A stretch of 45,548 nucleotides of DNA, taken from Solobacterium sp. Its GTDB lineage: Bacteria; Bacillota_I; Bacilli_A; Erysipelotrichales; Erysipelotrichaceae. The translations under genes were made by a program, and so were the position numbers. Within the stretch, counting starts at the first letter, position 1. The number at the start of each line of letters is the position of its first letter. The stretch is from positions 1 through 45,548 of the forward strand of contig JAFYHC010000044.1 of NCBI GenBank assembly GCA_017539385.1. The letters run 5' to 3'. Below are positions 1 to 45,548 of this stretch, piece by piece. The notes under the pieces were generated by a model. It was not told the origin of the DNA, did not search any database, and was given only the letters and a program-made list of their open reading frames with translations.

Positions 1-184
1 CATGACATTCCATTGCAATGATCTCGATATCGTTTTCTTTACAGATATCCCTAACGAGTTCTTTAAATCTGTCTTCGATACCAGGGATAAGAAAGATCTT
101 TCTCCTTCTGTACGTGCAGAAAACAAAGTGATATCGGATGAGAGAAACTGTCGTAGCAGTGCGTCTGTAAATGTCTTTATTCAT
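1..184 (-). mobile_element. tnpA: IS200/IS605-family transposase TnpA, partial (5' part only)
   Basis: The reverse strand opens with ATG at 184 and reads MNKDIYRRTATTVSLIRYHF, followed by FCTYRRRKIF, and is still open at the window edge in IAMECHV. This is the N-terminus of a single-strand DNA transposase (Y1 type). The YHFVFCTYRRRKIF stretch is typical, and ECHV is where the HUH metal-binding motif is about to begin. About 61 of the usual 130-150 residues are visible; the catalytic tyrosine lies outside the window, so activity cannot be judged. An end-type palindrome lies just upstream. The family assignment is confident, subtype unknown. Confidence 0.85.
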
Positions 185-257
185 AGCTATATTATATCAC
201 AAATGTGTGTGTAATATACGCATTATTACACACCATATGTAACAAAGAAACACCTTA

Positions 258-277
258 CCCACCACTGAAGTAGTGGG
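258..277. repeat. Probable IS200/IS605 end palindrome
   Basis: An imperfect hairpin CCCACCACTGAAGTAGTGGG (5-bp outer stem CCCAC/GTGGG, one mismatch, then a short inner stem) lies 74 bp upstream of the transposase start. Subterminal palindromes of this kind are recognised by TnpA of the IS200/IS605 family. The other end of the element is outside the window, so the exact insertion boundary is not known. Confidence 0.6.
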
Positions 278-311
278 CTTGCGGCGTTAAAAACTTCTGT
301 CATTCTGCAAG

Positions 312-383
312 TGCCGACAGAAGGAATCGAACCTCCCTTAGAGTACTCAGTGTTTCCCCGTGCTGCCACTGCACCACATCGGC
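312..383 (-). tRNA. tRNA-like sequence with aberrant anticodon arm (probable pseudo-tRNA)
   Basis: The reverse strand forms a 7-bp acceptor stem (GCCGATG/TGTCGGC), a D arm (GTGC/GCAC) and a T arm (GGAGG, loop TTCGATT, CCTTC), and the total length fits a tRNA with a 23-nt D-to-T segment. The anticodon arm fails: the stem would be GGGAA against GTACT with two mismatches, and the loop ACACTGA has C instead of the near-universal U33. The acceptor and D arms resemble tRNA-Thr or tRNA-Asn types. CCA is not encoded. It may be a decayed tRNA or a tRNA mimic; I cannot assign an amino acid. Confidence 0.5.
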
Positions 384-473
384 TTTCCCAAGACGCCTTT
401 TGGATTCTGATTTAAAAGATCATTCCTGTGCGCATTGCTGCAATCGTCTTTATGAGAATCTGTCATCCCTGAT

Positions 474-493
474 CAGGATGCGATCCTGTTTTT
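474..493 (+). terminator. Terminator-like hairpin facing plus strand
   Basis: A perfect 6-bp stem CAGGAT-GCG-ATCCTG is followed on the plus strand by TTTTTCTTTTTTT. It lies between the two minus-strand tRNA genes, so it would stop antisense transcription; no plus-strand gene is visible upstream. Strong as a structure, unclear as a function. Confidence 0.45.
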
Positions 494-526
494 CTTTTTT
501 TGGTTTAAGCAGTTTTCCTTCTGCAG

Positions 527-600
527 CGGCCCTTGTAAGATTCGAACTTACGACACCCTGGTTAACAGCCAGGTGCTCTGGCCGACTGAGCTAAAGGGCC
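527..600 (-). tRNA. tRNA-Asn (GTT)
   Basis: The reverse strand gives acceptor GGCCCTT/AAGGGCC, a D arm AGCTCAGTCGGC, an anticodon stem CCTGG/CCAGG with loop CTGTTAA (anticodon GTT) and a T loop TTCGAAT. All arms pair. CCA is not encoded. It lies downstream of the small ORF promoter and upstream of the tRNA-like sequence, so all three may share a transcript. Confidence 0.93.
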
Positions 601-765
601 ATGCAAATGCATGCCGCAGGACATGCACGTTTTTAACAGAGGAACAAGACGCATGAACATTGAATTCGAATCAAGGTTTTTGTATACGATTGCTGTGAGC
701 GTCTTTTCAGGATGGAGGCCTCCTGACTTCTGTTTTTGTTTTCTTTGCTGCAAGGCAAACGAAAA

Positions 766-810
766 GGCGATCATCCCATCCTGCTTATTCTGGCAAGTGT
801 GCTGATCGCC
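766..810. repeat. Inverted repeat in tRNA leader region
   Basis: Perfect 8-bp arms GGCGATCA and TGATCGCC enclose 29 nt, between the small ORF and tRNA-Asn. A second short stem (TCAGGA/TCCTGA, 707-726) lies closer to the tRNA. Both are in the putative leader of the tRNA transcript. They may be processing structures; no function can be assigned. Confidence 0.35.
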
Positions 811-850
811 TGATTCCTCTTACTATCAGAAAGATGTTGTGTCTCTTTCT

Positions 851-964
851 TTACGATCGGGGATCATTCCTGCGATGCACACTGAAAGTCAGCTTAGACC
901 GACTGCGGTTTCTGCTGTCTTTACGGATATTCTGATTGAGATACAGATTGAATACCTTTTTCAT
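851..964 (-). CDS. Small basic ORF of 37 aa, unknown function
   Basis: The ORF begins MKKVFNLYLNQNIRKDSRNR and ends RRNDPRS. It is supported by AAGGAGA six bases before the ATG and by a good sigma-A promoter just upstream. An out-of-frame ATG lies a few bases before the chosen start but leads to an immediate stop. The protein is strongly basic (many Arg, Lys and Ser), without a signal peptide or membrane segment. It could be a real small protein, or the translated leader of the tRNA transcript downstream. I do not recognise a family. Confidence 0.5.
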   Translation of the reverse strand: MKKVFNLYLNQNIRKDSRNRSRSKLTFSVHRRNDPRS

Positions 965-986
965 CGCATTTCTCCTTGCATAAAGC

Positions 987-1015
987 ATTCTACCATAGCA
1001 CCTTATAAGGTACAA
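987..1015 (-). promoter_or_regulatory. Sigma-A type promoter for small ORF and possibly the tRNAs
   Basis: On the reverse strand TTGTAC (-35) and TAGAAT (-10) are separated by exactly 17 bases. The -10 box lies about 22 bases before the start codon of the 37-aa ORF. The -35 region overlaps a CCTTATAAGG palindrome. No second clear promoter is seen before tRNA-Asn. Confidence 0.65.
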
Positions 1016-1139
1016 CACTTTTTTTAAGATTATTCTCAGTTCTGATCAAGGCCTGGACATCTGTGCCCTTTTGCCTTACACACACAGTATATATCGCTCA
1101 GATACCGATAAAGGGAGGGGGGGTGTAAAACGGTACGGC

Positions 1140-1778
1140 TTATGAGTTTTTGCGCTTCTTATAATCTTCATCGATGCGCGTTTTCCAGCTTGCATCGAAG
1201 CGTTTGCCGCGGCGCAGATCTGCCACTGTCTCACTCAGCACTTCATAATTCAATGCTGTGCCGGCCGGATCGCACTTATAATTTGCCGCATGATCTGCAT
1301 CGATGCCAAAGCGGCCTGCTTCGGCAATCGCATCAATGTTTGCACCAAGGAACAGGAATTCCCATCCGTACTTATTCTTTCTTTTTTCGATCTTCTTCCG
1401 GATATCCGCATACGAATATTTGCGGCTGGAGTTCTCCATGCCGTCTGTTGTGATCACGAAGATCGTCTTTTCCGGCGCCTGTGATCTTGGCATGGATTTG
1501 TGCAGGTGACTGATGTAACGGATCGAATCCCCTATCGCATCGAGAAGCGCAGTGCTGCCGCCTGTGCGGTAGTCCTTATCCGTCATGACCGGGATCCGCT
1601 CCAGCGGCACCCGGTTGTAAATAACGCGCGAAACAGAATTGAACGTAACGACAGAGACAAGTGTCTGCTCCGGTTCCTTCTTCTGTTTTTCAATCATGGC
1701 GTTGAAGCCGCCAATCGTATCTGCTTCCAGTCCATGCATGGATCCGCTGTTATCAAGTAAGAATACGAGTTCTGTCAT
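1140..1778 (-). CDS. von Willebrand factor A (VWA) domain protein
   Basis: A 212-residue, probably cytoplasmic protein made almost entirely of one VWA domain. The metal-ion-dependent adhesion site is visible: DNSGSM at residues 9-14, the conserved Thr region around RTGGSTALLDAIG (about 72-84), and the later Asp in VITTDGMEN (about 108-116). There is no signal peptide or membrane segment. AAGGAGG precedes the ATG. It follows the macro-domain gene by 61 bp and is probably cotranscribed with it. Stand-alone VWA proteins of this kind usually act as Mg-dependent protein-protein docking modules; the partner is probably the macro-domain protein, but that is inference from adjacency. No terminator is obvious at its end. 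Confidence 0.85.
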   Translation of the reverse strand: MTELVFLLDNSGSMHGLEADTIGGFNAMIEKQKKEPEQTLVSVVTFNSVSRVIYNRVPLERIPVMTDKDYRTGGSTALLDAIGDSIRYISHLHKSMPRSQAPEKTIFVITTDGMENSSRKYSYADIRKKIEKRKNKYGWEFLFLGANIDAIAEAGRFGIDADHAANYKCDPAGTALNYEVLSETVADLRRGKRFDASWKTRIDEDYKKRKNS

Positions 1779-1839
1779 ATAAATAATCCTCCTTGTCTGT
1801 CTTATTTATAAGGCAGAACAGGGAGGACTTGGTCGCCTG

Positions 1840-2871
1840 TCAGGTGACATTTCCAATCAATGGCTGATCGTAGAGAAATAGCACCTCATTCAGTTCGTAG
1901 AGATCATGATTATCTGTTGTCAGGAAGAATTCCACGATAACATCGCTGAGACTGGAGCGGGATAATGCATAGCCGGCAGTCCGCAGGAATTTCTTTGTTT
2001 CCGGCAGGTCCATCTCCAGTGCAAAGGCAAATGCCAGCACGGTATTCTTTGTCGGATGATAGTCCGGATTGGAGCGGATCTTGGAAAAATGCTTGCGGGA
2101 AATATTGGCTTTGCGATAGATCTCGGCATCTTTCTTTCCGCTGGCATCGATCTTTTCCAGCAGTGTTTCCGAAAAGCCCTTTTCCCGCTTCTTCAAAAAG
2201 CGTTCCAGCCCCTTGCGGGATGGCTTTTCCTCTATCGCAGAACCGGCGGGCATGGCCGGCATTTCCATAATTGCATGGGAATTGCGCCTGTCGCGGTATT
2301 CCGGACGAATCGCATGCATTGCATGCTCTTCCTGTTCCATTGCCCGGACGTATACATCATCGATGAAGGAACGTACCGATGCCGTAAGATTCTCAGACAG
2401 CTTTACAACATCTTTCTGAAAAACAACAAGACGGATCTCCATCTCATATGTCTCCAGGAAGCGTTCGAATTCACTGACCGCGATGTGCAGCGCTTCGGCT
2501 TTCGGATATCCATAGGAACCAGCGGAAAGCAATGGGAAGGATATGGATTCCAGATTCTTTTCTGCTGCCAGTTGCAGCACATTGCGGTATGTTTGCCGCA
2601 GCAGTTCTTCTTCCCCATGCATCCCGTCGATATAGCGCGGGCCGCAGGCATGGATCACATAGCGGGCAAACAGATCATATCCATCCGTCATCACTGCATC
2701 CGTGACCGAAAGATCCCCGATGCGGCGGCGTGCTTCCAGCAGCTTTTCACCGGCTGTGGAATGGATGCGGGCATCCACGCCGGCCCCGACGAGCACTTTT
2801 GGATTGGCGGTATTGACGATGGCATCGGTATGCATCAGAGCAATATCGCCGCGTACGATCTCAAACGGCAT
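1840..2871 (-). CDS. Macro-domain protein with C-terminal helical/HTH-like domain
   Basis: The start MPFEIV at 2871 is chosen because AAAGGAGT lies seven bases before it; a longer open frame upstream only overlaps rluA. Residues 1 to about 165 form a macro domain that binds ADP-ribose or related ligands: GDIALMHTDAIVNTAN near the N-terminus, the VGAGVDARIH glycine loop, and FPLLSAGSYGYPKAEA. After a linker, residues about 215-343 form a helical domain with a helix-turn-helix-like stretch (DAEIYRKANISRKHFSKIR). The protein might remove or read ADP-ribose marks and bind nucleic acid, but neither is shown here. The gene overlaps rluA by 11 bases and precedes the VWA gene. The two-domain architecture with a VWA neighbour is uncommon enough to note. 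Confidence 0.82.
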   Translation of the reverse strand: MPFEIVRGDIALMHTDAIVNTANPKVLVGAGVDARIHSTAGEKLLEARRRIGDLSVTDAVMTDGYDLFARYVIHACGPRYIDGMHGEEELLRQTYRNVLQLAAEKNLESISFPLLSAGSYGYPKAEALHIAVSEFERFLETYEMEIRLVVFQKDVVKLSENLTASVRSFIDDVYVRAMEQEEHAMHAIRPEYRDRRNSHAIMEMPAMPAGSAIEEKPSRKGLERFLKKREKGFSETLLEKIDASGKKDAEIYRKANISRKHFSKIRSNPDYHPTKNTVLAFAFALEMDLPETKKFLRTAGYALSRSSLSDVIVEFFLTTDNHDLYELNEVLFLYDQPLIGNVT

Positions 2872-3757
2872 AGCCTGACTCCTTTCGCAGCTGTTCCAGC
2901 AGTTTCTGAAACTCTTCGGGCAATTCTGCTTCCACGTGGATCTTCTTCCCGCTGAATGGCTGCACCAGATCCAAAGAAGCACAATGCAGGGCAGTATGAT
3001 AGATACTGCGGTCTTCCCCATACAGTGTATCGCCAAACAGCGGATGTCCAAAATACGCCAGTCCGGCACGAATCTGATGGGAACGTCCGGTCTCAAGCGT
3101 CACTTCCAGCAAGGACCAGTCTTTCCCCTGTTCAACGACACGATAGTGCGTAATGCACTGCTGTCCGCCTTTGCCGACAATGCGTGCACGCTGTCCTTCT
3201 TTCTTCTTCAGCGTATACTGCAGCACACCTTCGCTTTGTTCCATTGTACCCGATACAGCCGCAAGATAGCGCTTCTGCATCTCACCTGTATCTTTCTGCC
3301 TGGACAGCCGTGCTGCAGCAGGTTGGCTTTTTGCATACAGCATGACACCGGATACGGGCAGATCCAGCCGTCCCACTGCACGAACGGTAAACCTGCCGCC
3401 ATAGTGGGCTGCCAGCAGTGTTCCCATATCATCATCCAGATGCATATGGGATGGATGGCATGGCATCCCGGCCGGTTTATTGACAATGACCAGGTCTTCG
3501 TCTTCATACAGGATATCCACGCTCTGCGACAGTCTTGCCGCATGTGCACTGTCCTGCTCCGCAAAGACGACCTGGATCGTATCACCGTCATGAACACTTT
3601 CGGTAATACGCACCTGTGCACCGTTGACTCTGATCCCGCCGGTAAACTTAAGACGGGAGATCTCACGGCGTGACAGCCCCAGTTCCAGGGCAAGAATTTT
3701 TTTAACCGGCAGGCCGTCCTGCCTGCCGGTTACTTTGAATTCCAGTTCTTTTCTCAT
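2861..3757 (-). CDS. RluA-family RNA pseudouridine synthase
   Basis: 298 residues with an N-terminal S4 RNA-binding domain (about 14-65, LPVKKILALELGLSRREISR) and the catalytic motif GRLDLPVSG, whose Asp is the nucleophile that isomerises uridine in rRNA or tRNA. In most relatives the motif is GRLDxxTSG; here Pro-Val replaces the last variable positions. The C-terminal GRSHQIRAGLAYFGHPLFGD motif is complete. RluD-like versus other RluA paralogues cannot be decided. It overlaps prfB by 4 bases and the macro gene by 11, so it belongs to the secA-prfB-rluA-macro-VWA run. Confidence 0.88.
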   Translation of the reverse strand: MRKELEFKVTGRQDGLPVKKILALELGLSRREISRLKFTGGIRVNGAQVRITESVHDGDTIQVVFAEQDSAHAARLSQSVDILYEDEDLVIVNKPAGMPCHPSHMHLDDDMGTLLAAHYGGRFTVRAVGRLDLPVSGVMLYAKSQPAAARLSRQKDTGEMQKRYLAAVSGTMEQSEGVLQYTLKKKEGQRARIVGKGGQQCITHYRVVEQGKDWSLLEVTLETGRSHQIRAGLAYFGHPLFGDTLYGEDRSIYHTALHCASLDLVQPFSGKKIHVEAELPEEFQKLLEQLRKESGYAV

Positions 3758-4861
3758 TCGCTCTTGATCTGGCTGCGCAGATAGGAATCGATGAACCCAT
3801 CCAGGTCACCATCCATCACAGACTGCACATTGCCCACTTCGTAGCCCGTACGCAGGTCCTTGACCATCGTATACGGTGCGAAGACATAGGAGCGGATCTG
3901 GGAACCCCATTCATTCGCCTTGACTTCACCGCGCACTGCCGCTGCACGCTCTTCATTCTCACGGATCTTCAACTGCAGCAGTTTACTCTTCAGCATGTTC
4001 ATGCACGCTTCACGGTTCTGCAGCTGGGAGCGCTGTGTCTGGCAGAATACGGTAATGCCGGTCGGCTTATGCGTCATGCGCACTGCGGAGTCAGTCTTGT
4101 TAATGTGCTGACCGCCGGCACCGGACGAACGCATCGTGATCACTTCCAGATCTTTGTCATCGATCTCGATCTCCAGGTCATCTTCGAACTGGGGCATGAT
4201 TTCAACCGATGCAAACGATGTATGACGTCTTGCGTTGGAATCAAACGGCGAAATACGCACCAGACGGTGTACGCCGTTTTCTGCTTTCAGGTAGCCGTAG
4301 GCCATATCGCCTTCGATCAGGACAGAGCAGGATTTCATGCCGGCTTCTTCACCTTCCTGGTAGTCCATCAGAGTGATCTTATATCCTCTGCGTTCACACC
4401 AGCGCATATACATGCGGTACAGCATGGATGCCCAGTCCATCGCTTCCGTTCCGCCGGCTCCAGGATGAATTTCCAGGATCGCCGCATGGTTGTCATACGG
4501 TCCGGACAGAAGCACCTGAATTTCAAACTCATCGAACGACTTCATGGTTTCGGAATATTCCTCTTCCACAAGTTCGCTGAGATCAGGATCATAGGAAGAT
4601 GACAGGTCCGTGATACTTTCGGACAGGTCCTTCAGTGATCCTTCGAGGGTGTCAAAACTTGCGACCAGCTTCTTCAGAGCATTGGTCTCACGGATCAGCT
4701 TCTGTGCTTTCTTCTGGTCATTCCAGAAGTCTGCACCAGCCATGATCTCGTCATTCTCTTCTATTATCCTGCGTTTAGACGCGAGGTCAAAGAGAGTAGC
4801 CAAGCGACTCCAATTTGGCCTGGCTGCGGGCAACATTCTGCCTCATTTCAAATAATTCCAT
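3754..4861 (-). CDS. prfB: Peptide chain release factor 2, with programmed +1 frameshift
   Basis: RF2 releases the peptide at UGA and UAA stops. Translation starts at the ATG at 4861 (MELFEMRQNVARSQ), directly after secA, runs 24 codons to an in-frame TGA, and must shift +1 at CTT-TGA-C to continue LDLASKRRIIEEN to the end, giving 368 aa, the usual RF2 length. The catalytic GGQ loop is seen in SSGAGGQHINKTDSA, and the domain-2 region carrying the tripeptide anticodon lies upstream. The ATG further inside the +1 frame is not the real start. The shift is the classic RF2 autoregulation: scarce RF2 lets the ribosome shift frames. No AGGGGG-like stimulator is seen just before the shift site. Confidence 0.95.
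4786..4792 (-). promoter_or_regulatory. RF2 programmed frameshift site CTTTGAC
   Basis: Read on the reverse strand, GGC TAC TCT CTT TGA C is the slippery site: codon 24 is CTT, the next in-frame codon is the stop TGA, and the base after it is C, the poor-termination context that favours slippage. The +1 frame continues with GAC (Asp). The usual internal Shine-Dalgarno (AGGGGG) three bases before CTT is missing; the nearest purine-rich run is TTGGAG, about 17 bases upstream. Confidence 0.93.
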
Positions 4862-4862
4862 G

Positions 4863-7223
4863 TTATGCCTCCTTATTTTCTTCTGCACGCTGCACACGGA
4901 TGTTCATGCAGAATGCCACGATCTCTCTGGAGATCGTCTGCATCATATCTTCAAACAGTTCATATCCTTCCTGGACATATGCCTGCAGGGGGTTGTTCTG
5001 TGCATAGGAACGCAGTCCGATACCATCTCTCAGCTTGGACATGATATCGATATGATTCGACCACGCACGGTCGATCAGATTCAGCGATACCTGCTTTTCC
5101 AGGGGCAGCACGCGTTCCTTGACCGGTGCGATCCGCTCATCATAGACATTCCACGCTCTTTCGAAGACTGTCTCTGTTACATCATCTGCCGGTTTGCCCT
5201 TCAGATCCAGTACGCTCATCTGGTCCTTGAATCCCATCTGATCCAGGGATTCCTGCAGACTCTGCACATCAACTTCTCTCGAACGGGATTCCGGGTCTAC
5301 GTGCGAAGCGACCAGGTCGCTGACCACACGCTTGAACATATCGTGGATGACGGAGTGAACATCTTCATTCTCCAGAATGTAGTCTCTCTGTTCATACATG
5401 ATCTCACGCTGCTGGCGCATGACGTCATCGTACTGCAGCAGCTGTTTACGGGCATCGAAGTTGACGCCTTCCACACGCTTCTGTGCATTGGTGATGGACT
5501 TGGTGATCATCTTGGATTCGATCTTTTCATCACCCAGTTTTTCAAATGTGCCTTCCATGCGTTCGGAACCGAACCGGCGCATCAGATCATCCTGTACGGA
5601 TACATAGAAGCGGGACATGCCCGGGTCTCCCTGACGTCCGGAACGTCCGCGCAGCTGGTTATCGATACGTCTGGATTCATGACGCTCAGAACCAAGGACG
5701 CATAAACCGCCCAGTTCCCGTACGCCTTCACCGAGCTTGATATCGGTACCACGGCCTGCCATGTTGGTCGCGATCGTAACTGCGCCCTTCTGACCGGCTT
5801 TTTCAATGATCTCCGCTTCCCGTGCATGGTTCTTCGCATTCAGCACTTCATGGCGGATACCGCGCTTTTTCAATAACTGTGAAATCAGTTCGGATGTTTC
5901 AACAGCGATCGTACCGACAAGCACCGGCTGTCCTTTTTCATGGCGCTCTGCCACTTCTTCCACAAGTGCATCGTACTTGGCTTTCTTTGTGCCATATACC
6001 GCATCCGGATAGTCCGTACGAATGACCGGCTTATTGGTCGGGATCTCGACAACATACATGTTATAGATCTCGAGGAATTCTTCTTCTTCTGTCTTGGCTG
6101 TACCGGTCATACCGGCCAGCTTGTTATACAGACGGAAGAAATTCTGGTATGTGATCGTCGCCAGTGTGGTCGTTTCCTGCTTAATGGAAATGCCTTCCTT
6201 GGCTTCTACGGCCTGGTGCAGACCATCCGACCACTGGCGTCCCTTCATCAGACGTCCGGTATTCGGGTCAACGATCACGATCTCATCATCTGCTTCATCG
6301 ACGACATAATCCACATCTCTTGCCATCACATAGTTGGCCTTGAGGGCCTGGTTGATATGATGCACGAGCTGGATATGATCCTGCGTGAACAGGTTCTTGA
6401 TGCGGAATACACGCTCAGCTTTGAAGACACCGGCTTCCGTCAGCTGTACGCTGCGGCTCTTGATATCGACTTCGTAGTCTTCTTCTGCCTTGAGTCTCTT
6501 GACAAAGCGGTCTGCCTGCAGATACAGGTTGGCGGTCTGCTTCTGTCCGCCGGAGATGATCAACGGTGTACGCGATTCATCGATCAGGATCGAGTCGACT
6601 TCGTCCACGAGTGCGAAGTTGAGGCCTCTGAGCACTCTGTCCTGCACACGTGTGACCATGTTGTCGCGCAGATAGTCAAAACCCAGTTCTGAGTTGGTCG
6701 TATAGGTAATGTCGCATGCATACGCAGCACGCTTCTGTGCCTTGGACTTCTGCCGCAGGTTCAGGCCGACCGTCAGACCGAGGAACCGGTGGATCTGTCC
6801 CATCCATTCCGAGTCACGTTCCGACAGGTATTCGTTGACGGTAACGACATGCACGCCCTTGCCGCTTAATGCATTCAGATAAACAGCCATGACAGATGTC
6901 AGTGTCTTACCTTCACCGGTCTTCATTTCCGCGATATCGCCGTCCTGCATGACGGCAGCACCCATCAGCTGTACCTTGTACGGGAATTCTCCGATCACAC
7001 GGCGGCACGCTTCCCGCGCCGTTGCAAAGGCTTCCGGCAGAATATCATCCAGTGTTTCTCCGTTCGCCAGTCTTGCCCGTAAACGCGGCGTTTCCGCCTG
7101 CAGTTCTTCATCGGACATATTTTTGTATTTTTCTTCCATATCGAGAACCGGCTGGATCCGCTTTTCGATCTGCTTCAGCCGTCTTCCGTCTTCATTCAGT
7201 AACCTGGAAAGAAAATTTGCCAT
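4863..7223 (-). CDS. secA: Preprotein translocase ATPase SecA
   Basis: The motor that pushes unfolded preproteins through SecYEG. 786 residues starting MANFLSRLLNEDGRR after AAAAAGGAGG. Walker A is in EMKTGEGKTLTS (about residue 100-111), the DEAD-type box in LVDEVDSILIDESRTPLIISG, and the helicase C-terminal motif in LRGRSGRQGDPG. The C-terminus ends RVQRAEENKEA: the zinc-binding Cys-rich tail that many SecA proteins carry is absent, so the protein is shorter than the roughly 840 residues of B. subtilis SecA. prfB starts two bases after its stop, the usual Bacillota order. Its 5' end overlaps the end of comFC by 32 bases. Confidence 0.97.
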   Translation of the reverse strand: MANFLSRLLNEDGRRLKQIEKRIQPVLDMEEKYKNMSDEELQAETPRLRARLANGETLDDILPEAFATAREACRRVIGEFPYKVQLMGAAVMQDGDIAEMKTGEGKTLTSVMAVYLNALSGKGVHVVTVNEYLSERDSEWMGQIHRFLGLTVGLNLRQKSKAQKRAAYACDITYTTNSELGFDYLRDNMVTRVQDRVLRGLNFALVDEVDSILIDESRTPLIISGGQKQTANLYLQADRFVKRLKAEEDYEVDIKSRSVQLTEAGVFKAERVFRIKNLFTQDHIQLVHHINQALKANYVMARDVDYVVDEADDEIVIVDPNTGRLMKGRQWSDGLHQAVEAKEGISIKQETTTLATITYQNFFRLYNKLAGMTGTAKTEEEEFLEIYNMYVVEIPTNKPVIRTDYPDAVYGTKKAKYDALVEEVAERHEKGQPVLVGTIAVETSELISQLLKKRGIRHEVLNAKNHAREAEIIEKAGQKGAVTIATNMAGRGTDIKLGEGVRELGGLCVLGSERHESRRIDNQLRGRSGRQGDPGMSRFYVSVQDDLMRRFGSERMEGTFEKLGDEKIESKMITKSITNAQKRVEGVNFDARKQLLQYDDVMRQQREIMYEQRDYILENEDVHSVIHDMFKRVVSDLVASHVDPESRSREVDVQSLQESLDQMGFKDQMSVLDLKGKPADDVTETVFERAWNVYDERIAPVKERVLPLEKQVSLNLIDRAWSNHIDIMSKLRDGIGLRSYAQNNPLQAYVQEGYELFEDMMQTISREIVAFCMNIRVQRAEENKEA

Positions 7224-7893
7224 GTACTGCCTCCTTTTTGCCGGCAGAAGCCGACTTGTTTATTATAGCGATATCCCATGGAAAAGGCAATTTACGGGCC
7301 AATTGTGACCGGTTGACCGACACAGTATAAATACGTATCGTATGCCGTCTTTGATCCAGCAGGGACAACGCCGCCCGCAGTGTTGATCCGCTGGTGATCG
7401 TATCGTCCGCCAGCAGGATCTTCTTCGGCAGAACGATCCCCTCTTTCAGACGCAGCACGATGCTTTCCCGCTCATCGGCATGTTTTTCTTTCTGTGACCT
7501 GTCATCTGTTTTTTCAAAGGGATCCAGTATGGGAAGTCCCATCGGCTCCAGCATCTTTTCAAGATGATGAAAGCCGCGCTCTTTGATCTTTGCCGCACTG
7601 CTTGGCATGAGCAGCACCGTATAGCCATGATAGCGATGATGCAATTGTCCCGCGATCCCATACAGAAATACCGGTGCCAGTGCTTCATCCATGCATTCTT
7701 TATACTGGATCAGACATTTGGAAAACGCATCGTTATAGACATAGGTGCCATACAATGGCACTCCTTCAAAGCGCATATGTATATCCTGCCTCTGCCACTC
7801 TTTTCTACAGTTTTCACAAAGCGGATCATCGGAAAACAATGTCCCGTACAGCCCGCTTCTTTCCAGTATTGCATCACACAAAAGACACCGCAT
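7192..7893 (-). CDS. comFC: ComF-family amidophosphoribosyltransferase-like protein
   Basis: A 233-residue ComFC/GntX-type protein. The start ATGCGGTGTCTT (MRCLLCD) at 7893 sits nine bases after AGGAGG; an in-frame ATG six bases upstream is too close to that site. An N-terminal zinc finger (CLLCD and later CENC) is followed by a phosphoribosyltransferase fold with the PRPP-binding loop ILLADDTITSGSTL near residues 165-178. Its partner in DNA uptake is ComFA, encoded immediately upstream with a 20-base overlap. The end overlaps the secA start by 32 bases, which is longer than usual; the last 20 residues may be poorly conserved. Confidence 0.85.
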   Translation of the reverse strand: MRCLLCDAILERSGLYGTLFSDDPLCENCRKEWQRQDIHMRFEGVPLYGTYVYNDAFSKCLIQYKECMDEALAPVFLYGIAGQLHHRYHGYTVLLMPSSAAKIKERGFHHLEKMLEPMGLPILDPFEKTDDRSQKEKHADERESIVLRLKEGIVLPKKILLADDTITSGSTLRAALSLLDQRRHTIRIYTVSVNRSQLARKLPFPWDIAIINKSASAGKKEAVHGKFSFQVTE

Positions 7894-9028
7894 ATGCATT
7901 TGCCTCCTCCAATTGCTTCTGACAGGCATAGGCAAGACTGCTGTAGGAACGGCAAAGAAACAATACGTCCCCTTCCGGTGCCGTCATGGTACGGCCTGCT
8001 CTTCCTGCCATCTGCACCAGCGCTGCTTCATCAAAGATCTCTGAATCGGCATCCCAGACGCAGATCTGCGCATCCGGTACGGTAATGCCTCTTTCCAGCA
8101 CACTGGTGCATGCGATCACCCCGTCCTTCTCATTCCGGAATTCTTCCATCACCTGATCTTTATCCGACGTCCTGCTCGTACAGCATTTACATGGCATCCA
8201 CAATGACAGCAGCCACGCCATCCACCTGGCCGCCTTGATCGTCGGCACAAATACCATACGCGGTTTGCCCGCGTGTTCTTTAAGCCATTTCAACAGACAC
8301 ACAAAGCCGAACACATGCGGCATGCGCAGGATCTTCGGCACCGGCAATGGCTTTCCATGGGGACGTGCATACAGCGTCAGTACATGCAGGCTTCCTTCTT
8401 CCACCCTCGCTTTCATCTCTTCATCCGGCGTCGCTGTCAGATAGATCCGATGTCCCCGGCATGCCGTCTCTGCAATGCCATGCAATACGTCGCTTCCCCG
8501 GTATGGAAACGCATCCGGTTCATCGAGAATAAGCAGATCAAATGCCTTTGTATACCGGAACAGCTGATGCGTCGTGCATATGATCAGATCCCCGTCCGTC
8601 TCACCCGTATGCCCACCGCACACCGCTATAACATGCGCATGCGGAAAATACTGTGCCAGCCGTTCCCGCAATTCCAGCACCACCTGCCGCCGCGGAATCG
8701 CAAATCCCACTTTCTTTCCTTCTTTCAGCATTGCCGCAATACTTGCGGTCACCAGTTCTGTCTTGCCTGCTCCGCACACACAATGCAAAAGCACATCACT
8801 GTGCCGCATGACTTCCGCACATTCCATGGCAACGCTTTTCTGCGCCTCTGTCAGCGGATACTGCAGAAGGTATTCCCCGCTTCCTTCCTTCACGTCCGCA
8901 AGACTGACCGCTTCTTCCTCTTCTTCCAGCATTGCCCTTTGAAACACGATACACTTGCGGCAATACCAGCCCTTGCTGCCTTTATAGAAATACGACGGAT
9001 CCGTATTCTTACATCTTGGACACTGCAT
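7874..9028 (-). CDS. comFA: ComFA-like DNA helicase/translocase for competence
   Basis: ComFA is the DEAD-type ATPase that helps drive single-stranded DNA across the membrane in competent cells. 384 residues starting MQCPRCKN at the ATG at 9028; a TTG one codon earlier is less likely. A four-Cys zinc finger (CPRC, CRKC) opens the protein. Walker A is CGAGKTE (about 84-91), Walker B LILDEPDAF (ComFA more often has DEVDAF), and motif VI is MAGRAGR. The C-terminal side MPCKCCTSRTS looks odd and may be locally diverged. The only SD sequence, GGGAGG, lies in the 3' arm of a terminator hairpin directly upstream, so expression probably depends on read-through or on melting of that hairpin. Confidence 0.88.
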   Translation of the reverse strand: MQCPRCKNTDPSYFYKGSKGWYCRKCIVFQRAMLEEEEEAVSLADVKEGSGEYLLQYPLTEAQKSVAMECAEVMRHSDVLLHCVCGAGKTELVTASIAAMLKEGKKVGFAIPRRQVVLELRERLAQYFPHAHVIAVCGGHTGETDGDLIICTTHQLFRYTKAFDLLILDEPDAFPYRGSDVLHGIAETACRGHRIYLTATPDEEMKARVEEGSLHVLTLYARPHGKPLPVPKILRMPHVFGFVCLLKWLKEHAGKPRMVFVPTIKAARWMAWLLSLWMPCKCCTSRTSDKDQVMEEFRNEKDGVIACTSVLERGITVPDAQICVWDADSEIFDEAALVQMAGRAGRTMTAPEGDVLFLCRSYSSLAYACQKQLEEANAYAVSFV

Positions 9029-9060
9029 CAAAAAAGACCTCCCTGCCTCTATATACGCAG
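9025..9060. repeat. 36-bp direct repeat, left copy (contains comFA SD and start)
   Basis: Identical over 36 bases to 10121-10156, from GCATC-A6-GACCTCCCTG to CTCTATATACGCAG. The two copies bracket the AbiE module, giving a 1,096-bp repeat-to-repeat unit. The left copy carries the comFA start codon and ribosome binding site on the reverse strand. Confidence 0.9.
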
Positions 9061-9067
9061 AAAGATC
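9029..9067 (-). terminator. Rho-independent terminator abutting comFA start
   Basis: On the reverse strand an 11-bp stem (GATCTTTCTGC with GCAGGGAGGTC, including G-U pairs), a 10-nt loop and TTTTTT are followed at once by GATG, the comFA start. The stem's 3' arm is also the comFA SD. The 5' arm differs from that of the right-hand copy yet still pairs throughout, so both copies look functional as terminators. Confidence 0.75.
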
Positions 9068-9101
9068 TTTGATTCCATTAATAAAAATGAAAAATCTAAA
9101 T

Positions 9102-9446
9102 TCACTTCAGTAAATCTGATATGTAAGAACCCTTGTCAACACGCAAATTTTGTAAGTTGATGATGCCATACGATTGAAATTCTTTTTTCAGCATCGGCAG
9201 ATAATTGTTCAAGTTAAAGTCCATATTACGATTCAGCAAAGCAAAGTCCAGGTCCTCGCTGAAACGATTTAAACCATGAAAGATTCTCAGACATGAGCCA
9301 CCGTAAAAAGCAGCGTTTTCAAAAAACTTTGCACGGGATAAGCCTGCCAGTGCAATTTCCTGCATGATCTCTTTGATTGCATTTTCTCTTTCATTATTAT
9401 TCCGAGTATGATATCTGCTCAGCATTGCTTCGAGTGCCCGATCCAT
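9102..9446 (-). pseudogene. abiEii: Truncated AbiEii-type nucleotidyltransferase toxin
   Basis: 114 residues carrying the N-terminal half of an AbiEii type IV toxin: ALEAMLSRYHTRNNNERENA, then FYGGSCLRIFHGLNRFSEDLDFAL with the nucleotidyltransferase GGS and DxD-like signature. Full AbiEii proteins have about 250-300 residues; this one stops at SYISDLLK, 35 bp before the left direct repeat. The second half, needed for toxin activity in characterised AbiE systems, is missing. The start at 9446 follows GAAAGGATAAAAA and lies inside the end of abiEi (50-base overlap). Probably inactivated by the rearrangement that produced the repeats. Confidence 0.85.
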
Positions 9447-10029
9447 TTTTTATCCTTTCTATGAAGCGGATCAGATATTTCAAATTTGTGCTTTTGTACA
9501 GTTTTGCCAGTCTCTTCAATTCGGTAAAATCACATGCAAAAAACTCATCTTCATCGATCCGCATATCTGTAAATAATAATTCTTCCAGTTGTTTTACACT
9601 ATGCACCACTTTCCACTTATAAAGAGAATCACAGATTGCTTTTTCTTTCGTTGCCATCTTCACAATGTATTCATCCCGACCAACATAACAAAGCCCTTCC
9701 GAAAATGCAGAAGCAGGTATATCACCGAACTCATATCTGCCGAAACTGTTCACATATGTATGATTTTTCCTCATTCCAAGGGAAGCAGAAGTGATTGACA
9801 TAACTTTCTCCGGAATAAGTCCATAGTATGAAAGGGCAAACTCAAAACTTAGATAGGATGGTGACAATAAGGAAGAAGCAAGTAAATATGGTTCAGTATG
9901 TGGATCTGTTTCATATAATCCTCTGTTAAGGCGGATCAGATTTCCTTTATCTGTTTCACGCCTGATTTTATCCAGTGGATTTACATACTGTGCATATTGT
10001 TTTTTCAACATAGATACAGTAACGATCAT
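9397..10029 (-). CDS. abiEi: AbiEi-type antitoxin/transcriptional repressor
   Basis: 210 residues from the ATG at 10029, which follows GAAGGAGATAAT; a longer reading frame upstream has no SD and crosses an inverted repeat. The N-terminus (MIVTVSMLKKQYAQYVNP, then RRETDKGNLIRLNRGLYET) is the winged-helix domain of AbiEi antitoxins, with GLY at the wing. The middle (LSFEFALSYYGLIPE) and the AICDSLY motif are also typical. In AbiE systems this protein neutralises the toxin and represses its own operon by binding inverted repeats; a long inverted repeat indeed covers the start region. With the toxin truncated, the antitoxin may persist as a leftover or serve anti-addiction. Confidence 0.87.
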   Translation of the reverse strand: MIVTVSMLKKQYAQYVNPLDKIRRETDKGNLIRLNRGLYETDPHTEPYLLASSLLSPSYLSFEFALSYYGLIPEKVMSITSASLGMRKNHTYVNSFGRYEFGDIPASAFSEGLCYVGRDEYIVKMATKEKAICDSLYKWKVVHSVKQLEELLFTDMRIDEDEFFACDFTELKRLAKLYKSTNLKYLIRFIERIKNGSGTRSNAEQISYSE

Positions 10030-10074
10030 ATTATCTCCTTCAAAACCAATATTATTGGATTTGAAGGAGATAAT
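10030..10074. promoter_or_regulatory. Long inverted repeat over abiEi ribosome binding site (candidate operator)
   Basis: Two 22-base arms flank one central base and match at 21 of 22 positions. The left arm begins ATTATCTCCTTCAAAACC and the right arm ends TTGAAGGAGATAAT. It directly precedes the abiEi start and includes its SD. AbiEi repressors bind inverted repeats in their own promoters, so this is a good operator candidate; as RNA it would also hide the SD. Confidence 0.75.
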
Positions 10075-10120
10075 CAATACATGTGGTAAACACACAATAA
10101 TTATCATTAAAACTTTACAC

Positions 10121-10163
10121 GCATCAAAAAAGACCTCCCTGCCTCTATATACGCAGGAAAGTC
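10121..10163 (-). terminator. Terminator of sugar operon / right copy of 36-bp direct repeat
   Basis: On the reverse strand GACTTTCCTGC pairs with GCAGGGAGGTC (11 bp with two G-U pairs), loop GTATATAGAG, then TTTTTTG. It lies 33 bases after the stop of the last gene of the five-gene sugar operon. Bases 10121-10156 are identical to 9025-9060. A third relative with a similar loop ends the aromatic operon at 16921-16955. Confidence 0.85.
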
Positions 10164-10195
10164 CCGGATTCCCCGTTCTTTTTCAAAACAGAGAA

Positions 10196-11542
10196 TTAAT
10201 ATCTTCTGACTTCAGCTTTGAACATATGTGCCAGCATCTCAAGTTCATCCGCACAGTCACCATAAATGACGGCATAATGCGGTTCCCATCCTTCCAGCAC
10301 AGAGTTGGCAATGATCTTTTCCGCTTCGGCTTTTGTTTCGATCACTGTGGATGTACCAAAGAACTGCTTCGGCCGATCGAGTGCTTTTCCCTCAACGATC
10401 AGGAAACGGAAGGTGCCGTCCGGATTGCGTCCGATGCGGAAGACAACAGCGTGTTCGCTTTCTTCGCATCCGAACTCCATTGTCGGTCCGATATGGCGGT
10501 TGCAGTGTTCACCGATCACTGCCCCGGTATCCTTCCTTGCGAGTGAGCAGGCAGCCGTGCCGCAATGCCAGAATGTAATCGTATTTGCCTGTTCATCCAG
10601 TGAGACAGGATCGCCGAAGAAGGCGCTCTTTCCGCTCAGGCGCATGCCGATCCACATGCTCAATGCACCATACATATCCGCTTCGCAGGCAGCCGCAACG
10701 CCAAGATCATTCAGCATGGCCAGTACAGCACAGACTGGTGTGCCGAAGGATGTGAAGAAATCCGGCCAGCAGCGGGAAGCAATTGCACCGATGCCATTTG
10801 CTTTTACATATTCTTCGTATGCTTTATACAGCCGGGCAAAATCCAGCCGGTTCCGCTCTGGTGTTTCGTTTAATCCGACGGTTCTCTGCAGTGCGTCTTC
10901 GAGATAGCTGCGGCATTCTTCATCGGTATAGGCTTTTGCCCGATCGATCAGTTCTCTTGCTTCAATGGCATCCTGGCGCACACCAAATGTTTCCAGCATG
11001 TCATTGTCCAAAGCACGGCCAAAGCCGAATCCCTGCGGTGTATGGCCGATGGCACACACTTTCAGCGAACGCATGGCATATTTCACCTGTGCTGCCCGGA
11101 TCATCTTTTCCGCTTTCTCACGGACCTGTTGTTCTTCCGGTGATCCATAGACAAATTCAAACGGTTCTGCTTTGAACTGACGGATCGTATTGGCCGCAGA
11201 GAAGGCACCGGTCAGTGCGTTCAGACGCAGTCTTCCCCCGTCAATGACCGGTTCCCGCAGCGTCCATAATAACAGCGGCACATTGCGGAAACGGTGCATG
11301 ATCTCCGATGTATAGGCAGCGTTGGCAAAGGTCAGATTCTGCAGGATGATCAGATCCGGATCCAGTGATTCAAGATATGCACTGAGTGCTTCCACATTCA
11401 GTATCTTCTCTTCCGGAACAACGATATCCGCGCAGATATCCCTTAACATGGCAATGGATTTCTGAAACTGGTCATCGGCAGAAGGCATATGGAATGTGCC
11501 GACGCCGATGGGTACATAAGCAGCCTGAAAGTTCTTTTTCAT
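10196..11542 (-). CDS. L-fucose isomerase-family sugar isomerase (SqvD-like candidate)
   Basis: 448 residues. The overall pattern (GVGTFHMPSADDQ at the start, LDPDLIILQN, PLLLWTLREP, GFGFGRALDNDM, and the C-terminal FWHCGTAACSLA and HIGPTMEFG blocks) places it in the L-fucose/L-arabinose isomerase superfamily, which converts aldoses to ketoses with a divalent metal. Sulfoquinovose isomerases of the SqvD type belong to this family, and the neighbours (YihQ-like GH31, YihU-like reductase, PfkB kinase) fit such a role. The substrate cannot be read from the sequence; a fucose- or rhamnose-like sugar is equally possible. Last gene of the operon; 11 bases after DUF4867 with its own AGGAAATG SD, and followed by a terminator. 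Confidence 0.7.
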   Translation of the reverse strand: MKKNFQAAYVPIGVGTFHMPSADDQFQKSIAMLRDICADIVVPEEKILNVEALSAYLESLDPDLIILQNLTFANAAYTSEIMHRFRNVPLLLWTLREPVIDGGRLRLNALTGAFSAANTIRQFKAEPFEFVYGSPEEQQVREKAEKMIRAAQVKYAMRSLKVCAIGHTPQGFGFGRALDNDMLETFGVRQDAIEARELIDRAKAYTDEECRSYLEDALQRTVGLNETPERNRLDFARLYKAYEEYVKANGIGAIASRCWPDFFTSFGTPVCAVLAMLNDLGVAAACEADMYGALSMWIGMRLSGKSAFFGDPVSLDEQANTITFWHCGTAACSLARKDTGAVIGEHCNRHIGPTMEFGCEESEHAVVFRIGRNPDGTFRFLIVEGKALDRPKQFFGTSTVIETKAEAEKIIANSVLEGWEPHYAVIYGDCADELEMLAHMFKAEVRRY

Positions 11543-11553
11543 AGATCATTTCC

Positions 11554-12231
11554 TCAATAATGCAGTTCTTTATTCTCACCCAGAAGACCGGGATGCGCTC
11601 CCTGATCCATGAGCGGTTTGCGTTCCGGGTGCGACAGCACCCATTTGTTTTTCTGCAGCAGCAGTACCGATTCCGGATCGCTGCTTTGATCACGCATCTG
11701 CTTCTCTTCTTCACTGAGCGGTGTATTGGTGCCTTTGGGCAGGATGACCACACAGCGGAATCCTTCATCTTTTGTGCGGCATGGCGACAGATGCAGCGTT
11801 GTCTCATACATTTCAATGAGTGTTCCTTTGGGAACGTAGAAGACCTGTGCATCGGCAGCGGTGATCGTATTGTCTTTGATCTGCCATACATGTGCCAGCA
11901 TTAACATGAAATCACTGACGGCCAGGTTCAGTTCACTCCCCTTATGGTATTCAAACCCATTGCATGTCGAATTGCGTCCATTGCAGTATCCGATCTCGAT
12001 CGGCAACCCGCCATAGATGACCGCCTCGATCTCTTTGCGTACGGGCAGTGCTTCCATATCTGCAACGGAAGCGACATACACATTGCCGTTTTCCGGAATC
12101 GCTGTCGTTTCCATATATGCGGCTAAATCACTGGTATCAAAGCCCTGCACGATCCTGCCGTAGCTGGCAAAAGAAGGATCGGATACGTCTTTGATTACGA
12201 CATCATTGACTTCGTTCAGTCTTTTTAACAT
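11554..12231 (-). CDS. DUF4867-family protein
   Basis: 225 residues. The VSDPSFASYGRIVQGFD start, EIGYCNGRNSTCNGFEYHKG and the cupin-like stretch FYVPKGTLIEMYETTLHLSP with FRCVVILPKGTN match the DUF4867 family as I remember it. Members are uncharacterised and occur in sugar operons of Firmicutes. The His/Glu-rich core (EYHKGSE, later TLHLSP) suggests a metal-binding barrel, so an epimerase, isomerase or lyase role is possible, but this is inference. Its start overlaps the reductase stop by 7 bases and it lies directly before the isomerase gene, so the two probably act on the same sugar. Confidence 0.75.
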   Translation of the reverse strand: MLKRLNEVNDVVIKDVSDPSFASYGRIVQGFDTSDLAAYMETTAIPENGNVYVASVADMEALPVRKEIEAVIYGGLPIEIGYCNGRNSTCNGFEYHKGSELNLAVSDFMLMLAHVWQIKDNTITAADAQVFYVPKGTLIEMYETTLHLSPCRTKDEGFRCVVILPKGTNTPLSEEEKQMRDQSSDPESVLLLQKNKWVLSHPERKPLMDQGAHPGLLGENKELHY

Positions 12232-13091
12232 GGCTTTCTTTCCTTCACCACCTTGACGGTTGCCGAGAAGTCCTCTGCCCCATAGTTCTTATCCATCGCT
12301 TCATCATAGACGCGCACGGCATTTTCTTCACCGGGCATATAGATGCCGGACTGCTTTGCCAGATCCAGGCAGATATGTACATCCTTGTGCATATTTGCAA
12401 CGGAGAATGCGGTCGTATAATCTTCTGCCGCAATGACCTGCTTTTTGGAATCCAGATAGAAATTCTGTCCGCCGCCATAGCTGATTGCCTGCGCAAATGT
12501 CAGGATATCAATACCGTTGGCCGCTGCCAGAAGCGATGTCTCATTGACGCCGTTCTGGATCTGGGATACCAGTGCATTGTGGCAGATCTTCATGACCAGT
12601 CCCTTTCCGTTATCCCCCATGCGGATGATATTTTCACCCATGTAGGAAAGGATCGGCAGGACTCTTGCATAATCTTCCTCACTGCCGCCGACATAGATGC
12701 CAAGCTTGCCGGCTTCGGCTGCCGGTCTGGATTTGACGACCGGAGCGTCCAGGAACGATGCGCCTGTTTCTTTGACTTTTGTGCTGATTTCAACCGAGGC
12801 AGCCGGTTCAATGGTGCTCATGTCGATCCATGTCTTCGATGCATTAAGTGCCGGCAGGATCTCTTCCATGACCGCTTTTACATGAATGCTCTTGGGCACC
12901 ATGGTGATGATCATGTCTGCGTTCTGTGCCGTTTCGAGACACGAACCACACGCAATACCGCCCTCTTTTGCCAATAGATCTGTTTTTGCCTTGTCCATGT
13001 CAAAGACATACACCGCATCGTCATGTTTATGAATAATGTTTGCACACATGGCACTTCCCATGATGCCAAGTCCGATAAATCCGATTTTCAT
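12225..13091 (-). CDS. Beta-hydroxyacid dehydrogenase family reductase (YihU-like)
   Basis: 288 residues with an N-terminal Rossmann domain (GFIGLGIMGSAM) and the family's catalytic Lys in KICHNALVSQ (about K168, N172). Members reduce or oxidise short 3-hydroxy acids or aldehydes (tartronate semialdehyde, hydroxyisobutyrate, sulfolactaldehyde). The usual substrate motif SGG after PV is replaced by V-K-S-R (residues 119-122). E. coli YihU, a sulfolactaldehyde reductase, likewise replaces it and has an Arg at the second place; the Lys here would suit an anionic substrate. Overlaps DUF4867 by 7 bases, 18 bases after GH31. The family is sure, the substrate is not. Confidence 0.82.
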   Translation of the reverse strand: MKIGFIGLGIMGSAMCANIIHKHDDAVYVFDMDKAKTDLLAKEGGIACGSCLETAQNADMIITMVPKSIHVKAVMEEILPALNASKTWIDMSTIEPAASVEISTKVKETGASFLDAPVVKSRPAAEAGKLGIYVGGSEEDYARVLPILSYMGENIIRMGDNGKGLVMKICHNALVSQIQNGVNETSLLAAANGIDILTFAQAISYGGGQNFYLDSKKQVIAAEDYTTAFSVANMHKDVHICLDLAKQSGIYMPGEENAVRVYDEAMDKNYGAEDFSATVKVVKERKPC

Positions 13092-13109
13092 TGTTTCCCC
13101 TCTTCTGTA

Positions 13110-15080
13110 TTATTTTCTCAATTCCCGGATCAGTGCATCCAGCGTTTCCTTCTGCAGCACGGAAGGATGCCTGCGTACAAAGACCGGTATACTGCCAATG
13201 GGCGCTTTGATGTCATATACGCCTTTTCCATATTCCATCCCGGTAGCCAGTTCGACCCATGCATCATCCGGCAAAGTAACATGCCTTTGTTCTCTGCCTT
13301 CTTTGTACACCGGTGCGATCAGCAGATCCCGTCCCAGCAGATATTCGTTTTCGATCTCCCAGTCGCTGTTGTAGTGGTAAAACAGCGGACGCATCATCGG
13401 GATGCCTGCCTGTGCTTCTTTTTCTGTCTCAATGAGATACGGCTTCAGGATCACATGGATCCGTGACAGTCTGGCCAGGTGCTCCAGCAATTGCTCATCG
13501 CTGTCAAACTGCACATTGCGCGAAGGCTGGTTGCCTTCATGGAAGCGGAACAGCGGCGAGAAGGCATTCATCTCTTCCCAGCGCAGAAGCAGCTCTTTTG
13601 ACCGCGTCATCTGCATCACCGTGGTATAGCCGCCGGCATCGGAATGCACGATGGTCTGTCCGCTTAAGCCAAGAGAGAGCGACGCCGGGATCACCGACGG
13701 CAGCCCGTCGTCTTCCGTCCAGTCCACATGCTGGTCCCCGGTCCACATGCACGCCGCATCTTTCACACTGCCGGTAAACCCGGCACGCATGAAGAAGAAT
13801 ACCTCATCCTTCACGCCGCATTCTTCAATTGCTTCGCGGTTGAGCTTTGCCCAGATGGCCGGCCATTGGTTATGGAGTTCCTTCGGATCCCCGTCATACA
13901 GCACACTGTCCACCGGCAGATATTCACCAAAGTCCGCCATCCACCCGGACATGCCGATCCCGATCATATTCTGACAGATCAATTGCTTATACCAGGCATA
14001 GGCTTCGGGATTGGTGAAGTCGATCATCGCCGCCGGGAAGGTGGTGATGGTCACCATATAGTCCTCTCCCTTTTTATTCTTTACGCAATAGCCGTGTCTG
14101 CTTGCATATTGGTAGAGCGGCTTTTCAATAGCCATAAATGGATTGATATAGCCAAGGAAGCGGACTCCCTTCTGTTTCCATTCCGCTATTTTTTCTTTCA
14201 GATCCGGATACAGTGCAGAATCTGCCTCCCAGTTCCACATGACCTGATAGCCGAAGCCTGTCCTGCGGCATCCGCACCAGTCCTGCGACCAGACACCGTT
14301 GACCTTTATGCCGGCATCCAGAGCTTTCTGCAGGCGGCGGTCAATTGCCTCGCACCCTTCCTGTATCGCTAATATTGTCCCGTCATACAGCCATTCCGGC
14401 AGTCTTCCGTAGGAACCAAGCAATGCGGAAAGCTTCTGAGATACCTCTTCGAATGTCTTTCCGGATTCCATATGGAATACCGGTCTTTCCTGCAGACGCA
14501 GAGAGATCCTGTCTTCTTTGCGGAAGTCAAATTCCGCATAGCGCACCGTGTCGGCGTGCAGATAGTATTTCCGGGATGATACGAAGGTCGGCTGGGCATA
14601 GTACGATTCATATGCCGAGAAGGGCAGATCTTTTTCCGGATCCGTGCCGACGATCCTGTCCTTGACGATCTTGCGGGAGATCCGTCTGGTATTCTGGTGT
14701 TCTGCCACAAAGATGCGTACTTTTTCCCCTTTCAGATCAAAGCGGGAATACGTCTCTCCGCATCCATAGATATGTTCGTTTTTGCCGCAGGGAAGCCTCA
14801 CCCAGAAACGGTTGACATTCTTCGGACAGGAGCGCATCTCTGCTTTGTAATGCCCGTCACGCACGGTGATATCCATGAAGTACTGCCGGTTTTCCTTCTC
14901 ATCCAAAAACGTCAGCACAAAGCCCTCTGCTGTCTTTTCATACCCGGTCCGTTTGAGATCCCGGCGCCAGCGCACCATTTTGCGGTAGTGGAAACTGCCC
15001 CGGTTCATGGTGAAATAGTTCCGCCCATACCCAATGGTCAGTTCCATGTTTCTTAACATGTGTTCCAGAAGCTTTTCCAT
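13110..15080 (-). CDS. GH31 alpha-glycosidase closely related to sulfoquinovosidase YihQ
   Basis: 656 residues without a signal peptide, so cytoplasmic. The catalytic nucleophile is D383 (GGWMADFGEYLP) and the acid/base D449 (TGDQHVDW). Long blocks match E. coli YihQ, as I recall its sequence: QDWCGCRRTGFG, VMWNW, NPEAYAWYK, NQWPAIWAK, RSKELLLRW. Of YihQ's substrate residues Q262, Q288, R301, W304 and Y508, the counterparts here are Q240, Q266, Q279, W282 and Y485; the sulfonate-binding Arg is a Gln. So it hydrolyses an alpha-glycoside entering the operon's pathway, but sulfoquinovose is not assured. Between PfkB (12 bases upstream) and the reductase (18 bases downstream). Confidence 0.87.
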   Translation of the reverse strand: MEKLLEHMLRNMELTIGYGRNYFTMNRGSFHYRKMVRWRRDLKRTGYEKTAEGFVLTFLDEKENRQYFMDITVRDGHYKAEMRSCPKNVNRFWVRLPCGKNEHIYGCGETYSRFDLKGEKVRIFVAEHQNTRRISRKIVKDRIVGTDPEKDLPFSAYESYYAQPTFVSSRKYYLHADTVRYAEFDFRKEDRISLRLQERPVFHMESGKTFEEVSQKLSALLGSYGRLPEWLYDGTILAIQEGCEAIDRRLQKALDAGIKVNGVWSQDWCGCRRTGFGYQVMWNWEADSALYPDLKEKIAEWKQKGVRFLGYINPFMAIEKPLYQYASRHGYCVKNKKGEDYMVTITTFPAAMIDFTNPEAYAWYKQLICQNMIGIGMSGWMADFGEYLPVDSVLYDGDPKELHNQWPAIWAKLNREAIEECGVKDEVFFFMRAGFTGSVKDAACMWTGDQHVDWTEDDGLPSVIPASLSLGLSGQTIVHSDAGGYTTVMQMTRSKELLLRWEEMNAFSPLFRFHEGNQPSRNVQFDSDEQLLEHLARLSRIHVILKPYLIETEKEAQAGIPMMRPLFYHYNSDWEIENEYLLGRDLLIAPVYKEGREQRHVTLPDDAWVELATGMEYGKGVYDIKAPIGSIPVFVRRHPSVLQKETLDALIRELRK

Positions 15081-15092
15081 ATGATCCTCTGC

Positions 15093-16067
15093 TTATCGTA
15101 ACGATACTCTGATTCCGTTTTCTTCCAGCAGTTTTACAGCATCCTGCCATGTGCCGGCCGATGTATTGGCACCGACTGCACCAAGAACGGAATACGATTG
15201 TGCTGATCCAAAGGCTGCACAGGAAGGAATGTCATATCCCTTCAGCCATGCACTTACAAAACCTGCCAGAAACGCGTCCCCTGCCCCGGTGGTATCCACC
15301 GGTTTCTTTTTATACAGCGTATCCATGGTCCATTTCTCATGGAAGTCCGTTACCAGTACGCCTTTTTCTCCCAGCTTGATGCCAAACACCCGGAGTGGGA
15401 ACTGGGAGAAGAACGCACAGATCTCATCCGGATCCTGGCTTTGGGCATAGATGGAAGCCTCCTGGAAACTGGGAATGAAGATATCGCAGTTTGCCAGTGC
15501 ATCCTCTATGTTTTTCATCCAGTTGCCTTCCCGGTCATAGGAGGCATCCATGGAAGTGGTCAGACCATGTGCATGCGCTCTTGCAAAAAGTGTGCCGAGC
15601 GGTTTTCCATCCAGCCGCTTTAATACATTTGCACTGGCAAGATGCAGATGGCGTGCCTTATGCATCAGTTCGTCACTCACCATATCCTGGGTAAAAAAAT
15701 GATTGCCGTTATCCGGCACCCGGATGATATGACGCTCTCCCTCTGGATCCACCAGGATCGCCGGAGAAGCCGTATGGACCGCTGCACTTTTATGCAGATA
15801 CGAACAGTCTGCACCGGCTTCTTCCAGTTCATGAATGATCAGATCTGCCGCACTGTCTTCACCAAGCGACGCACATACTGCTGTCTCTAGGCCAAGGCGT
15901 GCCATACTGACTGCCGCATTCACCGCATCTCCGCCGGAAGAAGCGTAATATCCCTTTGCCAGGATCCCGTCGATCGACATCAGATCACGGTCTACTCCGG
16001 TAAAAAGCGTATCCCATGTCGCAATCCCTGCACACACGACATCAAATTCTTTATTGTTCATTTCCAT
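15093..16067 (-). CDS. PfkB-family carbohydrate kinase
   Basis: A ribokinase-type kinase of about 324 residues; the most plausible starts are ATG at 16067 (MEMNNKEF) or 16061, both with only a weak GAGAC-type SD. The C-terminal signature PVDTTGAGDAFLAGFVSAW holds the catalytic Asp and anion hole, and YYASSGGDAVNAAVSMARLG is the sugar-binding N-terminal block. It would phosphorylate the ketose made by the isomerase at the operon's end. First gene of the operon. In sulfo-EMP operons the SF kinase is also a PfkB protein (YihV), but no aldolase or transaldolase is present here to complete that pathway. Confidence 0.85.
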   Translation of the reverse strand: MEMNNKEFDVVCAGIATWDTLFTGVDRDLMSIDGILAKGYYASSGGDAVNAAVSMARLGLETAVCASLGEDSAADLIIHELEEAGADCSYLHKSAAVHTASPAILVDPEGERHIIRVPDNGNHFFTQDMVSDELMHKARHLHLASANVLKRLDGKPLGTLFARAHAHGLTTSMDASYDREGNWMKNIEDALANCDIFIPSFQEASIYAQSQDPDEICAFFSQFPLRVFGIKLGEKGVLVTDFHEKWTMDTLYKKKPVDTTGAGDAFLAGFVSAWLKGYDIPSCAAFGSAQSYSVLGAVGANTSAGTWQDAVKLLEENGIRVSLR

Positions 16068-16228
16068 GTCTCTTTTCTTACCTTTAATCATACAGCAAAT
16101 CGTTTCTGTCGGGCATCCTCATTCAGCGTATGATTTGTTTTCCTGTTGGTGCATCCGTCAAAAAAATGCCGGGGAGATATTTACTCCACGACACTCCTTC
16201 CTGCATGACTGTTCTGGATCATTCGGTT

Positions 16229-16558
16229 TCATTTTCTGTCAAACGTAAGAATATCATCTTTTAGGACGTCTGCTCTTGCGGCAAGAATACAATCCACATA
16301 ATCCAGATTGGACGTATGATAATACACAAGTACCTGCATAACCACCGGTTTATCCACAAGATCGATTTCTTTCAAAAATACACCGAGTGTATCTGCAATC
16401 TCTTTTCGTCCGCACTGATACACACCCGTTAGTACATAAACAACTTCCGGAATCGTGCCCGCACCAGAACGGATTGCTTCTTCAACGCATTCTGCCTGTT
16501 CTTCTATATCGTTCAAAAGATATCGCAGGATCGCGTTCGCATCCAGTATTTTACTCAT
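16229..16558 (-). CDS. PIN-domain RNase toxin, VapC-like
   Basis: 109 residues starting MSKILDANAILRYLLND, with the first PIN-domain Asp at residue 6, the central acid in TIPEVVYVL, and the DYVDCILAARA block with further Asp; it ends FDRK. VapC-type toxins cut tRNA or rRNA. It is a little shorter than the usual 120-135 residues, but all the acidic positions that can be checked are there. Start overlaps the antitoxin stop by 8 bases, so translation is coupled. Confidence 0.82.
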   Translation of the reverse strand: MSKILDANAILRYLLNDIEEQAECVEEAIRSGAGTIPEVVYVLTGVYQCGRKEIADTLGVFLKEIDLVDKPVVMQVLVYYHTSNLDYVDCILAARADVLKDDILTFDRK

Positions 16559-16823
16559 GCTTCGCCGCCATTGCTTTTATAAAAGCTTCTTTTTCCAGTT
16601 TTCTGCGATCAGCCGATGCATATTCCTTCAAAAGTCCTCTGGCCGATGTGTTATTTACTGCATAATCTTTTGGAACAAATGGAAACCCTTTTTCCTTAAT
16701 GCTCTGGGCCGCGAAAATTCGAACTGCCTCAGCGAATGTTGTCCCGAGATTTCGATAAATACGTTCTACTGTTTCTTTCATTTCTGCATCCATACGAATC
16801 TGTGCAATGGCTTCTTTTGGCAT
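16551..16823 (-). CDS. RelB/DinJ-type antitoxin partner of the PIN toxin
   Basis: 90 residues, start MPKEAIAQIRMD at 16823 after ACGGGAGGAACAG; the longer open frame upstream runs through the operator. The N-terminal IRMDAEMKETVERIYRNLGTTFAEAVRIF reads as a ribbon-helix-helix DNA-binding domain of the RelB/DinJ kind, followed by a charged toxin-binding tail. RelB/DinJ-type antitoxin with a PIN toxin is a mixed but known combination. The antitoxin presumably represses the pair through the palindrome just upstream. Confidence 0.82.
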   Translation of the reverse strand: MPKEAIAQIRMDAEMKETVERIYRNLGTTFAEAVRIFAAQSIKEKGFPFVPKDYAVNNTSARGLLKEYASADRRKLEKEAFIKAMAAKHE

Positions 16824-16842
16824 TCTCTGTTCCTCCCGTATT

Positions 16843-16871
16843 ACAAACGTAATATTATATAATACGTTTGT
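16843..16871. promoter_or_regulatory. Palindromic operator of the toxin-antitoxin pair
   Basis: ACAAACGTAATATTATAT on the plus strand is mirrored by ATAATACGTTTGT: nine-base outer arms around an AT-rich centre, 20 bases before the antitoxin start. TTGACA lies on the reverse strand at its edge and TATAAT in its centre, but their spacing is not that of a normal promoter pair, so the exact promoter is uncertain. Confidence 0.65.
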
Positions 16872-16920
16872 CAATATCGTTTGTATAACAGATTCTTTTC
16901 CATTCCATTTCCATCCGCAC

Positions 16921-16955
16921 AAAAAAACCTCCCTGCCCATATATATGCAGGAAGG
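16921..16955 (-). terminator. Terminator of the aromatic amino acid operon
   Basis: On the reverse strand CCTTCCTGC pairs with GCAGGGAGG (9 bp, one G-U), 10-nt AT-rich loop, then seven T. It follows aroQ by about 38 bases. It is related to the terminators at 9029 and 10121, which share the CCTCCCTGC arm and a TATATA-type loop. Confidence 0.88.
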
Positions 16956-16993
16956 CATGTACTTCCACGAAAATCGCTGCAATTGCGGCAATG

Positions 16994-17443
16994 TTATTGG
17001 GTATTGTTGTTCCGGTATGCCATCAGAGCATCTGCGGCTTCCACATACCCAACAGCGCCATGTCCTGCGATCTGACAGAGGCAATATGGTGCTGCGTAGG
17101 AAACATGACGGAATTCTTCGCGTTCACTGATGGCGCTGAGATGGACTTCAACCACCGGCAGCGGTGCAATGGCCTTCACCGCATCGGCAATCGCAATGCT
17201 GGTATGGGTATAGGCACCGGGATTCATCACGATGCCGTCATAGTCTTTGAAATACGCTTCCTGGATCCAGTCCACGAGGTCTCCCTCGTGGTTGGACTGA
17301 CGCAGGTCTGCTTCAATGCCGCGCTTTGCATATTCTTCGCGGATCATTGCACAGATCGATTCAAATGTCTCTTTGCCATAGATAGCCGGTTCCCGGATCC
17401 CGACCATGTTGAGATTCGGACCGTTGATCACCATGATTTTCAT
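16994..17443 (-). CDS. aroQ: 3-dehydroquinate dehydratase, type II
   Basis: 149 residues. Third step of the shikimate pathway: dehydrates 3-dehydroquinate to 3-dehydroshikimate. NGPNLNMVGIREPAIYG is the type II signature; the lid region with the catalytic Tyr, the LRQSNHEGDLVDW block, NPGAYTHTSIAIADAV and the HLSAISEREEFR segment with the conserved His are all complete. Last gene of the operon; its start overlaps the tyrA stop by 4 bases. Confidence 0.95.
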   Translation of the reverse strand: MKIMVINGPNLNMVGIREPAIYGKETFESICAMIREEYAKRGIEADLRQSNHEGDLVDWIQEAYFKDYDGIVMNPGAYTHTSIAIADAVKAIAPLPVVEVHLSAISEREEFRHVSYAAPYCLCQIAGHGAVGYVEAADALMAYRNNNTQ

Positions 17444-18288
17444 CGTTTATCAAATTCCTTTCTGCGCATGCCGGAGATGCGCATTTTTTCCTGCATGCCG
17501 GCGGTATCATCGTTTTCCAGCAGCGTGCGGAATTCCATCATTTCTTTCACAAAGCCATCGATCTCTTCAAGAAGAATGTCTTTGTTCAGCAGGAACAACT
17601 GCGGCCACAGTTCCTCATTGATCAAAGCAATGCGCGTCAGATCACGGAAGCTGTCACCGGTATAGCGGACCAAGTCCGGATCACTGCTGGCATTCATTAA
17701 TGCAACAGCGATCACATGCGTCAATTGCGATAAGAAGCCGATCATGCGGTCATGCTGCTCGGCAGAAAGCGTACTGATGCGGCCGAAGCCCAGGATCTCT
17801 GCCACCTGCCGCATGGTTTCCAATGCGTCCGCAGGTGTATCTTCTTCGCTGACCAGCAGGAAATTGGCGCCATGGAAGCGCTCCGTATCCGCATAGGCAA
17901 TGCCCCGGAATTCCCTGCCTGCCATGGGATGGCAGCTGAGATACTGTACGCCAGACGGGAGGTGTTCTTTGACATGCGAAATAACACTGCGCTTGACGCC
18001 TGACACATCACTCAGAAGACTTCCCGGCTTCAGATATCTGCCGTTTTCCGTGATCCATTTCAGAAACGCATCCGGATACAGTGCAGAGATCACAATGTCG
18101 CATTCCTGCACAAGAGAGGGATCACTGCTTCCCATTGTGATCCAGCCTTTCGTCTTTCCATAGGCAATGGCTGCTTCATCGATATCCACCGCATATACGG
18201 TATACCCTGCCTCATGCAGTCCTTTGGCAAACGTACCGCCGATGAGTCCAAGACCAATCACGCCAAAGACAGTATCTTTCCTAAGCAT
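17440..18288 (-). CDS. tyrA: Prephenate dehydrogenase
   Basis: 282 residues, start MLRKDTVFGVIGLGLIGG at 18288, where GCGGGGGTATTGC provides the SD; an upstream ATG lacks one. Oxidatively decarboxylates prephenate to 4-hydroxyphenylpyruvate for tyrosine. Rossmann nucleotide-binding motif GLGLIGG near the start, YLSCHPMAGREFRG with the active-site region, and the helical C-terminal dimerisation domain (QLTHVIAVALMNAS). No ACT domain or chorismate mutase is fused. Overlaps aroA by 8 and aroQ by 4 bases. Confidence 0.92.
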   Translation of the reverse strand: MLRKDTVFGVIGLGLIGGTFAKGLHEAGYTVYAVDIDEAAIAYGKTKGWITMGSSDPSLVQECDIVISALYPDAFLKWITENGRYLKPGSLLSDVSGVKRSVISHVKEHLPSGVQYLSCHPMAGREFRGIAYADTERFHGANFLLVSEEDTPADALETMRQVAEILGFGRISTLSAEQHDRMIGFLSQLTHVIAVALMNASSDPDLVRYTGDSFRDLTRIALINEELWPQLFLLNKDILLEEIDGFVKEMMEFRTLLENDDTAGMQEKMRISGMRRKEFDKR

Positions 18289-19537
18289 GCAATACCCCCG
18301 CTTCTTCCAGCACAGCATAGAACTCCGGCCAGCTTTTGGCCACGCACTCTGTCCCTTCGATCTGCACGTCTTCTGTACATGCCAGAGCCAGCATGATCAG
18401 TGCCATGGCGATCCGATGGTCCCCATGCGATGAAAGCATCCCTTCGGTATATGGATGAAGCGGCCCGTTCACAATGACGGTATCCGCATCCGAATGGAAG
18501 TCTGCACCAAACTTCTGCAGTTCTTCTTCCATGGCCGCTATGCGGTCACTTTCCTTATAGCGCAGCCGTCCGCAATGCGTGAAGCGTGTTGTGCCATGGG
18601 CAAGCGTACTGAGTGCAAACAATGCCGGACCAAGATCGGTACAGTCGGAAAGATCGATCTCTGCCCCATGCAGCGATGATGGATGGATGCGGTATCCGTC
18701 TGTTGTTTCTTCGATCACAGCACCCATCTTTTCCAGTATCTCGATCAATGCATGATCCGCCTGTATGGAATCATGCGGCATATTCCGTATCGTTACCGGT
18801 ATACCCAAAGCATAGGGAATCATGGCAAGAAACGCCGCCTGGCTGTCATCCCCATCGATCGTCTGTTCAATCGGACGATAGGACTGCTTTCCTGGTATAT
18901 GCAGTACATTCCCCTGCCAGTTCACAGCGATGCCGCTTTTCTTTAACTGTGCAATTGTCATTGTGACATATGGTGCCGATTCCAATGAGGATGTCAACCG
19001 GATCGTACTGTCTTCTTCCAATAAGGGAAGTGCAAAGAGCAGCCCGGTAATAAACTGCGAAGAGATATCCCCGCGCACCGGGAATTTCCCTGCCCGCAAT
19101 GGTCCCTGCACCGTCAGATATTCTCCGTTTTTCTCGAAACGGAGAGACTGGCGGGCAAAAATCTCTTCATACACATCGAGTGGACGCTGCGGCAGGCGGC
19201 CGGCAAGATGGAAGGTCACCGGTGTATCGGAAAGTGCAGCCAATGGGATCAGGAAGCGTAGTGTACTGCCGGATTCATGGCAGTCGATGATGCCATGGGG
19301 CACACCAATGCCATGCCCTTCGATCTGCAGGCTGTTTCCTTCCTCTTTGATCACTGCGCCAAATGCCTTTGCGGCTTCGATCGTTGCAAGGATATCCTGG
19401 CTTTTCCCGGTATGATGCAGGTGTGATACGCCATCCGCCAGCATCGCCGCGAGAATCGCACGGTGTGTTTCGGATTTGCCCGGGGGAAGGATGAATTCTG
19501 CCGCAGATGCATTTCCTTTGCGAATGGTGCGGATCAT
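18281..19537 (-). CDS. aroA: 5-enolpyruvylshikimate-3-phosphate synthase
   Basis: 418 residues. Transfers enolpyruvate from PEP to shikimate 3-phosphate. PPGKSETHRAILAAML is the N-terminal substrate block, HESGSTLRFLIPL the middle glycine-rich segment, GRLPQRPLDVYE, and SHGDHRIAMALIML the C-terminal signature. N-terminal PPGKSETHR differs from the more common PGDKSISHR, which is of interest only for inhibitor sensitivity classes. Overlaps the DAHP synthase stop by 4 bases and tyrA by 8. Confidence 0.95.
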   Translation of the reverse strand: MIRTIRKGNASAAEFILPPGKSETHRAILAAMLADGVSHLHHTGKSQDILATIEAAKAFGAVIKEEGNSLQIEGHGIGVPHGIIDCHESGSTLRFLIPLAALSDTPVTFHLAGRLPQRPLDVYEEIFARQSLRFEKNGEYLTVQGPLRAGKFPVRGDISSQFITGLLFALPLLEEDSTIRLTSSLESAPYVTMTIAQLKKSGIAVNWQGNVLHIPGKQSYRPIEQTIDGDDSQAAFLAMIPYALGIPVTIRNMPHDSIQADHALIEILEKMGAVIEETTDGYRIHPSSLHGAEIDLSDCTDLGPALFALSTLAHGTTRFTHCGRLRYKESDRIAAMEEELQKFGADFHSDADTVIVNGPLHPYTEGMLSSHGDHRIAMALIMLALACTEDVQIEGTECVAKSWPEFYAVLEEAGVLHA

Positions 19538-20553
19538 GCGATCTCCCGTCCGACAGCAGCGGCGACTTTGCGGCAGTCTTCGATCAGCGTATGGAATTTC
19601 TCCGGCTTCAGCGACTGGGCACCGTCAGAGAGTGCTTCTTCCGGCTTATCGTGTACTTCGATCATGAGGCCGTCTGCACCAGCCGCAACCGCAGCCAGTG
19701 CCATCGGTTCGATCAGGCTCCAGCTTCCCGTCGCATGGGAAGGATCGATGACGACAGGCAGGTGCGTTCTTTCCTTCAGGATCGGAATGACTGCCAGATC
19801 CATCGTATTGCGCGTATATTTTTCAAATGTACGGATGCCGCGTTCACAGAAGATGACATTCGGGTTGCCGTTAGCCATGATATATTCCGCCGACATGATC
19901 CAGTCTTCGATCGTCGCCGACATGCCGCGCTTCAATAACACCGGCTTCTTCATATGACCGACTGCCTTCAGCAGATCAAAATTCTGCATATTGCGGGCAC
20001 CGATCTGCACCAGATCCGCATTCTCGGCAAACTCATCGATCTTATCCGCACTCATTAATTCCGAAACAATTGGCAGACCGACCGCATTGCCGGCTTCCTT
20101 TAGTGCCAATAGTCCCTCATAGCCCATGCCCTGGAAGGAGTATGGGGATGTACGCGGCTTATATGCACCTCCGCGCAATAACGAAGCACCTGCGTCCTTG
20201 ACTTCCTGACCAATACGCAGGATCTGCTCTTTGCTTTCCACGGCACATGGTCCGGCCATGATCACAATGGGAGATGTTCCGCCGATCTTCACGCCGCCAA
20301 CATCCACGATCGTATCTTCGGGATGAAACATGCGGTTGGCCAGCTTGTATGGTGCAGATACGCGCTGCACGTTGGCGACCCACTCATTGGCGAGAATATC
20401 CCGGTCATACAGACGGGATGTATCACCGACCAAACCGAAGACGTCAAAGTTATCACCATAGATGAGACTGACCTTCAGTCCCTTATCTTCGAAGTGTCTG
20501 TGCAGTTTTTCGATTTCCTGTTTTGGTGCGCCTTTTTTCAATGTGATGATCAT
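19534..20553 (-). CDS. aroF: DAHP synthase (AroF/AroA type I-beta) with N-terminal regulatory domain
   Basis: 339 residues. First step of the pathway: condenses PEP and erythrose 4-phosphate. Residues 1 to about 65 (MIITLKKGAPKQEIEKLH, then GDNFDVFGLVGD) form the ferredoxin-like domain that in relatives carries feedback control. The barrel holds VIMAGPCAVES, LRGGAYKPRTSPYSFQG, FCERGIRTFEKYTRNTMD, DPSHATGSW and EVHDKPEEALSDG, with metal and substrate residues intact. Starts 4 bases before the aroE-aroK stop. Confidence 0.94.
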   Translation of the reverse strand: MIITLKKGAPKQEIEKLHRHFEDKGLKVSLIYGDNFDVFGLVGDTSRLYDRDILANEWVANVQRVSAPYKLANRMFHPEDTIVDVGGVKIGGTSPIVIMAGPCAVESKEQILRIGQEVKDAGASLLRGGAYKPRTSPYSFQGMGYEGLLALKEAGNAVGLPIVSELMSADKIDEFAENADLVQIGARNMQNFDLLKAVGHMKKPVLLKRGMSATIEDWIMSAEYIMANGNPNVIFCERGIRTFEKYTRNTMDLAVIPILKERTHLPVVIDPSHATGSWSLIEPMALAAVAAGADGLMIEVHDKPEEALSDGAQSLKPEKFHTLIEDCRKVAAAVGREIA

Positions 20554-21797
20554 GGTTGTACTCCTTCTGCGACAGCGATCAGCTGTTTCAATGTTTCTTC
20601 AATGGTTCCGTTATTGTTCACCTGCACATCGCTGTACATCCGATACAGGGGCAGGCGTTCCCTGTAGAGTTGTTTCAATGCGGTTACATCTTTGGACAAT
20701 GGCCGGCTGTCACTGGCATACAAGAGAGCAAGATCCCGCTGCAACCAGACGATCGTGCCATTTTCAGCAAGATAGCGCATCGTTTCCGGTGTCTTGATCA
20801 CACCACCGCCGCACGAGATGATCTTGCCGGTGCCCTGCGCATTGTCTTTTGCGGTTTCGCATTCCATGCGCCGGAAGTACGCTTCCCCTTTTTCTTTGAA
20901 ACATGTCGGGATATCCATCCCCATGCGGCATACGATCTCATCGTCCATTTCCACATAGGCGCGCTTTGTGACTTCGGAGAGCATCTGTGCAAAGGTGGTC
21001 TTTCCCGATGTCGGCATCCCCACCAGCACGATATTTGTCCGCTCATTGCGCAGTTTTGCCATGCATGCCTGAATCGTTTCTTCGGATGGCTCTTCACCGG
21101 TAAAGAAGAGATCTGCCGCAGCAGCCTGACGCACCAGCATCTCAAAGCCGCCCAGTGTTTTGAGTCCTCTGCATTTTGCATCATAGAGCAGATGCGTACG
21201 CAGCGGATTAGCGATGACATCGATCACTGCTTCAAGATTTGTGAATGGTTCGAGAGTTACCGGGCTTTCTTTGGTATGGGGTGCCATGCCCACCGGCGTT
21301 GTATTCACCAGTATGCGATAGTCTTCAGCACCTGCATACAATTCTTCATATGTCCGGGTATGTGCGCTCTTTGTCCGGCTGATGATGTCATAGGAAGCAC
21401 CCATCGCTTCCAGTGCAGCACAGACTGCCTTCGAAGCACCCCCGCTGCCAAGCACGGCACACCGCTTCCCACTGACATCGATCCCGGCATTTTCCGTCAT
21501 TTTGCTAAAACCGATCCAGTCGGTATTATAGCCCTTCAATATGCCATGGTCATTGACGATGCAGTTGACCGCTCCGATCTTCTCTGCCGCAGGATCGATC
21601 TCATCCAGATACGGGATCACTTTCTGCTTATAGGGAATCGTGACATTGATCCCGTCAAAGTCTTTTGCCCGCATATAGGTATCCAGATATTCTTCCTTCA
21701 GTTCATGCAGAGAATACTCTGCTCCGATCAGAAGCTTATGGATTTGCGGGGACCAGCTGTGTCCCAGCGGACATCCGATCAGTTCCAGTTTCTTCAT
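20550..21797 (-). CDS. aroE/aroK: Shikimate dehydrogenase-shikimate kinase fusion
   Basis: 415 residues joining two consecutive enzymes. Residues 1 to about 250: AroE, with LIGCPLGHSWSPQIHKLL (shikimate), NVTIPYKQKV (catalytic Lys), AVNCIV, NTDWIGF (Asp) and the NADP loop VLGSGGASKAV. From about 255: AroK, with Walker A VGMPTSGKTTF, DDEIVCRMGMDI, FRRMECE (shikimate-binding Arg), CGGGVIKTPETM and the lid region SRPLS. Both halves keep their key residues, and the linker FTGEEPSEETIQACMAKLRN shows no stop or shift. Fusions of pathway neighbours are known elsewhere (plant AroD-AroE, fungal AROM), but this pairing seems uncommon. Overlaps aroB by 4 bases. Confidence 0.93.
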   Translation of the reverse strand: MKKLELIGCPLGHSWSPQIHKLLIGAEYSLHELKEEYLDTYMRAKDFDGINVTIPYKQKVIPYLDEIDPAAEKIGAVNCIVNDHGILKGYNTDWIGFSKMTENAGIDVSGKRCAVLGSGGASKAVCAALEAMGASYDIISRTKSAHTRTYEELYAGAEDYRILVNTTPVGMAPHTKESPVTLEPFTNLEAVIDVIANPLRTHLLYDAKCRGLKTLGGFEMLVRQAAAADLFFTGEEPSEETIQACMAKLRNERTNIVLVGMPTSGKTTFAQMLSEVTKRAYVEMDDEIVCRMGMDIPTCFKEKGEAYFRRMECETAKDNAQGTGKIISCGGGVIKTPETMRYLAENGTIVWLQRDLALLYASDSRPLSKDVTALKQLYRERLPLYRMYSDVQVNNNGTIEETLKQLIAVAEGVQP

Positions 21798-22798
21798 AGA
21801 CCGAGTATTCCTTTCAGTTCTTCCAGATCAGTTTCTTTCGTATATGCTTCCCCAAGTGCATCCGCATACACCAGTGTGATCGTTCCCTTGTCTGCTTTTT
21901 TATCCGATGCCGCAAGACGCAGGATCTCTTCGGGGTCTGCACCGCATGCACAGGGCAGATCCAGCTTTTCCAGCACTTTTGCAAGACGTGCTTTGAGGGC
22001 ATCATCCCGTATCATTTTCATCATTCCCATGGCAACGCATTCCCCATGCAGGTAGGTATCCAGTCCATAGTATTCTTCATAGGCATGACCCAGTGTATGT
22101 CCGAAATTCAGCAGTTTTCTCTCTCCCTGCTCCGTCTCATCCCGTTCCACGATGCCCTTTTTCACAAACAGAGAGCGGGCAATGATCTCATCGATATGGG
22201 ATGGGATATCATTGGTCTCAAACAGTTCAAAGAGATGGGGATCTTTCAGAATGCCTGCCTTGATGGCTTCGGCAAGACCGTTGTTGTAATGCCGCAGCGG
22301 CAAAGTGGATAAGACATCCGGATCCACCAGGACCATGTCCGGCTGCCAGAAGGCACCGGCACAGTTCTTATAAACACCGACATCCACCGCAGTCTTTCCG
22401 CCGATCGAGGAATCGATCTGGGCAAGCGTTGTCGTTGGTATATTCACCCAATGGATCCCGCGCATATATACCGCCGCCGCAAAGCCTGCCATATCCCCGC
22501 ATACACCGCCGCCCAATGCGATCACCGTATCTTTGCGTGACACGCCATGATCCAGCATGTCTTCCAGAATATCTTCCAGCGTACGCATGTTTTTAAAGCC
22601 TTCCCCCTGGGGAAAGACATGCATATGCGCATCGGGATACTGCTGCTGCAGAAGGGAGCGCCACTGTTCAGGGACACCGTCATCGCTGATCAGAAAGACA
22701 TGGCCTTCACGGCCAATCTTTTCTTTTGCACGTTTGAGAACACCCCGTTCCATGATGACGGGATAGCTGCTTTGTTTTGTTTCGATCGTAAGGATCAT
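21794..22798 (-). CDS. aroB: 3-dehydroquinate synthase
   Basis: 334 residues. Cyclises DAHP to 3-dehydroquinate with NAD and a metal. GGGVCGDMAGFAAAVYMRG is the nucleotide-binding glycine segment, PTTTLAQIDSSIGGKTAVD the substrate loop, and the metal ligands lie in ELFE..., FGHTLGHAYE and LHGECVAMGM. First structural gene after the attenuator: ACAGGAGGCAGGT gives a strong SD directly behind the T run of the terminator hairpin. aroC (chorismate synthase) is not in the window. Confidence 0.95.
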   Translation of the reverse strand: MILTIETKQSSYPVIMERGVLKRAKEKIGREGHVFLISDDGVPEQWRSLLQQQYPDAHMHVFPQGEGFKNMRTLEDILEDMLDHGVSRKDTVIALGGGVCGDMAGFAAAVYMRGIHWVNIPTTTLAQIDSSIGGKTAVDVGVYKNCAGAFWQPDMVLVDPDVLSTLPLRHYNNGLAEAIKAGILKDPHLFELFETNDIPSHIDEIIARSLFVKKGIVERDETEQGERKLLNFGHTLGHAYEEYYGLDTYLHGECVAMGMMKMIRDDALKARLAKVLEKLDLPCACGADPEEILRLAASDKKADKGTITLVYADALGEAYTKETDLEELKGILGL

Positions 22799-22812
22799 AC
22801 CTGCCTCCTGTT

Positions 22813-22843
22813 AAAAAGCCATACGGCACATCCGTATGGCTTT
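22813..22843 (-). terminator. Attenuator terminator before aroB
   Basis: A perfect 12-bp stem (AAAGCCATACGG with CCGTATGGCTTT), 5-nt loop and TTTTT, ending five bases before the aroB SD. It stands between the leader promoter and the first gene, not after a gene, so it can only act on the leader transcript of the operon. Confidence 0.9.
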
Positions 22844-22856
22844 CAGTTCGTATTCC

Positions 22857-22918
22857 ATTCAGATATTGCCGGTTTCATGTTGAAATGGGCAATATCTGTA
22901 TTGCCCTTTATCTGAATG
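22857..22918 (-). promoter_or_regulatory. Alternative pairing region of the aromatic leader RNA
   Basis: Three pairings compete. Hairpin A: GGGCAATA/TATTGCCC (22887-22906, 8 bp). Hairpin B: GATATTGCC/GGCAATATC (22888-22896 with 22862-22870, 9 bp), excluding A. An outer stem joins CATTCAGATA, the end of the leader peptide, to TATCTGAATG (10 bp). A ribosome stalled on Phe codons would block the outer stem. How B prevents the terminator hairpin is not obvious from the bases: only a short UUUCA/UGAAA pairing reaches its 5' arm. Confidence 0.6.
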
Positions 22919-22949
22919 TAAAGTTAAAGAAATACTGTTTCATCTTCAT
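22908..22949 (-). CDS. Aromatic leader peptide MKMKQYFFNFTFR (13 aa)
   Basis: Codons ATG AAG ATG AAA CAG TAT then TTC TTT AAC TTT ACA TTC AGA TAA: four Phe and one Tyr in 13 residues, in the first 60 bases of the leader transcript, just before competing hairpins and a terminator. This is the layout of ribosome-mediated attenuation as in enterobacterial pheA/pheST leaders. The SD is weak (GAAGAG). The reading frame is clear; its translation is not shown. Too short to be found by ordinary gene callers. Confidence 0.75.
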   Translation of the reverse strand: MKMKQYFFNFTFR

Positions 22950-22969
22950 ATCGCGTCTCTTCGAAGTCC

Positions 22970-22997
22970 ATTCTACCATGCCCGAATGATAACGCAA
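22970..22997 (-). promoter_or_regulatory. Promoter of the aromatic leader/operon
   Basis: On the reverse strand TTGCGT (-35) and TAGAAT (-10), 16 bases apart. The expected start is near 22963, giving a leader of about 165 nt to the aroB start. It lies just after pheA, so the shikimate genes have their own control, separate from the dehydrogenase-pheA pair. Confidence 0.7.
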
Positions 22998-23020
22998 CAG
23001 ATTTTTTTCTGAAAACAGTT

Positions 23021-23845
23021 TCAGAGCGTATATGCCTTGTAGCAGCCGATCAGGCGGTGTTCCCTGCTGTGCAGGAAGATCGATCCCAGGATCTCTTTCA
23101 TCTGTCTGGTTTCACTGTTGCCTTCAAAGTCAATATAGAAGCGGTATTCAAACGGACGGTCCGCGATCGGGCGGGATTCCAGGCGCAGGATATTGACGCC
23201 ATTGCGTGCCAGATCCCCCAGCATGTTGTAGAGGGCACCCGGTACATGTCGCAATACCAGCATGATCGAGATCTTGTCTGCTTCTTTTGTGACCACGGCA
23301 TCTTTGGCAATGACCAGGAAGCGGGTCATATTGGACTTGCTGTCCTGCACATCGGTCATTAATGCTTCAAGACCATAGTATTCCCGTGCGCGCCACGAAC
23401 CAAGCGCTGCCACCGTGCGGTCGTTTTTCTCTTTGACATAGGCGACAGCAGAAGCGGTATCCTGAAACGGCACTTGGCGAATGCCTGGGTGGCTGGCAAA
23501 GAAGCCGGCGCATTGGGAGAGCGCTTCCGGATGGGAAACGACTTCCCGGATCTCTTCGATCTTTGTCCCGGGCAATGCGATCAGATCTTCCCGCACCGGT
23601 ACGATCGTTTCGCCGACCGCATGGATATCGTATTGAATAAAGAGATCATAGCTGCGGGCAATGATGCCGGTCGTAGTATTTTCTACCGGTATGACCGCAT
23701 AGTCCAGTGCTCCGCGTTCCACATCCTGCAGGATGCCCGGGAAGTCTTTCCCGCTGACCGTTTCTGCATCCCTGGGGAATGCCTGCATCGCAGCGATCTC
23801 ACTGTAGGTGCCGTGTTTGCCAAGATAGCCGACTTTGATGCTCAT
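23021..23845 (-). CDS. pheA: Prephenate dehydratase with ACT domain
   Basis: 274 residues, start MSIKVGYLGKHGTYSE at 23845; the earlier ATG lies inside the upstream gene. Converts prephenate to phenylpyruvate for phenylalanine. The PBP-like catalytic part contains VIPVENTTTGIIARSYDLF and the key SNMTRFLVIA (Thr of the TRF motif). From about residue 190 the ACT domain (LVLRHVPGALYNMLGDLARNG, then LESRPIADRPFEYRF) should give Phe feedback inhibition. No chorismate mutase is fused. The start overlaps the 2-hydroxyacid dehydrogenase stop by 4 bases. SD is GGAG at a rather long spacing. Confidence 0.94.
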   Translation of the reverse strand: MSIKVGYLGKHGTYSEIAAMQAFPRDAETVSGKDFPGILQDVERGALDYAVIPVENTTTGIIARSYDLFIQYDIHAVGETIVPVREDLIALPGTKIEEIREVVSHPEALSQCAGFFASHPGIRQVPFQDTASAVAYVKEKNDRTVAALGSWRAREYYGLEALMTDVQDSKSNMTRFLVIAKDAVVTKEADKISIMLVLRHVPGALYNMLGDLARNGVNILRLESRPIADRPFEYRFYIDFEGNSETRQMKEILGSIFLHSREHRLIGCYKAYTL

Positions 23846-24795
23846 CTGCACACATTCTCCGGCTTTCCATCCAGCCATGCATAGACGTTGTTGAAGACGA
23901 TCTCTGCCCTTCTGACCATCGCTTCTTCGGAAATAAATCCCTGATGCGGCGTCAGAAGCGTATGCTTCGCCTGCAGCAGCGGATAATCTTCCATCAGCGG
24001 CGGTTCCATGTCAAAGACATCGATGCATGCAAAGCCCAGTGCATCGTTATTCAGTGCATCAGCCAGTGCCGCATTGTCCACGATCGGTCCGCGCGCACAG
24101 TTGATAAATACCGCATCCGTCTTCATGAGTGCTATTTTCTCTTTCGAGATCAGTCCTCTTGTTTCCGGTGTATTCGGCAGATTCAGCGAGATGATATCAC
24201 TTTCCTGCAGTACTTCATCAAGACTCTTATATACGATGCCGCGTGCCTTGGCTTCTTCTTTCTGACTGCGGTTATAAGCAATGACTCTTGCGCCAAATGC
24301 CTGGAATAATTCCGCACAGCGCATGCCGATCGCACCAAGACCGATGATCCCGACGGTGCGTCCGGCGATCTCTCTGCCGCCGATGCCCGCACTGGTGCCG
24401 CCTTTGCGGACGACATCATTTGCCTTTGCGACATTGCGCAGTGCATCAATTGCCATCCCGATGACCAGTTCTGCGACCGTCTCGGTGGAATAGCCCGCCG
24501 CATTGCAGATCATGATGCATTTCTCTCTGCATACATCCTGCGGTACATGATCGATGCCCGTAAATGCCACATCGATCAGTTTCAGATTCTTCGCTTCTTG
24601 GATCGATTCTGCATAGAGCGGATGATTGGCGATCATCACAATATCGCTGTCACACATTCTTGCTTTCTGTTCCTCAGCATCTTTGGAAAGTGTGTCATAG
24701 GATACAAAGGTATGTCCGTCCTGCTTCAGTTTCACACTGAGCCTGTCCAGGACGTCCTGTTTTACATTCAATGGTTCGATCAGACTGATCTTCAT
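23842..24795 (-). CDS. D-isomer-specific 2-hydroxyacid dehydrogenase
   Basis: 317 residues from MKISLIEPLNVKQD at 24795, with GCGGAGGAAACC before it. The Rossmann motif GIIGLGAIGMRCAELF, and the catalytic trio Arg (NCARGPIVDN), Glu (DVFDMEPP) and His (LTPHQGF) are all present. Members include D-lactate, glycerate, phosphoglycerate and aromatic-lactate dehydrogenases. Because it is translationally coupled to pheA, reduction of phenylpyruvate or hydroxyphenylpyruvate to the aryl lactate is a reasonable guess. A serA role is less likely because no ACT or serine-regulatory domain follows. Substrate not determined. Confidence 0.85.
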   Translation of the reverse strand: MKISLIEPLNVKQDVLDRLSVKLKQDGHTFVSYDTLSKDAEEQKARMCDSDIVMIANHPLYAESIQEAKNLKLIDVAFTGIDHVPQDVCREKCIMICNAAGYSTETVAELVIGMAIDALRNVAKANDVVRKGGTSAGIGGREIAGRTVGIIGLGAIGMRCAELFQAFGARVIAYNRSQKEEAKARGIVYKSLDEVLQESDIISLNLPNTPETRGLISKEKIALMKTDAVFINCARGPIVDNAALADALNNDALGFACIDVFDMEPPLMEDYPLLQAKHTLLTPHQGFISEEAMVRRAEIVFNNVYAWLDGKPENVCR

Positions 24796-24883
24796 ATGGT
24801 TTCCTCCGCATTTGCACGTCCAGTATACCACTGCACTTTGCCGCACAAAAGAAACACGCCCTGCATGCAGCTGCCGTCCTGCC

Positions 24884-25168
24884 ATGGCGGAAACATCGGA
24901 TCTTTCCGGCTATGACGTGATCTTTGTCGGTTTCCCGGTATGGTGGGGACGTGAGCCCAGCATCATTGATACCTTCCTGGAAAGCAATGATCTCACCGGC
25001 AAGACCGTCATCCCCTTCTGCACATCCGGCATCACCGGTGTGGAAAAGGCAGTTGCTCATATCCGCGGCATCCTCGGCAGCGGCGTAACGGTCGAAGACG
25101 GCCGCCGTCTTGGCGCCGATGGGTCAGAAGAAGAGATACGCACCTGGACCGAACTGCTGAAATTCTAA
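24884..25168 (+). pseudogene. Flavodoxin-like remnant, 5' end missing
   Basis: About 94 residues carry the C-terminal part of a short-chain flavodoxin: LSGYDVIFVGFPVWWGREPS, FLESNDLTGKTVIPFCTSG and the ending IRTWTELLKF. Full proteins have about 150-190 residues; the N-terminal FMN-phosphate loop (TxTGNT-like) is absent and there is no SD before the first in-frame ATG. The remnant faces the dehydrogenase gene head to head and may have lost its start by deletion. It is followed by a strong terminator. Confidence 0.75.
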
Positions 25169-25172
25169 AATA

Positions 25173-25206
25173 TGCCTGCAGGTCATCCCTGCAGGCACAT
25201 TTTTTA
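25173..25206. terminator. Bidirectional terminator
   Basis: TGCCTGCAGG pairs perfectly with CCTGCAGGCA over 10 bp with a 5-nt loop, followed on the plus strand by CATTTTTT. On the minus strand a shorter T run (ATTTTAG) follows, so it serves the flavodoxin remnant and pepD, which converge here. Confidence 0.88.
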
Positions 25207-26637
25207 TCTGCACTCTTTCAGTATTTCACAGAGTATTGCATATGCATCGTCGAAGGACTGCAGCTCCAGCTTTTCATCCGGGGAATGAATGGCTTCGCTG
25301 ATCGGTCCAAACGTAATGATATCCATGTCCGGATCCAGACCTTTGATAATGCCGCATTCCAGTCCGCCATGGGTTGCCCGCTCGGTATAGACAAGATCAT
25401 GCCGCTCGCACACCCGGCGGTAGATTCTGCGCATGTTGCTTTCTTCTGTATATGCCCAGCCGCTGTAGCCGGAGACGATCTCTGCATCGAGATCCAGCAG
25501 CTTTGCCAGTGTCAATAGACGTCTTGCCAGATCATTTCTGGCACTGTCATCGGCAGAGCGGATCATGATCTCAAAGCGCACTGTGTCATCTTTTACCGAG
25601 ATGACGCCAAGATTAAGCGATGCGACGGTCAGCCCTTCGATCGCCATGGAGCGGTGCTGGAAGCCATTGGGCATCAGATAGATATCATTCAGGATCGCTT
25701 CAGAGATCTTCTTTGTAATGACTTTTGTACATGGGGCACATTCTTCCAAAAGCACCACCACATCCGGATCGCTGAATGCCAGTTCCTGCGCAATGTCTTT
25801 TGCACTTTGGGACACCGCTGCCTGCAGTGCTTCTTTGGGACTCTCGGAGACAAAGGTAAATACCGCTTCTCTTGGAATGGCATTTTCTTTCATTCCGCCC
25901 TTCAGCGTGACGAGTGTCACATCCAGCCCGCTGTCTTCTGCTTCTTTGAGTATCCGTGCTGCCAATACATTGGCATTGCCGCGCTCTAAATGGATCTGTC
26001 CGCCGGAATGGCCGCCTTTAAGACCCTTTACGGTCAACTGCCACGTTGTACCATATGCGTCATCGTATTCCAGCTTCTTTGATACAACGACATCATTAAC
26101 GCCGGCGGAACTGGTCGTTGTACACGATACCCCGCCGCCGTCCAGAGAAATATACCGGTGTCCGTGCAGGTCCTCTTTGCAGAGATACCCTGCACCGACA
26201 AGACCGATTTCCTCCATCGTTGTAAAGATGCATTCGATCGGCGGGTGTGCAAGTGTATCGTCTTCCAGGATCGCCAGCATATACGCCACACCGGTCCCGT
26301 CATCCGCACCCAGCGTCGTTCCCCGTGCCTTCAGCCATCCGTCTTCCACATACAGATCCAGCGGGTCTTTCTCAAAGTCATGATCCACATCATTATTCTT
26401 CTCACACACCATGTCCATATGCGCCTGCAGGATGACCGGTGCACTGTCTTCGTATCCCGGGGAAGCCGGCTTATCCACTGTCACATTCCACACACTGTCC
26501 TGGTGATATGCCAGCCCATGTTCTTTCGCAAATGCACATACCATGTCACTGACAGCCTTCTCATTCCGTGATCCATGCGGGATCCTGCAGATCTCATTGA
26601 ACCAGTAACAGTATCTCTTGTTCAGATCAAATTCCAT
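25204..26637 (-). CDS. pepD: Aminoacyl-histidine dipeptidase (Xaa-His dipeptidase, M20C)
   Basis: 477 residues. A cytosolic zinc peptidase of broad dipeptide specificity. N-terminal FNEICRIPHGSRNEKAVSDMV is typical of the group. Zinc ligands are in VILQAHMDMVCEK (His), GTTLGADDGTGVAYML (bridging Asp), FTTMEEIGLVGAG (general-base Glu and metal Glu), and the C-terminal ATHGGLECGII. The lid domain between is of normal size. A monocistronic gene: its own -10 box upstream and a terminator downstream. Confidence 0.94.
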   Translation of the reverse strand: MEFDLNKRYCYWFNEICRIPHGSRNEKAVSDMVCAFAKEHGLAYHQDSVWNVTVDKPASPGYEDSAPVILQAHMDMVCEKNNDVDHDFEKDPLDLYVEDGWLKARGTTLGADDGTGVAYMLAILEDDTLAHPPIECIFTTMEEIGLVGAGYLCKEDLHGHRYISLDGGGVSCTTTSSAGVNDVVVSKKLEYDDAYGTTWQLTVKGLKGGHSGGQIHLERGNANVLAARILKEAEDSGLDVTLVTLKGGMKENAIPREAVFTFVSESPKEALQAAVSQSAKDIAQELAFSDPDVVVLLEECAPCTKVITKKISEAILNDIYLMPNGFQHRSMAIEGLTVASLNLGVISVKDDTVRFEIMIRSADDSARNDLARRLLTLAKLLDLDAEIVSGYSGWAYTEESNMRRIYRRVCERHDLVYTERATHGGLECGIIKGLDPDMDIITFGPISEAIHSPDEKLELQSFDDAYAILCEILKECR

Positions 26638-26660
26638 ACTCTGATACTCCTTTGCACACT

Positions 26661-26666
26661 ATTATA
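26661..26666 (-). promoter_or_regulatory. -10 box of pepD
   Basis: TATAAT on the reverse strand, directly preceded by TG (extended-type context), about 25 bases before the pepD start; the -35 is not clear. The SD AAAGGAGTATCAG is in between. Confidence 0.55.
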
Positions 26667-26678
26667 CATGCAATAAGA

Positions 26679-26703
26679 AAAATGCCTCTGGCAAAGGCAT
26701 TTT
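26679..26703 (-). terminator. Hairpin with T run upstream of pepD (attenuator or sRNA end)
   Basis: AAAATGCCT pairs with AGGCATTTT (9 bp, 7-nt loop) and is followed on the reverse strand by TTTTTCTTATT. A possible -10 (TATAGT, 26751-26756) lies about 50 bases upstream, so a small RNA or a pepD leader could end here. CATTTTC at 26727-26733 could pair with GAAAATG at the hairpin base as an alternative. Confidence 0.5.
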
Positions 26704-26825
26704 CCTTAATCTAACGGGGAGGGAAAGAAAATGTTTTAACTCTTGCCCATACTATAACGAATTCATGTGTTGAGATTATGTAAGACTTGTGAAAGATTAG
26801 TGAAATATTCACTTATTACATTAAA

Positions 26826-26849
26826 AGCTTCTTTCCGAAGAAAGAAGCT
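26826..26849 (-). terminator. Terminator after the small membrane protein gene
   Basis: AGCTTCTTTC pairs perfectly with GAAAGAAGCT around a stable TTCG tetraloop on the reverse strand, followed by TTTTAATG. It lies 37 bases after the stop of the 51-aa gene. A palindrome GTGAA-ATA-TTCAC (26799-26811) is next to it. Confidence 0.8.
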
Positions 26850-26885
26850 CATGCATACTGACTGAATCACAGTGTGAATAGCACA

Positions 26886-27041
26886 CTATTTTTTTACATG
26901 AAGTGTTTCTGCGAGAACCATTGCACCAAAGGCGCAGATGGTAATATTGAGGACTTTGACCAATGGTCTGACATCCATGAAGAATGTAAGAATACCGGCA
27001 GTGATCACCACCAGCATCAGAAAGAAGTTTTTCCAGTTCAT
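26886..27041 (-). CDS. Small membrane protein, 51 aa
   Basis: Start MNWKNFFLMLVVITAG at 27041 is fixed by CCGGAGGGAAAC directly before it. Two hydrophobic segments (about residues 5-21 and 26-45) with a short polar turn (MDVRPLVK) suggest a two-pass inner-membrane protein. It ends ETLHVKK. No family recognised; not visibly linked to either neighbour. It has its own terminator and no clear promoter. Confidence 0.65.
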   Translation of the reverse strand: MNWKNFFLMLVVITAGILTFFMDVRPLVKVLNITICAFGAMVLAETLHVKK

Positions 27042-27087
27042 GTTTCCCTCCGGCCTACTAATCATAGCAGGAAGAGGCAGGATTGTG

Positions 27088-27093
27088 TATAAT
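27088..27093 (+). promoter_or_regulatory. -10 box before tRNA-Arg
   Basis: TATAAT lies 13 bases before the first base of the tRNA. A good -35 is not seen at 16-18 bases upstream. Confidence 0.55.
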
Positions 27094-27106
27094 AATGTCT
27101 GCACAC

Positions 27107-27183
27107 GTCCTTGTAGCTCACCTGGATAGAGCGTACGCCTCCTAAGCGTAAGGCAGTGGGTTCGAGTCCCGCCAAGGACGCCA
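27107..27183 (+). tRNA. tRNA-Arg (CCT)
   Basis: Acceptor GTCCTTG/CAAGGAC, anticodon stem TACGC/GCGTA with loop CTCCTAA (anticodon CCT, reads AGG) and T loop TTCGAGT all pair. CCA is encoded. A terminator follows within ten bases. Confidence 0.95.
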
Positions 27184-27188
27184 TCATA

Positions 27189-27224
27189 GCGGAATTTCGT
27201 CACCGAACGGAATTCCGCTTTTCT
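27189..27224 (+). terminator. Terminator after tRNA-Arg
   Basis: AGCGGAATT pairs with AATTCCGCT (9 bp) across a 13-nt loop and is followed by TTTTC. It may also slow transcription of the converging TIR-TPR gene, whose stop is 13 bases away. Confidence 0.7.
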
Positions 27225-27236
27225 TGTCTGTGCGTG

Positions 27237-30200
27237 TTACCGCTTATCCTTCAGCAATGCCGCTGCTTTGAGAAGTTTGCCACAGCGGGTATAGGCCGCA
27301 TGCAGGTTGTTGAGGGCTGCCTGGGTGCGGGGATGATGCAGACCAAGGGTGCTGCGGTATGCCGCATAGACTTCTTCACCAAGAGCAGCAGAGCGCTTCC
27401 AGTCCCCGCTCAGTCCGTAATACCACATGAGATTATTGCCGGCAAACAATGTATCCGGATGGTTCTTCCCATGCAGGCGGATGCGTGTCTCATAGACTTT
27501 CTGCAGGCATTCGACAGCCTTCTTCGGCTGGCCGCTGTTGCCATAGGCAACTGCCAGATTATTCAGCGTCAGAAGCGTACTGGGATGTTCATGGCCGATC
27601 ACCGCACAGCGTTTCTGATAGACTTTCTCCCCTTCGGCGATGGCACGCTGGTAATTGCCGGTATTGAGATAGCCCAGTGCCACTTCATGCAATGCCGCCA
27701 AAGTATCGGGATGGTCTGCTCCAAATACCTCATTGCGCAGTGCATAGGACTTCTGTGCCATTGCCAGGGAATTGGCATAGTCTTTGGCATTGCCATAGAA
27801 GACAGCAAGATTATTGACATACAGCATCGTACGCGGATTCTTCGGACCAAGCTTGCGCTCTGCCGCCTGCAATGCCTGCGTCTCATAGCGGATCGCATCA
27901 TTGTATCGGCCAAGATTCGAGCTGCATAATGCGATCAGATTCAGTACTTCGATCGTATCGATATGATCTTCACTAAGGATCTGGCAGTATGTGCGGTGCA
28001 GCGGCAGTGCCTGCTCAATGGCATCGCTGTAGCGGCCGCTCACATTGAGAAGACGCACCACGGCGCGGCGTGCGGTCAGTGTACGGGCATGCGTTTCGCC
28101 AAACTGTGCGATGCAGCGGCTGCAGGCAGTCTCTGCATATTCCAGTGCCATTGCATAATCACCTGTCTTTTCATAGACATCTACCAGCCGTTCCAGAGAG
28201 GCAATGGTATCCGGATGGTTTTCACCCAGGACCTCACTGCGCAGGACATAGGCATCTTCCATCTGTTCTCTTGCCTGCGTATAATTGCCGCAGTTCATGT
28301 TGTATACAGCCGCATTATTTAATGCCAGAAGAGTATCGGGATGCTTTTTGCCGAGATGCTGTGCACGCCATGCATACACTTCTTTCATGATGGGAAGTGC
28401 TTCGCGATAGCGGCCGGCATCTCCCAGGCACACACCAAGCGTATTGCGGTAATTGACAGTTACGGCATTGTCTTCCCCAAACAGTGACTTACGGCCTTCA
28501 TATGCATCTCTTGCATATTGGATGGCTTCGGGATATTTCAATGCCCGCAGCTGTGTCATAGCAAGCCCATGCAGAGCAGAATACGTATCCGGATGGGTGC
28601 TTCCCAGAATGGCCTTTCGTTTCTCATAGACACGTTTGCCCAGTGCCAGTGCTTCATCTGTTCTGCCTTCACTGCGCAGAAAGAGAGCCAATTGTGACCA
28701 GGCTTCCCATGTGTCCGGATGATCTTCACCATGACGCTTTTCAATTGCCTGTACCGCTTTGCGGGAGATTTCCGCTGCTTTGAGAAGATCTCCGTCATTG
28801 GAATAGGCAGCCGCAAGATCACGCAATGTACGCAGTGTAACGGGATGATCTTCACCCAGCAGCCGTTTTATGCCATTGTATGCTTTCTGCATATGTCCCA
28901 GCGCCGTATGGGGATCCCCGTTTCTTCCGGTACATTCCGAAAGAGTCTTCAGACTCGCATATGTTTCCGGATGATCTTCTCCGAGTACTTCCCTGTGCTT
29001 GGCATAAGAAAGCCATGCAAGTGTTTCCGCCTTGCTGTACTGCCCGTTATTGTAATAGGCATAGGCAAGATTATTCTGTGTCAGAAGTGTGCTTGGATCT
29101 TTGTCTCCGACGGTCTTCTGATACAGTTCATATGCTTTTAAAAGATACTCCAGTTCTTTATCATACTGACCGCATTTGCTGGCAAAGACACCAATGTTCT
29201 GCAGGGCTGTGATCGTTGCCTTGGCGTTATCGCCAAACAGTGCTCTTCGCTTTTCATATACCAGTCTGCCATAGGCCAGTGCCTTGCGGTACTGGCCTGC
29301 CTGGCTGTAATACACCGCAAGATCATTGATCACGCGCAGTGTAACGGCATCCTCTTTTCCAAATACCTGTTCATAGACAGGAAGGGATTCCTCCAGCAGC
29401 CGCAAAGCTTCTTCATACGACCCGGCCGACGACAGCATGGATGCATATTCGATCAGCTGGTTCAGATACTCTGCCGATGTATTCCCATTGCTTTCCAGCA
29501 GGGCATCGATCAGCTTCTTCTGCCATTTGACTGCCTTTTTATAATCCAGATCCACACCGGTGCCGCTGCGGTACATGGAGGCAAGCTTGCGCATGGCTTC
29601 ATGAAGACCGCTTTCTGCCGCTTCCGTGATCAATGTCACGCCGCGCACACGGTCTGTTTCCACATCAATGCCTTCCAGATACGCCAGACCGATCAGGAAT
29701 GTATGTACGGCATCTTTGCGGCGTGTCTGCAGCTTGAGCGCAGAGATCGCTTCCTTCAGCATATTCCGGAGTTCTGCAGCGTCCTTGCCATCTGCGCACT
29801 CCGGGATACCGGGATACTGTTTCCTGAGTTCTTCTTCATCCGTATCCTTCATGAGCACAGGGAACACAGGCTTGCCCAAGGAATGGGCAGCCGGATATTC
29901 CACATTGCGGACATAATTCTCTTCATTGATCAGATTCGGTGTTACCAGCAGTGTAAACAGTTCACTTTTATGCAGTGCCTGCTCGATCGTCGCATCAAAA
30001 TTCTCACCCGGAACCAGATACTCATCATACCAGATCGCAATATCCCGGTATTCTTCATGGGCATGGATCATGCGCATGAGTTCATTGGCATACAGTCTGT
30101 CCTTTTTCCGGTAACTCAGAAAGATATAGAAATCAAACGCATCCTGGATCCTGCGTACCGTCTCTTCCGAAACCAGTACCGATTCCAGATACTTCTTCAG

Positions 30201-30617
30201 TTTCTCTTCATATGTGATCTCGCCTTTGCCATGGGCAACACGGTCCAGAAACTGCATCGTTCCAAACTGCCTGGTATCGCTGTACAGGGCCTCCAGACCC
30301 TCTTCCATGACGATCGGAAGCACAGGGATATGATGTTCCAGTGCAAACGGAATATCCCTCTCCAGGGCCCGGGAATGGTCTGTCAGCAGGCGCAGTGTGA
30401 TCGGAATGACAAACAGGTTCATATCCCGCATATCATCCATTTCCACGTCTATGCTCATATCTTCGCCATAGCAGACAGCACAGTTTTGTGCATTCAGCAG
30501 ATCAGAGGCAATGATGTCAAAGGTATCCCTGACATCTTCCGGATGACAGGTAAAATACACTTTCGGCATTCCCTGCGGATTGGCATTTCCCTTTGTTTTG
30601 ATACACAGTCTGTTCAT
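27237..30617 (-). CDS. Large TIR-TPR repeat protein (about 17 kinesin-light-chain-type repeats)
   Basis: 1,126 residues; start MNRLCIKTKGNAN at 30617 because GGAGGG lies right before it. Residues about 18-125 look like a first TIR/SEFIR-like domain (MPKVYFTCHPEDVRDTF, then NLFVIPITLRLL). About 161-260 is a clear TIR domain: FDFYIFLSYRKKDRLYANEL, IWYDEYLVPGENFDATIEQA, LLVTPNLI. About 305-370 is Sel1-like. From about 385 on there are some 17 TPR units of 42 residues with the phrase GEDHPDTL plus LNNLAVxY, as in kinesin light chain TPRs. TIR domains can be NAD-cleaving effectors or adaptors; a catalytic Glu could not be placed with certainty. Repeats suggest binding of a ligand or partner, so a sensor-effector in immunity or signalling is possible but unproved. 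Confidence 0.8.
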   Translation of the reverse strand: MNRLCIKTKGNANPQGMPKVYFTCHPEDVRDTFDIIASDLLNAQNCAVCYGEDMSIDVEMDDMRDMNLFVIPITLRLLTDHSRALERDIPFALEHHIPVLPIVMEEGLEALYSDTRQFGTMQFLDRVAHGKGEITYEEKLKKYLESVLVSEETVRRIQDAFDFYIFLSYRKKDRLYANELMRMIHAHEEYRDIAIWYDEYLVPGENFDATIEQALHKSELFTLLVTPNLINEENYVRNVEYPAAHSLGKPVFPVLMKDTDEEELRKQYPGIPECADGKDAAELRNMLKEAISALKLQTRRKDAVHTFLIGLAYLEGIDVETDRVRGVTLITEAAESGLHEAMRKLASMYRSGTGVDLDYKKAVKWQKKLIDALLESNGNTSAEYLNQLIEYASMLSSAGSYEEALRLLEESLPVYEQVFGKEDAVTLRVINDLAVYYSQAGQYRKALAYGRLVYEKRRALFGDNAKATITALQNIGVFASKCGQYDKELEYLLKAYELYQKTVGDKDPSTLLTQNNLAYAYYNNGQYSKAETLAWLSYAKHREVLGEDHPETYASLKTLSECTGRNGDPHTALGHMQKAYNGIKRLLGEDHPVTLRTLRDLAAAYSNDGDLLKAAEISRKAVQAIEKRHGEDHPDTWEAWSQLALFLRSEGRTDEALALGKRVYEKRKAILGSTHPDTYSALHGLAMTQLRALKYPEAIQYARDAYEGRKSLFGEDNAVTVNYRNTLGVCLGDAGRYREALPIMKEVYAWRAQHLGKKHPDTLLALNNAAVYNMNCGNYTQAREQMEDAYVLRSEVLGENHPDTIASLERLVDVYEKTGDYAMALEYAETACSRCIAQFGETHARTLTARRAVVRLLNVSGRYSDAIEQALPLHRTYCQILSEDHIDTIEVLNLIALCSSNLGRYNDAIRYETQALQAAERKLGPKNPRTMLYVNNLAVFYGNAKDYANSLAMAQKSYALRNEVFGADHPDTLAALHEVALGYLNTGNYQRAIAEGEKVYQKRCAVIGHEHPSTLLTLNNLAVAYGNSGQPKKAVECLQKVYETRIRLHGKNHPDTLFAGNNLMWYYGLSGDWKRSAALGEEVYAAYRSTLGLHHPRTQAALNNLHAAYTRCGKLLKAAALLKDKR

Positions 30618-30687
30618 GATACCCTCCATGCATGTTTTTTCTTATTATACCCGACCATGATATCCGCATCGATATGGGCGGTAATGA

Positions 30688-30939
30688 CACAGCGACGATA
30701 TTCCGAGCATCTCTTTAGACAGAGAAAGCGCCAACAATAACGCTGACACCTCCATGATGTACCGTCATGAGGACTATGTGGATGCCATTCGTCTTGTCAA
30801 TGAAGGAAAGATCCAGCTGAAGCCATTGATGTCTTCCCACTTCGCCTTCAAAGACTATCTAAAGGCATACCAATACATCGATGCAAACCGGGAATCCACA
30901 ATGAAAGTCCTGATCGATGTCGATCCTTCCGACGAGTAG
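30688..30939 (+). pseudogene. C-terminal remnant of a zinc-type alcohol/polyol dehydrogenase
   Basis: An open stretch beginning after a TGA reads MMYRHEDYVDAIRLVNEGKI, then FAFKDYLKAYQYIDANR and ends VLIDVDPSDE. This is the last quarter of a medium-chain dehydrogenase (sorbitol/threonine dehydrogenase type). The NAD-binding and zinc-binding parts are missing, no start with an SD exists, and the 5' side abuts the TIR-TPR promoter region. A bidirectional terminator follows, so it is probably what remains after deletion by insertion of the neighbour. Confidence 0.7.
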
Positions 30940-30963
30940 TCTTTCCTGCTGTTTTCCTCATCT

Positions 30964-30997
30964 GAAAATACCGTTCCCCCAAAGGAACGGCATTTTC
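30964..30997. terminator. Bidirectional terminator
   Basis: GAAAAT-A-CCGTTCC pairs with GGAACGG-C-ATTTTC over 13 bp with one bulge mismatch and a 6-nt loop; T or A runs on both sides let it work in both directions, between the dehydrogenase remnant and the DUF3990 gene. Confidence 0.75.
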
Positions 30998-31016
30998 ATT
31001 GTCTCTGTATGATGTT

Positions 31017-31568
31017 TTATCCCAGGATCCTGGCAGCTGCCTTCTGGAACGCTTCTTCCTCCTGCTGTATGCGCACACGGTTCGCACGCAATACATCCAG
31101 GGGAATTTCTTCAGCATCCTGCCAACGCAGCTGACGGGATGCCTTCTCACTTTTCAGAACGATCTGCTCATAGCAGGGACCGTTCAGCAGCACACCCAGT
31201 GCTTCCTCTTCCGTCAGAAAGCCGCTTGTAACAATGCCGAACAGATCAAAGATCGTATCATTGGCGATCGGACCGCGTATGATATCTGCTTCGGCATAAT
31301 CATCCCCATATCCCTGCCGGTTATGAAAAATATACCGGTACCAGTCCGCATTCCGCTCCAGTGTCTTTACCGCAAGACCATCCAGATCCAGAACATACCG
31401 GTTGACATATACTTTCTGGTCTTTGTGCTCTCTTGCCCATGTATATGCAAATTCCTGATCCAATGTCAGATAGAATCCCTGCCCAAAGTCCGCATTCTTT
31501 CTGCCATGATGAATATCCGGTTCATGGATGATGTCATATCCCGTATGATACAGCAATAACGAATCCAT
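31017..31568 (-). CDS. DUF3990-family protein (ADP-ribosyltransferase-like fold)
   Basis: 183 residues, start MDSLLLYHTGYDIIHEPD at 31568 with TGGAGGATACGAT before it. The blocks LLYHTG, RKNADFGQGFYLT and FAYTWAREH with YVNRYVLD are the DUF3990 signature. This family resembles ADP-ribosyltransferases: the first His (YHTG), a Tyr (GFYLT) and a later Glu would match an H-Y-E-type site, but the Glu is not certain here. It is often found in small toxin-like loci with a DUF3791 gene; none is seen next to this copy. No SP or TM segment. Function unproved. Confidence 0.78.
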   Translation of the reverse strand: MDSLLLYHTGYDIIHEPDIHHGRKNADFGQGFYLTLDQEFAYTWAREHKDQKVYVNRYVLDLDGLAVKTLERNADWYRYIFHNRQGYGDDYAEADIIRGPIANDTIFDLFGIVTSGFLTEEEALGVLLNGPCYEQIVLKSEKASRQLRWQDAEEIPLDVLRANRVRIQQEEEAFQKAAARILG

Positions 31569-31703
31569 ATCGTATCCTCCATCTGCACTACACATTCCTG
31601 ATTCATGATCATCAATGCATTTACCCTTCATACGTCCAATGACTGCTGTCCTCGTTACGCACTTCTAATGAGAAAGAAGAAGCACCAACATTTATATCGA
31701 TGC

Positions 31704-32724
31704 TTACCTGTCTTTCCATTTTTCCAGCACTGCCTCTACCTGAGCGATAAGTTTTTCTTTCTCCGGAATTACATACGTATAGGTCGATGCAAAAATGTTG
31801 TTGGAAAGACCGCCCAGAGCATACTCTGCGCTCACATTATCTTTGTCAGTACAAAGAATGATTCCGATTGGCGGGTTATCACCCGGTTCATTCACTTCCG
31901 CAGCATAATAATTCAGATACATATTAAGCTGACCGCCTCCGGCATCAGTTTGACTGTTTTAAGTTCAATCAATACATACGCATGCAGTTCTTTGTTGTAG
32001 AAGACCATGTCCACATAGTAATGCGTATTATTTAGTGTTACCCGTTGCTGAGTCCCCACAAACATGAATCCTCTGCCAAGTTCCAGCATGAAATCCTCAA
32101 TCTGCCTGACCAGCGCCTTTTCAAGTTCATTTTCAAGAATCGGCTTATTCTCCGGAATACCAAGGAACTCAAAGACATACGGATCTTTTACAATATCCTC
32201 CGGAACCGCAATTTGCTGACCTTTAGTCGCCAGTTCATACACTTTTTCCTTGTTTGCTTTCCCCTCAGACAGCAGCAGCCTTTCAAAGAGAGACGTTGAA
32301 ATCTGGCGTTTTAACTCCCTGACAGACCAGCCGGAACGTTCACATTCTTTCTCATAGAAACTGCGGCGATCTGGGTCAGAGATAATAAGAAAAGTTCACA
32401 GTAATGTGACCAGCTTAATTTAGCAGACAGCGTCTGTTGAATCTGATACGCTTGATAAAATCTTCTCATAAATTGCAGATTCGAAACAGAAAAGCCTCTC
32501 CCAAACTCTTTTGTCAACTGTTTTGAAATCTGCTTTAAAGTCGATTTTCCATATTCAGCTCTTTTGTCGCTGTCTTGCTCGTGCTCAACAATAACACGGC
32601 CAATATTCCAATAGGCAAGCAACTGCTCGTTATTGACTTGAACCGCAGCTTTTTGCCTTGCATTTATCATAATTTCTCTTATTTGAGAAATCATTTCTTG
32701 TTGAACGATCAATTCATTTTCCAT
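31704..32724 (-). pseudogene. DUF1016 (YhcG-like) nuclease-domain gene, two frameshifts
   Basis: Three consecutive reading frames together give one DUF1016 protein of about 340 residues. N-terminal piece: QLLAYWNIGRVIVEHEQD, GRGFSVSNLQFMRRFYQAY, SWSHYCEL. Middle: WSVRELKRQISTSLFERL, YVFEFLGIPE, LELGRGFMFVGTQQ and VDMVFYNKELHAYVLIELK (the PDDEXK-type core). C-terminal: MYLNYYAAEVNEPGDNPPIG. Shift one is near 32385 (extra bases in GAACTTTTCTTATT), shift two near 31930, where GAGGCGG lacks one G before TCAG. The upstream XRE gene, and two copies of a palindrome, belong to the same unit. Sequencing errors are possible but two in one gene are unlikely. Confidence 0.83.
32417..32447. repeat. Palindromic element, copy inside DUF1016
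   Basis: TTTAGCAGAC-AGC-GTCTGTTGAA is a near-palindrome lying in the coding part of the DUF1016 gene. It matches 27 of 31 bases of the element at 32742-32772, 325 bp away. Confidence 0.6.
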
Positions 32725-32741
32725 GATGAATTCCTCTCTTG

Positions 32742-32772
32742 AATTTAACAGACAGTGTCTGTTAAATCTTAT
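32742..32772. promoter_or_regulatory. Palindromic element between XRE gene and DUF1016
   Basis: TTTAACAGAC-AGT-GTCTGTTAAA is a perfect 10-bp inverted repeat. It overlaps the XRE stop codon and lies 21 bases before the DUF1016 start, a position suited to an operator of the XRE protein. A related copy lies inside DUF1016. Confidence 0.65.
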
Positions 32773-32993
32773 TTGCTTTCCTTTGGAAGCTCATCCGCCA
32801 GTTCAATAACATCTGTGATTTCACACTTCAGGGCATCGCAGATCTTCTCCAATGTTTCCATGCTAATACCTTTGTTTTTACCCATATTAGCAATGATATT
32901 CGTTGTGAGCCCGGCAGCGATCCTGAGATCTTCCTTTTTCATGTTTTTATCCAGAAGTGTATGCCATAAAGGCTTGTAGCTGATATGTCTCAT
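32769..32993 (-). CDS. XRE-family small HTH regulator
   Basis: 74 residues from MRHISYKPLWHTLLDKNM at 32993. The Cro/CI helix-turn-helix is in KKEDLRIAAGLTTNIIANMGKNKG, and SMETLEKICDALKCEITDVIEL is the characteristic YozG-like C-terminal pattern. Probably a repressor of itself and of the DUF1016 gene downstream, through the palindrome between them. An alternative start 12 codons upstream has no better SD. Confidence 0.82.
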   Translation of the reverse strand: MRHISYKPLWHTLLDKNMKKEDLRIAAGLTTNIIANMGKNKGISMETLEKICDALKCEITDVIELADELPKESK

Positions 32994-33248
32994 AAATATC
33001 CCATTATTTCCAAAAAAGTACAACTGCACTCAGCACAGATACAATAGCATTAATCTTGCGTTTTGACAATTTTATATTGCTATAACGTATCGATAATGGT
33101 GTGTTATCACACATTTATATCGAAATCAGAGATCCGATTGCTAAACAACAGGGCATCATGAAGTGCTTTGTACGGTATGAGGGGAAACCGGAAAACCTTG
33201 GACAAAGCACCCAGAATAGAGTAAAGTAGAAATGTTCGATAGAACACT

Positions 33249-33322
33249 CGGGATGTAGCGCAGTTTGGTAGCGCACTTGAATGGGGTTCAAGGGGTCGTG
33301 GGTTCAAATCCCGTCATCCCGA
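33249..33322 (+). tRNA. tRNA-Pro (GGG)
   Basis: Acceptor CGGGATG/CATCCCG, anticodon stem CTTGA/TCAAG with loop ATGGGGT (anticodon GGG) and T arm with TTCAAAT pair correctly. The first base C is usual for tRNA-Pro. CCA is not encoded. Confidence 0.93.
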
Positions 33323-33325
33323 CGC

Positions 33326-33353
33326 AAAGCACCGGAAGACCCGGTGCTTTTTT
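33326..33353 (+). terminator. Terminator after tRNA-Pro
   Basis: AAAGCACCGG pairs perfectly with CCGGTGCTTT (10 bp, AAGAC loop) followed by a run of T, between tRNA-Pro and the endonuclease V gene. The nfi SD begins right after the T run, so it may also limit read-through into nfi. Confidence 0.88.
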
Positions 33354-33364
33354 CGGAGGCGCAT

Positions 33365-34042
33365 ATGGATCCAAGGATCAAAGAACAGGAAAAGATGGCA
33401 GCGCGGATACAGACGCATGGCATCTCCACAGCAGAGATACGTACCGTGGCAGGCATCGATACTGCGTACTGGCAGAAAGATAATAAAGAGTACGGGGTAT
33501 GTGTGATCTGTGTCTTTGATCATGCATCAAAGAAGCAGATCGAGTGCGTACATGCATATGGGGAAGTAACCACAGAGTATATACCGGGATTACTGGCATA
33601 TCGGGAACTGCCGCTCATACTGGAAGCATATAAAAAGCTGCGGACACATGTGGATCTGTTGCTGTTTGACGGCAACGGGATCCTGCATCCGCGGCATATG
33701 GGCATTGCAAGTCATGCCTCTTTGGTACTGGGTATTCCTTCCATGGGAATTGCCAAGACATTTTACCACTATGGAGATGGACGCTACAGCATGCCTCAGA
33801 ATGTACCGGGTGCGCATACCGACATCGTTGTAAACGGACAGGTGGATGGACGGGCACTCCGTACAGCAAAAGATGTAAAGCCCATCTTTGTATCCATCGG
33901 CAACCGGATCGATCTCGATACTGCATGTGCTGTAGCAATGCACTATGTAACAAAACGCAGCCACATTCCCCTGCCCACCCGTGAAGCAGACCTGGAAACA
34001 AAGCGGCTGCGCAAATTGCTTAAAGAGAATACTTCTCTTTGA
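33365..34042 (+). CDS. nfi: Endonuclease V (deoxyinosine 3'-endonuclease)
   Basis: 225 residues, start MDPRIKEQEKMAAR at 33365 after CGGAGGCGC. Cuts DNA one base 3' of deoxyinosine in repair of deaminated adenine. TVAGIDTAYW holds the first metal Asp, LLAYRELPLILEAYK the YRE region with Glu, and LLLFDGNGILHPRHMGIASH the second Asp and His; GIAKTFYH is also typical. The end overlaps the convergent 83-aa gene by 23 bases. Confidence 0.93.
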   Translation: MDPRIKEQEKMAARIQTHGISTAEIRTVAGIDTAYWQKDNKEYGVCVICVFDHASKKQIECVHAYGEVTTEYIPGLLAYRELPLILEAYKKLRTHVDLLLFDGNGILHPRHMGIASHASLVLGIPSMGIAKTFYHYGDGRYSMPQNVPGAHTDIVVNGQVDGRALRTAKDVKPIFVSIGNRIDLDTACAVAMHYVTKRSHIPLPTREADLETKRLRKLLKENTSL

Positions 34043-34271
34043 TATCGCGATAATGTTCCCGACGCAGATCAGAGACTTCCACGCTTCCGTCGTCCCTCTG
34101 CACATAGCGCAGTGAACAGAAGCCGATCCGGATCCGCAGGATCAACTTGTCCGGAAGTTCATCGATCAGTTCCGTTTCCCGTAATACGGCTTCTTTGAAT
34201 TCCCGCATGGAATTCCATGTGCCGTAATATTTGGTCATCCCGGTAAGGGAGGCCATTTTTGCTTTTTCCAT
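34020..34271 (-). CDS. Small conserved-looking protein, 83 aa, unknown
   Basis: Starts MEKAKMASLTGMTKYYG two bases after the kinase stop, so translation is probably coupled; a second ATG five codons in is possible. Hydrophilic, charged, no signal peptide or membrane segment; ends DIKEKYSL. It converges with nfi and overlaps its 3' end. I recognise no family; it could be an accessory protein of the kinase. Confidence 0.6.
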   Translation of the reverse strand: MEKAKMASLTGMTKYYGTWNSMREFKEAVLRETELIDELPDKLILRIRIGFCSLRYVQRDDGSVEVSDLRREHYRDIKEKYSL

Positions 34272-34273
34272 GC

Positions 34274-35197
34274 TTATGCGATCACTTCCACTGTGATGTC
34301 ATCAAACAGCTCCATGACATCATCCATATGCACGTCTTCCAGTGTCGAAGAAACTGCCCCTGCCATTGCACCGGCAAAGCGCAGTGCATCTTCTCGGGAA
34401 AGGCCATCCATGACCTTGCCGATAAATGCCGCAAGCATCGCATCCCCGGTGCCTACCCGGTTCATCCGTTCTTTCTTCCTGGAACAGGTCATTTTATACG
34501 TGCGGTCACGGCACATTAATATGCATCCCTGCTCACCCATCGGAAGCAATATTCCGCGTAATCCTGCTTCTTTTGCCTTCTGCAGGTATTCCATCGTTCT
34601 GGCCGGATCTGCTTCGTTTCCAAATAACGCAGCCAGCTCTGCCTCCGTACGCTTGATCAGATCCGGATGGCATCTGCACAATGTTTCCAGTGACAGTTTC
34701 TCTGTATCCAGTACGACCTGTACGCCATGTGTATGCAGATGATCACAAAGCGATACAATGAACTCTTCATCAAATCCCTTCATCAAGGATCCTGCAATCA
34801 CGCATACATCCCTTTCCCCGGCATCCGCCAGCGCATTCATCACTTCACTGCGCACTCTGGCATCCGCACACGGTCCTTCGCCGTTAACAGCGATCATATT
34901 GCCATGATCATGCAGTTTTACATTCACACGGTTATTCCCCTCTGCATGGACTGCCCGCAATTCAATATACGGATCCCCCTTGAATTCACTCTCAATAAAT
35001 GCCCCGGTAAAGCCGCCAAGCACCGCACATGCAACAGAGGGAATCTTCATGATACTCAGATCCTTCGATACATTCAGTCCCTTTCCTGCCGCTTTAAACC
35101 GTTCATTCTTTGCCCGGTTAACTCCCTCATCCCGCAGGTCACCCTGTATTTCCATGTAATAATCAATTGCCGGATTCAATGTCAGTGTATAGATCAT
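34274..35197 (-). CDS. 1-phosphofructokinase-type PfkB kinase
   Basis: 307 residues of the FruK/LacC group: MIYTLTLNPAIDYYMEI, then AAGKGLNVSKDL at the sugar site, and the C-terminal MNRVGTGDAMLAAFIG with the catalytic Asp. Phosphorylates fructose 1-phosphate, tagatose 6-phosphate or a similar sugar phosphate. No PTS or regulator gene is adjacent, so the substrate is open. AAGAGGGGG precedes the start. It leads a two-gene unit with the 83-aa protein. Confidence 0.85.
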   Translation of the reverse strand: MIYTLTLNPAIDYYMEIQGDLRDEGVNRAKNERFKAAGKGLNVSKDLSIMKIPSVACAVLGGFTGAFIESEFKGDPYIELRAVHAEGNNRVNVKLHDHGNMIAVNGEGPCADARVRSEVMNALADAGERDVCVIAGSLMKGFDEEFIVSLCDHLHTHGVQVVLDTEKLSLETLCRCHPDLIKRTEAELAALFGNEADPARTMEYLQKAKEAGLRGILLPMGEQGCILMCRDRTYKMTCSRKKERMNRVGTGDAMLAAFIGKVMDGLSREDALRFAGAMAGAVSSTLEDVHMDDVMELFDDITVEVIA

Positions 35198-35382
35198 AGA
35201 GACCCCCTCTTCATTATTATTTATATGCTTTTATTGCTAATTCCAGTGTAGCACAAATATCCCTCCGGCAAAAATCCCACTTGTCCGGTCATTTTAGGTA
35301 TCCTGCTTGATTTACTCCCGTCCGCATACTACGATGCATGTAACGGTAATACTCTTTCTGAACTAGTTGTATTTATACCATT

Positions 35383-35423
35383 ATGACAATTTGTTTTGTT
35401 GTATTTTTTCTATCTTTTGTCAT
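35383..35423. promoter_or_regulatory. Inverted TTGTCAT repeats upstream of the recombinase
   Basis: ATGACAA (35383-35389) and TTGTCAT (35417-35423) form an inverted pair, and TTGTCAT occurs again at 35454-35460 overlapping the recombinase start. Such repeated boxes upstream of a tyrosine recombinase could be operator or arm-type sites. Only the repetition is seen; function is inference. Confidence 0.4.
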
Positions 35424-35458
35424 GGTAGATTCTGAAAGGAGGTTAATCGTTTCTTGTC

Positions 35459-36457
35459 ATGGGAACCAGGAAGTATTCTGAACTATCACACCACCCACCT
35501 TCCGAAGCGTCCGTTTCGGAAGACCAGACCAAATCGCTCACCTTTTCACAGATTACGACAATGTGTCTTGAATCCAAAAAAGATGCATTGAAGCAATCCA
35601 CATATAATCAGTATTGGAATCAGTGCAACAATCACCTATTGAATGAATTCGGTGATGAACCATTCTCTTCGATCACAGTAGACCAACTCAATGAACTGTT
35701 GAAGAGAAAGATGCAGGAAGGCTATCAGTTCTCGACCATCATGAACCTCAGGACCATCCTGACGATGATCCTGCGCTACGCTGTACAGAACAAGATACCA
35801 ACCGCAATCACCGGTCAGCTCTTTACGCCCCGCTATCATGTGAAGGAAATGGAAGTATTCACCCGCTGGGAACAGAAGCAGATCGAAAACCTGCTCTATG
35901 ACCGCAAGGATGACTACATACTTGCCATCTTCCTGTCCATGTACTGCGGACTCCGTATCGGTGAAGTATGTGCCCTTCAATGGAAGGACATCCACTTCCG
36001 CAACGGCACCCTGTCTGTTACAAAGACCCTGTGCCGCATCCAGGACTCCGGCAATACGGCCAAGAAGACCTATGTTGCCTCAGTATTACCGAAAACGCAC
36101 AGTTCCATACGTACCATTCCGATTCCGACATTTCTGATGCCCCTGCTTCGGGCGCATCGAAAAAAAGATACTGATTATGTGATTACAGGCACCGAATGCA
36201 GTATGGAACCCCGTACCTGCCTCAGGCGTTACAAGACGATTCTCAAACATGCCAATGTATCCAATTACTCGTTTCACGCACTGCGTCACACCTTTGCGAC
36301 ACGCTGCGTAGAAACCGGCATGGATCCAAAGTCCCTCAGTGAGATCCTTGGACATTCCACCGTCAAGATCACTCTTGACCGCTATGTCCACCCTTCCATG
36401 GACTATAAGAGAACACAGATGAATCGTCTGAAAAAAGTTACAAAACTAGACGTCTGA
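35459..36457 (+). CDS. Tyrosine-type site-specific recombinase
   Basis: 332 residues. N-terminal SAM-like core-binding domain (about 30-125, LTFSQITTMCLESKKDALKQ) and the catalytic domain with Arg in MYCGLRIGEV (about 165), His-x-x-Arg in FHALRHTFATR (about 270), His in LGHSTV (about 298) and Tyr in LDRYVHPS (about 308). All five catalytic positions are present. AGGAGG lies 16 bases before the ATG, unusually far, and no other start is available because a TAA is in frame. The next gene is the giant surface protein. No phage structural, excisionase or tRNA-attached att site is seen nearby, so it is not evidently a prophage integrase; DNA inversion or rearrangement at the surface locus is possible. 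Confidence 0.9.
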   Translation: MGTRKYSELSHHPPSEASVSEDQTKSLTFSQITTMCLESKKDALKQSTYNQYWNQCNNHLLNEFGDEPFSSITVDQLNELLKRKMQEGYQFSTIMNLRTILTMILRYAVQNKIPTAITGQLFTPRYHVKEMEVFTRWEQKQIENLLYDRKDDYILAIFLSMYCGLRIGEVCALQWKDIHFRNGTLSVTKTLCRIQDSGNTAKKTYVASVLPKTHSSIRTIPIPTFLMPLLRAHRKKDTDYVITGTECSMEPRTCLRRYKTILKHANVSNYSFHALRHTFATRCVETGMDPKSLSEILGHSTVKITLDRYVHPSMDYKRTQMNRLKKVTKLDV

Positions 36458-36504
36458 GGCAGGCTTACCCACTCCCTGACCCCCTCTCGGGATGCACCGA
36501 AATC

Positions 36505-36531
36505 GGTCTTTTAATAAAACATTAAAAGGCC
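36505..36531. promoter_or_regulatory. Hairpin with AAAAC loop upstream of surface protein 1
   Basis: GGTCTTTTAAT-AAAAC-ATTAAAAGGCC: 11 bp as RNA (one G-U). It lies about 20 bases before AGGAGGGGG of the surface gene. The same layout, with the same AAAAC loop but changed arms, precedes the second surface protein at 45180-45206. Confidence 0.65.
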
Positions 36532-36563
36532 AAAGCGGAAGCATCTAGGAGGGGGACTTTTTT

Positions 36564-39500
36564 ATGAAGCATTCCAGCAAGTTTCTGTCTGTATTGATGG
36601 CTCTTATGATGGCGTTCTCAGTCGTCATGGTTCCTGCACGGGCAGAAGAAAACGAACCAGAAGAAGGATCTGGCCAGGGTTGGAGAAAATGGGTCGAGCA
36701 GCTTGAGGGTGAACCTGAAGAAGCGATGACTGTAATTCCAGGAACTGAGCCGGAACCTACACCGGAGCCGTCACCGGAGCCGGTTGTCATTGATGAACCG
36801 GAGTATACTTCCGGCACTCTGACGTACGAAACAGAAGATTATACAATTACAGTTACATATCCTGCAGAAGCAAAAGTATCTGCTGATACACAGCTTGCTG
36901 TCAGAGAGATTCCTTTTGAATCTGAAGAATATGCAGGCTATTACGAAAAGACGTTAGAAAAACTGAACGAAAATGCAACATTTGGCAATGAACTTGAACC
37001 GGATACCCGTAAAGGTATTGCGTCTGCTGTATATTTTGATGTTACTCTCGTAAAAGATGGACAGGAATATGAACCTGAAGCAACGGTTGATGTAAATATT
37101 ACATTTAATAACGGAGGTCTGCCGCAGTTTGACGGCGAAGAGACGAAAGTCATCCACTTTGCGGATGCGGGTACAGCTGTTATTGAAGAACCGGACCTGG
37201 AAGTCGGAACTTCAGAAGAAGGTCTGAATGAAGGAATGCCGGAGGGTGATCTCGTTAATGATTTTGTTTATACACAGGATAGTTTCTCTGTGATCGGCGT
37301 ATTCACAACAGACAAGTATATCGGAGATATTGTTGTCAGCGAATATGCTCCAAAACTGAACGCTGAAGGCGACACCATTGCCGCAGATAAAACCGTTACT
37401 GACAGCGATAACGATGGCATCTATGATCTTGAACTCTATGTCATGGGTAATTCCGATACTTCATCCAGCCAGACCGTTGAAAAGACCAACGTAATTCTTG
37501 TTATCGACAGATCCGGTAGTATGAAAGATATGACATATTCAGTATTCACTTCTTCGGATACATATGATTCTAATGCTGAGTATTATTTTAAATACAATAA
37601 TAATTATTATCGCGCATATTATGTTAATGGCGTGTGGGGTTATTACGATTATAGCTACACTTTCAATCCGTTAGGAACTGGAACAACGATCTATTTAGGT
37701 CAGACACGAATGGATGCCACAAAGAAAGCTGCATGTTCTCTGGTTGATAAACTGCTCAGCAACAATAAAAATGAAACTGGTAAAGAGGATATTATTGAAA
37801 TATCTTTGATCTCATTCGCAGGAACAAACAAAAATGCAAATGATGCGACAATTGTTGTTCCTTACGACAGCACAAACACAATAAATGCAACATACCTTAA
37901 AAACCAAATTAATAATATCAATGCAAACGGTGCAACAAACTGGCAAGCTGCTCTTCAGAAAGCAAAGTCTGAAGCAGACAATTTCAAGCGCGATGAAGCG
38001 AATGAATCTGTTGCGGTCATCTTCTTAACAGATGGAATGCCAACATTCTATAATGGCGGAGGTACCGGTTATGAAGATCCAATTTCCAATGTTCAGACAT
38101 GTTGGGATAAAGCAAAAGATGATGCACGAGCTATCGCCGGCAATGCTTCTTATACGCTTTACAACATCTTTGCATATGGAAACGGCTCAGATTATCTGAA
38201 ATCTTTAACGAATTATGCGTATGGACGTAATGGAAGCTGGAATGACACAACAGATACGACATACACAAATAAATATTTCTTTGATGCAAAGGATACCTCT
38301 GCTCTTGAAGCTGCGTTTGAAACAATCATTCACAATATCAGCAACAGTGTTGGTTACGGTGGTGTAGCAGTAAGTGACGGCGTAAACCTTGGCGCAACGA
38401 ATACTTCTGCTACAGTCGGCGGAACCATCAATCCGGAAGAATTCACTTACACGGTATATGACGGTACAAAAATCGTTTATTCAGTCAAGTTTGATCACAA
38501 CGGAAATAACGCAACATTCACGATCAACGGCCAGGAATATACAGCAGCCTGCACAACGGTAAATACACCGATCAAAAACGAAGCAGGTACTGTAGTAAAG
38601 ACGATCACTTCGAAAGTTGCCACAGTCACAGTCGACGGCGTCGAATATAAAATGTCCCCTGCTACACTGGATAACGCAGGTAAGATCGAATGGGAACTTG
38701 CAGGACTTGGTATCCTTGACAACTACAAGTATGCTCTTTCAATGCATGTATGGCCGAATCAGATGTCTTACGACATCGCAGCTGACATGAATAACGGAAT
38801 CTATCCTGACCTCGAGACAGCAATCGCAGCTTATGGTATTACAGATGAAGCCGAGATTGCTAAGATCAAGGCATCCATTGAAAAGGAAGCAGACGGCAGC
38901 TACGCGGTATACACAAACTATGAACAGTCTGTAAGATACTACGAAACAGATGAACAGACTATTGATGGTCAGACAACCACAACATACAGTGATGAAAAGA
39001 CTAAGCCTTTAACAAAACCGAACCCAATTCCTCTTACAGGTTCCACGATTCCGATGGAGAAGAAATGGGGAAGTGATCTTGCGATTGCAGAGCTTCAGGA
39101 ACTGGTATTTGGAAAGAATTCTACCTACACAGGATATACTGTTACACTCAAGCTCAACAGAGATGGTAAAGAATATACGTCTTACACATTCCCGAAACTG
39201 AATGATGCAGGACAGCCGGTCGATGCTGACGGCAATGTTAGCACCGATGCTACGAAGCTTGTATGGCACCAGGATGCAGCTATCTCCCCAGGACGTCTTA
39301 CAACAAAAGATCCGGGCGGAAAAGATTATAAAACTGTAAAACTGACAGGAAAGACATTGAATGGTGTCGATATTTCCGGCACATACTATGTTGTATCTGA
39401 TGGTCATGAATACACGATCGAAGAAGCTGCTGGTTCTGACCTGCACTTTGAGTTCAGCACAGATGTTTATCATCCGATGCTCGTGGATGGAAAACTGATG

Positions 39501-41147
39501 AATGTCAAAGTGGTAACAAATGATAAAGGCGAGATCGTAGATGGTTCTGATGCTGAAGTGATCAATCCGGAAATGACTAGCGTTTATGCAACAAATACCC
39601 TGAAGGGTGGCTTGAATATCCGCAAAGTTGTTACGATCGAAGATCAGAAAACAGAAGTTAAGGACTGCACAGATGAGTTCACATTTGAAGTAACTCTCAC
39701 AAAAGACGGTAAGCCTTATGGAACACCGGCTGATCAGTACAGTACAACGAAACCTGCTGAGTATGATGAGGAAGGTCACGGCGGATGGAGCTATGATCAA
39801 AATCATGACTTCTATTACAAGTCTGGTTTTTCTGCATTCAACATTTACAGCGGAAAAGATGCTGACGGCAATAGAACAAGACTGGATCGTAGCTGGATCC
39901 CGGCCGATGGGAAACTGACACTTACAATGCCGGCTAATGGTGAGATCCGTGTTGTTAACCTTCCGTCCGGTACAGAATATACAGTCAAGGAAGTTGTTGG
40001 TGAGAGCGGTGAATATCAGTACTTCAAAACAGTTTCCAGCATCAAGGTTGGTGAGAATGATGCAGGCGAAGATCTGATCGAAGTTGATACGGAGCCTGTT
40101 ACAACAACCGACAATACTGTTACAGGTACAATCAGAGGAAACAAAGCTAATCTCGAAACGTACTACAACTGGGCAGCAAACTTCTATGTTTACCACTCCA
40201 GTGATAACACAATTGAAAAGATTTCCTTCTCTGACAGCCGCGTCAAAGGCAAATATGATGCTGAAACAAAGAAATACACATATGACTTCAATCTCGTAAA
40301 TGAGACAAAAGAAGGCTATCTGTATGGCGGTTACTATAAAGCATATGGCGGACAGGTGATGCAGGATGACGAAATCATCAAAGCCACTTACTCTGAAACT
40401 ACTGCTGATATCAAAATGGAATATGTTGCTGTACGAAAAGATGGCTTATGGGCTAAGGATTCTGATACATCTGTCAAGTATGATGGTTCCAAGTTCAATG
40501 CCTGGAAAGCAGCAAATGCATATACAGCAGACAAAGGTACTGCAATGCATCCGGCCAGCAGCAAAGTCTACTATCTGAAGGAAGTACCGGACAGCTATCT
40601 GAGACCGTATATCGAGATCGTCTATGATTCCTATCATGTTGAAAATGGAGAAAAGGACTATCCGATCGTGCAGCTCCACCTGATTACTGCTGTTGACGAC
40701 GGCAACTACAGAGAAGCAGGTATCTATTACGACGGCAGTGCATATAAAAACTCCGGAAAGCTCTCTTCAACATTGAAAATTACACTGGCAGATGGAACAA
40801 CTGAAAAACTGACAGCGAAGAACGTATTCAACGGAAAGAAATATCCGGATAATAAGCCGATTTCTGTTCCGAGAGGTTATCTCTCCGCAATTAACATGAC
40901 AAAAGAGTTTGCAGGCTTCGAAGAAGGCAAGAAATTCTCCATGACTCCATACTTCGTCACACTGGATGGTGTAGATGTTAACGGCAAGCCGGATGGTGTC
41001 AAAGTACATGGTATTGTGGACAGAATTGTCGATGTTGGAAATAAGAAGTATGTTGCAGGAGAAAACAAGACCGGAATTGCTCCTGGTATCTACTCAACAG
41101 ACACAGTTGCTGACACTTATGAAAAACGCAGTGGCAGAGTGAAATAG
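36564..41147 (+). CDS. Giant secreted VWA/Cna-B-like surface protein (1,527 aa)
   Basis: Signal peptide 1-27 (LSVLMALMMAFSVVMVPARA). Residues 37-63, beginning GQGWRKWVEQLEGEPEE, are shared exactly with the next surface protein; then a Pro/Glu linker (PEPTPEPSPEP). A VWA domain at about 308-585 has MIDAS ILVIDRSGSM and FLTDGMPTFYN, with a Tyr/Asn-rich insertion (NNNYYRAYYVNGVWGYYDY). Later come Cna-B/SpaA-like modules, for example from about 1013 (LKGGLNIRKVV, with LPSGTEYTVKEV). Similar architecture is known from pilus-tip adhesins. But the C-terminus (VADTYEKRSGRVK) has no LPxTG, no membrane helix and no charged tail. Start set by AGGAGGGGG. Codon use is more AT-rich than in the housekeeping genes. 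Confidence 0.87.
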   Translation: MKHSSKFLSVLMALMMAFSVVMVPARAEENEPEEGSGQGWRKWVEQLEGEPEEAMTVIPGTEPEPTPEPSPEPVVIDEPEYTSGTLTYETEDYTITVTYPAEAKVSADTQLAVREIPFESEEYAGYYEKTLEKLNENATFGNELEPDTRKGIASAVYFDVTLVKDGQEYEPEATVDVNITFNNGGLPQFDGEETKVIHFADAGTAVIEEPDLEVGTSEEGLNEGMPEGDLVNDFVYTQDSFSVIGVFTTDKYIGDIVVSEYAPKLNAEGDTIAADKTVTDSDNDGIYDLELYVMGNSDTSSSQTVEKTNVILVIDRSGSMKDMTYSVFTSSDTYDSNAEYYFKYNNNYYRAYYVNGVWGYYDYSYTFNPLGTGTTIYLGQTRMDATKKAACSLVDKLLSNNKNETGKEDIIEISLISFAGTNKNANDATIVVPYDSTNTINATYLKNQINNINANGATNWQAALQKAKSEADNFKRDEANESVAVIFLTDGMPTFYNGGGTGYEDPISNVQTCWDKAKDDARAIAGNASYTLYNIFAYGNGSDYLKSLTNYAYGRNGSWNDTTDTTYTNKYFFDAKDTSALEAAFETIIHNISNSVGYGGVAVSDGVNLGATNTSATVGGTINPEEFTYTVYDGTKIVYSVKFDHNGNNATFTINGQEYTAACTTVNTPIKNEAGTVVKTITSKVATVTVDGVEYKMSPATLDNAGKIEWELAGLGILDNYKYALSMHVWPNQMSYDIAADMNNGIYPDLETAIAAYGITDEAEIAKIKASIEKEADGSYAVYTNYEQSVRYYETDEQTIDGQTTTTYSDEKTKPLTKPNPIPLTGSTIPMEKKWGSDLAIAELQELVFGKNSTYTGYTVTLKLNRDGKEYTSYTFPKLNDAGQPVDADGNVSTDATKLVWHQDAAISPGRLTTKDPGGKDYKTVKLTGKTLNGVDISGTYYVVSDGHEYTIEEAAGSDLHFEFSTDVYHPMLVDGKLMNVKVVTNDKGEIVDGSDAEVINPEMTSVYATNTLKGGLNIRKVVTIEDQKTEVKDCTDEFTFEVTLTKDGKPYGTPADQYSTTKPAEYDEEGHGGWSYDQNHDFYYKSGFSAFNIYSGKDADGNRTRLDRSWIPADGKLTLTMPANGEIRVVNLPSGTEYTVKEVVGESGEYQYFKTVSSIKVGENDAGEDLIEVDTEPVTTTDNTVTGTIRGNKANLETYYNWAANFYVYHSSDNTIEKISFSDSRVKGKYDAETKKYTYDFNLVNETKEGYLYGGYYKAYGGQVMQDDEIIKATYSETTADIKMEYVAVRKDGLWAKDSDTSVKYDGSKFNAWKAANAYTADKGTAMHPASSKVYYLKEVPDSYLRPYIEIVYDSYHVENGEKDYPIVQLHLITAVDDGNYREAGIYYDGSAYKNSGKLSSTLKITLADGTTEKLTAKNVFNGKKYPDNKPISVPRGYLSAINMTKEFAGFEEGKKFSMTPYFVTLDGVDVNGKPDGVKVHGIVDRIVDVGNKKYVAGENKTGIAPGIYSTDTVADTYEKRSGRVK

Positions 41148-41162
41148 CAGGAGGTTAACAAA

Positions 41163-41381
41163 ATGGGTATTGAAGGTGGTTTAGTTTTATCTCCAGAAGA
41201 ATATGCTAAATGGAAAGCAGAGAAACCTCAAGAATTCGCTGTATATGAAGAATATAGCTATCAGGATGAAGATGGCAACTGGGTTCTTGAAGAATGGCCT
41301 GAATGGATGGATGATGGTGATCCGACAAACGGACCGTTTGACTTCGCATTAAATCCTTCACAGAGGCATATCGGCTGGTAA
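41163..41381 (+). CDS. Acidic 72-aa peptide, candidate substrate of the modification genes
   Basis: Starts MGIEGGLVLSPEEYAKWKAE and ends FALNPSQRHIGW, after a textbook SD (AGGAGGTTAACAAA). Very acidic, rich in Trp, Tyr, Glu and Asp; no signal peptide, membrane helix or Cys. It sits 15 bases after the giant protein and before a terminator-like hairpin that would let it be made in excess of the enzymes behind it. This is the layout expected of a precursor peptide, with the C-terminal part (FDFALNPSQRHIGW) as possible core, but no cleavage or modification motif can be read, so the role is only inferred. No family recognised. Confidence 0.7.
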   Translation: MGIEGGLVLSPEEYAKWKAEKPQEFAVYEEYSYQDEDGNWVLEEWPEWMDDGDPTNGPFDFALNPSQRHIGW

Positions 41382-41393
41382 GTTAAGTTAGTA

Positions 41394-41426
41394 AGAATGG
41401 GGATGGTCAACATCCCCATTCTATTT
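41394..41426 (+). terminator. Strong hairpin between peptide and kinase genes
   Basis: AGAATGGGGATG pairs perfectly with CATCCCCATTCT (12 bp, GTCAA loop) and is followed by ATTTTG. The T run is short, so it probably acts as a partial terminator, reducing expression of the downstream enzymes relative to the peptide. Confidence 0.75.
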
Positions 41427-41434
41427 TGCAAAAG

Positions 41435-42166
41435 ATGAAATATTATAACGGAATATTTGGAACACAGAATATATGCATTGGACTTCGCCAGGAAAGTACT
41501 CTGAAGTATTTTGGTAATTGGCTTACACCTGCGGATGATTATGGTTCTGCTGTTATGGTACAGGATGAGGATTTCAAAATGTATGCCGAGAAGTGGAAGA
41601 TACCAGACAATGCATATACAGAATATGCACTCAGTGTTTTTCGGGTATGCGATGTACTCCTCACGAATAAGTCATGCGTGTTTCATGGCGCAGCATTTCA
41701 CTGGCATGAAAAAGCATTCCTGTTTACTGCCCCCAGCGGGACAGGCAAAAGCACACAGTTATTTCACTGGTGCAGTCTGTACCGGAATGATATACAGATC
41801 ATGAACGGCGACAAACCGATCCTTGCTGCAGAAAATAATGAAATTACTGTTTACCCTTCTCCATGGAAAGGAAAAGAAGGTCTTGGAAATGATACGCTGA
41901 AGGCACCCCTTGCCGGCATCATTTTTCTGGAACAGGGATCAAAGAACCATATCGCAAGAATGCCGATATCAAAAGCAGTAAAAAGTCTGCTGCCAAGAAT
42001 ATTAACGACTGCAGATAATACAGAAATCGTTAAGAATGCTGGCAGAATGCTGGAACAAATACTGCTGTCGGTTCCGGTATGGAAATTGACCAATACCGGA
42101 GATCTGGATTCTGCAGTATTAACGCACGATACATTGGAAAAGGAATTATTCAGCGATGAAATATAG
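41435..42166 (+). CDS. HPr-kinase-like protein of the peptide-tailoring type
   Basis: 243 residues from ATG at 41435 (MKYYNGIFGTQNIC); TTG three codons earlier is possible, and no SD is visible, which suggests low translation. Walker A is in FTAPSGTGKSTQL (about residues 98-110), the NGDKPIL block holds the catalytic Asp region, and VYPSPWKGKEG follows. It is half the size of true HPr kinase and lacks its N-terminal domain and C-terminal loop. Such short HprK homologues are found in lasso-peptide clusters, where they phosphorylate the precursor's C-terminal Ser. The peptide gene lies just upstream; the PqqD-like gene overlaps its end by 11 bases. Confidence 0.82.
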   Translation: MKYYNGIFGTQNICIGLRQESTLKYFGNWLTPADDYGSAVMVQDEDFKMYAEKWKIPDNAYTEYALSVFRVCDVLLTNKSCVFHGAAFHWHEKAFLFTAPSGTGKSTQLFHWCSLYRNDIQIMNGDKPILAAENNEITVYPSPWKGKEGLGNDTLKAPLAGIIFLEQGSKNHIARMPISKAVKSLLPRILTTADNTEIVKNAGRMLEQILLSVPVWKLTNTGDLDSAVLTHDTLEKELFSDEI

Positions 42167-42437
42167 ATTTCAGGACGGAATTGTATATACAAAAATAGCT
42201 AAGGTCCATCTCCTTGTGGCTACACGGAAAGCGTGGGACCGCTATCCTGCGATAAAAGAAGTTAATGCATTGCAGGGAACGTTCTGCGAAGGTATAAGCC
42301 GCGGCATGGAGGAAGAAGAAATCGTGCAGGCGATCCTGCTTCCGGAACGTATGAGTAGAGATTCTGTTCGTAAACGTCTGTCAGTGTTTATACATAAGAT
42401 GCTGGATGAACGATATATTGTGCCGGAGGAAGAATGA
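42156..42437 (+). CDS. PqqD-like peptide recognition protein
   Basis: 93 residues, start MKYRFQDGIVYTKIAK. The three-stranded N-terminal part, then VNALQGTFCEGISRGMEEEEIVQAIL matches the PqqD/RRE pattern (residue blocks for a gate-like winged-helix that binds precursor leader peptides). In lasso clusters the B1 protein is of this family. No radical SAM enzyme, cyclase or protease is present to be its usual partner, so here it would serve the kinase, the nucleotidyltransferase or both. Overlaps the kinase by 11 bases and the next gene by 4. Confidence 0.78.
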   Translation: MKYRFQDGIVYTKIAKVHLLVATRKAWDRYPAIKEVNALQGTFCEGISRGMEEEEIVQAILLPERMSRDSVRKRLSVFIHKMLDERYIVPEEE

Positions 42438-43630
42438 ACAGCGAAAGAGCACTTCTTTTGCAGTGTCTGAAAGATTTCTGCCATCATCAGAAGACAGAAA
42501 AATTCAGTGATGAGGTTGACTGGGAACGGTTTGAGAAATTGCTGCAGAGTCAGTCTCTTGGAGGTCTGGTATACCACCAGTGTGAAAAGTGGATTCCAAG
42601 GCATTTCCGGCACTTTCTACTGCAGGAGGCCTATTTCTCAGTGAACCGTCAGATTCTCTTTGAGGAGATTGCAAAAGGCCTCACAGAGCGATGTATTCCC
42701 TTCATATGCATGAAAGGATCGGTTCTGCGTGAGTACTACCCTGTTAAGGAATTACGGACAATGGGTGATATCGACTTCATCATACATACGGAAGACCGTG
42801 AGGCTGTAGATTCAATGATGTGCAGTGATCTTTGCTACAACAAATTTGTAGATAACCACGCTGTATGGACATACTACATCAAAGACTATCAGATCGAAGT
42901 ACATGATCATATGTTCTATGAACATCTTACAAATGACTTTGATTATCAGTCGTATTTCGACAATATCTGGCATCATAAACGTTATGGATCAGTCTTTGGC
43001 TATACGTTAGAATATTTATACATACCGGAACCTGATACACATTTCCTGTATCTCATGACGCATACAGCGAAACATATTCTGAATAAGGGATCCGGATTCC
43101 GTCCGTATCTGGACATGGTACTGATGTGTCAGTCAAATGATCTGGACTGGCAATATCTGGAAAAGGAGCTGGCAAATATCTGCCTGCTCGATTTCACAAA
43201 GACATGTTTTGCACTATGTGAAGAATGGTTTGATGTAAAAATGCCTCTGGAACACGGGAAAATCGATCCGGTGTTCCTGAAGCAGATTACAGATAAAACA
43301 TTCCATGATGGAATCTTCGGCCTTGACAACGAACAGAATGCAGGTGCCCATACAGCGAAGGAAATTGAGCGGTCAAAAGGAAATTACCTGTTAGGATCCC
43401 TGATGATAATTATTCGGCTGCTGTTTCCCCCATATCGGGATATGCAGCTGATCCCCTGGTATTCCTTTGTGGATGGACGGCCATGGCTGATGCCTATTGC
43501 ATGGGTTTATCGCTGGTTCTATTGCATCACACACAAACTGAAAAGCAGTTTTCAGAAATTGAGTGAGCCGGTACGGCTTCGAAAAACGATCAAACAACGC
43601 GAAATATATATTAAGGATTGGGGCTTATAA
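42434..43630 (+). CDS. PF14907-type nucleotidyltransferase
   Basis: 398 residues. The signature region FICMKGSVLREYYPVKELRT, then MGDIDFIIHTEDRE, holds the nucleotidyltransferase Asp pair; later LYLMTHTAKHILNKGSGFRPYLD is the usual C-terminal block of the uncharacterised family NTP_transf_5. In several lasso-peptide clusters (for example the pseudomycoidin-type) such a gene accompanies the kinase and modifies the phosphorylated peptide. GGAGGAAGA precedes the start; overlaps the PqqD-like gene by 4 bases. The last part (KLKSSFQKLSEPVRLRKTIK) is very basic and may bind membranes or nucleic acid. Confidence 0.83.
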   Translation: MNSERALLLQCLKDFCHHQKTEKFSDEVDWERFEKLLQSQSLGGLVYHQCEKWIPRHFRHFLLQEAYFSVNRQILFEEIAKGLTERCIPFICMKGSVLREYYPVKELRTMGDIDFIIHTEDREAVDSMMCSDLCYNKFVDNHAVWTYYIKDYQIEVHDHMFYEHLTNDFDYQSYFDNIWHHKRYGSVFGYTLEYLYIPEPDTHFLYLMTHTAKHILNKGSGFRPYLDMVLMCQSNDLDWQYLEKELANICLLDFTKTCFALCEEWFDVKMPLEHGKIDPVFLKQITDKTFHDGIFGLDNEQNAGAHTAKEIERSKGNYLLGSLMIIIRLLFPPYRDMQLIPWYSFVDGRPWLMPIAWVYRWFYCITHKLKSSFQKLSEPVRLRKTIKQREIYIKDWGL

Positions 43631-43650
43631 CCCAGGAAAGTGAGAATACT

Positions 43651-43869
43651 ATGAAAAAGACAATTCTTTGCATGCTTGTATTTGTTCTGCTGTTTGCCGG
43701 ATGCAGGAAAAAGGATACACACGCTTCCGGTCAGGCTGGATCAGGTATGGATACTTCTGCCTTTGAACCCGGTACAGAATCTGCAGAAGAGCCTGCACCG
43801 GAGCCGATGGAAATAGAGGAAGAGACCGAAGTTGAATTGGAACCCGGTCAGGAAACTACCGGATTTTAA
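43651..43869 (+). CDS. Small lipoprotein, 72 aa
   Basis: Start MKKTILCMLVFVLLFAGC at 43651, an upstream in-frame ATG overlaps the previous gene without SD. Lipobox LFAGC with Cys at residue 18; after it a short linker and a Pro/Glu-rich acidic tail (EEPAPEPMEIEEETEVELEP). No folded domain visible. It is 21 bases after the nucleotidyltransferase and so probably in the same operon. Resembles membrane-anchored spacer proteins; function unknown. Confidence 0.75.
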   Translation: MKKTILCMLVFVLLFAGCRKKDTHASGQAGSGMDTSAFEPGTESAEEPAPEPMEIEEETEVELEPGQETTGF

Positions 43870-43928
43870 CCCTGTTCACACTTTGTTAATATGCACAGCA
43901 TACCAGGTGCATGTACAATGATATACGT

Positions 43929-44975
43929 ATGAAGGTACGTGTATTTTGCAGCATTACCATGATTGCGGTACTGGTCCACAGTACCGCTTTTCCAATTGCC
44001 GCAAAAGATGAGCCTTCCCCTCCCGTTCCTCAGGAATATCAGGAACTGACGGATCCCATAGCTCCTGCTTCCACTCCCAGTCTGCACACAGATCAAATAC
44101 CTGTATCTGTTCGACAAATAGATAAGCTGATTGATTATATACAGAAGAATGGGATTGCGTCAGAAGATGGCAAATGTCTCTATCTCTATGATATCCTCTC
44201 TGCCCCTTCTGAGATCTTATTGACATATTATCCGGATACAGATACGATCCAGTATCTCTCCGGCAGACATATAGCAGAAGAAGATGGTACAGAGATTACA
44301 AAAGCCTGCAGTATTACATATCACATAACAGAGGATACCAATGAGCCTGCTGCGTGTATCTATCGGTATAACGATGCAGAAGATCACGCGGTATATTACG
44401 CAGATGACTTTGATCTGCATGAGTGGCATATAACAGATTCTTTGCGCTTCCACGATGAAAACGGTATTGTACAGAAAGCAGTTTTCACCAGAGACCTTAA
44501 CGATACTCTGAAGGAATCCATCGAAGCATTAAACGGATGGATGCTCACGACAGCCCCGCAAACCGATGTTTACTCTCTCAATGAACTGGGATTCATCCAT
44601 TATGCAGATGCTTCTCAGAAGGCAATAGAAGACTTTGTAGAACATTCCTATTCCACTTGCTTTAACCGTTCTGCTGACCGTGATGGACTGCTGTATTGGG
44701 CATCTCATCTCTATACACAGCAAACTGCCCCGCAGGATCTCTTATCCATCTTTCTGCAAAGTCCTGAATACATAGAGCGCAATCAGAACAATACAGGCTT
44801 CATCCTGACACTCTATCAGGCATTCCTGGACCGCTATCCCGATCCAGAGAGTCTTGCGGAATGGCTGCATATGCTGGAGAACGGAATACAGAGAGAAGCT
44901 GTCATCGGTGGATTTGCGGACAGTGCAGAGTTTGATGAGCTGCTCCGAAAAAAGCATTTATACGAATTGAAATGA
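43929..44975 (+). CDS. Secreted protein with C-terminal DUF4214 repeats
   Basis: 348 residues, start MKVRVFCSITMIAVLVHSTA at 43929 with a signal peptide cut about AFPIAA-KDE. No obvious SD, and ATG TAC six codons before is possible. The middle is unassigned. Residues about 220-330 carry two DUF4214 units: SYSTCFNRSADRDGLLYWAS, then FLQSPEYIERN, and YQAFLDRYPDPESLAEWLHM, then GFADSAEF. DUF4214 occurs in surface or secreted proteins of S-layer-like and glycan-handling type. It ends with a terminator and is followed by the second surface protein gene. Confidence 0.78.
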   Translation: MKVRVFCSITMIAVLVHSTAFPIAAKDEPSPPVPQEYQELTDPIAPASTPSLHTDQIPVSVRQIDKLIDYIQKNGIASEDGKCLYLYDILSAPSEILLTYYPDTDTIQYLSGRHIAEEDGTEITKACSITYHITEDTNEPAACIYRYNDAEDHAVYYADDFDLHEWHITDSLRFHDENGIVQKAVFTRDLNDTLKESIEALNGWMLTTAPQTDVYSLNELGFIHYADASQKAIEDFVEHSYSTCFNRSADRDGLLYWASHLYTQQTAPQDLLSIFLQSPEYIERNQNNTGFILTLYQAFLDRYPDPESLAEWLHMLENGIQREAVIGGFADSAEFDELLRKKHLYELK

Positions 44976-44980
44976 ATCCG

Positions 44981-45010
44981 GAATGTCTTGAAAATATGAC
45001 ATTCTTTTTT
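44981..45010 (+). terminator. Terminator after the DUF4214 gene
   Basis: GAATGTC pairs with GACATTC (7 bp) and a run of TTTTTT follows, directly after the stop. It ends the operon that begins at or after the giant protein. Confidence 0.8.
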
Positions 45011-45140
45011 GTTATACACCTGTTTAATAACTTATTATTGTATACACTATATTCTATTGTTAAATGTAATTGGTTAATCTATTTTCTGTAAGTAGGAAAA
45101 TTTATGAAACAATTGTTTATTAAATTTACAGAAATATCCA

Positions 45141-45167
45141 AAAGATGCTTTGAATAAGCATTTTTTT
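45141..45167 (+). terminator. Second terminator-like hairpin before surface protein 2
   Basis: AAAGATGCTT pairs with AAGCATTTTT around TGAAT (10 bp including a G-U) and runs into seven T. It stands alone 130 bases after the previous terminator, so it might end a small transcript or insulate the next gene. Confidence 0.55.
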
Positions 45168-45179
45168 AATGATGTCATA

Positions 45180-45206
45180 TGTCTCTTTATAAAACATAAA
45201 AAGACA
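45180..45206. promoter_or_regulatory. Hairpin with AAAAC loop upstream of surface protein 2
   Basis: TGTCTCTTTAT-AAAAC-ATAAAAAGACA: 10 of 11 base pairs. Its position relative to the SD (GGAGGGGG), loop sequence and arm length repeat those of the element at 36505-36531, while the arms themselves differ. Confidence 0.65.
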
Positions 45207-45233
45207 TAACCGAAGTAAACGGAGGGGGAAATC

Positions 45234-45548
45234 ATGAAAGAAACAAAAAAAGTCTTTTCATTCCTGATGGCCGTCATGATGATGTTCTCCATCATCACTG
45301 TGCCGGCACGTGCGGAAGGAACTGACGAACCAGAAGAAGGGACTGGTCAGGGCTGGAGAAAATGGGTCGAGCAGCTTGAGGGCGAACCTGAAGAAGCAAT
45401 GACTGTGATTCCTGGCACAGAACCTGCACCAGCACCGTCATATCCTGCTATCAATTTCAGCGATGTGGCGGTTGAAGGAAGTGACATTATAGTAAATGTC
45501 GAAGCACCGGAAGGAGCTTTACCGGAAGGCACAGAGATATCCGTAAAG
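45234..45548 (+). CDS. Second secreted surface protein, partial (runs off the window)
   Basis: 105 codons visible, start MKETKKVFSFLMAVMMMFSI after CGGAGGGGGAAATC. Signal peptide to about residue 27 (VPARA), then the segment 38-64 (GQGWRKWVEQLEGEPEE and so on) identical to residues 37-63 of the giant protein. After GTEPAPAPSYP the sequence is different (FSDVAVEGSDIIVNVEAPEG), of Ig-like type. So a paralogue with a shared N-terminal cassette and a different passenger. Its C-terminus and any anchor lie outside the window. Confidence 0.85.
   Translation, partial: MKETKKVFSFLMAVMMMFSIITVPARAEGTDEPEEGTGQGWRKWVEQLEGEPEEAMTVIPGTEPAPAPSYPAINFSDVAVEGSDIIVNVEAPEGALPEGTEISVK

Follow-up and report, generated by a model that had tools for sequence, protein, structure and literature searches.

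The DNA considered here, called the window, is the entire contig JAFYHC010000044.1 (45,548 nt) of Solobacterium sp. assembly GCA_017539385.1, a metagenome-assembled genome of 2.7 Mb that is 85% complete. Toward position 45548, where the contig ends, it contains the following genes and features.

35459-36457: tyrosine recombinase/integrase gene, directly 5′ of the surface gene (domain match)
36564..41147, plus strand: giant exported surface protein, 1527 aa (ORF; VWA_2 match at 4.6e-8; N-terminus signal-peptide-like by eye)
40155..41147, plus strand: conserved C-terminal domain of the surface protein, about 300 aa (alignments, kinase linkage, model with pLDDT 87)
41163..41381, plus strand: acidic 72-aa peptide, the predicted substrate (ORF)
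41358..41360, plus strand: codon of Ser66, predicted modification site at -7 from the peptide C-terminus (motif comparison)
41394..41422, plus strand: hairpin with a 12-bp stem, between the peptide and kinase genes
41435..42166, plus strand: HprK-fold kinase, K, by structural model (a TTG at 41426 starts the longest frame)
42156..42437, plus strand: PqqD-like RRE protein, R, a character taken from its relatives
42434..43630, plus strand: PF14907 nucleotidyltransferase, N (Pfam match)
43651..43869, plus strand: small lipoprotein (lipobox LFAGC by eye; C-terminal end ELEPGQETTGF)
43911-44975, plus strand: DUF4214 protein
45234..45548, plus strand: second surface protein, start only, the rest being cut off by the contig end (ORF)

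The N-terminus of the second surface protein is closely like that of the first, and K and N are each present in single copy in the genome. The integrase gene beside the surface gene may be the mark of a mobile unit. Elsewhere in the window, the minus strand at 27237-30629 encodes a protein of 1130 aa in which a TIR domain is combined with numerous TPR repeats.

The initial annotation had read a 72-aa peptide gene followed by overlapping genes for an HprK-like kinase, a PqqD-like (RRE) protein and a nucleotidyltransferase of PF14907 type, and the ORFs of the window confirm this order. Its enzyme identities also hold up, each by a different route. K is assigned to the HprK/PEPCK fold on a confident structural model, with Foldseek matches to HprK/P, and the call is by fold and not by sequence; all 50 of the 50 matches listed for K by VIA are PEPCK entries, not HprK. 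Its matches to NCBIfam models TIGR04352, TIGR04355 and TIGR04249, which cover HprK-related kinases A/B and SynChlorMet cassettes and share an HprK-like kinase domain with it, are weak (E 0.02-0.15, all far below cut-off). The P-loop residues, His84 and Asp126 are invariant in all 27 of the kinases aligned, which were drawn from 120 matches listed among 903 found. R by itself gives no Pfam match, and it is from its relatives that it is taken to be a discrete RRE/PqqD-like protein: 23 of the 35 aligned have a PqqD match and their profile matches TbiB1 and LppB. N matches PF14907 directly (127 bits), keeps D112, D114 and E155 along with every other member of its alignment (29/29), and by family is probably an LppN-like NTP transferase. 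In four of the six long N proteins scanned (L034:10490-12241, L036:7272-9803, L039:3511-5646 and L045:11104-13209) a GT2 glycosyltransferase domain is on the same chain as PF14907, a fusion which hints at a sugar as the added group.

Kinase-RRE-nucleotidyltransferase sets with no cyclase were published in 2026 and so the enzyme set of the window is of a known kind. The linear polyphosphorylated peptides, LPPs, described by Popov et al. 2026 (PMC13381572) are specified by lppA-K-B-S-D-N, comprising a kinase, an RRE protein, an NTP transferase, an SpI peptidase and an exporter with no cyclase. LppK polyphosphorylates one serine of a linear peptide, LppN had no activity in the authors’ host, the loci are often beside polysaccharide genes, and the biological roles of both LPPs and paeninodin are, according to the same authors, unknown (PMC13381572). 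The window set shares with LPPs, as that report describes them, an HprK-like kinase, a discrete RRE, an NTP transferase, a linear peptide and the lack of a cyclase. It differs from them in that its peptide has no YxxP leader and has its serine at -7, and in that no SpI peptidase was found in the 85% complete genome; with both the leader and that peptidase missing, the system is regarded as working like an LPP without being classed as one. Neither the dedicated giant surface protein nor the tail-bearing lipoprotein of the window is among the LPP features described in the portions of that report drawn on here, in the main text of which the word ‘surface’ has no occurrence (PMC13381572).

Among lasso peptides, the paeninodin kinase acts on a C-terminal serine and PsmN of pseudomycoidin adds a hexose onto phosphoserine (PMC9266682), and K, PqqD and N are reported from ruminal lasso clusters (PMC7533575). 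A kinase for a C-terminal serine, a hexose-capping N and an RRE protein, B1, are thus the points of likeness, whereas the lasso serine is the last residue and that of the window is at -7, and neither a cyclase nor a B2 protease was found with the window set. The genome, at 85% completeness, has no match to the B2 protease family (Transglut_core3, PF13471), and Asn_synthase, the lasso cyclase domain, matches only as short fragments, which, as far as this sequence goes, agrees with the earlier reading of a unit that lacks both. Since neither of the two lasso features tested, cyclase and B2, was found, the system is not classed as a lasso peptide system. A full-length Asn_synthase is within 20 kb of K in only one of 21 genomes (G697, at 11.6 kb), with short partial matches within that distance in G688, G690 and G698.

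A scan of genome contigs located kinase relatives at 517 places, the best 80 of which were retained and correspond to 79 loci. By their labels most of these are Bacillota of the gut and rumen, with a few Bacteroidales, so that the counts describe the nearest relatives and not the whole kinase family. Among 106 loci (L004-L109), many of them cut by contig ends, K is followed by R at 68, as 72 pairs, 49 of which also have N; these counts include the window itself (L004) and the duplicate L007/L055.

The surface protein encoded 5′ of the enzyme genes is one point of difference. In a count by eye, 37 of the 43 K-R pairs that have at least 5 kb of sequence upstream are preceded by an ORF 800 aa or more in length. 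Forty-nine such surface proteins were compared, omitting L029, L043, L061, L069, L072 and L074, where the nearest upstream ORF is of another kind, and L004, a second name for the window's own locus. Their C-terminal domain has the motifs YYLKEVP..YL, DD.NY and PYWVTPDG..V, clear in the 34 of the 49 that were aligned; rows too short, duplicate or divergent were left out (L006, L007, L033, L035, L036, L037, L042, L064, L066, L067, L079, L080, L084, L089 and L098). T269 and D280 are invariant in the 34. With the model of this domain, Foldseek gave no match at E 0.001 or better. Sortase-anchored surface proteins have a C-terminal LPXTG signal or transmembrane anchor; neither was flagged in any of the 49, the window’s included, and L035 has an end that is weakly hydrophobic. 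A sortase-like gene is near some loci although their surface proteins have no flagged LPXTG signal; that at L073:14251-14979, whose cluster is also in L048 and L081, is nearest to class F sortases, below cut-off.

The domain and the kinase are linked near one-to-one. In 20 genomes of relatives, chosen for presence of K, there are 29 surface domains, and 26 of these are followed on their own strand by K at a distance of at most 1.6 kb. Two of the remaining three belong to a tandem array in genome G685, ahead of a third domain that has its K, and the last is only 126 bases short of where its contig stops. The G685 arrangement (contig C87, 54607-66370; L041:1-9750) has three tandem surface domains but one kinase, which follows them, and both surface genes present in L041 have their own peptide gene 3′, the two peptides sharing SQGTSG. 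Taken from the kinase side, 26 of the 28 strong matches to K in the 20 genomes (E 1.8e-59 or better) are partnered with a surface domain, the two others being a second K that follows another and a K close to where its contig stops, and none of the 13 weaker matches has a domain. Among 195 genomes of the window’s family a K relative is present in 18, and five of these 18 (G000, G051, G058, G134 and G135) carry the domain, with K just downstream in all five; four of the five had supplied rows to the domain model that found them. Linkage of the K-R-N set to a giant surface protein and its domain, with the peptide belonging to that protein, the hairpin and the tail lipoprotein, was not found in print; the enzyme set itself is not new. 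The earlier suggestion of a linear-peptide system tied to surface display is, with the recurrence of K-R-N and the domain-kinase linkage, supported in outline.

The peptide gene of the window starts 15 nt past the surface gene with AGGAGG ahead of it. Forty-five K-adjacent peptides were compared, leaving out L007/L055, one genome in duplicate, and loci where no small ORF was clear. Within their first 28 residues 27 of the 45 have a [YFW]xxPx leader motif, versus 2.9 expected from shuffles, and 17 have an acidic stretch resembling an EF-hand or dockerin loop, versus 4.9 in shuffles; peptides with such a loop include those of L038, L044, L054, L060, L058 and L048. The window peptide, with no leader motif in its first 28 residues, belongs to a class marked instead, counting back from the C-terminus, by Gln or His at -6 and Ser at -7. 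This type takes in eleven sequences (the window, P0121-P0123, L031, L032, L038, L044, L054 minus strand, L060 and L171), in a group drawn up with the serine motif itself and in which P0121 shares 96% identity with the window. When loci are grouped independently, by an N that shares at least 39% identity with that of the window, there are 11, and a peptide with the Ser and Gln/His pattern is present at eight of the ten that are readable (8/11 overall). The exceptions are the plus strand of L054, with a leader-type peptide that has no Ser at -7, and L035, with no clear peptide; the locus on the minus strand of L039 is cut before the peptide. The serine at -7 is conserved in most of the window-like loci. 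In the 45 peptides as a whole the pattern occurs nine times, versus 0.1 in shuffles, with one of the nine (L041) in the leader class. By analogy with the paeninodin kinase, which likewise acts on a C-terminal serine, Ser66 is the predicted site of modification, by phosphorylation.

Between the peptide and kinase genes the window hairpin folds with a z of -4.5 against dinucleotide shuffles. With mononucleotide shuffles the corresponding gap folds with z below -2 at 37 of 39 loci, a count which includes the window and the L007/L055 duplicate, versus 13 of 31 control gaps between same-strand genes. The hairpin is predicted to be a leaky terminator or a processing element, and its position would favor the peptide and the surface protein in abundance over the enzymes. 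No clear Shine-Dalgarno sequence is seen by eye ahead of the likely ATG of K, about a dozen bases past the hairpin (41422-41437), and translation of K may be limited by this poor start context or by proximity to the hairpin.

On the other side of the enzyme genes, the tail of the small lipoprotein is conserved near K. The tail type, that is, a hydrophobic N-terminus in the same protein and a C-terminus with G at -2 and then F, L, N, G, W or E, is present in 30 of 54 small proteins near K versus none of 31 elsewhere; a strict version of the lipoprotein pattern is present at only 27 of 68 loci. The tail has some resemblance to the end of the companion peptide, GQETTGF versus SQRHIGW in the window and GQGVAGG versus SQGVVFG in L038, and in the window lipoprotein there is Gly where the peptide has Ser at -7. 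Anchored at the C-terminus, the likeness has a Fisher p of 2e-5 over six window-clade loci, a value which, as the serine and tail patterns were both picked after inspection of the data, is descriptive only, as are the other p-values for them, the sequences compared being also related by descent. The same anchored comparison has no such likeness at five of 14 loci (L067, L073, L079, L084 and L098), and the window tail scores 21 against the peptide of L031 and 9 against its own. Unanchored, the signal is modest (Stouffer 3.2; own versus swapped partners, p 0.025), and for the window alone it is z 1.0, p 0.20.

The reading favored here, with a probability of about 0.5, is that this is a cyclase-free peptide-modification operon that serves one giant surface protein, the tagged peptide docking on the C-terminal domain with the lipoprotein as tether. 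R would likely present the 72-aa peptide to the modifying enzymes, K is predicted to phosphorylate Ser66 near its C-terminus, and N would likely add a cap to that phosphate, either a sugar or a nucleotide group, the GT2 domain of four of the six long N proteins fitting sugar addition. The hairpin would keep enzyme levels below those of the peptide and surface protein. As the peptide gene follows the surface gene by 15 nt and precedes the hairpin, its product is likely a stoichiometric partner and not a free antibiotic. Once modified, the peptide would be exported and dock on the conserved C-terminal domain of the surface protein that it accompanies; the lipoprotein tail may bind the same site and so keep the surface protein at the membrane, with the peptide deciding between retention and release. 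The specific form of this, a surface-display switch in which the capped phosphopeptide competes outside with the similar lipoprotein tail for the C-terminal domain, is unlikely as it stands.

The main weakness of the mechanism is that the exporter and leader peptidase are missing for the window clade. The DNA examined from the nearest relatives (L031, L032, L035, L038, L044, L054 and L060) has no member of the ABC-exporter cluster, and the window has no MsbA-like exporter from 36564 to the contig end at 45548, where readable DNA stops, so that export is a guess there. The window’s genome, 85% complete, likewise has no match to the SipW-type leader peptidase model, TIGR02228.

A possible though doubtful alternative is that the peptide, phosphorylated and capped, is a secreted RiPP of LPP type, a signal or an antimicrobial, with the surface protein a passive neighbor or unrelated cargo and the lipoprotein an immunity protein or receptor. 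The core enzymes are as in LPPs (PMC13381572). An ABC-transporter cluster member is present at 25 of 59 loci, 20 of these being full length (at least 540 aa); the single member scanned has MsbA-type exporters as its best matches, which fall short of the cut-offs. An S26-like peptidase cluster is present at five of the 59, with one scanned member SipW-like, again below cut-off, and polysaccharide-type genes are nearby at up to 15 (a tyrosine autokinase cluster at 15/59, Cps4B-like genes at 8/59). The transporter and the polysaccharide genes, together with the [YFW]xxP leaders of 27 of the 45 peptides, extend the likeness of these relatives to LPPs as described in PMC13381572. However, a near one-to-one linkage of domain and K, and three domains in tandem before one K, are unexpected of a passive neighbor.

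That linkage, and the invariance of T269 and D280 in the 34-sequence alignment, would also suit the notion that the surface protein is itself the substrate, its C-terminal domain being modified by K and N in the cytosol before export with the peptide as adaptor or chaperone for R; but the peptides keep either a fixed Ser at -7 or a leader of lasso and LPP type, far more often than in shuffles, and so this is quite improbable. A decayed and no longer functional lasso cluster, its cyclase and protease gone, brought to mind by the ruminal clusters with K, PqqD and N, is most improbable given the same gene order at 49 K-R-N places with active-site residues conserved, and a full-length Asn_synthase near K in a single genome of 21.

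On the reading of an operon that serves its own surface protein, the tie of the enzyme set about one-to-one to a recognizable domain means that the question of what LPPs do becomes a test of binding and localization. The domain, the companion peptide and the tail lipoprotein together are a marker by which further systems of this sort could be located among Bacillota of the gut and rumen.
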